In this document: positions 1-40,835 of the stretch, piece by piece
Layout: the number at the start of each line of letters is the position of its first letter
Position numbering within the stretch: position 1 is the stretch's first letter
NCBI GenBank assembly: GCA_903825395.1
Contig: CAIKAF010000022.1
Span: forward strand, 1-40,835
Length of the DNA stretch: 40,835 bases
Source: an uncultured Flavobacteriales bacterium
Lineage (GTDB): Bacteria; Bacteroidota; Bacteroidia; CAIKAF01
Direction: 5' to 3'
Notes under the pieces: model-generated
Databases searched by the model: none
Seen by the model: the letters and a program-made list of their open reading frames with translations, nothing else
Told to the model about the DNA's origin: nothing
Made by a program: the position numbers and the translations under genes

Positions 1-116
1 ATTTGCCCTTGACAAGGCGAAATAAGTTCGGTATCTTCGTAGTTCACTGGTGAAACGTTCTTTTTTGCTTCGTCACGTATTGGGGTGGCGAAGAACACTT
101 CGGGTTTGTTTTTGAT
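1..116. other. Noncoding left edge
   Basis: No convincing gene is visible here. A short imperfect hairpin is present, with CTTCGTCAC at 68-76 facing GTGGCGAAG at 85-93 (one mismatch, 8-base loop). A TATCTTCG string at 33-40 resembles a weak Bacteroidota -7 element. The stretch leads into the long diverged repeat starting near 117. Short open frames here lack a recognisable protein. Confidence 0.4.
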
Positions 117-320
117 GTGAAGTCTGTTTTTGAATTTTGGTTTGGCGGAAACGCTTGACCTAATTCATTGGGGCGTCTCAGAAATGCCTTCTGAAACAAC
201 ATCGATTTCTTTGTTGAATTGGAAGGCGGGAATCTCGGGTATGAGACTGGGTTGGTGTGGCATATCAGCCTTTTTTATGCGGGGAGGAAAACAAAGGAGA
301 GAAAGATGGAGGAGGGGGTG
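117..320 (+). repeat. Long diverged intergenic repeat, copy A
   Basis: This stretch aligns with the reverse complement of 40615-40823. Shared blocks in order are GTGAA, GAATTT, TTGGGG, GTCTCAGAAA (175-184), TTCTGAA (189-195), ATGAGACTGG (241-250), CCTTTTT (269-275) and a purine-rich GGAGG tract. GTCTCAG to ATGAGACTGG is exactly 66 bases in both copies, and ATGAGACTGG to CCTTTTT is 28 in both. GTCTCA (175-180) is complementary to TGAGAC (242-247), and TCAGAA with TTCTGA can form a small competing hairpin. I do not recognise the family. It could be a structured RNA, a dispersed DNA element or a decayed short gene. Open frames at 130-321 and 257-487 cross it, but I do not call them genes. Confidence 0.55.
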
Positions 321-507
321 AGTCCTTTGGTTGGAAACTCTCGCTTTTTTTAGATAACGGCAGCCTGGCATTCAGGTTTACATCCAGCCAAGGTATTGGT
401 TCGGATGCTTCGGCATTGGACAAAACTCAACAAAACGGCTTTCTCCGGGCCCTTTCCCGGGAAAACCTATACCTCGAAAATTGTTAACTCCGTATTTGTC
501 TTGGTAC
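321..507. other. Noncoding stretch between two repeats
   Basis: No gene is supported. A few words (CAGCC at 361-365, TTCAGG at 371-376, TATTGGT near 394) recur in the same order beyond copy B of the long repeat but with different spacing, so the repeat may extend weakly into this stretch. A short GC-rich palindrome (CCGGG, six bases, CCCGG) lies near 437-452 and lacks a following T-run. Confidence 0.3.
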
Positions 508-656
508 GGCCCGCGGCAGGGATTGAGCTAGGTAGCGCGCAAAAGGGCAAGAGCTAATGCCCGCGAGGTGCGGAGGCGACCTTGGGAGCCCCCGCAAACC
601 CGCTGGGCATTGCTCTTGCCCTTGCGAACTACCTGCGAAAGCCCGTTCGCCGCCCC
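508..656 (-). repeat. GC-rich hairpin repeat, element 1
   Basis: This is one of five related intergenic elements. Its arms at 530-562 and 605-634 are almost perfectly complementary, forming a stem of about 30 base pairs. Between them lies the family core, seen on the minus strand as GGGGCTCCCAAGGTCGCC. The flanks carry GGCAGGGATTG on the left and AAAGCCCGTTCGCCGCC on the right. These match, in reverse complement, the flanks of the elements near 8.6 and 18.6 kb. It lies just upstream of the small membrane protein gene at 694 and would be part of any longer leader of that gene. Confidence 0.8.
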
Positions 657-682
657 CTTTCCCATGTTGTTGACTTTATCTG

Positions 683-690
683 TACTTTTA
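683..690 (+). promoter_or_regulatory. Possible -7 element of the small membrane protein gene
   Basis: TACTTTTA resembles the Bacteroidota -7 consensus TAnnTTTG (last base differs). It begins 11 bases before the ATG at 694, which would give a leaderless or nearly leaderless transcript. No TTTG at the expected -33 spacing is visible. Confidence 0.35.
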
Positions 691-693
691 CAC

Positions 694-999
694 ATGGCCT
701 TTTTTGGAAAATCAATTTTTAAAGCGCAAGCCCCACGCAGATTCAACTATCGGCCTATGTATTATGATGTCCGCAACGATATCGAAGCAATGGAAGAGCG
801 GAGAAAAAAAGCCAAACGGAACGGCGCGCGTAATCCTCTGCTGAATGGAGCAACCATGTATGATCGAATGGCTGGGGTACATGACGAGCTACATGAACCC
901 GAAAGCCAAGCCTGGGATTCGCAGGTATTATGGGCGCGCCGTGCCGGCTTCTTAGTTCTGGCCTTAATCTTGGCTGCAGCGCTTTTCCGTACGTTTTAA
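694..999 (+). CDS. Small conserved Bacteroidota-type membrane protein, unknown function
   Basis: This gives a 101-residue protein of unknown function. The N-terminal part is basic and contains RRFNYRPMYYD (residues 15-25), followed by a charged EERRKKAKR stretch. This pattern recalls short Bacteroidota proteins with an FNYxPRYYD-like motif, which databases have sometimes labelled riboflavin synthase subunit beta without functional support; that link is from memory. A single hydrophobic helix at about residues 84-98 places the C-terminus in the membrane with the N-terminus probably cytoplasmic. The open frame continues upstream to 568, but that extension runs through the GC-rich repeat, so I start at the ATG at 694. 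An in-frame ATG at 664 is a weaker alternative. It converges on the mutase gene, leaving a 3-base gap. Confidence 0.7.
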   Translation: MAFFGKSIFKAQAPRRFNYRPMYYDVRNDIEAMEERRKKAKRNGARNPLLNGATMYDRMAGVHDELHEPESQAWDSQVLWARRAGFLVLALILAAALFRTF

Positions 1000-1002
1000 C
1001 CG

Positions 1003-2397
1003 TTATTCGGCAGGTATCAAAGCACGTTGGGCAGCGTCAAGTAGCTCTTGAGTTCTTCCTGCATTTTCGGTTTCACCATACAGCCGCAAAACGGGCTCGG
1101 TCCCACTAGCACGCACCAGCAACCAAGCATCGTTGGGCAAAATAAATTTAAACCCATCGGTGGTCTCAATCCGCTCCACCGACCAAGCTCCAATGTTGGA
1201 AAGTCCTGCTTTGCATCGTTCAATGGCCGCAAGCTTTTGACTTTCATTTAAATGAAGATCGAGGCGGTCATAGCTGAAGGGGCCAACAATGGTATAAACT
1301 TCTTGGATCAGCTCTTCTAGGGATTTCCCCGATTTTGCCATAAACTCCCAAATCACCAATCCCATCCAGATGCCGTCTCTTTCGGGAATATGCCCTTTAA
1401 TTGCAATGCCCCCGCTTTCTTCTCCGCCAAGCAGTACATCATCGGTCAAGAAATATCCTGTAATGTGCTTAAACCCGATTTGGGTGGTAATCAAGGGTAA
1501 GTTGTAGTGTGCGCATAATTTCTCTAGCTTCCTGCTCACAGAAAAAGCAGCTATCACTTTACCTGTCAGTTTCTTGTAGGAAACCAAGTAGTGAATCAGC
1601 AAAAGAATAATATGATGGGAATCGACAAATTCGCCGCGGCTGTTGAACAATCCGATTCGGTCGGCATCTCCGTCGGTAGCTAATCCACAATCTATTGCAG
1701 AAGTTTGCTGAATTAGATTTTGAAAGTCAAGTAAATTCCGCAGTATGGGCTCGGGCGCTTTGCCGCCGAAAAGCGGATTCCATTCGTTATTTTGATAGCT
1801 GAGGGCATCTCCGAACACTGATTGCATCACAAATTGCCCTGCACCAAACATGGGATTATAGGCGAACTTGAAAGAGCTGTTTCGAATGGCATTTAGATCA
1901 AAATTGGCCTGAAGAGATTGAGCATACAACCCCTCCATATCTACTTTTTTATATGCCCCTTTTCGATGTTCATCGGTAAGGGGATAGGCTGTATCTATTC
2001 GATCTTCAATGGCCTGAATGTCTTTAGGTAGAAGTGGCCCCCCGAAATGGCCTTTTAGTTTATATCCATTGTACGATGGCGGATTATGAGAAGCGGTAAT
2101 GACCACTCCAAGGCCCGCCTTTAAATGACGGGTTGCCATAGAGACCATGGGCGTACTGACCGGAGATTCTGCCGCATAGGTAGTTATGCCGTGAGCGTTA
2201 AAAACGGCGGCAGCTTCTTCCATAAAGCGTTTGCCTGCAAAACGGCAATCGAAACCAATGGCAATGATTGGATTAAGGTTGGGTTGTTCCAATAGCCATT
2301 TGGCTACTGCGACCGACACCCTATTGACATTTTCAACGGTAAAATCTTCAGCGATAATGGCCCTCCATCCGTCGGTGCCAAAGGTGATTTTCTTCAT
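1003..2397 (-). CDS. Phosphoglucomutase/phosphomannomutase family protein (alpha-D-phosphohexomutase)
   Basis: This 464-residue enzyme should convert hexose 1-phosphates and 6-phosphates through a phosphoserine intermediate in the cytoplasm. All four signature regions are visible. The active-site loop TASHNP (101-106) carries the phosphorylated Ser103. The metal loop DGDADR is at 242-247, the sugar-binding loop GEESGG at 325-330 and the phosphate-binding RASGTEP at 429-435. The N-terminal ITFGTDGWR is also typical. Sequence alone does not decide between glucose, mannose and glucosamine substrates, so no symbol is given. The start lies 8 bases downstream of the secA stop on the same strand, so the two genes are probably co-transcribed. 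Confidence 0.9.
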   Translation of the reverse strand: MKKITFGTDGWRAIIAEDFTVENVNRVSVAVAKWLLEQPNLNPIIAIGFDCRFAGKRFMEEAAAVFNAHGITTYAAESPVSTPMVSMATRHLKAGLGVVITASHNPPSYNGYKLKGHFGGPLLPKDIQAIEDRIDTAYPLTDEHRKGAYKKVDMEGLYAQSLQANFDLNAIRNSSFKFAYNPMFGAGQFVMQSVFGDALSYQNNEWNPLFGGKAPEPILRNLLDFQNLIQQTSAIDCGLATDGDADRIGLFNSRGEFVDSHHIILLLIHYLVSYKKLTGKVIAAFSVSRKLEKLCAHYNLPLITTQIGFKHITGYFLTDDVLLGGEESGGIAIKGHIPERDGIWMGLVIWEFMAKSGKSLEELIQEVYTIVGPFSYDRLDLHLNESQKLAAIERCKAGLSNIGAWSVERIETTDGFKFILPNDAWLLVRASGTEPVLRLYGETENAGRTQELLDAAQRALIPAE

Positions 2398-2405
2398 CGT
2401 TTAAT

Positions 2406-5400
2406 TTAGTTTAGAAAGCTCTCTTTAAATCCAACACCCCCCGATTGCAATCCGTGGCAACTTTTAAACTTTTTGCCTGATCCACAAGGGCAGGGGTCGT
2501 TTCGACCAATTTTTTCATCCAACCGAACGGGACTTTTAGGAAGGTCTTCGGTGGAGGAAGGGACAGGAAGTGGATTGGAGCCGGATGCAAGTTCTGGTTT
2601 TGTGGCCTTTAGTGGCGCTGGAGCCGGAGTTGGGGCTGGGCGACTAGGAGCTGAAGGGCGGTCTTGGGCAATTCCAGCACGGAGTAAAAAGGACAGCACC
2701 TCATCGTTCAGTTTAGCTAAAAAGGCTTGGAATAAATTAAACCCTTCTTGCTTGTAAATCAACAAGGGGTCTTTTTGTTCGTAGGATGCGTGATGGCTGC
2801 TGCTTTTCAAATCATCCATTTCACGCAGGTGCTCCTTCCAATGCAAATCAATCAAGGCTAGAATGATGGATTTTTGAATGGTAACTACAATTTCTCGACC
2901 TTGGTTTTCGTAGGCCTTTTTTAAGGGTACAGAAATTTGAATCATGCGTTGCCCGTCGGTGAGGGGAACCATAATGTTCTCAAATTTAGAGCCTTCATCA
3001 AGGTAGACCCGTTCCAAAACTGGCCAAACGGCAGAACGAATGGCCTCCATGCGTCGTTGAAGGCCGGATAAGGCTTGTTCGTGCAGTTCTCCCGAGATTT
3101 TTTCAGGCTGCCCTTCAAGGAATTCAGCTTCAGACAGGCTTGAATCTACCCCTAACTTCCGAAGGATTTCCATGCGCAATTCTTCCACATCTCGAGAGTT
3201 GTAGCCGGCCTCAACCACCTGATCGCAAAGGTCATAGAGCATATTTGACACATCCAGTCCGATGCGTTTCCCGTACAATGCATTTCGACGGCGCTTGTAA
3301 ATGGCCTCGCGTTGAAGGTTCATAACATCATCGTATTCCAACAAACGCTTTCGAATTCCGAAGTTGTTTTCTTCCACTTTCTTTTGAGCGCGTTCGATAG
3401 AGCGAGTAATCATGGAGTGGGTAATCACTTCCCCTTCTTTCAGACCCATTCGGTCCATAATCTTGGCCATGCGTTCAGAACCGAAAATGCGCATTAAATC
3501 GTCTTCCAACGAAACGAAGAAAACAGAGGTGCCAGGGTCTCCCTGACGACCGGAGCGGCCTCGAAGCTGTCGGTCAACCCTTCGGCTTTCGTGCCGTTCA
3601 GTTCCAATTATAGCTAGGCCGCCCGCCTCTTTCACTCCCGGACCCAATTTAATGTCGGTTCCCCGACCGGCCATGTTGGTCGCAATAGTCACTGTCCCTG
3701 CCTTCCCTGCTTCTGCAACAATTTCAGCTTCTTTCTGGTGCAATTTGGCATTAAGCACCTGATGCTTTATTCCGGCCATTTTAAGCATGCGGCTCAGCAA
3801 TTCCGAAATTTCAACCGAGGTCGTTCCCACCAGAACGGGGCGGCCAGCATCCACGTATTCTTTTACCTTATCAATAACAGCGTTGTATTTTTCCCGTTTG
3901 GATTTATACACCAAATCATCTTGGTCTTTACGTTGAATGGGGCGATGCGTAGGTATGACCACCACGTCCAATTTGTAAATATCCCAAAGTTCTTTGGCTT
4001 CTGTTTCTGCCGTACCGGTCATGCCCGACAGTTTATGGTACATGCGGAAATAGTTCTGCAATGTAATCGTGGCATAGGTTTGGGTGGCGGCCTCAATTTT
4101 TACATTTTCTTTGGCTTCGATGGCTTGGTGAAGACCGTCAGAATACCTCCGGCCATCCATTATCCTACCGGTTTGCTCATCTACGATTTTCACCTTTCCC
4201 TCCATCACAACGTATTCTGTGTCTTTTTCAAAGAGGGTATAGGCCCGAACCAGCTGATTCACCGTGTGAATGCGCTCAGATTTCACGGTAAAATCCCGCA
4301 TCAATTCATCTTTCTTCTGAAGCTTTTGCTGAGCATCAGGAATTTGAATGTCAATTTGCGACAGTTCCGCCGCAATATCTGGAATCAGGAAAAAGTTCTC
4401 ATCGTCGTACCCCTGGCTAATCAGTTGCAGCCCCTTCTCAGTAAGGTCAACCGAATTGCTTTTTTCATCGATAACGAAAAACAATTCGTCATCAATTTTA
4501 TGCATTTCCTTTTGTTGGTCTTGCAGAAAGTGGTTTTCGGTTTTTTGCAAAATGGCCCGGATTCCCGATTCTGAAAGAAACTTAATCAGAGCCGAATTTT
4601 TAGGCAGGCCGCGGTGGGCGCGCAGCAGAAACTCACCGGCCTTCCATTTTTCATCTTTCGTTGATGTTTCTGAGCTCAGAATGCGTTTGGCGTCTGCCAG
4701 TTGCACATTAATCAATTTTTTCTGAGCTGTTGCCAACTTTTCCACTAGGGGTTTCAATTGTAGAAACTCCTGATTTTCTCCTCGGGGCGTTGGTCCTGAG
4801 ATAATTAAAGGCGTTCTTGCTTCGTCAATCAACACCGAATCCACCTCATCAATAATGGCAAATTGATGTGCGCCTTGCACCAATTGATCGGGATGCGTTG
4901 CCATGTTGTCGCGCAAGTAATCAAATCCAAATTCATTGTTGGTGCCATACACAACATCGGCGCGATAGGCTTGCCGGCGCGCATCGGAATTGGGCTGATG
5001 CCGATCGATGCAATCAATACTCAGGCCATGGAATTCGAAAATAGGTCCCATCCACTCTGAGTCACGTCGAGCCAAGTAATCATTGACGGTTACCACGTGC
5101 ACCCCGCGTCCTGAAAGCGCATTTAGAAAAATGGGCAAGGTCGCCACCAGAGTTTTCCCTTCTCCCGTGGCCATTTCGGCAATTTTCCCTTGGTGGAGGG
5201 CCATGCCGCCGATGAGCTGAACATCATAATGCAACATATCCCATACAATTTCATTGCCGGCGGCCGACCAGTGGTTGGGCCAAACGGATTGCGCCTGTTC
5301 TCCCTCGCCTTCAATTCGGATATATCCTTTTTCTGATGCAATTTTTAAATCAAAGGGACTGGCCTTAACCCGCAATTCAGCATTGTTTTTGAAGCGATTT

Positions 5401-5765
5401 GCTGTTTCTTTTACGCAGGCAAAGGCCAGAGGGAGTGCATTAGTAAGCGCATTTTTGAGCGTTTCCTGCAGCAGCTTTTCCTCTTTTTCGGTGTCCTCAT
5501 AAATGGCTTCTTTCTCCTCATCGTTTAAGTCTTCTGATTCCGCCTTGGCGACCAATTCATCAATGCGTATCTGATGTTCTTTTATTTCTTCTCGGATAGA
5601 ATTTTTAAGCTCTGTTACCTGAGCACGGAAATCGTCGTTGGACAACCTGGTGAGTGGCTCCCAAAGTTGATTGATTTGCTGAACGAAACCTTCCAGCTCT
5701 TTAACGTCTTTTCGATTTTTTCCTCCACCCAGCAATGAGGCCAGAAAGCGATCTATAATACCCAT
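2406..5765 (-). CDS. secA: Preprotein translocase ATPase SecA
   Basis: This 1,119-residue cytoplasmic ATPase drives unfolded preproteins through SecYEG. The Walker A site ATGEGKTL is at about 199-206 and the DEVD Walker B motif at 306-309. The second helicase domain carries TNMAGRGTDIKLG, followed by the conserved RQLRGRSGRQGDPG. The C-terminus is a proline/alanine-rich linker ending in the zinc-binding motif with Cys1092, Cys1094, Cys1103 and His1104, used to contact SecB or ribosomes in other bacteria. It is longer than the E. coli protein (901 residues), mainly through insertions around residues 320-500, as is usual in Bacteroidota. The N-terminus MGIIDRFLASLLGG fits the family. Confidence 0.97.
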   Translation of the reverse strand: MGIIDRFLASLLGGGKNRKDVKELEGFVQQINQLWEPLTRLSNDDFRAQVTELKNSIREEIKEHQIRIDELVAKAESEDLNDEEKEAIYEDTEKEEKLLQETLKNALTNALPLAFACVKETANRFKNNAELRVKASPFDLKIASEKGYIRIEGEGEQAQSVWPNHWSAAGNEIVWDMLHYDVQLIGGMALHQGKIAEMATGEGKTLVATLPIFLNALSGRGVHVVTVNDYLARRDSEWMGPIFEFHGLSIDCIDRHQPNSDARRQAYRADVVYGTNNEFGFDYLRDNMATHPDQLVQGAHQFAIIDEVDSVLIDEARTPLIISGPTPRGENQEFLQLKPLVEKLATAQKKLINVQLADAKRILSSETSTKDEKWKAGEFLLRAHRGLPKNSALIKFLSESGIRAILQKTENHFLQDQQKEMHKIDDELFFVIDEKSNSVDLTEKGLQLISQGYDDENFFLIPDIAAELSQIDIQIPDAQQKLQKKDELMRDFTVKSERIHTVNQLVRAYTLFEKDTEYVVMEGKVKIVDEQTGRIMDGRRYSDGLHQAIEAKENVKIEAATQTYATITLQNYFRMYHKLSGMTGTAETEAKELWDIYKLDVVVIPTHRPIQRKDQDDLVYKSKREKYNAVIDKVKEYVDAGRPVLVGTTSVEISELLSRMLKMAGIKHQVLNAKLHQKEAEIVAEAGKAGTVTIATNMAGRGTDIKLGPGVKEAGGLAIIGTERHESRRVDRQLRGRSGRQGDPGTSVFFVSLEDDLMRIFGSERMAKIMDRMGLKEGEVITHSMITRSIERAQKKVEENNFGIRKRLLEYDDVMNLQREAIYKRRRNALYGKRIGLDVSNMLYDLCDQVVEAGYNSRDVEELRMEILRKLGVDSSLSEAEFLEGQPEKISGELHEQALSGLQRRMEAIRSAVWPVLERVYLDEGSKFENIMVPLTDGQRMIQISVPLKKAYENQGREIVVTIQKSIILALIDLHWKEHLREMDDLKSSSHHASYEQKDPLLIYKQEGFNLFQAFLAKLNDEVLSFLLRAGIAQDRPSAPSRPAPTPAPAPLKATKPELASGSNPLPVPSSTEDLPKSPVRLDEKIGRNDPCPCGSGKKFKSCHGLQSGGVGFKESFLN

Positions 5766-5794
5766 GAGGTTTGCATTTGAATGATGTGCGACCT

Positions 5795-5802
5795 CAAAGG
5801 TA
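5795..5802 (-). promoter_or_regulatory. -7 element of the secA promoter
   Basis: TACCTTTG on the minus strand matches TAnnTTTG exactly and lies 29 bases upstream of the secA ATG. A TTTG at the usual 19-base spacing is not evident. Confidence 0.45.
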
Positions 5803-5859
5803 AAGGATGAGAAGGAAAAAGCAGTAAAAACAGGCTGATAATTGGGAGCTTAAAACACA

Positions 5860-5881
5860 AAAAGCACCTTTCGGTGCTTTT
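5860..5881 (-). terminator. Rho-independent terminator after the DUF2795 gene
   Basis: A perfect 9-base-pair hairpin (AAAAGCACC, loop TTTC, GGTGCTTTT) directly follows the stop codon at 5883 on the minus strand. It separates the small gene from secA, so secA needs the promoter seen at 5795-5802. Confidence 0.75.
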
Positions 5882-5882
5882 C

Positions 5883-6104
5883 TCAATACTCGTCTTCGTT
5901 GAAGAAGAAGTCGTCTTTGGTTGGGTAATCGGGCCAAATGTCTTCAATGGCCTCGAACAATTCCCCGTCGTCTTCTAATTCTTGAAGATTTTCAATCACT
6001 TCCATGGGAGCTCCGGTCCGCATGGCAAAATCGATGAGCTCATCTTTGGAAGCAGGCCAAGGAGCATCTTCGAGGTAGGAAGCCAATTCTAAAGTCCAGT
6101 ACAT
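5883..6104 (-). CDS. Small acidic DUF2795-type protein
   Basis: This 73-residue, strongly acidic protein opens with MYWTLELASYLEDAPWPASK and ends in FFFNEDEY. The pattern (tryptophan- and proline-containing N-terminus, helix ELIDFAMRTGAPMEVIENLQEL, then an IEDIWPDYPTKDDF tail) matches the DUF2795 proteins widespread in Bacteroidota, whose function is unknown to me. No signal peptide or membrane helix is present, so it is probably cytoplasmic. It lies upstream of secA, from which a terminator hairpin separates it. It has its own promoter, divergent from tRNA-Leu. Confidence 0.8.
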   Translation of the reverse strand: MYWTLELASYLEDAPWPASKDELIDFAMRTGAPMEVIENLQELEDDGELFEAIEDIWPDYPTKDDFFFNEDEY

Positions 6105-6157
6105 AATTGATAATCTTTACTTTAACAAGAAAATGAAGATTTTCTCTCTTCATTTTC

Positions 6158-6221
6158 CACAAAAGTAACAAAATGAATTTCAAATTTGGAAGAGAAACGC
6201 AAACCTTTTGTTACTTTTGTG
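6158..6221. promoter_or_regulatory. Symmetric divergent promoter region (DUF2795 gene / tRNA-Leu)
   Basis: A perfect 16-base inverted repeat occupies 6158-6173 and 6206-6221 (CACAAAAGTAACAAAA and its complement). Each arm contains an exact TAnnTTTG element, TACTTTTG, reading outward: at 6160-6167 on the minus strand for the DUF2795 gene and at 6212-6219 on the plus strand for tRNA-Leu. The palindrome CAAATTTG sits between them at 6181-6188. Spacing to possible TTTG -33 elements is 13 and 23 bases, not the usual 19. Confidence 0.6.
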
Positions 6222-6230
6222 CTCCCGATT

Positions 6231-6314
6231 GCCCGGGTGGTGGAATTGGTAGACACGCAGGACTTAAAATCCTGTGGCTTCACGGCTGTACGGGTTCAAG
6301 TCCCGTCCCGGGTA
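6231..6314 (+). tRNA. tRNA-Leu (anticodon TAA)
   Basis: The sequence folds as an 84-base tRNA. The acceptor arm is GCCCGGG with CCCGGGT (one G-U pair) and the discriminator A is at 6314. The anticodon stem-loop CAGGACTTAAAATCCTG exposes TAA, reading UUA leucine codons. The extra stem of a class II tRNA is present, and the T arm is ACGGG-TTCAAGT-CCCGT. CCA is not encoded. It is preceded by TACTTTTG and followed by a terminator. Confidence 0.96.
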
Positions 6315-6324
6315 CTATAATATG

Positions 6325-6351
6325 AAACCCTCTCAATTGAGAGGGTTTTGT
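6325..6351 (+). terminator. Terminator of tRNA-Leu
   Basis: A perfect 10-base-pair hairpin AAACCCTCTC-AATT-GAGAGGGTTT is followed by a short T-rich run, ten bases after the tRNA end. Confidence 0.8.
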
Positions 6352-6889
6352 TATTTATAAGGGTGTCACTTGTGTGATTTTGAGAAAAGCTACTATTCGC
6401 CACCCAAGGCAATTTGGTCGCCAATTATTCTGAAATCATGTACTTAACTGAATAAAAATCTTGCATTTAGGTTATTCATCACTTAATCCTTGGCCTGTTT
6501 TCCTTCAACACCCCATGAGAACTTTGCGCCGACATCCTACCCGTTGTGGTAAAAAAACATCAAGACTCAAAACCATTTTTTCACCACAATTGCACACAAC
6601 AGGAAATACAAACCCGCTGCAACAAAAAAGGTATAAACAAATCAAAAAAGGTAGACATGTCAGCAGGTTAAACTCGTTTCGTTGTATTTGACAAACCCGC
6701 CGACATTAGAACTGAATCACCTTACCCTAACAACCAATTCAATCCCTCCGCGCAACACGAACTTGATTTCTACTCTTAAAATCAATCTACTAGAACTGTC
6801 TTTAAGACCAAATTTGAGGTAAACAAAGACGATACCGGGCCTCTTGCCAATCAGGGAAAAAAGCAGTAGGTTTGAGCAAATTTTTTCAC
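6352..6889. other. 500-base stretch without a convincing gene
   Basis: The only longer open frame (6461-6691) gives a basic, low-complexity translation with no recognisable features, so I do not call it. An imperfect inverted repeat is present: TTGTGGT plus seven A at 6544-6557 faces TTTTTTCACCACAA at 6576-6589, with an 18-base loop. The word GCCGACAT occurs twice (near 6529 and 6699). No clear TAnnTTTG element precedes gcvH. Confidence 0.4.
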
Positions 6890-7267
6890 ATGAGCGCTAC
6901 TGCAGGTTTGAAGTTTTCCAAAGACCACGAATGGATTAAAATGGACGGTGATATTGCCCTTGTCGGCATCTCCGAATTCGCTCAAGGCGAACTTGGCGAC
7001 ATCGTTTTTATTGAGGTTGAAACCACCGGAGAAACCCTAAGCAAAGATGAGGTTTTTGGCAGCGTTGAAGCCGTTAAAACCGTTTCTGATTTATTTATGC
7101 CCGTGGACGGAGAGGTCTTAGAATTCAATGAGAGCTTGAACAACAATCCGGAATTGGTAAATTCCGACCCCTATGGCGCCGGTTGGATCATTAAAGTAAA
7201 GGTGAGCAAGCCCGATCAACTGAATGACCTAATGGATAGCGAAGCATACCAGTCCTTTTTAGGTTAA
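6890..7267 (+). CDS. gcvH: Glycine cleavage system H protein
   Basis: This 125-residue protein carries the lipoyl arm that shuttles the aminomethyl group between the P, T and L proteins of glycine cleavage. The lipoylation site is Lys63 in SVEAVKTVSD. The N-terminus LKFSKDHEWIK and the C-terminal DPYGAGWIIKVK are classic. The frame can be extended to a TTG at 6872, but the ATG at 6890 gives the usual family length. It is followed 3 bases later by the VanZ-like gene. The P protein partner is encoded at 29826-32702 and no gcvT is in the window. Confidence 0.96.
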   Translation: MSATAGLKFSKDHEWIKMDGDIALVGISEFAQGELGDIVFIEVETTGETLSKDEVFGSVEAVKTVSDLFMPVDGEVLEFNESLNNNPELVNSDPYGAGWIIKVKVSKPDQLNDLMDSEAYQSFLG

Positions 7268-7270
7268 TTT

Positions 7271-7699
7271 ATGTTCTGGCGGCACAATTTCATTGCCACC
7301 TTTCTTACACTAATCGCCGGAGGGCTCTGCCTAACTCCAGGTAAAGACCTTGCTGCCGCTCCCTTTATAAGCTTTGATAAGTTCGCCCACCTGGTGCTGT
7401 TTACCCTTATTTCACTTTGCTGGATGGTTGGTTTGCGAAGACAAACCCGCTTTACATATCTACGCGACCATTTTTTCCCATTGGTCCTAACAGGCGCCAT
7501 ATTTTACGGAATAGCCCTTGAAATAATGCAAGGGATTGCATTTGTTGACCGCTATGCAGATTGGAAAGATGCTCTGGCAGATACCCTTGGAGTTTTCGTG
7601 GGAGCCTTTATTTTCCTCCTGATTTATGGCAAAATTGCCTTCCAAAATGCCTCTCGCAGAAGCCTTTCTTCACAAATGATTGAACGTTTCTTGAACTAA
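7271..7699 (+). CDS. VanZ-like family membrane protein
   Basis: This 142-residue integral membrane protein has about four hydrophobic segments and the VanZ-like pattern: a polar motif SFDKFAHLVLFTL (about residues 34-46), then ALEIMQG and DWKDALADTLGVFVGAF. VanZ relatives are linked to teicoplanin resistance in one family, but the role of Bacteroidota homologues is unknown, so no drug-resistance claim is made. It follows gcvH after 3 bases, so the two are probably one transcript, with a TonB gene next. Confidence 0.75.
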   Translation: MFWRHNFIATFLTLIAGGLCLTPGKDLAAAPFISFDKFAHLVLFTLISLCWMVGLRRQTRFTYLRDHFFPLVLTGAIFYGIALEIMQGIAFVDRYADWKDALADTLGVFVGAFIFLLIYGKIAFQNASRRSLSSQMIERFLN

Positions 7700-7769
7700 T
7701 GCGTAAAATGGTGCATATCGCCTTCCCAATTTCAAGGCAATTGCGTACCTTTAACTAATACTTTGAAGT

Positions 7770-8486
7770 ATGAAAGACAGGAAAAACCCCGATGTAGATT
7801 TACGCAAATATGGAACCCTCATGTTTGCCGTTGGTCTTACCATCTCTGTGTCTGCCGTCCTAATGGCAACCGAGTTCCGGTATTTTGAAGAGCGTCTAAT
7901 GGAAATTTTTATTCCTGAAGAAGAATTCTTGGTGCAGGAACAAGTGATTAATTACATCCCACCTCCACCCTCAGCGGCTCCGAAGCCTCCCCCTCCCTCA
8001 GTGGTTGAACAAATTCAAATTGTTGAAAACGAGGTGGAATTAGAACAAGAGGTGGAAATCGACGTGGAAATCGACCTGGAAACAGAGGTTTCAGATCAGC
8101 AAGGCGAGTTCGGTCAACAAGAAGAAGCGGTTCAAGACGATCAGATTTTTCAAATTGTGGAAGACATGCCGAGGTTTGCCGGGTGCGAAAAAGCCAAAGA
8201 CATCGACGCATGCTTTCAGGAAAAATTGTACGCCTTTTTGGGTAAAAATCTTAGGTACCCACCCACCGCAAAAGACATGGGAATTACAGGCAAAGTGTAT
8301 GTCGGTTTTGTGGTTGAAAAAGACGGCAGCATTGGTCAAGTAACCGTATTACGCGATATTGGGGGAGGCTGCGGCAACGAAGCAAAGCGAGTGATTTCAA
8401 ATCTTCCCAAATTCACTCCCGGCAAGCAACGCGGGCGCCCTGTCCGTGTCCAATATCAGCTTCCCATCAACTTCCAATTGCGCTGA
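7770..8486 (+). CDS. TonB-like energy transducer
   Basis: This 238-residue protein transmits proton-motive force from an ExbB-ExbD type motor to outer-membrane transporters. A short cytoplasmic N-terminus is followed by a single membrane helix at about residues 15-33. A proline-rich stretch (YIPPPPSAAPKPPPPS, about 65-80) and a glutamate/valine-rich spacer that would span the periplasm come next. The TonB C-terminal domain (about 150-238) includes YPPTAKDMGITGKVYVGFVV and ends RPVRVQYQLPINFQLR. No exbB or exbD is adjacent. It lies 70 bases after the VanZ-like gene and ends at a strong terminator. Confidence 0.9.
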   Translation: MKDRKNPDVDLRKYGTLMFAVGLTISVSAVLMATEFRYFEERLMEIFIPEEEFLVQEQVINYIPPPPSAAPKPPPPSVVEQIQIVENEVELEQEVEIDVEIDLETEVSDQQGEFGQQEEAVQDDQIFQIVEDMPRFAGCEKAKDIDACFQEKLYAFLGKNLRYPPTAKDMGITGKVYVGFVVEKDGSIGQVTVLRDIGGGCGNEAKRVISNLPKFTPGKQRGRPVRVQYQLPINFQLR

Positions 8487-8508
8487 TTTCCACCGCTTTA
8501 ACACATTC

Positions 8509-8544
8509 CGGCTGTTTTCTTACCAGAGAACAGCCGTTTTTTTT
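8509..8544 (+). terminator. Terminator after the TonB gene
   Basis: CGGCTGTT pairs with AACAGCCG across a 12-base loop and is followed by eight T residues. It ends the gcvH-vanZ-tonB run. Confidence 0.85.
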
Positions 8545-8601
8545 GCACTGCAATTCTGGAATTTCGCACCCCTTCCATCCGGCTTAGCATTTAATTTTTA
8601 A

Positions 8602-8748
8602 GGGCGGCAAACGGGCTTTCAGGGCTAATCCGCGGCTGCCGGCGGCTGCCCCAGCGGGCTTGCGGTGGCTCCTAAAGTCGCCTCCGCGCCGCGCGGGCCA
8701 GGCGCCGCCACCCTTGCGGGTTAGCCTCCTCAATCCCTGCCGCAGGCG
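8602..8748 (+). repeat. GC-rich hairpin repeat, element 2
   Basis: Arms at 8623-8652 and 8695-8726 pair imperfectly (GGCTAA with TTAGCC at the base, then a GC-rich stem). Their sequence is unrelated to the arms of the other four elements. The core GTGGCTCCTAAAGTCGCC lies at 8665-8682. The flanks are GGGCGGCAAACGGGCTTTC on the left and TCAATCCCTGCCGC on the right, matching elements 1 and 3. It sits between two convergent genes, after the tonB terminator. Confidence 0.8.
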
Positions 8749-8765
8749 TATTCCTACCTAGATTC

Positions 8766-9422
8766 TCACTTCAACAATTCAGGAAACAACCGATAGAACT
8801 TTTCTACCTTGGGCTGAACCACCATTTGACAATACCCTTGATTGGGATTCCGGCGGTAATAGTCCAAATGCTCTTCCTCTGCCCGATAAAACACCTCAAA
8901 AGGCTTCAATTCCGTAACAATAGGGGAAGAATACACACCGTCTGACAAACTCTGAAGCACCTCTCGGGCAATCTGCTCCTGTTCTCCCGAACGGAACAAT
9001 ATGATGCTCCTGTACTGAGTGCCAATGTCGGCACCCTGCCGATTTAGTGTAGTCGGATCATGGGTTTTGAAAAACACCCCCAACAAGGTCCTCAAAGAAA
9101 CCAGCTCGGGCTGAAAAACAATCTGAATGACCTCAGCATGCCCCGTTGCGCCAGAACACACCTGCTTATAGGTTGGATTCTTCAAATGCCCTCCGCTGTA
9201 ACCGGGTTCTGCCGATACTACTCCGCGTATGGAGGTGTAAATGGCCTCTGTACACCAAAAGCAACCTCCACCTAAGGTAAGCGTATCTGTTATTGGGGAT
9301 TGAGAACGATTTGCAGAATCCATATGTGAACTTGAATTGATAGAACTACAGGATAAAAGAAGGGTGGCAGTCCAAGTGACAAGTATTAGAGCAGTGGGTC
9401 TTCCGAAAATTGCATTTAACAC
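8766..9422 (-). CDS. msrA: Peptide-methionine (S)-S-oxide reductase, predicted lipoprotein
   Basis: This 218-residue MsrA reduces the S epimer of methionine sulfoxide in proteins. The active-site motif GGGCFWCTE has catalytic Cys54 and a second Cys57. GYSGGHLKNPTYKQVCSGATGHAE and FFKTHDPTTLNRQGADIGTQYRS are textbook. The N-terminus is a lipoprotein signal with lipobox LLSC (Cys25), so the enzyme should be attached in the periplasm or outer membrane and repair exported proteins. The methionine at residue 34 could allow a cytoplasmic form, but the signal is convincing. It follows the secDF terminator. Confidence 0.93.
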   Translation of the reverse strand: MLNAIFGRPTALILVTWTATLLLSCSSINSSSHMDSANRSQSPITDTLTLGGGCFWCTEAIYTSIRGVVSAEPGYSGGHLKNPTYKQVCSGATGHAEVIQIVFQPELVSLRTLLGVFFKTHDPTTLNRQGADIGTQYRSIILFRSGEQEQIAREVLQSLSDGVYSSPIVTELKPFEVFYRAEEEHLDYYRRNPNQGYCQMVVQPKVEKFYRLFPELLK

Positions 9423-9434
9423 CTGTATTAAACA

Positions 9435-9463
9435 AGAAAGCCTGAATTAAGTTCAGGCTTTCT
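9435..9463 (-). terminator. Terminator between secDF and msrA
   Basis: A perfect 12-base-pair hairpin (AGAAAGCCTGAA and its complement around TTAAG) lies directly after the secDF stop, reading on the minus strand. Confidence 0.8.
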
Positions 9464-9473
9464 AAGAATCAGA

Positions 9474-12400
9474 TTATTCTTGACTGGGCAATTTCTTTTT
9501 CTTCGCCGTTAAGTCAACCACAATGGGTGAGGCAATACAAATAGAAGAATAGGTTCCCACCACAACGCCAATTAAAATGGCAAAGGACAAGCCCTTAATT
9601 CCCTCACCTCCAAACAAAAACGCAGCGAGCAACACCAACATGGTAGTCATTGATGTATTTACTGTCCGCCCCAATGTGCTGTTCAAAGAACTATTGATAA
9701 CGTTCGCAAGATTCGGATTTTTTAAATCCTTTAGGTATTCTCGAATCCGGTCAAAAATAATCACCGTGTCGTTAATAGAATATCCAATTACCGTCAAAAC
9801 TGCCGCAATAATACTTTGGTCAATTTCAAGAGAAAATGGCAATAAACCATCAAAAATGGAGAATACAGAAAGTACTAAAACCACGTCGTGTATCAAGGCA
9901 ATTAAAGCGCCTGTACCATACTGCCAGCCTTTGAATCGAATCAAAATGTAAATAAAAATAATCACCAAAGACAACAATACGGCCCAAATGGATTTGTAAG
10001 CCACATCCCGGGCAATAGTGGGGCCAACAATTTCAACCTGTTCAATCCCAATGGAGTTGTTAAGGGTACTAAAATCCTTAAGGCTCGGCGGTGTAGAATA
10101 AAATCCTTTCAATGCTTCATACAATTCGGCTTTTACCTCCTCATCAATTTCTTTGCCCTGCTCATCTAAACGATATTTTGTTACCAAATAAATCGTTTTG
10201 CTGTCACCATAATTTTTAACCTGTGCTGTAGATCCTTTTAATTGGGCAGAAACGGCATCGGCGATTTGGCTAGTAGTGAAATTGGAATTATCAAATTCAA
10301 TAACATATGCGCGACCACCATTTAAATCCACTCCCAAATTGAATCCCTTCGAAGCGAACGATACGAATCCAGCGGCCATAAATACTCCAGAAACCACATA
10401 GAAAATCCTTCTTCGTCCAATGAAATCGATTTTGAGTTTAGAGAACCACTTTGATGTTACATTGGTGGAAAAATTAAATGATTTCCCCTTGTTCATTTGC
10501 CATTCAAAAATCAATCGAGTTAAGAAAATCGCAGAGAACAAAGAAGTCAGAATACCAATAAATAAGGTGATTGCAAAACCTCTTACAGGTCCGGCACCGA
10601 AGGCAATCAAAACGATTGCAATCAACGCAGTAGTAATGTTTGAGTCAATGATTGCTCGGTATGCACTAGCATAACCGTCCGAAATAGCTAGCTTCATTCC
10701 TTTGCCTTCCCGCATTTCTTCACGTATCCGTTCAAAAATCAAAACATTAGCATCTACAGCCATACCAATGGTTAGCACGATACCCGTAATTCCAGCCAAG
10801 GTCAGGGTGGTACCCAACCCAGCTAAAGTGCCCATGAGGAAAAATAAATTGGCAACCAATGCCAAATCAGCGACCCACCCTGCTTTACCATAGTAGAAAA
10901 CCATGTAGGCAAGTACCAATAAAAAAGCTATAATAAGTGAAGCGACGCCCGCAGTTCTAGCTTTAGAACCCAAAGATGGTCCTACCATGGCCAACTCTAC
11001 TACCTGAGTACGTGTCGGCAATTTCCCTGATTTCAAAATAGATGCCAAGGATTTAGCTTCGTCAAACGTGAAATTTCCTGTAATACTGGATGAACCGCCA
11101 CTAATTTTATCTTGAACGGTAGGAGCAGAATAAACTCGATTATCCAAAACGATAGCGATGGATTTCCCTTTATTTTTCTCTGTGATTTTTGCCCAGCGCG
11201 AAGCACCCTCTCCATTCATTTCCATTAACACTTCATATCCACCCGTTTTGTCATCTGCATTAAAACGAGCATCAACCACTACATCCCCTTCCAAAGCAGG
11301 ACTGAAATCTCTGGCATCTGAGCGCAGGGCATACAATTCAAACTGACCTTTACGTGGGTCATCTGGCGAAACTCCTTCAAAAGGTTTGTTACTCCACCGC
11401 AAGACCAAGTCTGCCGGTAGCAATTTTTTCAAGTCTGGGCGCGATAGTAAGGCATTGATAGCGATGGTGTCACGAGCTTGATTTAGGGTAAATCCCATTA
11501 CCGGACCAAAACCATACGAACGTTCTCCTTTATCGTTTGAAACGATGTTGGGGAAGAAATGTTTGAGCAGGCCTCCGGCATTTTGATCCTCTCCTAAGCC
11601 AGTTTCCTTAGACTTAGATGTGTCTCCTGCGCCAAATGCCTGTTCCGTAGAATCGGGATCGGCTTGTGTTGAATCAACAGAACTGCTGTCGGAAGCAATA
11701 AGTCCACTCGCCAACTTAGACTCCTTATTCAAAATTTCAATGATTTGGTTGAAGCCGGGGCTACCCAAAATATCAGACCCTTCATAGGTAAGCCAAAACT
11801 CCAATTTGGCAGGAGCTTCCAACAGATTGCGGACTTGATTCTCGTTTTGGACTCCGGGAATTTCTACACGAATGCGACCCGTGCCACCTACTTTTTGAAT
11901 GTTGGCCTGAGTCATACCAAAATTGTTGATCCGTGCATCCAATACATCAAAGGTTCTGGAAAGCGCGTAATCGGCTTCGTTGCGAAGTACAGCTATGACT
12001 TCGGCATTTTGCATTTTGCCATTGATGGCCTTTTGATTGGCGTGTCCGAACAAACCGGGAGCCGCCAATTGAACACCAGGATTGATGCTCTCATAGGCTT
12101 TGGCAAATAAATCCACAAAGTTTTCCTGGCTGGTTTTTTGTTCCTGCAGTGCTTGAGCAATGGCTTTTTCAAAGGCCGGATCTTGAGGATTGTTGGCCAG
12201 TTTGCGCAACAAATCAGGCAAGGATGCTTCAAGGGTAACGTTGATTCCACCCCGAAGGTCAAGACCCAAATTCATTTCGCGCTTTTTAGCCTCTCCATAC
12301 GTCAGAGTAGGTAGAAAATCCCACAACACGGATTGATTTTCATCATTGGCAATGGAATCTAAATAATTGCGCTGTTTAACAACATCTCCACCAGACATAT

Positions 12401-12509
12401 CCAAGGCCGCTGACTCAGTGGCATTGGTAAGTACAGTAAAGGTTAAATGGAACAGGCAGGCCAACCCCAACAGAATGGCGAAAATCCGGATGACTGCTTT
12501 ATTTTGCAT
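9474..12509 (-). CDS. secDF: Fused protein-export membrane protein SecDF
   Basis: This 1,011-residue inner-membrane protein uses the proton gradient to pull preproteins through after SecA has pushed them. SecD and SecF are fused, as is usual in Bacteroidota. The first half has LGLDLRGG (81-88), a large periplasmic domain and six helices including GITGIVLTIGMAVDANVLIFERIREE. The second half has the SecF counterpart NLGVDLNGGRAY and the matching AAVLTVIGYSINDTVIIFDRIRE. The periplasmic part of SecD contains a Ser/Asp/Thr-rich insertion (around residues 265-315) without obvious structure. The frame extends to 12638, but that extension is basic and runs into the divergent gene; MQNKAVIRIFAILLGLACLF at 12509 is a proper start with a membrane helix. 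Confidence 0.96.
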   Translation of the reverse strand: MQNKAVIRIFAILLGLACLFHLTFTVLTNATESAALDMSGGDVVKQRNYLDSIANDENQSVLWDFLPTLTYGEAKKREMNLGLDLRGGINVTLEASLPDLLRKLANNPQDPAFEKAIAQALQEQKTSQENFVDLFAKAYESINPGVQLAAPGLFGHANQKAINGKMQNAEVIAVLRNEADYALSRTFDVLDARINNFGMTQANIQKVGGTGRIRVEIPGVQNENQVRNLLEAPAKLEFWLTYEGSDILGSPGFNQIIEILNKESKLASGLIASDSSSVDSTQADPDSTEQAFGAGDTSKSKETGLGEDQNAGGLLKHFFPNIVSNDKGERSYGFGPVMGFTLNQARDTIAINALLSRPDLKKLLPADLVLRWSNKPFEGVSPDDPRKGQFELYALRSDARDFSPALEGDVVVDARFNADDKTGGYEVLMEMNGEGASRWAKITEKNKGKSIAIVLDNRVYSAPTVQDKISGGSSSITGNFTFDEAKSLASILKSGKLPTRTQVVELAMVGPSLGSKARTAGVASLIIAFLLVLAYMVFYYGKAGWVADLALVANLFFLMGTLAGLGTTLTLAGITGIVLTIGMAVDANVLIFERIREEMREGKGMKLAISDGYASAYRAIIDSNITTALIAIVLIAFGAGPVRGFAITLFIGILTSLFSAIFLTRLIFEWQMNKGKSFNFSTNVTSKWFSKLKIDFIGRRRIFYVVSGVFMAAGFVSFASKGFNLGVDLNGGRAYVIEFDNSNFTTSQIADAVSAQLKGSTAQVKNYGDSKTIYLVTKYRLDEQGKEIDEEVKAELYEALKGFYSTPPSLKDFSTLNNSIGIEQVEIVGPTIARDVAYKSIWAVLLSLVIIFIYILIRFKGWQYGTGALIALIHDVVLVLSVFSIFDGLLPFSLEIDQSIIAAVLTVIGYSINDTVIIFDRIREYLKDLKNPNLANVINSSLNSTLGRTVNTSMTTMLVLLAAFLFGGEGIKGLSFAILIGVVVGTYSSICIASPIVVDLTAKKKKLPSQE

Positions 12510-12551
12510 AATTTGAGATATATGTGCAGAATTCGCTATAAAAAATGAACG

Positions 12552-12567
12552 CAAAGATATACTTTTA
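12552..12567. promoter_or_regulatory. Abutting divergent -7 elements (secDF / FG-GAP gene)
   Basis: TATCTTTG on the minus strand (12552-12559) matches the -7 consensus for secDF. It is directly adjacent to TACTTTTA on the plus strand (12560-12567), a near match for the gene at 12576. If both are used, polymerase binding at one should exclude the other. No clear TTTG -33 element is seen on either side. Confidence 0.4.
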
Positions 12568-12575
12568 AATAGATT

Positions 12576-14735
12576 ATGCGAAGATTCTTCCTGACCTTCT
12601 TGGCCCTTCTTTTGATTTGGGCTTCTGGCACAGCCCAACCTACACCCGCATTGGTGGAAGGCGACGGGCCCACCGTTCTCCTCAACTCCGACACACTTTT
12701 TTTAGCTTGGGCAGGGGGCTTACACAATCCACAAGTTGGGGCTATGGACTGGAATGGAGATGGAAGCTCCGACATTTGGGTGTTTGAAAAAGTGGGGCAA
12801 CGCTTAATACCGCTGGTGTACCATACCCCCTCCGATCAATGGAAATACCGGCCCGAATTCCGACATGTGCTTCCGGGCCTGAGCTTTTTTGCCTTGCCCG
12901 TAGATTGGAATCAAGATGGGAAAATGGATGTAGCTGCTTACCGCTGGGACGGATTGCAGGTGTTCATAAATGCCACCCCTCCCGGACAATCCGTCCAATT
13001 CAATCTACCCTTACGCTGCATTTCTCAATACGGCATTGGAAGCAGCGGCTTGTTCGTGCCACGAGATGACATCCCGGGAATTGCAGACCTTGACCAAGAC
13101 GGCGACCTAGATGTGTTGACCTTTCCTCTGTTTGGCAGCTGCCTGGAATGGCATAAAAATTTAAGCGTTGAAACTTTTGGCACCCCTGATTCTACCAATT
13201 TTGAACTGAGCAGCGCCCATTGGGGAAACTTTAAAGAGGGCGTCAACATCAACACCATTGTTCTGAACGACAGCTGTCAAGGCTTAGGCGGCCTCCCCGG
13301 CCCATTGCACAGCGGAGCAGGTAGAGCCCTATTGGCAACAGATTTTACCGCAGACGGCCTTGTTGACATTGCCATGTCAGAAGGAGGCAGTTTAAATATG
13401 GCTTGGATGAAAAACGGAGGAAGCCTTGCCCAGGCTCGAATGACAGAACTGCACACAGATTTCCCCGCAACTTTTGGAGGAACTCCCTTTTCTTTGGATA
13501 TTTTCCCCGCCGCCTTTTACAGCGATGCCAACAGCGACGCAATCCCAGACTTAATTCTTAGTACCGCCGGCACCGATAGCCCATCTGATGCTTCAGGCAC
13601 CTTTGTACACCTGAATATAGGGGCAGCAAATCAACCTCTTTTGCCAGGGCAAGCCCAGCCCTTTTTACAACACAACATGATGGACCTCGGATCTGGAGCC
13701 TATCCGGATGCCGGAGACCTGAATGCAGACGGCATTCAAGACCTGGTGATTGGATCCTCCTCGAAAAATGGACAAACAGCCACTCTGTATGCCTTGCTTT
13801 CAAACCCAGACAGCAGCTACACCCTTGGATCGCTGCCGGGAAACAACGGCAGCAATTTGAATACCTACGACTTGGTTCCGGCTTTAGGAGATCTTGACGC
13901 AGATGGAGATTTGGATTTGACCATAGGAACACAAACCGGAAGTATTTTACTCATACGGAATTTAGGCAGCCCCTCTCAGGCTCTTTTTTCAATGAGCATA
14001 GAAACCCTGGCGCCCAATTTGCCTCAAACCTATGCCGCGCCAGAATTATTTGACGCAGACAACGACGGAGATTTGGATATGTTGGTCGGCGGAAGAGATG
14101 GCCGCGTGGCACTGTATCGCAACACAGGAAATCCATCCAACCCTCAATTTGGAACCGCAGAAACCCTCTTTTTGGGTCAAATTGAAACGGTTGACCCAAG
14201 TGTAGGCAGTTCCGGTTATGCCGTTCCCCGAATTTTTTACAACCAGGGCCAACCTGAGCTGATGCTAGGTACCTACCGCGGAACCCTATGGCATTATTCA
14301 AACCTGTTCCAATCTCCCGGCCAGTTCAACCCGACGTTCACCCTGATAACCGATCGGCTTGGCTATGCCGATGCAGGACTACGGTCCGCACCTGCCGTCC
14401 TTGAGCAAACAGGCCAGGTATACCCCGACATTGCCCTAGGAACCGCAGCTGGTGGCTTGCTGTACTACAAAGGAATTGAAGGCGACTTACACCTTGAGCC
14501 TCAAGACCTGCCATCAACCCTTCTGTTCCCAAATCCCGCCCGAGTTGGAACCTCCGTTCAACTCGGCCAGAAGAACGAGAATCAAAACTGGTCGTTGTGG
14601 ACAATTCTAGGACAAAAACTGCAGCAAGGGTATGGATCAAGTATAAATACCCAAGACCTTAATACCGGCATATATTATGTGGTAACGCCCAGCAAAAACG
14701 GCAACGACATCAGCCGCCTAGTGATTCAAAATTAG
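12576..14735 (+). CDS. FG-GAP/VCBS repeat surface protein with T9SS sorting domain
   Basis: This 719-residue protein has a clear signal peptide (about residues 1-20, cut after GTAQ). At least eight calcium-type loops of the DxNxDGxxD kind follow, for example DWNGDGSSD, DWNQDGKMD, DLDQDGDLD, DLNADGIQD, DLDADGDLD and DADNDGDLD. These suggest a beta-propeller of FG-GAP/VCBS repeats. The last 70 residues, beginning LFPNPARVGTSVQLG, with TILGQKL, LNTGIYYVV and a basic end SRLVIQN, form a type A T9SS C-terminal sorting domain. The protein should be exported by Sec, carried over the outer membrane by T9SS and anchored or released outside. The ligand is unknown. It is divergent from secDF. Confidence 0.9.
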   Translation: MRRFFLTFLALLLIWASGTAQPTPALVEGDGPTVLLNSDTLFLAWAGGLHNPQVGAMDWNGDGSSDIWVFEKVGQRLIPLVYHTPSDQWKYRPEFRHVLPGLSFFALPVDWNQDGKMDVAAYRWDGLQVFINATPPGQSVQFNLPLRCISQYGIGSSGLFVPRDDIPGIADLDQDGDLDVLTFPLFGSCLEWHKNLSVETFGTPDSTNFELSSAHWGNFKEGVNINTIVLNDSCQGLGGLPGPLHSGAGRALLATDFTADGLVDIAMSEGGSLNMAWMKNGGSLAQARMTELHTDFPATFGGTPFSLDIFPAAFYSDANSDAIPDLILSTAGTDSPSDASGTFVHLNIGAANQPLLPGQAQPFLQHNMMDLGSGAYPDAGDLNADGIQDLVIGSSSKNGQTATLYALLSNPDSSYTLGSLPGNNGSNLNTYDLVPALGDLDADGDLDLTIGTQTGSILLIRNLGSPSQALFSMSIETLAPNLPQTYAAPELFDADNDGDLDMLVGGRDGRVALYRNTGNPSNPQFGTAETLFLGQIETVDPSVGSSGYAVPRIFYNQGQPELMLGTYRGTLWHYSNLFQSPGQFNPTFTLITDRLGYADAGLRSAPAVLEQTGQVYPDIALGTAAGGLLYYKGIEGDLHLEPQDLPSTLLFPNPARVGTSVQLGQKNENQNWSLWTILGQKLQQGYGSSINTQDLNTGIYYVVTPSKNGNDISRLVIQN

Positions 14736-14744
14736 CATCAATTC

Positions 14745-14768
14745 CTCAAAACCCCCATTTGAGTTTTT
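14745..14768 (+). terminator. Weak terminator after the FG-GAP gene
   Basis: CTCAAA and TTTGAG pair over a C-rich loop and are followed by five T residues and a further T-rich run. The stem is only six base pairs. Confidence 0.45.
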
Positions 14769-14921
14769 ATTTTGTTTATTTTCGCTTCACTTAGTATGTG
14801 GACTGAACCAAAATATGTGTCGATTGGAATTAAAAACAGCCGACGATTTTCCAGCCCACATCGTAGAACTCCCCAACCAACCCCAACCTTCACCTTCCAA
14901 TAGGTATTATTTGATTTCTGC

Positions 14922-16571
14922 ATGAGCAACCTTCCCGATCAAACTCCGTACGATGTAATTTTAATTGGTTCCGGTATGGGCTCCCTAACGGTAGCGTCCA
15001 TTCTCGGCCAATTGCAGGGAAAACGTGTACTGATTTTAGAGCAACACTACATCGCCGGTGGATTTACCCATACATTTAAACGCGAAAAAGGCTATAAATG
15101 GGATGTTGGTATTCATTACGTAGGAGATTTAGAAGACGGCCACAAATTTCGACGCCTATTTGATTTTGTAACCCGGGGGGGCGTACGCTGGCAAAAAATG
15201 CCCTACATCTACGATAAATTTGTGTTCCCTGATTTTACCTTTCAGGCCCCCTCAGATTTAGATGCCTTCCGAAATCAATTAATTGCCCAATTTCCACATG
15301 AAGAAAAAGCATTGTTGCAGTATTTTTCTGACGTGGACCGGGCAGACGCATGGTATAGAAAGTACATTTTATACAAACACATTCCCGGCTTGTTAAAGCC
15401 GCTGGTAAAGCCATCGAAGGCCGACACCACACTCGCTACCAGCAGCACCAAAGAATACCTAGATGCGCACTTCAGCGACCAAAAATTAAAAGGGCTTCTG
15501 ACCTCTCAGTGGGGAAATTACGGCGCCGTTCCAGGGCAATCTTCCTTCGCCAACCACGCCATGGTAGTCCGGCATTTCTACAAGGGCGGATACTACCCCA
15601 TTGGCAGCTCAAAAACCATCCTTCAATCCATCGAACCCATCATTGAACAATATGGGGGCGCAATAAAAATCAACCACCGAGTTGAAGAAATTATTTTGGA
15701 GGGAAATACCGCCGTTGGAGTTCGAGGCATGCAAAAGAAAGGGAAAGATTTTATCCCCTTTGAATATTATGCTCCTGTTATTGTATCCGATGCCGGCGCT
15801 TACAACACCTATTGTAAATTGCTGCCAAAATCAGCCCCGGTTGAAGCACAGCGAACGGATTTAAGCGCCCACCCCAACGGGCTTTCTCACCTTTGCCTGT
15901 ACATTGGCTTCAAAGAAAATCCGGAAACCTTAGGATTCAAAGGCGAAAACCATTGGATATTTGATGGCTACGACCACGATGAATTGTATTCAGACCTAGA
16001 TGCCGTTACCGAAGACCGAATGCGCATGGCATTCCTTTCATTCCCCTCATTAAAAGATCCAGAATCAAAAGCACATACCGGCGAAATCATCACCTTCATC
16101 AGCTACGATTATTTCAAAAAATGGAGCACAGAACGATGGAAAAACCGGGGCGAAGATTACGAAGCCGTCAAGCAAGAAATTGCTGAACGCATGCTCAACT
16201 TCATAGAAGGGAAGTATCCCGGATTTAAAGACTTGGTTGATTTCTATGAATTATCTACCCCATTAACCACCGAACATTTTACTCTGCACCGCAATGGGGA
16301 AATCTATGGCATGCACACCACTCCCGACCGATTGCTTAAAGACTGGAATCAGGTAAAAACCCCCATCAAAAATTTGTACTTAACCGGCACCGACGCGGCT
16401 GTTCTTGGAGTGGCAGGAGCCTTCACCGGCGGCGTATTTGCCTCGGTAGAATTAATGGGGAAAAGCCTTGGGCTATTGCACTACATTAAACTGGAGAACA
16501 AAGCCCAGGCCTTTGCCAAGGAATTGCAGGCCAAAGGAATTCGAACCGTCTTTGATGAATCCAATTCATAA
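14922..16571 (+). CDS. Retinol saturase/phytoene desaturase-like FAD-dependent oxidoreductase
   Basis: This 549-residue flavoprotein has an N-terminal dinucleotide-binding fold YDVILIGSGMGSLTVAS (GSGMGS at 16-21) and EQHYIAGGFTHTF, the signature of the carotenoid isomerase, phytoene desaturase and all-trans-retinol 13,14-reductase group. The C-terminal flavin motif LYLTGTDAAVLGVAGAFTGG is also present. No cleavable signal peptide is seen. The substrate is probably a polyunsaturated lipid (carotenoid, retinoid or fatty chain), but this is inference. No phytoene synthase or other crt gene is nearby. It is followed 55 bases later by a sterol-desaturase-family gene, and the pair may act on the same lipid. 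Confidence 0.85.
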   Translation: MSNLPDQTPYDVILIGSGMGSLTVASILGQLQGKRVLILEQHYIAGGFTHTFKREKGYKWDVGIHYVGDLEDGHKFRRLFDFVTRGGVRWQKMPYIYDKFVFPDFTFQAPSDLDAFRNQLIAQFPHEEKALLQYFSDVDRADAWYRKYILYKHIPGLLKPLVKPSKADTTLATSSTKEYLDAHFSDQKLKGLLTSQWGNYGAVPGQSSFANHAMVVRHFYKGGYYPIGSSKTILQSIEPIIEQYGGAIKINHRVEEIILEGNTAVGVRGMQKKGKDFIPFEYYAPVIVSDAGAYNTYCKLLPKSAPVEAQRTDLSAHPNGLSHLCLYIGFKENPETLGFKGENHWIFDGYDHDELYSDLDAVTEDRMRMAFLSFPSLKDPESKAHTGEIITFISYDYFKKWSTERWKNRGEDYEAVKQEIAERMLNFIEGKYPGFKDLVDFYELSTPLTTEHFTLHRNGEIYGMHTTPDRLLKDWNQVKTPIKNLYLTGTDAAVLGVAGAFTGGVFASVELMGKSLGLLHYIKLENKAQAFAKELQAKGIRTVFDESNS

Positions 16572-16626
16572 GCATGTCCCAGCTTAATTTATACCCCTCA
16601 TTGTTCTAAGCTGAACCTGAAAAATT

Positions 16627-17517
16627 ATGTTGTTCGGCGCCCCAACTATAAACCTAAATTTAATCTCTGAACTGGAACGTCAGACTCCCAATCTAATCGT
16701 TTGGGCCGTTCCCGCCATGATTTTATTCACCCTCATTGAAATTGTTTTTTCATATAAAGACAATAAAGCCTATTATGAAAAACAGGAATTGACGGGCAGC
16801 ATTCTGGTGGGAATTGGAAATTTATTGGTTAGCGCAGCACTCAAGGTTTCATTGCTGTTGTTGGTGGTATGGATTTACAACCAAGTTCCCTGGAGAATGC
16901 ACTTAAACTGGTGGACATTCCCCCTTTGTTACATTTTATATGATTTATGTTCCTATTGGGCACACCGCATTTCGCATGAGCAACGATTCTGGTGGGCAAC
17001 ACATGTTGCGCACCACTCCGGCGAACACTACAACCTAGCCGTTTCGTTTCGATTAAGTTGGGTACAACATCTAAAAATCATATTTCTAATGCCCGTCTTG
17101 CTCATGGGCTTTCATCCCATCGTATTTTTCGTAACCAATCAAATTGCGGTGCTGTTTCAATTTTGGGTGCATACCGAATACATCCGAAAGCTTCACCCAA
17201 TCCTTGAATTCATTCTTGCCACGCCCAGCAACCACCGCGTTCACCATGGAAGTCAGGATTGCTACATTGATAAAAACTACGGAGCCACCTTTATTATTTG
17301 GGATCGGATGTTTGGTACCTACGAGCCCGAACACATCCCAGTGAAATATGGCTTAACCACTCCGATTGACAACAAGTGGAACCCCTTTTTCATCAATTTT
17401 CATGAGTACAAAGACATCTGGAAAGATGTTCGGCAGGCCAAGGGATTTAAACAAAAATGGCATTATATGTTCGGTTCGCCCACTCAAATTGCCCAAGAAA
17501 AAAAACAGGAGCTTTAA
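16627..17517 (+). CDS. Sterol desaturase/fatty acid hydroxylase family protein
   Basis: This 296-residue integral membrane protein has the di-iron histidine clusters of the fatty acid hydroxylase superfamily: HRISH (113-117), HVAHH (126-130), a further His182 and HRVHH (203-207). Several hydrophobic helices (about residues 25-42, 57-85, 97-112 and 150-180) surround them. Members hydroxylate or desaturate C-H bonds of membrane lipids using oxygen. The substrate cannot be read from the sequence. The gene follows the retinol-saturase-like oxidoreductase and precedes murB by 9 bases, so all three may be on one transcript. Confidence 0.87.
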   Translation: MLFGAPTINLNLISELERQTPNLIVWAVPAMILFTLIEIVFSYKDNKAYYEKQELTGSILVGIGNLLVSAALKVSLLLLVVWIYNQVPWRMHLNWWTFPLCYILYDLCSYWAHRISHEQRFWWATHVAHHSGEHYNLAVSFRLSWVQHLKIIFLMPVLLMGFHPIVFFVTNQIAVLFQFWVHTEYIRKLHPILEFILATPSNHRVHHGSQDCYIDKNYGATFIIWDRMFGTYEPEHIPVKYGLTTPIDNKWNPFFINFHEYKDIWKDVRQAKGFKQKWHYMFGSPTQIAQEKKQEL

Positions 17518-17526
17518 TTTAGCCCT

Positions 17527-18549
17527 ATGCTGATTCAGAAACAGGTTAACCTACAACCCTGGCACACCTTTTCAACCGCCTCTACGGCGGCTGAATTGGT
17601 TCAGGTAAGCAGCCAAAAAGAGGCCCTTGAAGCCATGAGCGCCTGGCAGGAAAAGCCGTATTTGGTGCTTGGAGGTGGTTCAAACCTGCTCTTTGTTCAT
17701 GAAAAAATTGAACGGGTTTTAAAAATCAGTTTAACGGGTGTTGCACCGGTTGAAGAAAGTTCAGAGCATGTCGTAGTGGATGTAGCTGCCGGCGTTTCCT
17801 GGCATGAATGGGTGATGCAAAGCTTGGAAAATGCCTGGTTCGGATTGGAAAACCTCGCCCTAATTCCTGGCCAAGTAGGGGCAGCTCCCATGCAAAATAT
17901 TGGGGCCTACGGAGTTGAAGTGCGCCATTTCATTGATTCTGTGGAAGCCATAGACCGAAAGACCCAGCACATTCATCGAATTTCAAATTCAGATTGCGCG
18001 TTTGGATACCGCAGCTCTGCCTTTAAAACCGCCTGGAAAAACCGCTATGTCATCAGCTCTGTTCGGTTCCGCCTTGCCAAGGCAAAGCACAAAATCAACC
18101 ATGAATACGGAGCCATAAAAGAAGAACTTTCGCAGATGGGCATACATCCGGATGGGGCAAGCCCCTCCGAAGTGGCTCAAGCCGTTATGGCCATTAGAAA
18201 AAGCAAACTCCCTGACCCTAAGGAGATTGGAAACGCCGGCTCCTTTTTTAAAAATCCATCAGTGGCTCCGGAACTGGCTGAAGCCCTAAAAAGCAAGCAT
18301 CCGAACATGCCGCATTATCCCTCTGAAGAGGCTGGGCGCGTGAAACTCGCCGCGGGCTGGTTGATTGAGCAAGCGGGCTGGAAAGGATTTCGGGAGGGCG
18401 ATGCCGGTGTACATGTGCGGCAGGCCCTGGTATTGGTCAACTACGGCAGCGCGTCGGGGCAGCAAATTTGGAATCTGGCCGGGCAAATTCAGCGCAGCGT
18501 ACAGCAGCAGTTTGGCGTTGAGCTGGAGCCCGAGGTCAACGCCATTTGA
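17527..18549 (+). CDS. murB: UDP-N-acetylenolpyruvoylglucosamine reductase
   Basis: This 340-residue cytoplasmic flavoenzyme reduces the enolpyruvyl group to give UDP-N-acetylmuramate for peptidoglycan. The FAD site shows LGGGSNLLF (48-56) and IPGQVGAAPMQNIGAYGVEV (113-132). GYRSS (160-164) and GNAGSFFKNP (235-244) carry the catalytic serine, Ser239, and the C-terminus has the family-typical GVELEPEVNAI. The YRSS type and length match the E. coli-like class I MurB. It starts 9 bases after the sterol-desaturase-family gene. Confidence 0.96.
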   Translation: MLIQKQVNLQPWHTFSTASTAAELVQVSSQKEALEAMSAWQEKPYLVLGGGSNLLFVHEKIERVLKISLTGVAPVEESSEHVVVDVAAGVSWHEWVMQSLENAWFGLENLALIPGQVGAAPMQNIGAYGVEVRHFIDSVEAIDRKTQHIHRISNSDCAFGYRSSAFKTAWKNRYVISSVRFRLAKAKHKINHEYGAIKEELSQMGIHPDGASPSEVAQAVMAIRKSKLPDPKEIGNAGSFFKNPSVAPELAEALKSKHPNMPHYPSEEAGRVKLAAGWLIEQAGWKGFREGDAGVHVRQALVLVNYGSASGQQIWNLAGQIQRSVQQQFGVELEPEVNAI

Positions 18550-18585
18550 CACAGTTAAAATTTAGAGGAATTGGTAAATAGGTTT

Positions 18586-18730
18586 GGCGGCCGCGGGCTT
18601 TCCGGGGCAGTACGCGGTAGTGCTGGGGGTGCTGCAGGGGCCGCAGTAGCTCCTCACGTCGCTCTGCCGCCCAAGCAGCACCGCCCCAGCTCTACCTTGC
18701 GCGCTGCCCTCGTCAATCCCTGCCGCAGGC
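18586..18730 (+). repeat. GC-rich hairpin repeat, element 3
   Basis: Arms at 18604-18635 and 18675-18709 pair over about 30 bases (GGGGCAG with CTGCCCT at the base, GGTGCTGC with GCAGCACC at the top). The core is GTAGCTCCTCACGTCGCT at 18646-18663, the most diverged of the five. The left flank GGCGGCCGCGGGCTTTC and the right flank TCAATCCCTGCCGCAGGC match elements 1 and 2. It lies between convergent murB and gatA. Short open frames over it are not genes. Confidence 0.8.
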
Positions 18731-18798
18731 AAGACCCACCTGGTAACATTCAATAAAAAACCAATTGTAGCCCATATCTATTCCATGGGCTGCAGGGT

Positions 18799-20211
18799 TT
18801 ATTCCCCGGGCATCAACTGCATGGACATGTGAAGCAATGCTTCGTCAGCGCCCCGGGCGGCCATCAATTGTGCCGAGGCATACAAGGGGCTGTCTGGAAT
18901 GGAAATGGGCAGGCTAATCGCCGGATTCCCAGCCAAATTGGCCTGAACCGTAAACGCATCTTCCATGTACATGGCAATGGGGTCGGCATCCTTTTCCCCA
19001 AATTTAAAGGGTAAGTTCGGACTGGTTGGTAGCACCAAAGCATCAGCGCCTTGCAACAACGCATCGGTGGCTTCCCGAATTTTTCGGCGCACCCGTTGGG
19101 CCTGAAGATAATAGGCATCAAAAAACTTGGAACTCAACACAAAGGTGCCGGTCATGATTCTGCGCTTCACTTCCGGCCCAAAGCCTTGACTTCGGCTAAG
19201 GCGGTAGGTACTTTCCAAATCTTCAGCATCGGGACTGCGGAATCCATAATGAATCCCATCGTAGCGTCCCAGATTGCTGGAAGCCTCAGCGGTTGACAGT
19301 ACATAATAGGTTGGCACCAAACTCTCCAACAAGGGGAATGAACGTTCTTCTATGCTGTGGCCTTGGGCTTTCCAATGGTTTAAGGTCTGCTCAAATGCCA
19401 ATTTCACCTGAGGATTCATTCCTTTAAACTCCATCGCCTCTTTCAGCAATACCAATTTTAGGGGTTTTGACGGAAAGGCCGCAGCTTCCCACGTGGAATC
19501 CATGGAAGTGCTGTCTTGTGGGTCAGGGCCAGCCATGTAGGCCAAAATGGTTTCTGCATCTTTAACGGTATGGGTTAGTGGCCCAATTTGATCGAACGAA
19601 GAACCATAGGCCAACAATCCGTATCGAGATACCCGACCATAGGAAGGTTTCATGCCGACTACGCCGCAAAAGGCAGCGGGCTGACGTATGCTTCCTCCCG
19701 TATCTGTTCCCAGGGCGGCCACGCATAAACCGGCGGCTACGGCAGCGGCAGATCCACCGGAACTTCCTCCGGGCACCCGCTGCGGATCCAAGGGGTTTAA
19801 CACGGGGCCATAAAAGGACTTTTCGTTCGAGCTGCCCATGGCGAATTCATCGCAATTCACACGCCCTATAACAACGGCTCCTGCATCCAACAGCCGTTGC
19901 AAGGCCGTGGCAGTAAACGGGCTGGTGTAGGTTTGAAGCATACGGCTGCCGGCCGACATGCGGTGTCCTTTAAAGGCAATGTTGTCTTTAATTGCCAAAA
20001 CCAATCCCAATAAGGGAAGCTGAGCTTTTTCTTCAGGGCTCAAGGCATCTTGCGCCTGAGCCTGAGCACGGACTTCGTCAGAAAACACATCCAAAAACAC
20101 ATTCAACTGGGAATGCGCTTCAATCCGGGCCAAAAAGGAATCCACCACTTCCACCATTCGCCCTCCGGCGTTCAGGTGGCTTTGCACATGACCCAACGAG
20201 GTAAACTGCAT
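18799..20211 (-). CDS. gatA: Asp-tRNA(Asn)/Glu-tRNA(Gln) amidotransferase subunit A
   Basis: This 470-residue amidase releases ammonia from glutamine so that GatB can amidate misacylated tRNA. The catalytic triad is visible with the spacing of the family: Lys75 in AIKDNI, Ser150 in PGGSSGGSAAAVAAG, and nucleophile Ser174 in GTDTGGSIRQPA. LPTSPNLPF and NLAGNPAISLPI near the C-terminus are also typical. gatB and gatC are not in the window, so the subunits are encoded apart. tatA ends 4 bases upstream on the same strand, making a two-gene unit. Confidence 0.95.
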   Translation of the reverse strand: MQFTSLGHVQSHLNAGGRMVEVVDSFLARIEAHSQLNVFLDVFSDEVRAQAQAQDALSPEEKAQLPLLGLVLAIKDNIAFKGHRMSAGSRMLQTYTSPFTATALQRLLDAGAVVIGRVNCDEFAMGSSNEKSFYGPVLNPLDPQRVPGGSSGGSAAAVAAGLCVAALGTDTGGSIRQPAAFCGVVGMKPSYGRVSRYGLLAYGSSFDQIGPLTHTVKDAETILAYMAGPDPQDSTSMDSTWEAAAFPSKPLKLVLLKEAMEFKGMNPQVKLAFEQTLNHWKAQGHSIEERSFPLLESLVPTYYVLSTAEASSNLGRYDGIHYGFRSPDAEDLESTYRLSRSQGFGPEVKRRIMTGTFVLSSKFFDAYYLQAQRVRRKIREATDALLQGADALVLPTSPNLPFKFGEKDADPIAMYMEDAFTVQANLAGNPAISLPISIPDSPLYASAQLMAARGADEALLHMSMQLMPGE

Positions 20212-20215
20212 GGAA

Positions 20216-20389
20216 TCAATTGTTTTTCGTGGGCGTACTTTCTTGGTTGTCTTCGCCTTTCACTCCGGTTTTAAATTCGCGAATGCCTTTGCCCAGGCCT
20301 TTCATAAGCTCTGGGATTTTGCGTCCACCGAACAGAAGTAAAATGGCCAATACAATGAGAAGTATTTCCCAGCCTCCAAATTTGCTCAT
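20216..20389 (-). CDS. tatA: Twin-arginine translocase subunit TatA/TatE
   Basis: This gene encodes only 57 residues and is easily missed. The translation begins MSKFGGWEILLIVLAILLLF, giving the single N-terminal membrane helix, followed by FGGRKIPELMKGLGKGIREF, the hinge and amphipathic helix of TatA, and a short charged tail rich in E, D, N and K. TatA oligomers form the pore that passes folded twin-arginine preproteins. No tatC is nearby. The gene lies directly upstream of gatA and diverges from the outer-membrane barrel gene at 20494. A near-consensus -7 element TACCTTTA lies at 20409-20416. Confidence 0.93.
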   Translation of the reverse strand: MSKFGGWEILLIVLAILLLFGGRKIPELMKGLGKGIREFKTGVKGEDNQESTPTKNN

Positions 20390-20481
20390 AGTGCAATCAA
20401 TTAAAGGGTAAAGGTAGGTATAAATTTGTGAGAATGGTGGCCCTTTGACTTCCTTGGTTTGCTAAATTCAACGGCGAGCTA

Positions 20482-20489
20482 TATCTTTA
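20482..20489 (+). promoter_or_regulatory. Possible -7 element of the barrel gene
   Basis: TATCTTTA (one change from TAnnTTTG) begins exactly 12 bases before the ATG at 20494, which would give a leaderless transcript. Confidence 0.4.
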
Positions 20490-20493
20490 AGGA

Positions 20494-21153
20494 ATGAGAC
20501 AAGTCCTTTTCGGAATCGTACTTGCGCTGAGCCTGTGCCCTGTGCTTTTTTCTCAGGTAGGAAGTCGGGGGGGCATTCATGGGGGCCCTATGATTTCTGA
20601 ATTGCAGGCCGATGCCGGGGAAAATGTACGGTATTCTGTACGTCCGCGGTTGTATTTGGGGGTTTTTCATGAAACTGTTTTGTCTGAGCACATCGGTTTA
20701 TTGACCGAATTGGCCTATTCGGGTTTGGGGGGATTGCGTCGGCAGGACTTAATTGTAGATGGTGTAGTGGTTGGTCAGAGCGATTATCAGGTCAACTTAA
20801 ACTACCTGCAGTTGCCTATCGTATTTCGGTTTAAAACCGGAGGCGAGCGCGTTAAAATGTTTGCGGATTTGGGGGGATATATGGGGTTGTTGATTACCGC
20901 CAAAGGCTTTTTTGTTGGGAACACCACCTTAGGAGATCAAACCGGGGCCCAGAATCTATACTCAAAATACCGCCCTTTGGACGCTGGAGTTCGGGCTGTA
21001 GTTGGGATGGAATGGCATGCGGCTCCCGGCCACTTGCTCACGTTAGGGCTTCAGTTTCAACAAGGCTTGGCCGATATCTATGCCGGCACCTCACCACAAA
21101 ACAACCGGCAGTATGCCTTGACGGCCGGATACTTTTTTGATTTTAATCCTTAA
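20494..21153 (+). CDS. Outer-membrane beta-barrel protein (PorT-like fold)
   Basis: This 219-residue protein has a signal peptide (about residues 1-20, ending LFSQ) and then alternating amphipathic strands with glycine and aromatic residues, such as YSVRPRLYLGVFHETVLSEH, LNYLQLPIVFRFKT and VKMFADLGGYMGLLI. The end FDFNP is a typical aromatic-containing barrel terminus. The pattern matches the Bacteroidota outer-membrane beta-barrel family that includes PorT, but nothing shows a role in secretion. It is divergent from tatA-gatA. Confidence 0.8.
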   Translation: MRQVLFGIVLALSLCPVLFSQVGSRGGIHGGPMISELQADAGENVRYSVRPRLYLGVFHETVLSEHIGLLTELAYSGLGGLRRQDLIVDGVVVGQSDYQVNLNYLQLPIVFRFKTGGERVKMFADLGGYMGLLITAKGFFVGNTTLGDQTGAQNLYSKYRPLDAGVRAVVGMEWHAAPGHLLTLGLQFQQGLADIYAGTSPQNNRQYALTAGYFFDFNP

Positions 21154-21191
21154 GAAATCTCGGGAGTTGGGCCTCGAGAATTGCGCCCCTG

Positions 21192-21318
21192 ACGGGCACG
21201 GAAAGCCCACAGGCTGTTGCACCAACAGCGGTCGGAGCGAGGAGGCGAGCTTGTGAGCCACCGCAGCCCGCCACCGCTGTAGTGCAACAGCCGAGGACTT
21301 GCAGGGACGGCAGGACAG
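21192..21318 (-). repeat. GC-rich hairpin repeat, element 4
   Basis: Arms at 21212-21231 and 21274-21292 pair almost perfectly (GGCTGTTGCAC with GTGCAACAGCC, then ACAGCGG with CCGCTGT). On the minus strand the core is GGTGGCTCACAAGCTCGCC. The flank words are present but in the opposite order to element 1: the AAAGCCC-type word is on the left (21203-21207) and the CAGGGACGGCAGG-type word on the right (21302-21314), so the core appears inverted relative to its flanks. It lies between two plus-strand genes. Confidence 0.75.
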
Positions 21319-21401
21319 GCGCCCAAAAAACACCCCTATTCTTACCTTAAAGTGCAAAAAATCGAATCAAAAGAATTTTAGACATTCGCGGTTTATTTTT
21401 C

Positions 21402-21409
21402 TACTTTTG
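21402..21409 (+). promoter_or_regulatory. -7 element of the gene at 21414
   Basis: TACTTTTG matches TAnnTTTG exactly and begins 12 bases before the ATG, implying transcription starting at or near the start codon. There is no TTTG at the expected -33 position. Confidence 0.5.
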
Positions 21410-21413
21410 CTGC

Positions 21414-21944
21414 ATGTTTGCAGAGAAAAATATTCACACCGAAGATGTTGGTGTTGCGGCCCTTAAGGTTTGGGCTCTGGCTCTGCTGGCTTTTGGCATG
21501 GATGCTGCCTGGCTATATTTTGCTTATTATAAAGAAAATGTGCCGATTTCTTCCGCCAACGTTATTATGACCATTCTGGTCATATTTACCGGCATCGTTT
21601 TGGTTTTAGCCGTCGTAAAAGTGCAGATTCGCGTACGGGAAAGCGGATTGTACGTGCGGCTTTTCCCATTTCAGTTTAAATTCAAACGCTTCCCTGCCGA
21701 AGAACTGGATTCGGTCGAAACGCAAGCCTTTGCTCTGGAGCGGGAATTTGTGGGTTGGGGTTTAAAATTTAATTTTAAGACGGGTGATCGTGCCATTACC
21801 TTATCGGGAGACCGGGGATTGCGCCTTTTTTTGAAAAATGAACAGCAGTGGTTTATTGGTTGTCGAGAAATCGAGCAAATGGAGTATGCCGTGCGCAAAA
21901 TGATGCATCGGCCTAATGGGGACCAAGCTGCGGACTTCGAATAA
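21414..21944 (+). CDS. Two-helix membrane protein of unknown function
   Basis: I do not recognise this 176-residue protein. Two hydrophobic helices (about residues 17-39 and 46-66) are followed by a soluble domain of about 100 residues rich in beta-strand patterns: VQIRVRESGLYVRLFPFQFKFKRF, LKFNFKTGDRAITLSGDRGLRLFLKN and WFIGCREIEQMEYAVRKM. Two N-terminal helices followed by such a domain resemble the bacterial PH-domain membrane proteins, but this is only a structural guess. The likely topology places the C-terminal domain in the cytoplasm. The neighbours do not point to a function. Confidence 0.75.
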   Translation: MFAEKNIHTEDVGVAALKVWALALLAFGMDAAWLYFAYYKENVPISSANVIMTILVIFTGIVLVLAVVKVQIRVRESGLYVRLFPFQFKFKRFPAEELDSVETQAFALEREFVGWGLKFNFKTGDRAITLSGDRGLRLFLKNEQQWFIGCREIEQMEYAVRKMMHRPNGDQAADFE

Positions 21945-22022
21945 TCGGTGCCCGATTGAGTTTTTAGGGGGTTAGAAAGAATTTCGCTGGAAAGCGTATC
22001 TTCGCTTCATCTCTACTGAACC

Positions 22023-22652
22023 ATGAAGCAGAACGCAGAAAAACCTTGGTCAAACATCCTTAAAAATGCCGCCGCCGCAGGTTTAGCAATGCTAATTTTA
22101 GTGGTATTGACTTTTGGATTGTTCCGCTGGATTACCCGCCACGGGGAAGAAATAGTTGTGCCGAAGGTTGTGGGAATGCCCCTTGAAAACGCCATTGAAG
22201 CATTGGATGACGCCTCGCTGGAGGGGCTATTTGCCGACACCCTTTTTGATGTCCCAGACAGCCTGAAAGAAATCCCTAAAGGCCATATTTTAGAGCAAAT
22301 TCCGGCAGCAGGTAGTTTGGCCAAAGGGGGGCGAAAAGTACGGCTGTTCGTACGGGCACTAGGTGAAGCACGCATTCCCGTACCCGATTATCATTCTATG
22401 AGTTTGCGTGCCTTGCAAGCCGATTTTAAAGAAAGGGGCTTTGTTATTCAACAGATTTTGGCTTCAGACCGATCTAAACCTAAACTCGAAATGAATCCAC
22501 CCGTTTTAGATGTATTGTTTAAGGGTAAAAAACTTAAACCTGGCAGCAGAATTGAAAAAGGAAGCAAGGTTGTAGTCATTGTAGATCCGCTACTTAATCA
22601 AACGCTAACTCCCGATTCCGCGGTAACTGATTTTGAAATCCCATTGGAATAG
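22023..22652 (+). CDS. Membrane-anchored PASTA-domain protein
   Basis: This 209-residue protein has a short cytoplasmic N-terminus, one membrane helix (about residues 13-37) and up to three PASTA repeats outside. The first starts EIVVPKVVGMPLENAIEALD, the second has RIPVPDYHSMSLRALQADFKERGF, and a shorter third ends KLKPGSRIEKGSKVVVIVD. PASTA domains bind peptidoglycan or beta-lactam-like ligands in penicillin-binding proteins and Ser/Thr kinases, but no kinase or transpeptidase domain is attached here. The gene begins a tight run with a T9SS protein (31 bases later) and an RluD-type synthase. Confidence 0.87.
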   Translation: MKQNAEKPWSNILKNAAAAGLAMLILVVLTFGLFRWITRHGEEIVVPKVVGMPLENAIEALDDASLEGLFADTLFDVPDSLKEIPKGHILEQIPAAGSLAKGGRKVRLFVRALGEARIPVPDYHSMSLRALQADFKERGFVIQQILASDRSKPKLEMNPPVLDVLFKGKKLKPGSRIEKGSKVVVIVDPLLNQTLTPDSAVTDFEIPLE

Positions 22653-22683
22653 TTTACCTTAACTCTCTGAATACTCAACCACC

Positions 22684-24963
22684 TTGAAACGCTGTTTACT
22701 CCTTATTGGATTGCTCTTGGCCTTGTGGTCGACTCAACACAACTTGTTTGCTCAGTTGATGTTGGGCCCATTGGACTACAATCCCGGAAAATGGAACCAA
22801 TCGGCTCAGCGCATCATTCAAGGTTCAATGTCGCAGGTATTTTCATACAATCCGGCAGGCGACAATGTTTATTTTCAATTGGACACCTTAACTCTGCCCC
22901 TGAAAGACGATTTTAGCACGAATCGTTTTATGCGGCATGAACCTTGGTTTTACGCCCCCCCTTTCGATACGGTGCGCACCACAGTTCGCGTAGAACCCAG
23001 TCCAAGCCAATGGCCATTCCAATTCACATCCTCTCCATCCTATACCTATGTTCTTAGCGGAGGGAATCAAATTGATAGCTTTTTAAACGTTCCGCATAAA
23101 ATCATTTTATTCAACGATTCTCTGAATCCTTTCGTTGAAAAAGACACCCTGTTGGTTTGGTCGTATTTTCCCCTTCGATTGGTTTATGATACTTCAACCT
23201 TGAGCATTGACACCATACCGCAGTTGGCGGATGGTCTAATTTCCTCTGATACCACCGACACCATCCGCATTTATTTGCCCAACGGAGATGGCAGCGTTTG
23301 GATTGAAAATCAAACCTACATCAACAATACTATGGGGCGAAACCCGCCCACCGTGGGTGTTGTCACTTTTGATGGAACCGATCAATTGGGCAGCCCTTAC
23401 AACTTTTCTCCTACATCGTATGGTCGGTGCGACCGCCTCACCTCCAAGCCTATCCATTTGCAGTACCCTGTGTCGGATAGTTTATACCTGTCGTTTTGGG
23501 TGCAACCACAGGGGAACGGATATGCCCCTGCCGCTCAAGATTCATTGATTTTAGAATTTAAAGATCCGCTTCAGGGCAAGTGGTACCGCATGTGGGGAGC
23601 CGCCGGAGATTCCGTCCGCCCCTTTTCCATCGTGCATATCCCAATTACCAATCCCCGATTCTTGAAAGATGGATTTCAATTCCGTTGGGTAAATTATGCC
23701 AATCAGAGCGGAAATCAGGACCATTGGAACCTGGATTATGTGTATTTGGCCCGTTTTAGAACAAAGGCCGATACCATTCATGAAGATGTAGCATTCGTGT
23801 CGGCTCAGCCCCATTTTCTTCGGGAATATACTGCCATGCCCTGGACACAGGTTACCATGCCCGATATTGAACAAAAATGGATTAATAAAATCAGCAATTG
23901 TGGAAGTCAAACCCGTGCCATCAGCTATGGATTTGAAGTGAGCGACGAAGATGGAAATGTATTCAACGCCTACCCCACCGATTACAATCCATCATCCCTT
24001 GACACCAATGCCATTGGTCCATATTCCAGTTCGGGATATTCCACCTACAGCCGCTGGAGCAATCCCGACTTTACCTATGATTTTGCCATGGGTGGATATT
24101 TCCCCTTGCAAGACAGTGCCACCTTTCGGGTGAAGCACTTTCTAACTCAATTGAACAACGACTTTTTATTGACCAACGATACCGTCGAAGTGGTTCAACC
24201 CTTCCACAACTATTTTGCCTACGATGACGGCACAGCGGAAGTCGCAGCATGGCTTGGTGTTCCCGGCTATATGGCCATGAAGTTTCAAAACAATTTCGCC
24301 GACACCTTATACGGAATCAGTATTTATTTTAGTCCGGTAAAGGAAAACAACCTGTCTAGAAACATCGATTTGCACGTTTGGCGCAATTTGGATGAGGCTC
24401 CATTGTACACAGAAAAGGTTCGGATTGGAGTCAGCCCACTCGACCAAAACGCGCGTCGAATTTATCAAAACAACGGGTTTACCACCTACATTTTGGAACA
24501 ACCTGTGCCTTTGACCTCCGGGCCGTTTTACATTGGTTGGCTGCAAAATCAAATTTTCAAAGTCAATGTTGGATTTGACCGAAACAACGATGCCTCACAG
24601 CATTGTTTTTACCGAATAGGTCAATCATGGGAATCGTTGGATATTCCGGGAACGCCAATGATGCGCCCCATGGTTGCCAATGATTTCAACTTAGACCAGC
24701 TTTCAACGCCCGGCGTTCAAGCCAAGGCGCCATTGCTGGTATATCCAAACCCAGCACGAGACCGCATCACATTGGTTTCTGAAGAAGCCTGGAAACAAGC
24801 TCGGCTGATTGATGCTACGGGTCGTGAACTGTTTGTGTATGCTTCCTCTGGAGACCAGCATCAAACTTTAGCTCTACCTGCTGTGGCTCCCGGAGCCTAT
24901 CTTCTTAAAATTGAAATGGAGAAGGGAGACTTTTCCGTGCAACGCCTACTGATTCAGCCCTAA
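22684..24963 (+). CDS. Secreted T9SS cargo protein, unknown function
   Basis: This 759-residue protein is secreted. The signal peptide (about residues 1-24, MKRCLLLIGLLLALWSTQHN onward to LFAQ) is intact only if the TTG at 22684 is the start, since the next in-frame methionine lies after the cleavage site. The body is rich in aromatic residues, Asn, Thr and Ser, with no domain I recognise. The last 75 residues (LLVYPNPARDRITLV, ARLIDATGREL, APGAYLLKIE, FSVQRLLIQP) form a type A T9SS sorting domain. It sits between the PASTA gene and the pseudouridine synthase, whose start is 6 bases past its stop. Confidence 0.87.
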   Translation: MKRCLLLIGLLLALWSTQHNLFAQLMLGPLDYNPGKWNQSAQRIIQGSMSQVFSYNPAGDNVYFQLDTLTLPLKDDFSTNRFMRHEPWFYAPPFDTVRTTVRVEPSPSQWPFQFTSSPSYTYVLSGGNQIDSFLNVPHKIILFNDSLNPFVEKDTLLVWSYFPLRLVYDTSTLSIDTIPQLADGLISSDTTDTIRIYLPNGDGSVWIENQTYINNTMGRNPPTVGVVTFDGTDQLGSPYNFSPTSYGRCDRLTSKPIHLQYPVSDSLYLSFWVQPQGNGYAPAAQDSLILEFKDPLQGKWYRMWGAAGDSVRPFSIVHIPITNPRFLKDGFQFRWVNYANQSGNQDHWNLDYVYLARFRTKADTIHEDVAFVSAQPHFLREYTAMPWTQVTMPDIEQKWINKISNCGSQTRAISYGFEVSDEDGNVFNAYPTDYNPSSLDTNAIGPYSSSGYSTYSRWSNPDFTYDFAMGGYFPLQDSATFRVKHFLTQLNNDFLLTNDTVEVVQPFHNYFAYDDGTAEVAAWLGVPGYMAMKFQNNFADTLYGISIYFSPVKENNLSRNIDLHVWRNLDEAPLYTEKVRIGVSPLDQNARRIYQNNGFTTYILEQPVPLTSGPFYIGWLQNQIFKVNVGFDRNNDASQHCFYRIGQSWESLDIPGTPMMRPMVANDFNLDQLSTPGVQAKAPLLVYPNPARDRITLVSEEAWKQARLIDATGRELFVYASSGDQHQTLALPAVAPGAYLLKIEMEKGDFSVQRLLIQP

Positions 24964-24969
24964 TTCAGC

Positions 24970-25989
24970 ATGGAAGAAAGCTGGGAGGGGGACGAGCAAG
25001 AAACGCTATATGAACACCAACGCTGGGTTGTGGACCCGGGTCAGGCCATTCTTCGTATTGACAAGTTTCTGAGCCACCGCATGGAAAACACCAGTCGAAA
25101 CCGCATACAAAAAGCGGCCGATGCTGGGTTTCTTCTTGTCAACCAAGTTCCTGTTAAAAGCAATTACAGAGTAAAGCCTGGCGATGTGGTATCGCTATCG
25201 TTTCCTACCCCTCCCTTTTCCGGGGAATTGCAAGCGGAAGATTTACCCTTAGACATTCTGTTTGAAGATGCGCATTTGATGGTCATCAATAAAGCGGCCG
25301 GAATGGTGGTGCATCCGGGGGTTGGGAACCACTCTGGAACGCTGGTAAATGCCTTGTTGCATCACTTTAAATCCTTGCCTGGAATGGAGGCGCACCGGCC
25401 TGGCCTGGTGCACCGATTGGACAAAGACACCAGTGGTGTTATGGTGATTGCAAAAACCGAAGAGGCCATGACCTTGTTGGCCAAGCAGTTTTTTGAACGG
25501 ACAAGCCGCCGAAGATATTTAGCCCTGATTTGGGGAATTCCGAAAGAGGAAAAAGGCAGCATTGTCGGACACATTGGCCGTGACCCAAAAAACCGACAGC
25601 AGTTTGCCGTTTTTCCGGATGGGCGAGATGGAAAACATGCCGTAACCCACTATGAACTTGTTGAATCAATGGGCTTTGTTTCTTTGGTTCATTGCCGGTT
25701 GGAAACGGGCCGCACGCATCAAATTCGAGTGCACATGAAGCACCTGGGCCATCCCCTTTTTAATGATCCCTTTTATGGAGGCAATGCGGTGTTGCGCGGA
25801 GAAAACAGTGGCAGTTATAAAAGCTTTGTTCAGAACTGCTTTCAATGCATACCCGGACAGGCTCTGCACGCTGAAATGCTTGGCTTTCAACACCCAGCAA
25901 CCGGAGAAATGATGGAATTCAGCTCAGAGCCTCCAGAGGGCATGCGTGAACTGTTGCAGCGGTGGAGGATGTTTGCTCAGCAACGGTAA
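24970..25989 (+). CDS. RluA/RluD-family pseudouridine synthase
   Basis: This 339-residue enzyme isomerises uridine to pseudouridine in 23S rRNA. The N-terminal S4 RNA-binding domain covers about residues 27-85 (ILRIDKFLSHRMENTSRNRIQ). The catalytic motif HRLDKDTSG places the essential Asp at residue 151, and GRTHQIRVHMKHLGHPLFNDPFYG completes the active site. Length and S4 domain resemble RluD (helix 69), but assignment among RluA-family members from sequence alone is not certain. It starts 6 bases after the T9SS gene, so it is probably translated from the same message. Confidence 0.92.
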   Translation: MEESWEGDEQETLYEHQRWVVDPGQAILRIDKFLSHRMENTSRNRIQKAADAGFLLVNQVPVKSNYRVKPGDVVSLSFPTPPFSGELQAEDLPLDILFEDAHLMVINKAAGMVVHPGVGNHSGTLVNALLHHFKSLPGMEAHRPGLVHRLDKDTSGVMVIAKTEEAMTLLAKQFFERTSRRRYLALIWGIPKEEKGSIVGHIGRDPKNRQQFAVFPDGRDGKHAVTHYELVESMGFVSLVHCRLETGRTHQIRVHMKHLGHPLFNDPFYGGNAVLRGENSGSYKSFVQNCFQCIPGQALHAEMLGFQHPATGEMMEFSSEPPEGMRELLQRWRMFAQQR

Positions 25990-26014
25990 AAAAAATCCCT
26001 CTAAAAAGAGGGAT
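25990..26014 (-). terminator. Terminator of tRNA-Val
   Basis: ATCCCTCT-AAAA-AGAGGGAT forms an 8-base-pair hairpin. On the minus strand it is followed by eight T residues, directly after the tRNA-Val 3' end. It may also serve the convergent plus-strand gene in a weaker way. Confidence 0.8.
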
Positions 26015-26020
26015 GTGGGG

Positions 26021-26095
26021 TGGGAGCAACAGGATTCGAACCTGTGACCCCCTGCTTGTAAGGCAGGTGCTCTGAACCAGCTGAGCTATGCTCCC
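26021..26095 (-). tRNA. tRNA-Val (anticodon TAC)
   Basis: The minus strand folds as a 75-base tRNA. The acceptor GGGAGCA pairs with TGCTCCC, and the D arm is GCTCAGCTGGTTCAGAGC. The anticodon stem CCTGC/GCAGG has loop CTTACAA exposing TAC. The T arm is ACAGG-TTCGAAT-CCTGT. CCA is not encoded. A strong promoter lies upstream and a terminator follows. Confidence 0.96.
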
Positions 26096-26108
26096 ATGAA
26101 CTGGGTTG

Positions 26109-26139
26109 CAAATGTACCACTAATTTTCAAATAAACAAA
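26109..26139 (-). promoter_or_regulatory. Promoter of tRNA-Val
   Basis: On the minus strand, TTTG (26136-26139) is followed after exactly 19 bases by TACATTTG (26109-26116), a full match to the Bacteroidota -33/-7 promoter. The tRNA begins 13 bases after the -7 element. Confidence 0.75.
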
Positions 26140-26214
26140 CCAAGCTACTGGAAAATGGAAGTTGGAGGCGAAGGAGGGCCGTTTGATTTTTTGAGGGCAG
26201 ACTTAGGCATTCCA

Positions 26215-29200
26215 TTAAAAAAAGGCGCGAACCTGAGCACTTCCCATATGAATGATTGGTCCAGCCGGTGATTTACGGCCTTGATAGCCAACGGTAAGTT
26301 GCAGGTATTCTCCCAGGCGCCGAGCGGCTTGAACAGACCAAGTTAGGTTATCGCCAACTTGAAGTCCTTCCAGCATCTCAAAACTTAAAGGGTCATTCCC
26401 CGGCTGAGCATAATCAAATTTCAAGTAATCTGCCCGCAGTTCGATGCTGCCATTTTTAAGCGCATTGTACTTGAAACTAATTCCCGGATGGTGCAATTCA
26501 GATGCGGGCCCCTCGGCTACTGCCTGCCCGCCCGAGATAAAGGGCAAACGCTCTTTTAACACATACCTGTAGTGCAAACCGACTCTCCAGCGCGTAGATT
26601 GTTGCCAGTATGCATCTGTACCAGCTTCCGATTGCCGCAGTTCAAATTCTCTTGAACGAAGCAGTTCAGCGCGGTTGCTTTTGATTAATCGTCCAACATG
26701 ACTTTCAACCGATAGGGATTTGCCGGGGCTGATTCTCAACTTAAGGCGGTGGCCCTCATCGCTGCGGTATTGACTTCCACCGGCAATCCATGACTTATTG
26801 CGTTGTTCCAAATACGCGTATTCCAATCCCAACCAGCCGCCAAAGCGGTTAAAATACACTGAATTCCTCCATTGATGGTTCAGGGTTAACAGCGAACTGT
26901 CGGTGATGGCCGGAGCTATGGGATTCAAAATCTCTATAAAATCAGCCTGCAGCATTTTCCGGTCGGTTTTATATACCGATTGAGCCGACCATTTTCCCAG
27001 CCATTGTTTCCATTTGGGCTGTCCCTTGCTGCTCCACTTTTGTGGGAAACGAGCATTAATTTGCCCTGTAGTTCGGTGGTACCAGGCCTGCACATATTCT
27101 GAAGACGGGAGCCATATTCGCACATACGTTTGCCCATCTGTTCCGACCACTGTGCCTTGTCTTAATTCGAATTCATCGCGGGATTGCAGACCATCTGCAT
27201 TGTAATCAACCCAAATGTGATCACCCATTCCATTTAGGCTGGGCAAAAAAACCTCTTCCCTACGGTTCTCTAACCCGGAACCGGTTTCCATAAACAGGTT
27301 CCATTGAACCGCTCCTTTCAGCCAGTTTTGCCGGCCTTCCATCCTTGCCAGCAAATTTTGAACGGGTTGTAGGTTAGAAAGCGTTTGGTTGAGAATATCC
27401 AATTGCCGATACGACAGCATAAGGCTCCAGCGGTTGCCCTTCATGCCATTCTGTGTCAGTGAGGCCGAACTGGTGTAGGCCATGGCCGCATCTTCCAGCT
27501 GATTGCTGCCCGGAAGGCGATCGAGTCTGGCTTGCTGCTCTATTGCCCATTGCCAACGCGTGGTATCAGCAGAGCCAATCCTTAGGCTGTATTCATGAAA
27601 GGCGTAGGAAGAGGGTAAGATTGCATTGGTTAACACTGCCCGTTGAGGATTGATTTCATCTTGGCCTCTTATTGAAATCCGACCCCAGGTTGGAGTCCAA
27701 TTTAGGTTCAGGGATTGCCGGAAAAAATCAGAGGTCCCTGTTGTTCGTTCTTTCACTTGAGCGAAAGAGCCCGACCACTGCGCTTGCCATTTGGGCAATC
27801 TGAAGCTGGCCGAGGACTTATGCCGTAAGGCGGAAAAGTCATGTCCTTTTATGTACGCATCCAAACCATATCCGGCCTGCCAAATCCTGCCATTCTGAAC
27901 GCTGAGTTCCACCGTAGGCAAATAGTCGTTTCCTTGAGGATTCAATTGCAATAGAGCATTGGGACTATTTCGGTTGACCAAATTCCAATCTCTAGAAAAC
28001 TCGACCGACCGAAACCGCACGAAGGGAGCAAAATCAGCGCTTACCTGTTCCATTTTCAGCTTAGGCCTCAACCAAATCGTATCTTTTTCTTTGCTGCGTA
28101 GGGGAATAGGCCTTTCCAGTTCTAAGGTAAAGGCATAGCCTTGATTGTCCTTGTCATTCAATGGGGAGAACCTGTTTTTATCCAACTGACTTAGGGCGCC
28201 CTCTCCCGACCATTTCCAGCCTTTGTTTCGCCCTGAAACTCCAAAAACCAGCATGTGCTGCCAGCGTGGAGGCACCAAATTTTCTGTCGGTGAATAGTTT
28301 CCTTGGGGTTGTCCATTAATTGGAGCTACCCAGGTGTAGGTGCGTCCATTGGAAGAAGAGGCAGCAGGCACATAATCTCCATTGCCTTGGCCCACGAACG
28401 AGAAGCGAAGCCGCCAAATGGCTGTATTTGGATTGGCAGACGCCTGAAAAATCGAATAATTCTGGCCGGCCACCAAGGTATCTAACTTTTGGTACCGTAT
28501 TTCTTGCGCACTAAACCCTACGGAATCCGCAGTTGATGAAACAGAAAGGCCTAGGCTGTCTCCGGCCAATGCCAGTTGCAATTTGTCCGCATCGCTCAAA
28601 CTTTGATTTACAGGTTGATTGCCATCGTCAAATTCGGTAAAAAACTGCAGTCGGGTTTGAACTGGTCCCCATTGAATATCTTGTCCGGCCTGCACCATCC
28701 AGCGCTGGTAGCGGCGGTCAGAGTACTCAAATTCAACCACCAGCCGCATATCCTTGGTTAAAATTCGTCGGGAAGTAAAGGTAATTTCAGCCGTAGAGTA
28801 ATCAATGACATAATCAAACTCTTGTCCGCGGGTCATTTTTTCACCGTTTATGTAAACGGATTCTGTACCTGAAAGCACTAAAATATAGGCTTCCCCGTCG
28901 TTCCCATTGAGTCGATATGGGCCTTGATTGCCTTCAATGGCCTGAAATTCTTGGCGTCTGAATTTCCCGCGCGCCACAGCAGCGGCGGCTTGCACTTTCA
29001 TTTGTCCGGAAGAACGTTTCATTCCTAGTAGCTTCAATGGTAGCTCTCCCTCTGCCATAATTCCTTGCCCCCTCTTTCGTAAGGATAAAAAAGACGTGTT
29101 TGGATTGGGCAAATTAAAATCCCCGGCGGTCAGCTGCTGCTTCCCTTTCGACAAGCGTACGAAAACCTGATCAAAATCTTGCAATTGCTGGGTATTCCCT

Positions 29201-29760
29201 TCGGGTTGAATCGGCAAATTTTCATCGGTAATGGATGCATCAATGCGAATTCCTTGGCCCAATTCGCCGTTCAATTGAAGATTAAACGCCGAAATTAACG
29301 AAGCGCTATTGGCATTTCCAAAAGCAACACCGCGGGTTAAACTGCCCCGCTTTTGCAGCTTTTCATCGGCCCCAAACACCTGATTCACCCCTGCCTCTAT
29401 TCGGTTTATTGGTGCCATAAAGCTGGGGAATCCGACACTATCGACACGACGTATATTCCAGGTTTTATCCCACAATGTATCGGCAACCGGAAAGGGGTAA
29501 ACCCGAAATAAAATGGTTATGGGCGCAGACAAGGCTTCTCGCCGGCACATCCCATGTCCATCGTCCTGAGGCACCCACATTTCCCTTTCCTGCTTTAACG
29601 AATCTGGAAATACAACGCTTGACATCGCCACATATCGAGCATCAGAAAAGCATCGGTCTCCGGGGTTTAAGTGAACCACCCGCAAATTGGATTGCCCAAA
29701 AAGCGATGCCGATATCAACCACAGACCCAAGATGCCTAAGAAGAATCGATAGATGGGCAT
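26215..29760 (-). CDS. Very large outer-membrane beta-barrel protein, unknown function
   Basis: This 1,181-residue protein has a signal peptide (MPIYRFFLGILGLWLISASL, cleaved after FGQ). A conserved segment follows, RGSLTRGVAFGNANSASLIS then NGELGQGIRIDASITDENLP, IQPEGNTQQLQDFDQVFVRL and AGDFNLPNP. From about residue 270 it is a long run of alternating strands with many Trp, Arg, Tyr and Gln residues, ending SAQVRAFF, a typical barrel terminus. The PEGNTQQLQDFD region recalls large Bacteroidota outer-membrane proteins such as SprA, but the protein is about half SprA's length and I assign no function. The frame extends to 29868, overlapping gcvP; the ATG at 29760 gives the signal peptide. It follows gcvP by 65 bases. 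Confidence 0.85.
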   Translation of the reverse strand: MPIYRFFLGILGLWLISASLFGQSNLRVVHLNPGDRCFSDARYVAMSSVVFPDSLKQEREMWVPQDDGHGMCRREALSAPITILFRVYPFPVADTLWDKTWNIRRVDSVGFPSFMAPINRIEAGVNQVFGADEKLQKRGSLTRGVAFGNANSASLISAFNLQLNGELGQGIRIDASITDENLPIQPEGNTQQLQDFDQVFVRLSKGKQQLTAGDFNLPNPNTSFLSLRKRGQGIMAEGELPLKLLGMKRSSGQMKVQAAAAVARGKFRRQEFQAIEGNQGPYRLNGNDGEAYILVLSGTESVYINGEKMTRGQEFDYVIDYSTAEITFTSRRILTKDMRLVVEFEYSDRRYQRWMVQAGQDIQWGPVQTRLQFFTEFDDGNQPVNQSLSDADKLQLALAGDSLGLSVSSTADSVGFSAQEIRYQKLDTLVAGQNYSIFQASANPNTAIWRLRFSFVGQGNGDYVPAASSSNGRTYTWVAPINGQPQGNYSPTENLVPPRWQHMLVFGVSGRNKGWKWSGEGALSQLDKNRFSPLNDKDNQGYAFTLELERPIPLRSKEKDTIWLRPKLKMEQVSADFAPFVRFRSVEFSRDWNLVNRNSPNALLQLNPQGNDYLPTVELSVQNGRIWQAGYGLDAYIKGHDFSALRHKSSASFRLPKWQAQWSGSFAQVKERTTGTSDFFRQSLNLNWTPTWGRISIRGQDEINPQRAVLTNAILPSSYAFHEYSLRIGSADTTRWQWAIEQQARLDRLPGSNQLEDAAMAYTSSASLTQNGMKGNRWSLMLSYRQLDILNQTLSNLQPVQNLLARMEGRQNWLKGAVQWNLFMETGSGLENRREEVFLPSLNGMGDHIWVDYNADGLQSRDEFELRQGTVVGTDGQTYVRIWLPSSEYVQAWYHRTTGQINARFPQKWSSKGQPKWKQWLGKWSAQSVYKTDRKMLQADFIEILNPIAPAITDSSLLTLNHQWRNSVYFNRFGGWLGLEYAYLEQRNKSWIAGGSQYRSDEGHRLKLRISPGKSLSVESHVGRLIKSNRAELLRSREFELRQSEAGTDAYWQQSTRWRVGLHYRYVLKERLPFISGGQAVAEGPASELHHPGISFKYNALKNGSIELRADYLKFDYAQPGNDPLSFEMLEGLQVGDNLTWSVQAARRLGEYLQLTVGYQGRKSPAGPIIHMGSAQVRAFF

Positions 29761-29825
29761 ACCCCAAAGATAGAAGGGGCGATAGATTTTTCGCTGCAAC
29801 AGGTCGGACGAAATGTATTTCGTTC

Positions 29826-32702
29826 CTATTCCGCCTCCATATAGGCCTCCATTGGCAAACAAGCGCAAACCAGATTCCGGTCACCATGCGCATCATCTAC
29901 CCGACTTACCGGAGGCCAAAACTTATTCTCCTCTACAAAACGCAATGGGAATACGGCCTTTCTACGGCTATACGGACGAGTCCATTCGTCAATGGTAGCT
30001 ACCGATGAGGTGTGAGGAGCGTGCTTTAATACATTGTCTTGTGGGTCTGCAAGGCCCATTTCAACCTCCTTGATTTCTTGACGAATCTGGATTAGAGCAT
30101 CGCAGAACCGCTGCATTTCTTCCATGCTTTCGCTTTCTGTAGGCTCAATCATTAAGGTGCCGGCCACGGGAAAACTAACGGTAGGAGCATGAAACCCATA
30201 ATCCATTAACCGCTTAGCGATATCCACCACTTCGATTCCTACCTTTTTAAATCCGCGGCAATCCAAAATAAATTCATGGGCAACCCGACCATTTTCAGCG
30301 CTGTATAAAACAGGATAGTGTGCGGAAAGCATGGCCTTCATGTAATTGGCATTTAAAATGGCAATTTGAGTGGAACGGGTAAGGCCTTCAGCACCCAACA
30401 TTCGAATGTAACCATAGGAAATTAACAGAATGAGCGCGCTTCCCCAGGGGGCAGCAGAAACAGCGGGAATGGCCTGATTCCCGCCCACACGACGCTCATT
30501 GTGCCCGGGCAAAAAAGGAGCCAAATGCGCTTTTACCCCAATGGGGCCCATACCTGGGCCACCGCCTCCATGTGGAATGGCGAAGGTCTTGTGCAAGTTC
30601 AAGTGGCAAACATCTGCTCCGATGTTGGCAGGCGATGTCAATCCTACTTGAGCATTCATATTGGCTCCATCCATATACACCTGACCTCCGTGTTGATGTA
30701 TTATTTTGGTTATTTCAATGACCCCCTCTTCAAATACCCCATGGGTGGATGGATAGGTAATCATTAAGCAGGCCAATTCATGACTGTGTTTTTCGGCTTT
30801 CGCACGAAGATCCGTCATATCGATATTCCCTTTTTCATCGCAGGCTACAACCACTACACTCATACCTGCCATAACTGCAGAGGCCGGATTTGTGCCGTGT
30901 GCCGATGAAGGAATCAAGGCTATGTTGCGCTGATGGTCTCCCCGGCTCAAATGATAGGCACGGATTACCATTAAACCTGCATATTCACCTTGGGCTCCGC
31001 TGTTCGGTTGTAAAGAAACTTCGTCGAATCCGGTAATTTCTGCCAAGTCCGTCGCCAATTTATCAATCATCGTTTGATACCCTTGGGTTTGCTCTGCTGG
31101 TGCAAAAGGATGTATGCATTGGAATTCCGGCCAACTTAAAGGCATCAGCTCGGACGCCGCATTCAACTTCATGGTGCAAGAGCCCAAAGCAATCATGCTG
31201 AAATTTAGAGCAATGTCTTTCCGTTCCAGCGACTTGATGTACCGCATCAACTCAGTTTCAGAGCGATGCTGTTTAAATACAGGATGCGTCAAAAAATCAG
31301 AGCGCCGACGCAAATCCTCAGGAATCGAAAGTTGCACTGATTCGAGCGACCGTTGGGTGAATACCGGGGCGGCCTGTTCGGCCACCTCAGAAAACACATG
31401 AACTAGGGCATTCAAATCTTCAATACTGCTCGTCTCGTCAACAGAAATCGTTAGGTATCCGTTATCGTGCTGATAGATATTGATGGCCTGTTCGCGGCAG
31501 CGCTGAACAACGGCTTCTGTGCGGGTATCGGCCACCACTGCGAGCGTATCGAACCGAGGTCCGCCCAGTACAGAATAACCCAAACCTTGAATGGCATTGG
31601 CCAGCAATTCAGCCTTGGCTGCCGTTTCTTTAGCAATCGCTGTTAACCCTTCGGCGCCATGGTACACCGCATACATTCCGGCCATGATGGCCAAAAGGGC
31701 CTGAGCGGTACAAATATTTGAGGTAGCCTTATCGCGGCGAATGTGCTGTTCCCGGGTTTGTAAGGCCATTCTCAATGCCGGTTTTCCCTGAGCATCAACA
31801 GTAACCCCAATAATTCGGCCTGGAATTTGACGGGAATATTCTTTTCTGCAAGCAAAAAATGCGGCATGTGGACCACCAAATCCCATGGGAACACCAAACC
31901 GCTGAGAATTACCAACCACCACATCAGCACCCCACTCTCCCGGAGGTGTAAGTAAGGTCAAGGCCAATAGATCGGTAGTAACCACCACCTTAACGGATGA
32001 CTCAGCACAGGCCTTTGTCAATTCAGAATAACGGCCTATGCTGCCCCAGGTATCTGGATAGCACAACAGGGCGCCAAAATATTCCGGACTTGGCTTGAAA
32101 TCAGATGCAGCACCAAGGACCAGCTCTATGCCCAGCGGTTGACTCCGCGTCACCAATACATCATAGGTTTGAGCGTAAATTGTATCGCTCACAAAAAATT
32201 TCATGGCTCCGGCCTTAACCTGTTCGCGTGTCCTTAAGCCCAGGACCATGGCCATGGCCTCGGCCGCAGCCGTCGCCTCATCCAACAAAGAGGCATTGGC
32301 CAAATCCATGCCGGTCAAATCCATAACCATGGTTTGATAATTCAATATCGCCTGCATCCGACCTTGAGCAATTTCAGCTTGATAGGGGGTGTAGGCAGTA
32401 TACCATCCTGGATTCTCAAAAATATTGCGGAGAATGGGCGAGGGGGTGAAGGTGTTGTAGTAACCCTGACCTAAAAAATTGCGGGCCACCACATTTTGAG
32501 CCGCCAATTGGCGGGCATGGGCTAAATATTCGGCTTCCGTTAAAGGCGCATCCAATTCCAATGGCCGTTTAAGGCGGATGGCCTCAGGCACCACTTCCGC
32601 AACAAGTCCATTTAAATCAGCGGCTTGAACTGCGTTTAACATGCTTTTAATTTCGCCCGAATCTGGGCCTAAATGACGGTCAACAAATGTGGCGTGAGGC
32701 AT
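29826..32702 (-). CDS. gcvP: Glycine dehydrogenase (decarboxylating), P protein
   Basis: This 958-residue PLP enzyme decarboxylates glycine and passes the aminomethyl group to lipoyl-GcvH, encoded at 6890-7267. It is the single-chain form, with an N-terminal half resembling the GcvPA subunit (FLGQGYYNTFTPSPILRNI, NASLLDEATAAAEAM) and a C-terminal half carrying PLP-binding Lys705 in NLHKTFAIPHGGGGPG. The N-terminus FVDRHLGPDSGEIKSML is canonical. No glycine riboswitch is visible in the short upstream region, which contains a -7 element at 32732-32739. Confidence 0.96.
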   Translation of the reverse strand: MPHATFVDRHLGPDSGEIKSMLNAVQAADLNGLVAEVVPEAIRLKRPLELDAPLTEAEYLAHARQLAAQNVVARNFLGQGYYNTFTPSPILRNIFENPGWYTAYTPYQAEIAQGRMQAILNYQTMVMDLTGMDLANASLLDEATAAAEAMAMVLGLRTREQVKAGAMKFFVSDTIYAQTYDVLVTRSQPLGIELVLGAASDFKPSPEYFGALLCYPDTWGSIGRYSELTKACAESSVKVVVTTDLLALTLLTPPGEWGADVVVGNSQRFGVPMGFGGPHAAFFACRKEYSRQIPGRIIGVTVDAQGKPALRMALQTREQHIRRDKATSNICTAQALLAIMAGMYAVYHGAEGLTAIAKETAAKAELLANAIQGLGYSVLGGPRFDTLAVVADTRTEAVVQRCREQAINIYQHDNGYLTISVDETSSIEDLNALVHVFSEVAEQAAPVFTQRSLESVQLSIPEDLRRRSDFLTHPVFKQHRSETELMRYIKSLERKDIALNFSMIALGSCTMKLNAASELMPLSWPEFQCIHPFAPAEQTQGYQTMIDKLATDLAEITGFDEVSLQPNSGAQGEYAGLMVIRAYHLSRGDHQRNIALIPSSAHGTNPASAVMAGMSVVVVACDEKGNIDMTDLRAKAEKHSHELACLMITYPSTHGVFEEGVIEITKIIHQHGGQVYMDGANMNAQVGLTSPANIGADVCHLNLHKTFAIPHGGGGPGMGPIGVKAHLAPFLPGHNERRVGGNQAIPAVSAAPWGSALILLISYGYIRMLGAEGLTRSTQIAILNANYMKAMLSAHYPVLYSAENGRVAHEFILDCRGFKKVGIEVVDIAKRLMDYGFHAPTVSFPVAGTLMIEPTESESMEEMQRFCDALIQIRQEIKEVEMGLADPQDNVLKHAPHTSSVATIDEWTRPYSRRKAVFPLRFVEENKFWPPVSRVDDAHGDRNLVCACLPMEAYMEAE

Positions 32703-32731
32703 AGGATTGACAATGGGTTTTTAAGTCAACG

Positions 32732-32739
32732 CAAAATTA
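32732..32739 (-). promoter_or_regulatory. -7 element of the gcvP promoter
   Basis: TAATTTTG on the minus strand matches TAnnTTTG exactly and lies 29 bases upstream of the gcvP ATG. A TTTG at 19 bases is not seen. Confidence 0.45.
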
Positions 32740-32796
32740 AACATATTTGTTGGTGGAAAGCGCTGTTCTGTGCCTTGCATCAAACCTTTTTACACC

Positions 32797-33480
32797 ATGC
32801 GAAAAATCTGTATTCTTTTTGTTTCAATTGCTTGTTTGTCAACCACTTTATTGCATGGACAAGGTGTTATTCTCCGTATGAATGGCCGAGAAATCAAGGC
32901 CGATTTTATTGAATTTAAGCCCAGTGCTGGCGTCATTTACTACCAAAAGACAGCCGGCAAAGGTAAAATCAAGGCCATTCCCGCCTCTTCCACTTTTTCT
33001 TTTTCTGATGCCCAAGGCGAGCATGTAATATACCGTCAAGATACAACCCTCCAAAATTTTGAATTGTCTGAAGCCGAAGCCCGAGCTTTTGTATTTGGTC
33101 GCCGTTCCGCTCGACGCCATTATGAATCGGTCTATTCCTACATAGGTGGTGGCTTGTTCGGCTCTGCATCTCTGGCCTTAAATTACTTTTGGGCACCCGG
33201 TCCCGCCTTGCTTTTTATGGTCGGCCAAGCGTATATGCCGCCCGGAGCCGAAAAAGTGCTGGAATATGGCCCCGGAACTATGTTTGGCCCCGTTCCTTCT
33301 GATTCTTTGCCCCCCGGAATTCAATCCATCGGAACAGAAGACATGCCCTTCGTTCAAGATCCCCTATTTCAAGAAGGATACCGCCTTCAAGCAGGCAAAC
33401 GCAAATTAAGAAACGCATTAATCACGGCTCTTCCTTCGCTCGCCGCAGGCATGGTAGTCCGATATTATTTTATTCAATGA
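32797..33480 (+). CDS. Exported protein of unknown function upstream of kynU
   Basis: This is a 227-residue protein from the ATG at 32797, with signal peptide MRKICILFVSIACLSTTLL cleaved near HGQ. The first part (VILRMNGREIKADFIEFKPS, GVIYYQKTAGKGKIKAIPAS) looks like a small beta-rich domain. The middle has a charged segment, FGRRSARRHYESVYSYIGGG, followed by a hydrophobic stretch, and the C-terminus has a second hydrophobic stretch, NALITALPSLAAGMVVRYYF. I do not recognise a family. An in-frame ATG at 32770 would put nine extra residues before the signal. Its stop overlaps the kynU start by four bases (ATGA), which implies translational coupling. Confidence 0.75.
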   Translation: MRKICILFVSIACLSTTLLHGQGVILRMNGREIKADFIEFKPSAGVIYYQKTAGKGKIKAIPASSTFSFSDAQGEHVIYRQDTTLQNFELSEAEARAFVFGRRSARRHYESVYSYIGGGLFGSASLALNYFWAPGPALLFMVGQAYMPPGAEKVLEYGPGTMFGPVPSDSLPPGIQSIGTEDMPFVQDPLFQEGYRLQAGKRKLRNALITALPSLAAGMVVRYYFIQ

Positions 33481-34760
33481 GTTCAACTCCCTTTGCCCAA
33501 CTGCAGCAAGAAGCTCGACTCCGCGACCTGGCCGATCCATTGGCCTCATTTCGACAGCGCTTTGCCTATCCTTCAATTCATCCATCTGCCATTTACTTTA
33601 CCGGGAATTCGTTGGGCCTAATGCCTTTAGATGCAAGACAAAGTATTGAACAAGAGCTAAATACATGGAGCACATTCGGAGTAGAAGGTCACTTCGAAGG
33701 CGCACAGCCTTGGGTTTCGTTTCATGAGCCCTTTGCCCATTGGCTAGCGCCCATTCTTGGAGCTGAACCACAAGAAGTAGTAGCCATGGGCAGCTTGACG
33801 GCGAATCTGCACTTTCTAATGGCCTCCTTCTATCGGCCAAGTTCCACACGATTTAAGATTTTGTGCGAGGGCAGTAGTTTCCCTAGCGATTTTTATGCCC
33901 TCGATTCCCAGGCCAAATGGCACGGATTCAATCCCAAAGAAGCCGTTGTTGAATTGCATCCAAGAAGCGGAGAACATGTGCTTCGAACCGAAGATATCGT
34001 GCAGCGCATCCATGAACTTGGCAGCGAATTGGCGCTGGTCCTGTTGGGCGGCGTAAATTACCTCACCGGGCAATTTTTCGACCTGAAAAACATCACCGCA
34101 GAAGCCCATAAAGTGGGTGCCGTAATGGGGACCGATTTGGCGCATGCCGTTGGAAACGTCCCGCTCAACCTGCACGACTGGAATATTGATTTTGCCGCCT
34201 GGTGTTCCTACAAGTATTTGAACAGCGGACCTGGAGCTACCGCCGGTATTTTTGTGCACGAACGGCACCTGGGGAAAAATGATTTGCCTCGACTTGAAGG
34301 TTGGTGGGGCAATCGGGCTGACACTCGATTCCTAATGGGCAGGCACATTCAACCCGCTCAAACGGCAGAAGCCTGGCAGTTAAGCAACGCTCCCGTGTTG
34401 AATATGGCAGCACAGCGCGCCTCCCTTCAAATTTTCGCGGATGCCGGGCAGCAACGCTTGCATCAAAAACGCGAAAGCCTGGTGGACTTTTTCCTGATGG
34501 CATACCAAGCGTTGCTTCAAGAAGTCCCAAAAGGAAGCTTGGATTGCCTGACCCCCACAAATCCGGCGGAACGTGGGTGCCAGTCCAGCTTGGTGTTTCC
34601 CGGCCGAGGAAAATCCTTTTTCGAATGGCTAAGCAAGGCTGGAGTTATTGCCGATTGGCGCGAACCCAATGTGGTCCGCATTGCTCCTGTTCCACTCTAC
34701 AATACCCATTCTGAGGTCTGGAATTTCCTTGAATTGGTACGACAAGGCCTTCATAATTAA
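33477..34760 (+). CDS. kynU: Kynureninase
   Basis: This 427-residue PLP enzyme hydrolyses kynurenine to anthranilate and alanine (or 3-hydroxykynurenine to 3-hydroxyanthranilate) in tryptophan breakdown. FTGNSLGLMP (41-50) near the N-terminus, GTDLAHAVGNVPL (218-230) and WCSYKYLNSGPG (242-253) with PLP Lys246 are all characteristic. The end GVIADWREPNVVRIAPVPLYN also fits. No tryptophan dioxygenase or kynurenine monooxygenase gene is in the window, so the rest of the route would be elsewhere. The start codon overlaps the stop of the preceding exported protein. Confidence 0.95.
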   Translation: MSSTPFAQLQQEARLRDLADPLASFRQRFAYPSIHPSAIYFTGNSLGLMPLDARQSIEQELNTWSTFGVEGHFEGAQPWVSFHEPFAHWLAPILGAEPQEVVAMGSLTANLHFLMASFYRPSSTRFKILCEGSSFPSDFYALDSQAKWHGFNPKEAVVELHPRSGEHVLRTEDIVQRIHELGSELALVLLGGVNYLTGQFFDLKNITAEAHKVGAVMGTDLAHAVGNVPLNLHDWNIDFAAWCSYKYLNSGPGATAGIFVHERHLGKNDLPRLEGWWGNRADTRFLMGRHIQPAQTAEAWQLSNAPVLNMAAQRASLQIFADAGQQRLHQKRESLVDFFLMAYQALLQEVPKGSLDCLTPTNPAERGCQSSLVFPGRGKSFFEWLSKAGVIADWREPNVVRIAPVPLYNTHSEVWNFLELVRQGLHN

Positions 34761-34848
34761 GCTGTTGAATTAATCGGACAACTCGAAATTTTAAGTTTGC
34801 CGAACCCGTCTTTATAAAAACATCGGGTAGGGATTGTTCAAGATTTGT

Positions 34849-34994
34849 TGGGCGCCTTTTCCCGCTTTCAGCTCTAGTCGCCTGGCCTTGGGCGTACTGG
34901 CCTATGCGTCTGCGGTGGCTCCCAAGGTCGCCTCCTCGCCGCAGGCCAGAATGCCCAAGGCAAGGCTCCTGCCGCTTCAATCGGGGGCGCGGCC
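34849..34994 (+). repeat. GC-rich hairpin repeat, element 5
   Basis: Arms at 34880-34903 and 34943-34966 match in 21 of 24 paired positions (CCTTGGG with CCCAAGG in the middle, CTGGCCT with AGGCCAG at the top). The core GTGGCTCCCAAGGTCGCC at 34915-34932 is the cleanest of the five. The left flank has CCCGCTTTCAG. The right flank has CTGCCGC and TCAATC, but in swapped order compared with elements 2 and 3. It lies between convergent kynU and tRNA-Gly. Confidence 0.8.
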
Positions 34995-35017
34995 ACTCAA
35001 GACTAAAATCAGATCAT

Positions 35018-35122
<105 letters not shown>

Positions 35123-35133
35123 CGATAGGGACG

Positions 35134-35164
35134 CAAATTTACATTGATTTTCTGTTTTCGCAAA
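35134..35164 (-). promoter_or_regulatory. Promoter of tRNA-Gly
   Basis: On the minus strand, TTTG (35161-35164) is followed after exactly 19 bases by TAAATTTG (35134-35141), the same arrangement as before tRNA-Val. The tRNA starts 11 bases downstream. The -33 element borders the end of mutS (35165). Confidence 0.75.
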
Positions 35165-37816
35165 TTATTTTCGATTCGTTTTTTTATTCAAGCCCACCAT
35201 CCGTTTTATTTCGTTCAGTTTCAGTAGGGCTTGAACTGGAGTAAGATTATCCACATCCAAGATTTCCAATTCATCGCGGATGGAAGCCAAAACCGGATCG
35301 TCCAATTGAAAGAAACTCAATTGCAAACCCGATTCTGTTTTAGATTCAGCTCCGGCATTGGATTGCTTACGGCTAGACTCCAATTCTTCCAAAATTTTTT
35401 CGGCCCTGCGAACCACTGCCATCGGCATCCCAGCCATTTTAGCTACATGAATCCCAAAACTGTGCTCGCTGCCTCCGGGTTTAAGCTTACGCAAAAACAC
35501 CACTTTGCCCCTATCTTCTTGAATAGACACATGATAGTTTTTCACCCTGTGCAATTGGCCTTGCAACTCGTTCAACTCGTGGTAATGCGTGGCAAACAGC
35601 GTCTTAGCGCGCGCTGTAGGGTGGTTATGCAAAAACTCCACCAAACTCCAAGCAATGGAAATGCCATCATAGGTGCTGGTTCCTCGACCTATTTCATCCA
35701 ACAAAACAAGGCTATTGGAACTTAAGTTGTTCATAATGGCCGCGGTTTCGTTCATTTCTACCATGAAGGTAGATTCCCCCTGACTAAGGTTGTCGCTGGC
35801 TCCCACCCGTGTAAAAATCCGATCTGTTAATCCAATCCGAGCCTGAACGGCGGGTACAAATGATCCCGCTTGAGCAAGTATGACGGTCAAGGCCGTTTGA
35901 CGCAACAAGGCACTTTTACCCGCCATATTCGGCCCGGTTATGATTAAAATTTGCTGCTGATCCTCATCCAAGTGGACGCTGTTGGGAATGTATTTTTCAC
36001 CGGGGGGCAACCCTTGCTCTATCACCGGATGCCGCCCATCCACAATCGTAATGCCATGCCCTTCTGCCCATTCCGGACGCCGATATCCTCGATCTGCCGC
36101 CAATTGCGCAAAATTCAACACCACATCCAGCGACGCCAATCCTTGAGCCACTTGCTTGAACTTCGGAATCCAGGGATGTAAATCCATCAAATACGATTGA
36201 TACAGCTGCGATTCCAACGACAGAATTTTCTCCTCTGCACCCAGTATTTTTTCCTCGTACGTTTTTAATTCGGGGGTTATATAGCGCTCAGCATTAACTA
36301 AGGTCTGCTTTCGAATCCAGGATTCTGGAACTTTCTCCTTGTGGGCATGGGTTACCTCCAGGTAATATCCGAAAACATGGTTAAAGCCGATTTTCAAAGA
36401 ACTAATCCCTGTTGCTTCTATCTCGCGTTGCTGAATGCTGACCAACACATCTTTCCCTGAATACGCCAATTGTCTATATTCATCCAATTCGGCATGATAC
36501 CCTTGACGAAAAATGGGTCCTTTCCCCGCCTGAACTGCAGGCTCGTCCTCAAAATCTTGGCGAAGCCGAGCGGGAAGATTCCCCAATTCTGGCAATTCCT
36601 GCACCCAAGGCAAGAACGCGGCAGGACCATGGCTACGAATATCATCGCAGAGGGCCAACGCCGTTTCTAAGGTTTGAGCTAGCCGAGGTATCTCCCGCGG
36701 AGACAACCGCAAGGTCGCCAGTCTGCCGACAATCCGTTCCAAATCTCCCGCTTGCTTCAATTCATTTTTCCACACTTGCATCCGCTCTGGCTCAGCGACC
36801 AAAGCCCCTACCTGCTCCCAACGTCGCTCAATGGCCGCTGTATTCCGCAGGGGCATTAATAGCCAACGCTGCAATAAGCGCGAGCCCATAGGACTCACAC
36901 AGCCATCCATAACCTGAAACAAAGAACGACCACCTGGCGATACGGACTGGACCAACTCCAAATTCCGAATGGTAAAATCATCCATCCAAACGTATTCCGA
37001 CTGGTTTAACCGCTGAATGGTATTTAAGTGGGGTAAATTTTGGTGCCTTGATTGCTCCAAATAATGCAAGACCGAGCCCGCAGAACGAACAGCCAAAGGC
37101 AATTGCTCTAGTCCAAAACCCTTAACTCCGGTTACACCAAATTGACGTTGAATATGCTCCTGACAAAATTCCGGCTGAAACACAAATTCTTCTAGGGGAT
37201 ACATGTAGGTGCTACTCCACAGTGATTTTCCCCAATCCATGCGATTCCTAGGAAGTAAAATCTCTCTCGGCCCAAACGAACCGATCATTTGACGCAAAAA
37301 AGCTTCATCGCCTTGCCCTGCAAAAAAATCGCCGGTTGATATATCCAAAATAGCCAACCCGAATTGCCCCTCCTGCTCAGGACTAATGCAAGCCAAATAA
37401 TGAGCACTTCCAGATTCCAACACTTTTTCGTTCAAGGTCAACCCTGGACTTACCAATTCTGTGATTCCGCGCTTAACTATACCTTTTACCGACTTAGGAT
37501 CTTCCAGCTGCTCGCAAATGGCCACACGCATTCCCGCACGAACCAACCTTGGCAAATAGGAATCAAGAGAATGATACGGGAACCCAGCCAACTCTACGGT
37601 AGCAGCCCCGCCATTTTTGCGCTGAGTCAACGTGATTCCCAACACCCTAGAAGCCTTTATTGCATCTTCTCCAAAGGTTTCATAAAAATCACCCACCCGA
37701 AACAACACCAAGGCATCGGGGTGAGCCGATTTAACCTCATAGTATTGTTTCATTAATGGTGTTTCCTGCGATGCTGTTGCCAACCCTAAAGATTTTTTCG
37801 AAGGTACATAATCCAT
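35165..37816 (-). CDS. mutS: DNA mismatch repair protein MutS
   Basis: This 883-residue protein recognises mispaired bases and starts repair with MutL. The mismatch-binding motif FYETFG is at 44-49 (Phe44 wedge, Glu46). The ATPase domain shows Walker A GPNMAGKS (628-635), the STFMVEM signature, Walker B LVLLDEIGRGTSTYDG (Asp707) and ATHYHEL. The C-terminal region is short. The open frame continues upstream by 78 codons, but that extension runs antisense through the divergent methyltransferase gene and has no family similarity, so the ATG at 37816 (MDYVPSKKSL) is chosen. MKQYYEVK, 21 residues later, is an alternative. Confidence 0.96.
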   Translation of the reverse strand: MDYVPSKKSLGLATASQETPLMKQYYEVKSAHPDALVLFRVGDFYETFGEDAIKASRVLGITLTQRKNGGAATVELAGFPYHSLDSYLPRLVRAGMRVAICEQLEDPKSVKGIVKRGITELVSPGLTLNEKVLESGSAHYLACISPEQEGQFGLAILDISTGDFFAGQGDEAFLRQMIGSFGPREILLPRNRMDWGKSLWSSTYMYPLEEFVFQPEFCQEHIQRQFGVTGVKGFGLEQLPLAVRSAGSVLHYLEQSRHQNLPHLNTIQRLNQSEYVWMDDFTIRNLELVQSVSPGGRSLFQVMDGCVSPMGSRLLQRWLLMPLRNTAAIERRWEQVGALVAEPERMQVWKNELKQAGDLERIVGRLATLRLSPREIPRLAQTLETALALCDDIRSHGPAAFLPWVQELPELGNLPARLRQDFEDEPAVQAGKGPIFRQGYHAELDEYRQLAYSGKDVLVSIQQREIEATGISSLKIGFNHVFGYYLEVTHAHKEKVPESWIRKQTLVNAERYITPELKTYEEKILGAEEKILSLESQLYQSYLMDLHPWIPKFKQVAQGLASLDVVLNFAQLAADRGYRRPEWAEGHGITIVDGRHPVIEQGLPPGEKYIPNSVHLDEDQQQILIITGPNMAGKSALLRQTALTVILAQAGSFVPAVQARIGLTDRIFTRVGASDNLSQGESTFMVEMNETAAIMNNLSSNSLVLLDEIGRGTSTYDGISIAWSLVEFLHNHPTARAKTLFATHYHELNELQGQLHRVKNYHVSIQEDRGKVVFLRKLKPGGSEHSFGIHVAKMAGMPMAVVRRAEKILEELESSRKQSNAGAESKTESGLQLSFFQLDDPVLASIRDELEILDVDNLTPVQALLKLNEIKRMVGLNKKTNRK

Positions 37817-37844
37817 AACGGATACAAAAACCTCCCTTGGTCTA

Positions 37845-37852
37845 TATCTTTG
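37845..37852 (+). promoter_or_regulatory. -7 element of the TrmH-family gene
   Basis: TATCTTTG matches TAnnTTTG exactly and starts 12 bases before the ATG at 37857, so the transcript would begin at or next to the start codon. It lies in the 40-base gap to divergent mutS. Confidence 0.5.
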
Positions 37853-37856
37853 AGCT

Positions 37857-38405
37857 ATGCGAAAAAAAACAATGCCGGAACTCCAGCGCCTAAGTCCCGA
37901 AGCCGCTAAAACAGCCCCTCGCCTACCCCTTCGGTTGATGTTGGAAAATGTCCGCAGCGCCCACAATGTTGGGTCCGCCTTTCGAACCGCAGATGGCTTG
38001 GGAATTGAAGGCTTAGATTTAATTGGATTTACACCATGCCCCCCCTCCAAAGAGATACGAAAGGCTTCCCTTGGAGCTGAACATTCCGTTCCGTGGAAAC
38101 ATTGGGCCTCGGTGCAAGATGCCCTTTACTTTTACAAAGAATCTGGGTATCAAATTTGGGCCCTAGAGCAGGTACATGATAGCATCCCCCTGCAATCAAC
38201 ACCCATTTCCTGGCCCCAAAAAACACTACTTATCGCCGGACATGAACTGGACGGAGTTTCAGAAATGGCTCTGGAATACTGCCATGGAGCTATAGAAATT
38301 CCTCAGCAAGGCAGCAAACACTCCCTAAATATTGCCACCGCTGTAGCCATGGCAATGTGGGAATGGACCCGCGCATTTTGGAAAGTTCAACAAGGATGTC
38401 CATGA
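37857..38405 (+). CDS. TrmH (SpoU) family RNA 2'-O-methyltransferase
   Basis: This 182-residue SPOUT-fold enzyme transfers a methyl group from S-adenosylmethionine to a ribose 2'-OH of tRNA or rRNA. The three family motifs are present: ENVRSAHNVGSAFRTADGLG (motif 1 with the catalytic Arg and Asn), LLIAGHELDGVS (motif 2) and EIPQQGSKHSLNIATAVAMA (motif 3, forming the knot). There is no N-terminal substrate-binding extension of the RlmB type, so it is a compact member. The target nucleotide cannot be inferred. Confidence 0.9.
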   Translation: MRKKTMPELQRLSPEAAKTAPRLPLRLMLENVRSAHNVGSAFRTADGLGIEGLDLIGFTPCPPSKEIRKASLGAEHSVPWKHWASVQDALYFYKESGYQIWALEQVHDSIPLQSTPISWPQKTLLIAGHELDGVSEMALEYCHGAIEIPQQGSKHSLNIATAVAMAMWEWTRAFWKVQQGCP

Positions 38406-38451
38406 TTTAGAATAAATTCCTAAATTTACCCTCTGTATATCTACCAGTCGT

Positions 38452-39165
38452 ATGCAAAAACGCTTTATCCCTTTCCTATTCGCAATGGTAATTATGTTAA
38501 CAGGGCTTTCGTCTTGCAGTTACCATTATGCCAAGAAAATTAAAGTTTACCGCAAGGCGACACTTGGGGTGCCCAGCCGTAGCTCAGATATGATTGCCAA
38601 CGGCAGGTCTAAAACCGGGTACTTTTCAGATATGATGCACAGCTTTGGCGTTGGGGGCACCTATTGTATGAATGATTTTACCTTGGTGGTGAATGATATC
38701 GTTGCCAATGTTAAGGGCACCATTTTGATGGCCAATTTGCACTACGAATTCCGTTATAATTTTTTGCCCATCGGTTATAAAAGTTCTTTAAGTCTTAACG
38801 TCCCCCTTCACGTAGGTGTTCCCGTCTTATCCGATGCTACCGGCACATCCAACAACAGCGTATATATTACACGTGTTAAAGATATTGGACCAATGGATGT
38901 CAGTGTATTTATCCCCGTCACCTTAAATGTAAATGTAGGTCGCAATGCCCTTGCCGGAGTTCGGGGTGCTGGACTTGGATTGGGCGGTGGATATATGATG
39001 GCCATAGCTCCCGGAAGCGACTTCGCTGGTGTCGGCCCATTCACCCATGGCCCCTATGGAGCCTTTGACTTCCGCTTTGGCATTTGTACACTCGGAAGCT
39101 ATGCCATGTACAGTATGAGGCACGAAGCCTTCCAACTTGGTGGAAAGTTCACCTTCACCTTTTAA
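38452..39165 (+). CDS. Predicted lipoprotein of unknown function
   Basis: This 237-residue protein has a lipoprotein-type signal (MQKRFIPFLFAMVIMLTGLS followed by SC, lipobox LSSC with Cys22). The mature part is rich in Gly, Tyr and Phe with alternating strands (YKSSLSLNVPLHVGVPVLSD, GLGLGGGYMM, PYGAFDFRFGI) and ends LGGKFTFTF, which looks like a beta-barrel end. A lipobox together with a barrel-like body is unusual; the Cys may simply lie near a standard cleavage site. I do not recognise a named family. It starts 46 bases after the methyltransferase gene and precedes folK. Confidence 0.75.
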   Translation: MQKRFIPFLFAMVIMLTGLSSCSYHYAKKIKVYRKATLGVPSRSSDMIANGRSKTGYFSDMMHSFGVGGTYCMNDFTLVVNDIVANVKGTILMANLHYEFRYNFLPIGYKSSLSLNVPLHVGVPVLSDATGTSNNSVYITRVKDIGPMDVSVFIPVTLNVNVGRNALAGVRGAGLGLGGGYMMAIAPGSDFAGVGPFTHGPYGAFDFRFGICTLGSYAMYSMRHEAFQLGGKFTFTF

Positions 39166-39213
39166 GGATTCCTTTCTCGGATTTCTATTGTTTCCTTGCG
39201 TTTATCTCATTCC

Positions 39214-39735
39214 GTGGAAACAGCCTACATTCAATTGGGAGGCAATCTTCCCGAAACGTCTAGCTTCTTCCTTCGATTTGTAACGAGCGAGGTTCCACTT
39301 TGGGGCACTGTAGTTTCTTGTTCATCCTGCTTTGAAACCGAACCCTGGGGCTTTGATAGCCCAAATCCCTTTTTAAATGCAGTAATATGCATACAAACTG
39401 AGCTTAGCCCGGAATCCCTAATGCAAAAGCTCTTGGCCTTTGAAGAACAGGCAGGACGCCGCCGAAAAACCGCTGCCAACTACGAAAATCGAATCATAGA
39501 TTTGGATGTTTTGGCTTTAGGTGAACAAATTGTGAATAAAAAAACAATTACAGTGCCGCATCCTCGCCTTCATTTGCGCAAATTTGTACTGCAGCCGTTA
39601 AGCCAAATTGCCCCCCATTGGGTTCATCCCATTTTAGGCAAATCAACCTTAGAATTGCTTGCCGACTGCACAGACCATTCCAAGACCAAACGGTTGACAA
39701 ATCAATATGCAGAATTGGCGATATTTAGTGGTTGA
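39214..39735 (+). CDS. folK: 2-amino-4-hydroxy-6-hydroxymethyldihydropteridine diphosphokinase
   Basis: This enzyme transfers pyrophosphate from ATP to the pterin alcohol in folate synthesis. AYIQLGGNL near the N-terminus, ETEPWGF, NPFLNAV, and the metal-binding RIIDLDVLALG with PHPRLHLRKFVLQPL are diagnostic. No ATG start is available. I chose the GTG at 39214, which gives METAYIQLGGN, the usual position of the first strand. A TTG at 39196 would add six residues. The 3' end overlaps the deoxynucleoside kinase gene by 29 bases in another frame, so the two are one translational unit. Confidence 0.92.
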   Translation: METAYIQLGGNLPETSSFFLRFVTSEVPLWGTVVSCSSCFETEPWGFDSPNPFLNAVICIQTELSPESLMQKLLAFEEQAGRRRKTAANYENRIIDLDVLALGEQIVNKKTITVPHPRLHLRKFVLQPLSQIAPHWVHPILGKSTLELLADCTDHSKTKRLTNQYAELAIFSG

Positions 39736-40360
39736 AGGCAACATTGGGGCAGGGAAAACGACCTTGTCCACAATGCTTTCCACGCATTTCTCTGCGCGAC
39801 TTGTCTTGGAACAATTTTCAGATAACCCATTTTTACCTGGGTTTTATGAAGATCCCGGTAAATACTCCTTTCCCTTGGAGTTGTCGTTCCTTGCCGAGCG
39901 CTATCAACAATTAAAAGATGAACTAAGTCGGGCTGATTTATTCCAACCGCTTATCGTAGCAGATTATTTTGTTCTCAAGTCGTTAATCTTCGCTCAAATC
40001 ACCTTAGAACAGCATGAATTTGAATTGTTCTCTCGGCTATTTAAAATCATTCGAGATAGCCTCCCACTTCCCGACAAAATAATTTATCTACACAGCAACC
40101 GAGAACGATTAAAAACGAACATTCAATTCCGAGGCAGGCCCTACGAACAAAACATTCAAGATGAATATCTGGAAAAAATCCAACAAGGTTACTTTAGCCT
40201 ATTGAAAAGCCTTGAAGCCCTTCCTGTTGCCTTGGTTGATGCGAGTGGCGTAGATTTCGTCAAAAAACCCTCTGATTTCCAACGCTTTGTTAAACTTGCA
40301 GAATTGCCTTTAGCGCCTGGCGTACATTATTTTGACTCTGATCGACTAAACACACTGTAA
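39707..40360 (+). CDS. Deoxynucleoside kinase family protein
   Basis: This 217-residue kinase belongs to the deoxyguanosine/deoxyadenosine/thymidine kinase 2 fold and phosphorylates deoxynucleosides for salvage. The P-loop is GNIGAGKTT (11-19). LEQFSDNPFLPGFYEDP, followed by FPLELSFLAERYQQLK, is the substrate region. PDKIIYLHSNRERLKTNIQFRGRPYEQ carries the lid arginines. Substrate preference cannot be settled by eye. It overlaps folK by 29 bases, and kinase and folK neighbours of this kind occur in other Bacteroidota as far as I recall. Confidence 0.92.
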   Translation: MQNWRYLVVEGNIGAGKTTLSTMLSTHFSARLVLEQFSDNPFLPGFYEDPGKYSFPLELSFLAERYQQLKDELSRADLFQPLIVADYFVLKSLIFAQITLEQHEFELFSRLFKIIRDSLPLPDKIIYLHSNRERLKTNIQFRGRPYEQNIQDEYLEKIQQGYFSLLKSLEALPVALVDASGVDFVKKPSDFQRFVKLAELPLAPGVHYFDSDRLNTL

Positions 40361-40383
40361 ATAGATTCTGTAAATCTGGCGCA

Positions 40384-40391
40384 TATATTTG
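40384..40391 (+). promoter_or_regulatory. Orphan -7 element
   Basis: TATATTTG matches TAnnTTTG exactly and lies 24 bases after the kinase stop, but no gene follows on the plus strand within the window. It may drive a noncoding transcript or be chance in AT-rich DNA. Confidence 0.25.
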
Positions 40392-40614
40392 CGATTGGTA
40401 TTGTATGGCCATATTGAAAAAAAACAATGGCGTGAAGGGGGTTCAGTAAGGGGAAGGGTAATCGGGAGTCGAGAATTCCCTTTGAGGGCGGTCGGTCGAT
40501 ACCAATAGCAATTTCCTGAAGGCTGCGCTTAAGCTTTACCCAAAAAAGGTTGCCTCGCGCCCTTCGGGTCGCCAACGTTTTCCATCACATAAAGGAAACT
40601 TGAAAATTTATTTG
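40392..40614. other. Noncoding stretch at the right edge
   Basis: No gene is supported. Words CAGCC, TTCAGG and TATTGGT on the minus strand (40501-40525) recur in the same order after copy A of the long repeat, though with different spacing. The minus-strand open frame 40327-40575 has no recognisable product. Confidence 0.35.
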
Positions 40615-40823
40615 CCCCTCCTCTTTTCCTCTCCTCCTCAAATCCCCTTCCAATTTCCCCTCCTGTAAAAAGGATGAATTTGCCAGTTCATCCAGTCTCA
40701 TTCCCATGCTCCCGCTTCCTGCACCAGCAAAGTTGCCTTTGCACGATTCAGAAAGCTTTTCTGAGACTCCCCAAGGCGAACCTGGTTCCGTTTTTCAACT
40801 TCCCCAAATTCCCGTAGTTCACT
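40615..40823 (-). repeat. Long diverged intergenic repeat, copy B
   Basis: This is the reverse-oriented relative of 117-320. GTCTCAG lies at 40761-40767 and ATGAGACTGG at 40692-40701 on the minus strand, exactly 66 bases apart start to start, as in copy A. GTCTCA and TGAGAC can pair across the interval, and TCAGAAA-AGC-TTTCTGA forms a 7-base-pair hairpin. Downstream on the minus strand is a strongly purine-rich tract rich in GGAGG and GGGG words. The element runs close to the window edge and may continue beyond it. Confidence 0.55.
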
Positions 40824-40835
40824 CCAAAAAGTGCC

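Follow-up and report, generated by a model that had tools for sequence, protein, structure and literature searches.

The stretch of DNA analysed here (the window, 40,835 bases) carries related sequences near both of its ends, which raises the question of what this repeat is and why it lies there. A sequence-only reading had aligned positions 117–320 (+) with 40823–40615 (−) and had attributed the match to common descent under constraint. The homology of the two segments was confirmed by a local alignment score of 48, compared with 19.8 ± 2.7 in dinucleotide shuffles (n = 1000; maximum 41, 0/1000 reaching 48). The global score of the two window copies, A and B, was 47.5, and the shuffle maximum was 20.5. 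An HMM built from A-type copies only found copy B with an E-value of 1.5e-13, the next best match in the window having an E-value of 0.5. The motifs GTCTCAG, ATGAGACTGG and CCTTTTT start at 175, 241 and 269 (+) and at 40767, 40701 and 40673 (−), and the proposed spacings of 66 and 28 bases are exact in both copies. The outer helix of H4 (GTCTCA/TGAGAC) accounts for the 66 bases, which separate its two strands; the further 28 bases lead from one of these strands to the terminator tail. The diverged bases between the motifs are helix strands that covary, which bears out the view that equal spacing with diverged filler reflects descent and constraint. The repeat unit extends beyond the two segments noted first.

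The window is the entire contig C22 of its own genome (G000; 2,625,067 bases in 33 contigs). Because its ends overlap other contig ends exactly over 141 nt, they are assembly breaks inside a dispersed repeat; constant exact overlaps at a repeat are typical output of k-mer assemblers. Copies lie at both window ends because the contig stops inside repeat copies. Thus, of the claim that copies match at opposite ends of the window, the homology stood and the end placement proved to be an effect of assembly. These breaks could also suggest that the repeat is an assembly artefact, or else a known RNA or insertion sequence. We find this hardly credible, since 22 copies have the whole RNA region and nearly all of these lie far from contig ends, with different flanks, and three further genomes carry the repeat. 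The element had no match among the covariance models of Rfam 15, at permissive thresholds too, and no match to the repeat was found in viral, phage and plasmid collections.

The expected further copies were found in numbers, dispersed in the own genome and in three congeners. A covariance model (R1), run after a DNA search, gave 32 matches in G000, of which 22 were complete in the RNA region and the remainder were contig-end pieces. The broader model R2 gave 34 matches, the extra two again being contig-end pieces. Pairing these pieces leaves approximately 28 copies in G000, a count whose exactness is limited by the contig-end copies, as all four carriers are drafts and three are named as MAGs. 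Among the congeners, G005 had 28 matches, G003 had 14–15 and G001 had 6–8. Two weak G001 matches look like one decayed and one very diverged copy. Zero matches were obtained with R1 and R2 in G002 and G004. The carriers are therefore four of the six sampled members of one genus, and because the copy number within this genus ranges from 0 to approximately 28, the RNA is not essential to it. The 389 genomes searched from other genera of the same class gave no clear match under strict filters and with five candidates per genome. A weak R2 match in G007, from another genus (E-value 1e-3, in the smaller search only), lacked the promoter and the GTCTCA core and was attributed to chance. An exact-pattern scan of 84,980 species had matches in three draft genomes alone, all from uncultured Bacteroidota: VGMT01, JAQCBQ01 and CAILUT01. 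These correspond to the carriers G005, G003 and G001; CAILUT01 originates from Lake Erken and is labelled Flavobacteriales. These results place the RNA family, which is previously undescribed, in a single genus of lake-dwelling Bacteroidota.

All copies share one order of parts: an A-rich stretch, a promoter, a structured RNA, a terminator and a 3′ module (Table 1). The promoter form TTGA-N19-TAnnTTTG, which we take to be the housekeeping form of Bacteroidota, occurs in 54 of the 60 scorable copies. Promoters of the TTGA/TAnnTTTG type have been named canonical sigma-ABfr promoters (PMC11697453). The conserved unit opens a few bases past the promoter with the 12-base palindrome TTCAYYRRTGAA. 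The T run of the terminator is poor (three T or fewer) in 18 of 65 copies. The 3′ module, of approximately 190 bases with further hairpins, is weakly conserved and is copied along with the RNA. A purine-rich tract directly follows the terminator in most copies (277–345 (+) and 40666–40600 (−) in the window) and contains GGAGG-like words in many of them; this tract is likewise weakly conserved and copied with the unit.

Table 1. Coordinates of the repeat features and assembly breaks in the window.
Feature	Position	Strand	Basis or remark
Copy A promoter, Bacteroidota type TTG...TAnnTTTG: TTGACA 9–14, TATCTTCG 32–39	9–39	+	
Copy A structured RNA, full length, ~234 nt	43–276	+	R1/R2 models; start inferred from promoter
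5′ palindromic 12-mer TTCACTGGTGAA; TTCATCGATGAA in B-type copies	43–54	+	
Helix H1, CTTCGTCAC/GTGGCGAAG, conserved GGGG loop	68–93	+	
Helix H2, conserved GGG bulge; C-G to G-C swap between subfamilies	97–123	+	covariation
Hairpin H3, variable, strongly covarying; missing from two copies	132–166	+	
Composite hairpin H4: GTCTCA/TGAGAC outer helix, conserved asymmetric internal loop, variable apical stem	175–247	+	
Copy A intrinsic terminator, GGGTTGGT...ATCAGCC and T run	249–276	+	
Copy A 3′ module: purine-rich tract, hairpin 381–407, CCGGGCCCTTTCCCGGG 445–461	277–466	+	
Copy B structured RNA, B subfamily, 5′ part lost at contig end	40667–40835	−	
Copy B terminator, GGATGAAC...ATTCATCC and T run, compensatory to that of copy A	40667–40693	−	
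Copy B 3′ module	40470–40666	−	
Exact 141-nt overlap with contig ends C10 and C16	1–141	+	assembly break
Exact 141-nt overlap with the start of C17	40695–40835		assembly break

The alignment of 62 copies showed eight covarying helices in an RNA of approximately 235 nt, the last helix being the intrinsic terminator. Standard pairs made up 91.1% of pair cells, compared with 82.2% in shuffles and at most 45% in slid controls; both sides had changed in 35 of 59 pairs. Double-change cells numbered 358 against 134 in shuffles, with 0/500 shuffles as high, and the covariation score was 0.330 against 0.176. All covariation measures exceeded those of all 500 shuffles and all slid controls, in an alignment that had been fitted to the structure and thereby favours covariation. 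An independent RNAalifold run on a MAFFT alignment of the first 11 copies gave 16 compensatory pairs. The sequence of the terminator stem differs wholly between the subfamilies and its pairing is kept. Single copies also folded more stably than shuffles, with z-scores of −4.35, −5.60 and −4.69 (copy A −4.35, copy B about −4.7).

A small protein gene was considered for the same sequence, given a short frame in the S1 5′ region of some copies. We judge it very improbable: the changes track base pairing, and the frame and strand are inconsistent among copies. No conserved ORF was found, the ORFs that overlap copies varying in strand and length. One-base indels in the conserved part disrupt every frame there, even between close copies, so a conserved peptide is ruled out. 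The initial observation that no annotated gene explains the copies therefore agrees with the empty Rfam search and the absent conserved ORF. Judged by the covariation and the shared order of parts, the repeat encodes a structured non-coding RNA, with a predicted promoter and terminator of its own.

Five unpaired runs of three to four G are nearly invariant among the 62 copies. Their places include the H1 loop, the H2 bulge, a GGGG before H4 and the H4 internal loop. Such runs might make a tertiary G-G contact or be bound by a protein. RRM_1 proteins are present in each of the six congeners, whether or not it carries the RNA.

The placement of the copies was compared with that of background gene pairs derived from our own ORF calls. 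Convergent genes flank 31 of 52 copies, and 35 of 328 background pairs are convergent (p = 4e-14); when the background was restricted to gaps of at least 60 bases, its convergent share was 16% (p = 3e-8). This placement and the intrinsic terminator would suit a cis-acting insulator or bidirectional terminator between convergent genes, in which the RNA is a transcription roadblock only. We consider this improbable, because a conserved promoter and four upstream helices with conserved loops are superfluous for a terminator alone and 21 of the 52 copies lie outside convergent pairs. Moreover, the proteins encoded by 20 neighbouring genes are housekeeping proteins without a functional theme, which argues against a cis role in local control.

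The core of a second repeat lies within 700–900 bases of 30 of the 65 copies, mostly 150–280 bases before or 445–630 bases after the RNA start. This second family consists of near-perfect palindromes of approximately 150 nt with the constant core GCGGTGGCTCCCAAGGTCGCCTCC and constant rims. The arms are copy-specific in sequence, yet the two arms of a copy pair nearly perfectly. In the window, palindromic cores lie near 572 (−), 8667 (+), 21241 (−) and 34917 (+). There are 35 copies in 309 kb of G000, or approximately 300 per genome if they are evenly spread, and the palindromic repeat is present in G001, G003 and G005 too. At the site G000_C23_96815 (L032, near 4536; orthologues L239 and L240), three species have this palindrome, its core and rims conserved and its arms entirely different; the RNA element is there in G000 only.

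The comparison of close species showed both selection on the RNA and turnover of its copies. At two orthologous sites of G000 and G005, the RNA body is 87–88% identical, the promoter 64–66% and the 3′ module 57–58%. The upstream flanks are 36–56% identical and the next 700 bases downstream 67–76%. The RNA body is more conserved than its flanks, and therefore the RNA is under selection and single copies are maintained as RNA. The A-type copies in G000 are 96–97% identical to one another, the mark of recent bursts. At the C23:96815 site, 56–72 bp separate the flank matches in G001 and G005, compared with approximately 570 bp including the copy in G000, in intergenic DNA too diverged to place sharp insertion boundaries. 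These alignments show that the element arrives at new sites. Two G005 sites have the element inverted relative to G000, with the flanking convergent genes unchanged, and another G005 site holds a different subfamily (switch sites G000_C15_89261/G005_C19_15716, G000_C33_8631/G005_C15_35048 and G000_C23_57922/G005_C6_100878). The flanks of two copies in G003, G003_C114 (L134) and G003_C138 (L142), match two different G000 sites. Copies may have recombined there, or the MAG contigs may be chimeric and joined wrongly across the repeat.

This turnover gives weight to the main rival explanation, in which the repeat would be a selfish, non-autonomous mobile element, its RNA would help the element to be copied and its conservation would reflect the needs of mobility. 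The recent bursts, the empty sites in congeners, the exchange of subfamily or orientation at shared intergenic sites, the adjoining palindromic repeats and the movement of a 3′ module that is not part of the RNA all fit such an element. Nevertheless, we rate it as somewhat unlikely. Terminal inverted repeats were not found, and five copies, whose element boundaries are fuzzy, showed no target-site duplication. The search for a mover covered reverse transcriptase, which all four carriers lack, and Y1 transposase, which is absent from G001 and G005. Dead insertions would also not usually persist as single orthologues in more than one species, with an RNA better conserved than its flanks.

Known classes of mobile element were rejected individually. 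A MITE does not agree with the missing terminal inverted repeats. A retron, group II intron or DGR was discarded because reverse transcriptase occurs in none of the four carriers and only in two non-carriers, and a REP/RAYT or IS200-like element because Y1 transposase is missing from the carriers G001 and G005.

An intermediate reading, which we hold tentatively as an unlikely one, is a mobile RNA gene: a promoter-bearing unit without inverted ends or an enzyme of its own that would insert beside long palindromic repeats at gene 3′ ends, spread at the DNA level by some mobilising machine and have its single copies kept by selection. If true, bacteria would have a counterpart to SINE-like RNA gene families.

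Most likely, in our view and with moderate confidence, the copies are independent structured RNA genes of approximately 235 nt that form a multicopy trans-acting sRNA family. The RNA is probably regulatory. The copies would be transcribed together from promoters of the primary sigma factor into an abundant RNA pool acting in trans. The invariant G-rich unpaired segments would be the places where target mRNAs or a protein make contact, and the variable outer stems would only hold the shape. The family may spread when promoter, RNA and 3′ module are copied together as DNA (approximately 460 bp) into the intergenic space separating two convergent genes, in many cases next to a palindromic repeat. 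The weakly conserved 3′ module that travels along counts against a plain sRNA gene, which does not need one. The poor T runs of some copies and the range of copy numbers within the genus also speak against the sRNA reading.

The RNA family is missing from all annotation libraries searched. It allows one to trace, between close species, how RNA genes arise, disappear, are replaced and come under selection, and the repeat explains the break points of draft genomes of these organisms.

MITE/REP-type repeats are non-coding, dispersed, intergenic and hairpin-forming, with species-specific bursts. The present repeat shares all these features but differs in its promoter, in its conserved multi-helix RNA with a terminator, and in that no terminal inverted repeats were found, nor any target duplications in five copies with fuzzy boundaries. 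SmelA075/SmelA099 and other multicopy trans-sRNAs of Rhizobiales have several copies per genome and hairpins of modular build, in which the loop motifs are constant and the stem sequences free, and a gain of copies through mobile DNA is suspected (PMC3927594). Compared by description, the present family resembles them in its multiple copies, modular hairpins, constant loops and free stems; it belongs to another phylum, and its loops are G-rich whereas theirs are CCUCCUCCC anti-SD loops. Rfp18 of Flavobacterium is a structured sRNA with a tested regulatory effect, described as a single gene (PMC9723704). It is like the present RNA in structure and in its origin from Flavobacteriales, but by description it is one gene and not a dispersed family.

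The FopS family of Bacteroides comprises 14 paralogous sRNAs (12–15 per genome) that have canonical promoters and repress susC mRNAs (PMC11697453). These RNAs of approximately 65–70 nt have a 5′ seed and are bound by RbpB, and the R1′ seed pairs with susC starts (PMC11697453). As expected of multicopy sRNAs, the present family has several dispersed paralogues per genome and, by sequence, a promoter and a terminator at each copy, the latter with a weak T run in 18 of 65. It shares with FopS the phylum, multicopy paralogues, the canonical Bacteroidota sigma promoter, a mostly intergenic location and a conserved core. Compared by description, it differs in its eight helices and about twice as many copies, and the RNA body of approximately 235 nt excludes FopS proper, with its approximately 65–70 nt. 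FopS is widespread in Bacteroidaceae, whereas the present RNA occurs in one genus. Approximately 28 promoter-driven folded RNA copies in this genome of 2.6 Mb are a large investment, greater than the 12–15 of FopS. By analogy, the present RNA would be comparable in kind to FopS at most, and FopS appears to be its closest documented case in the phylum.
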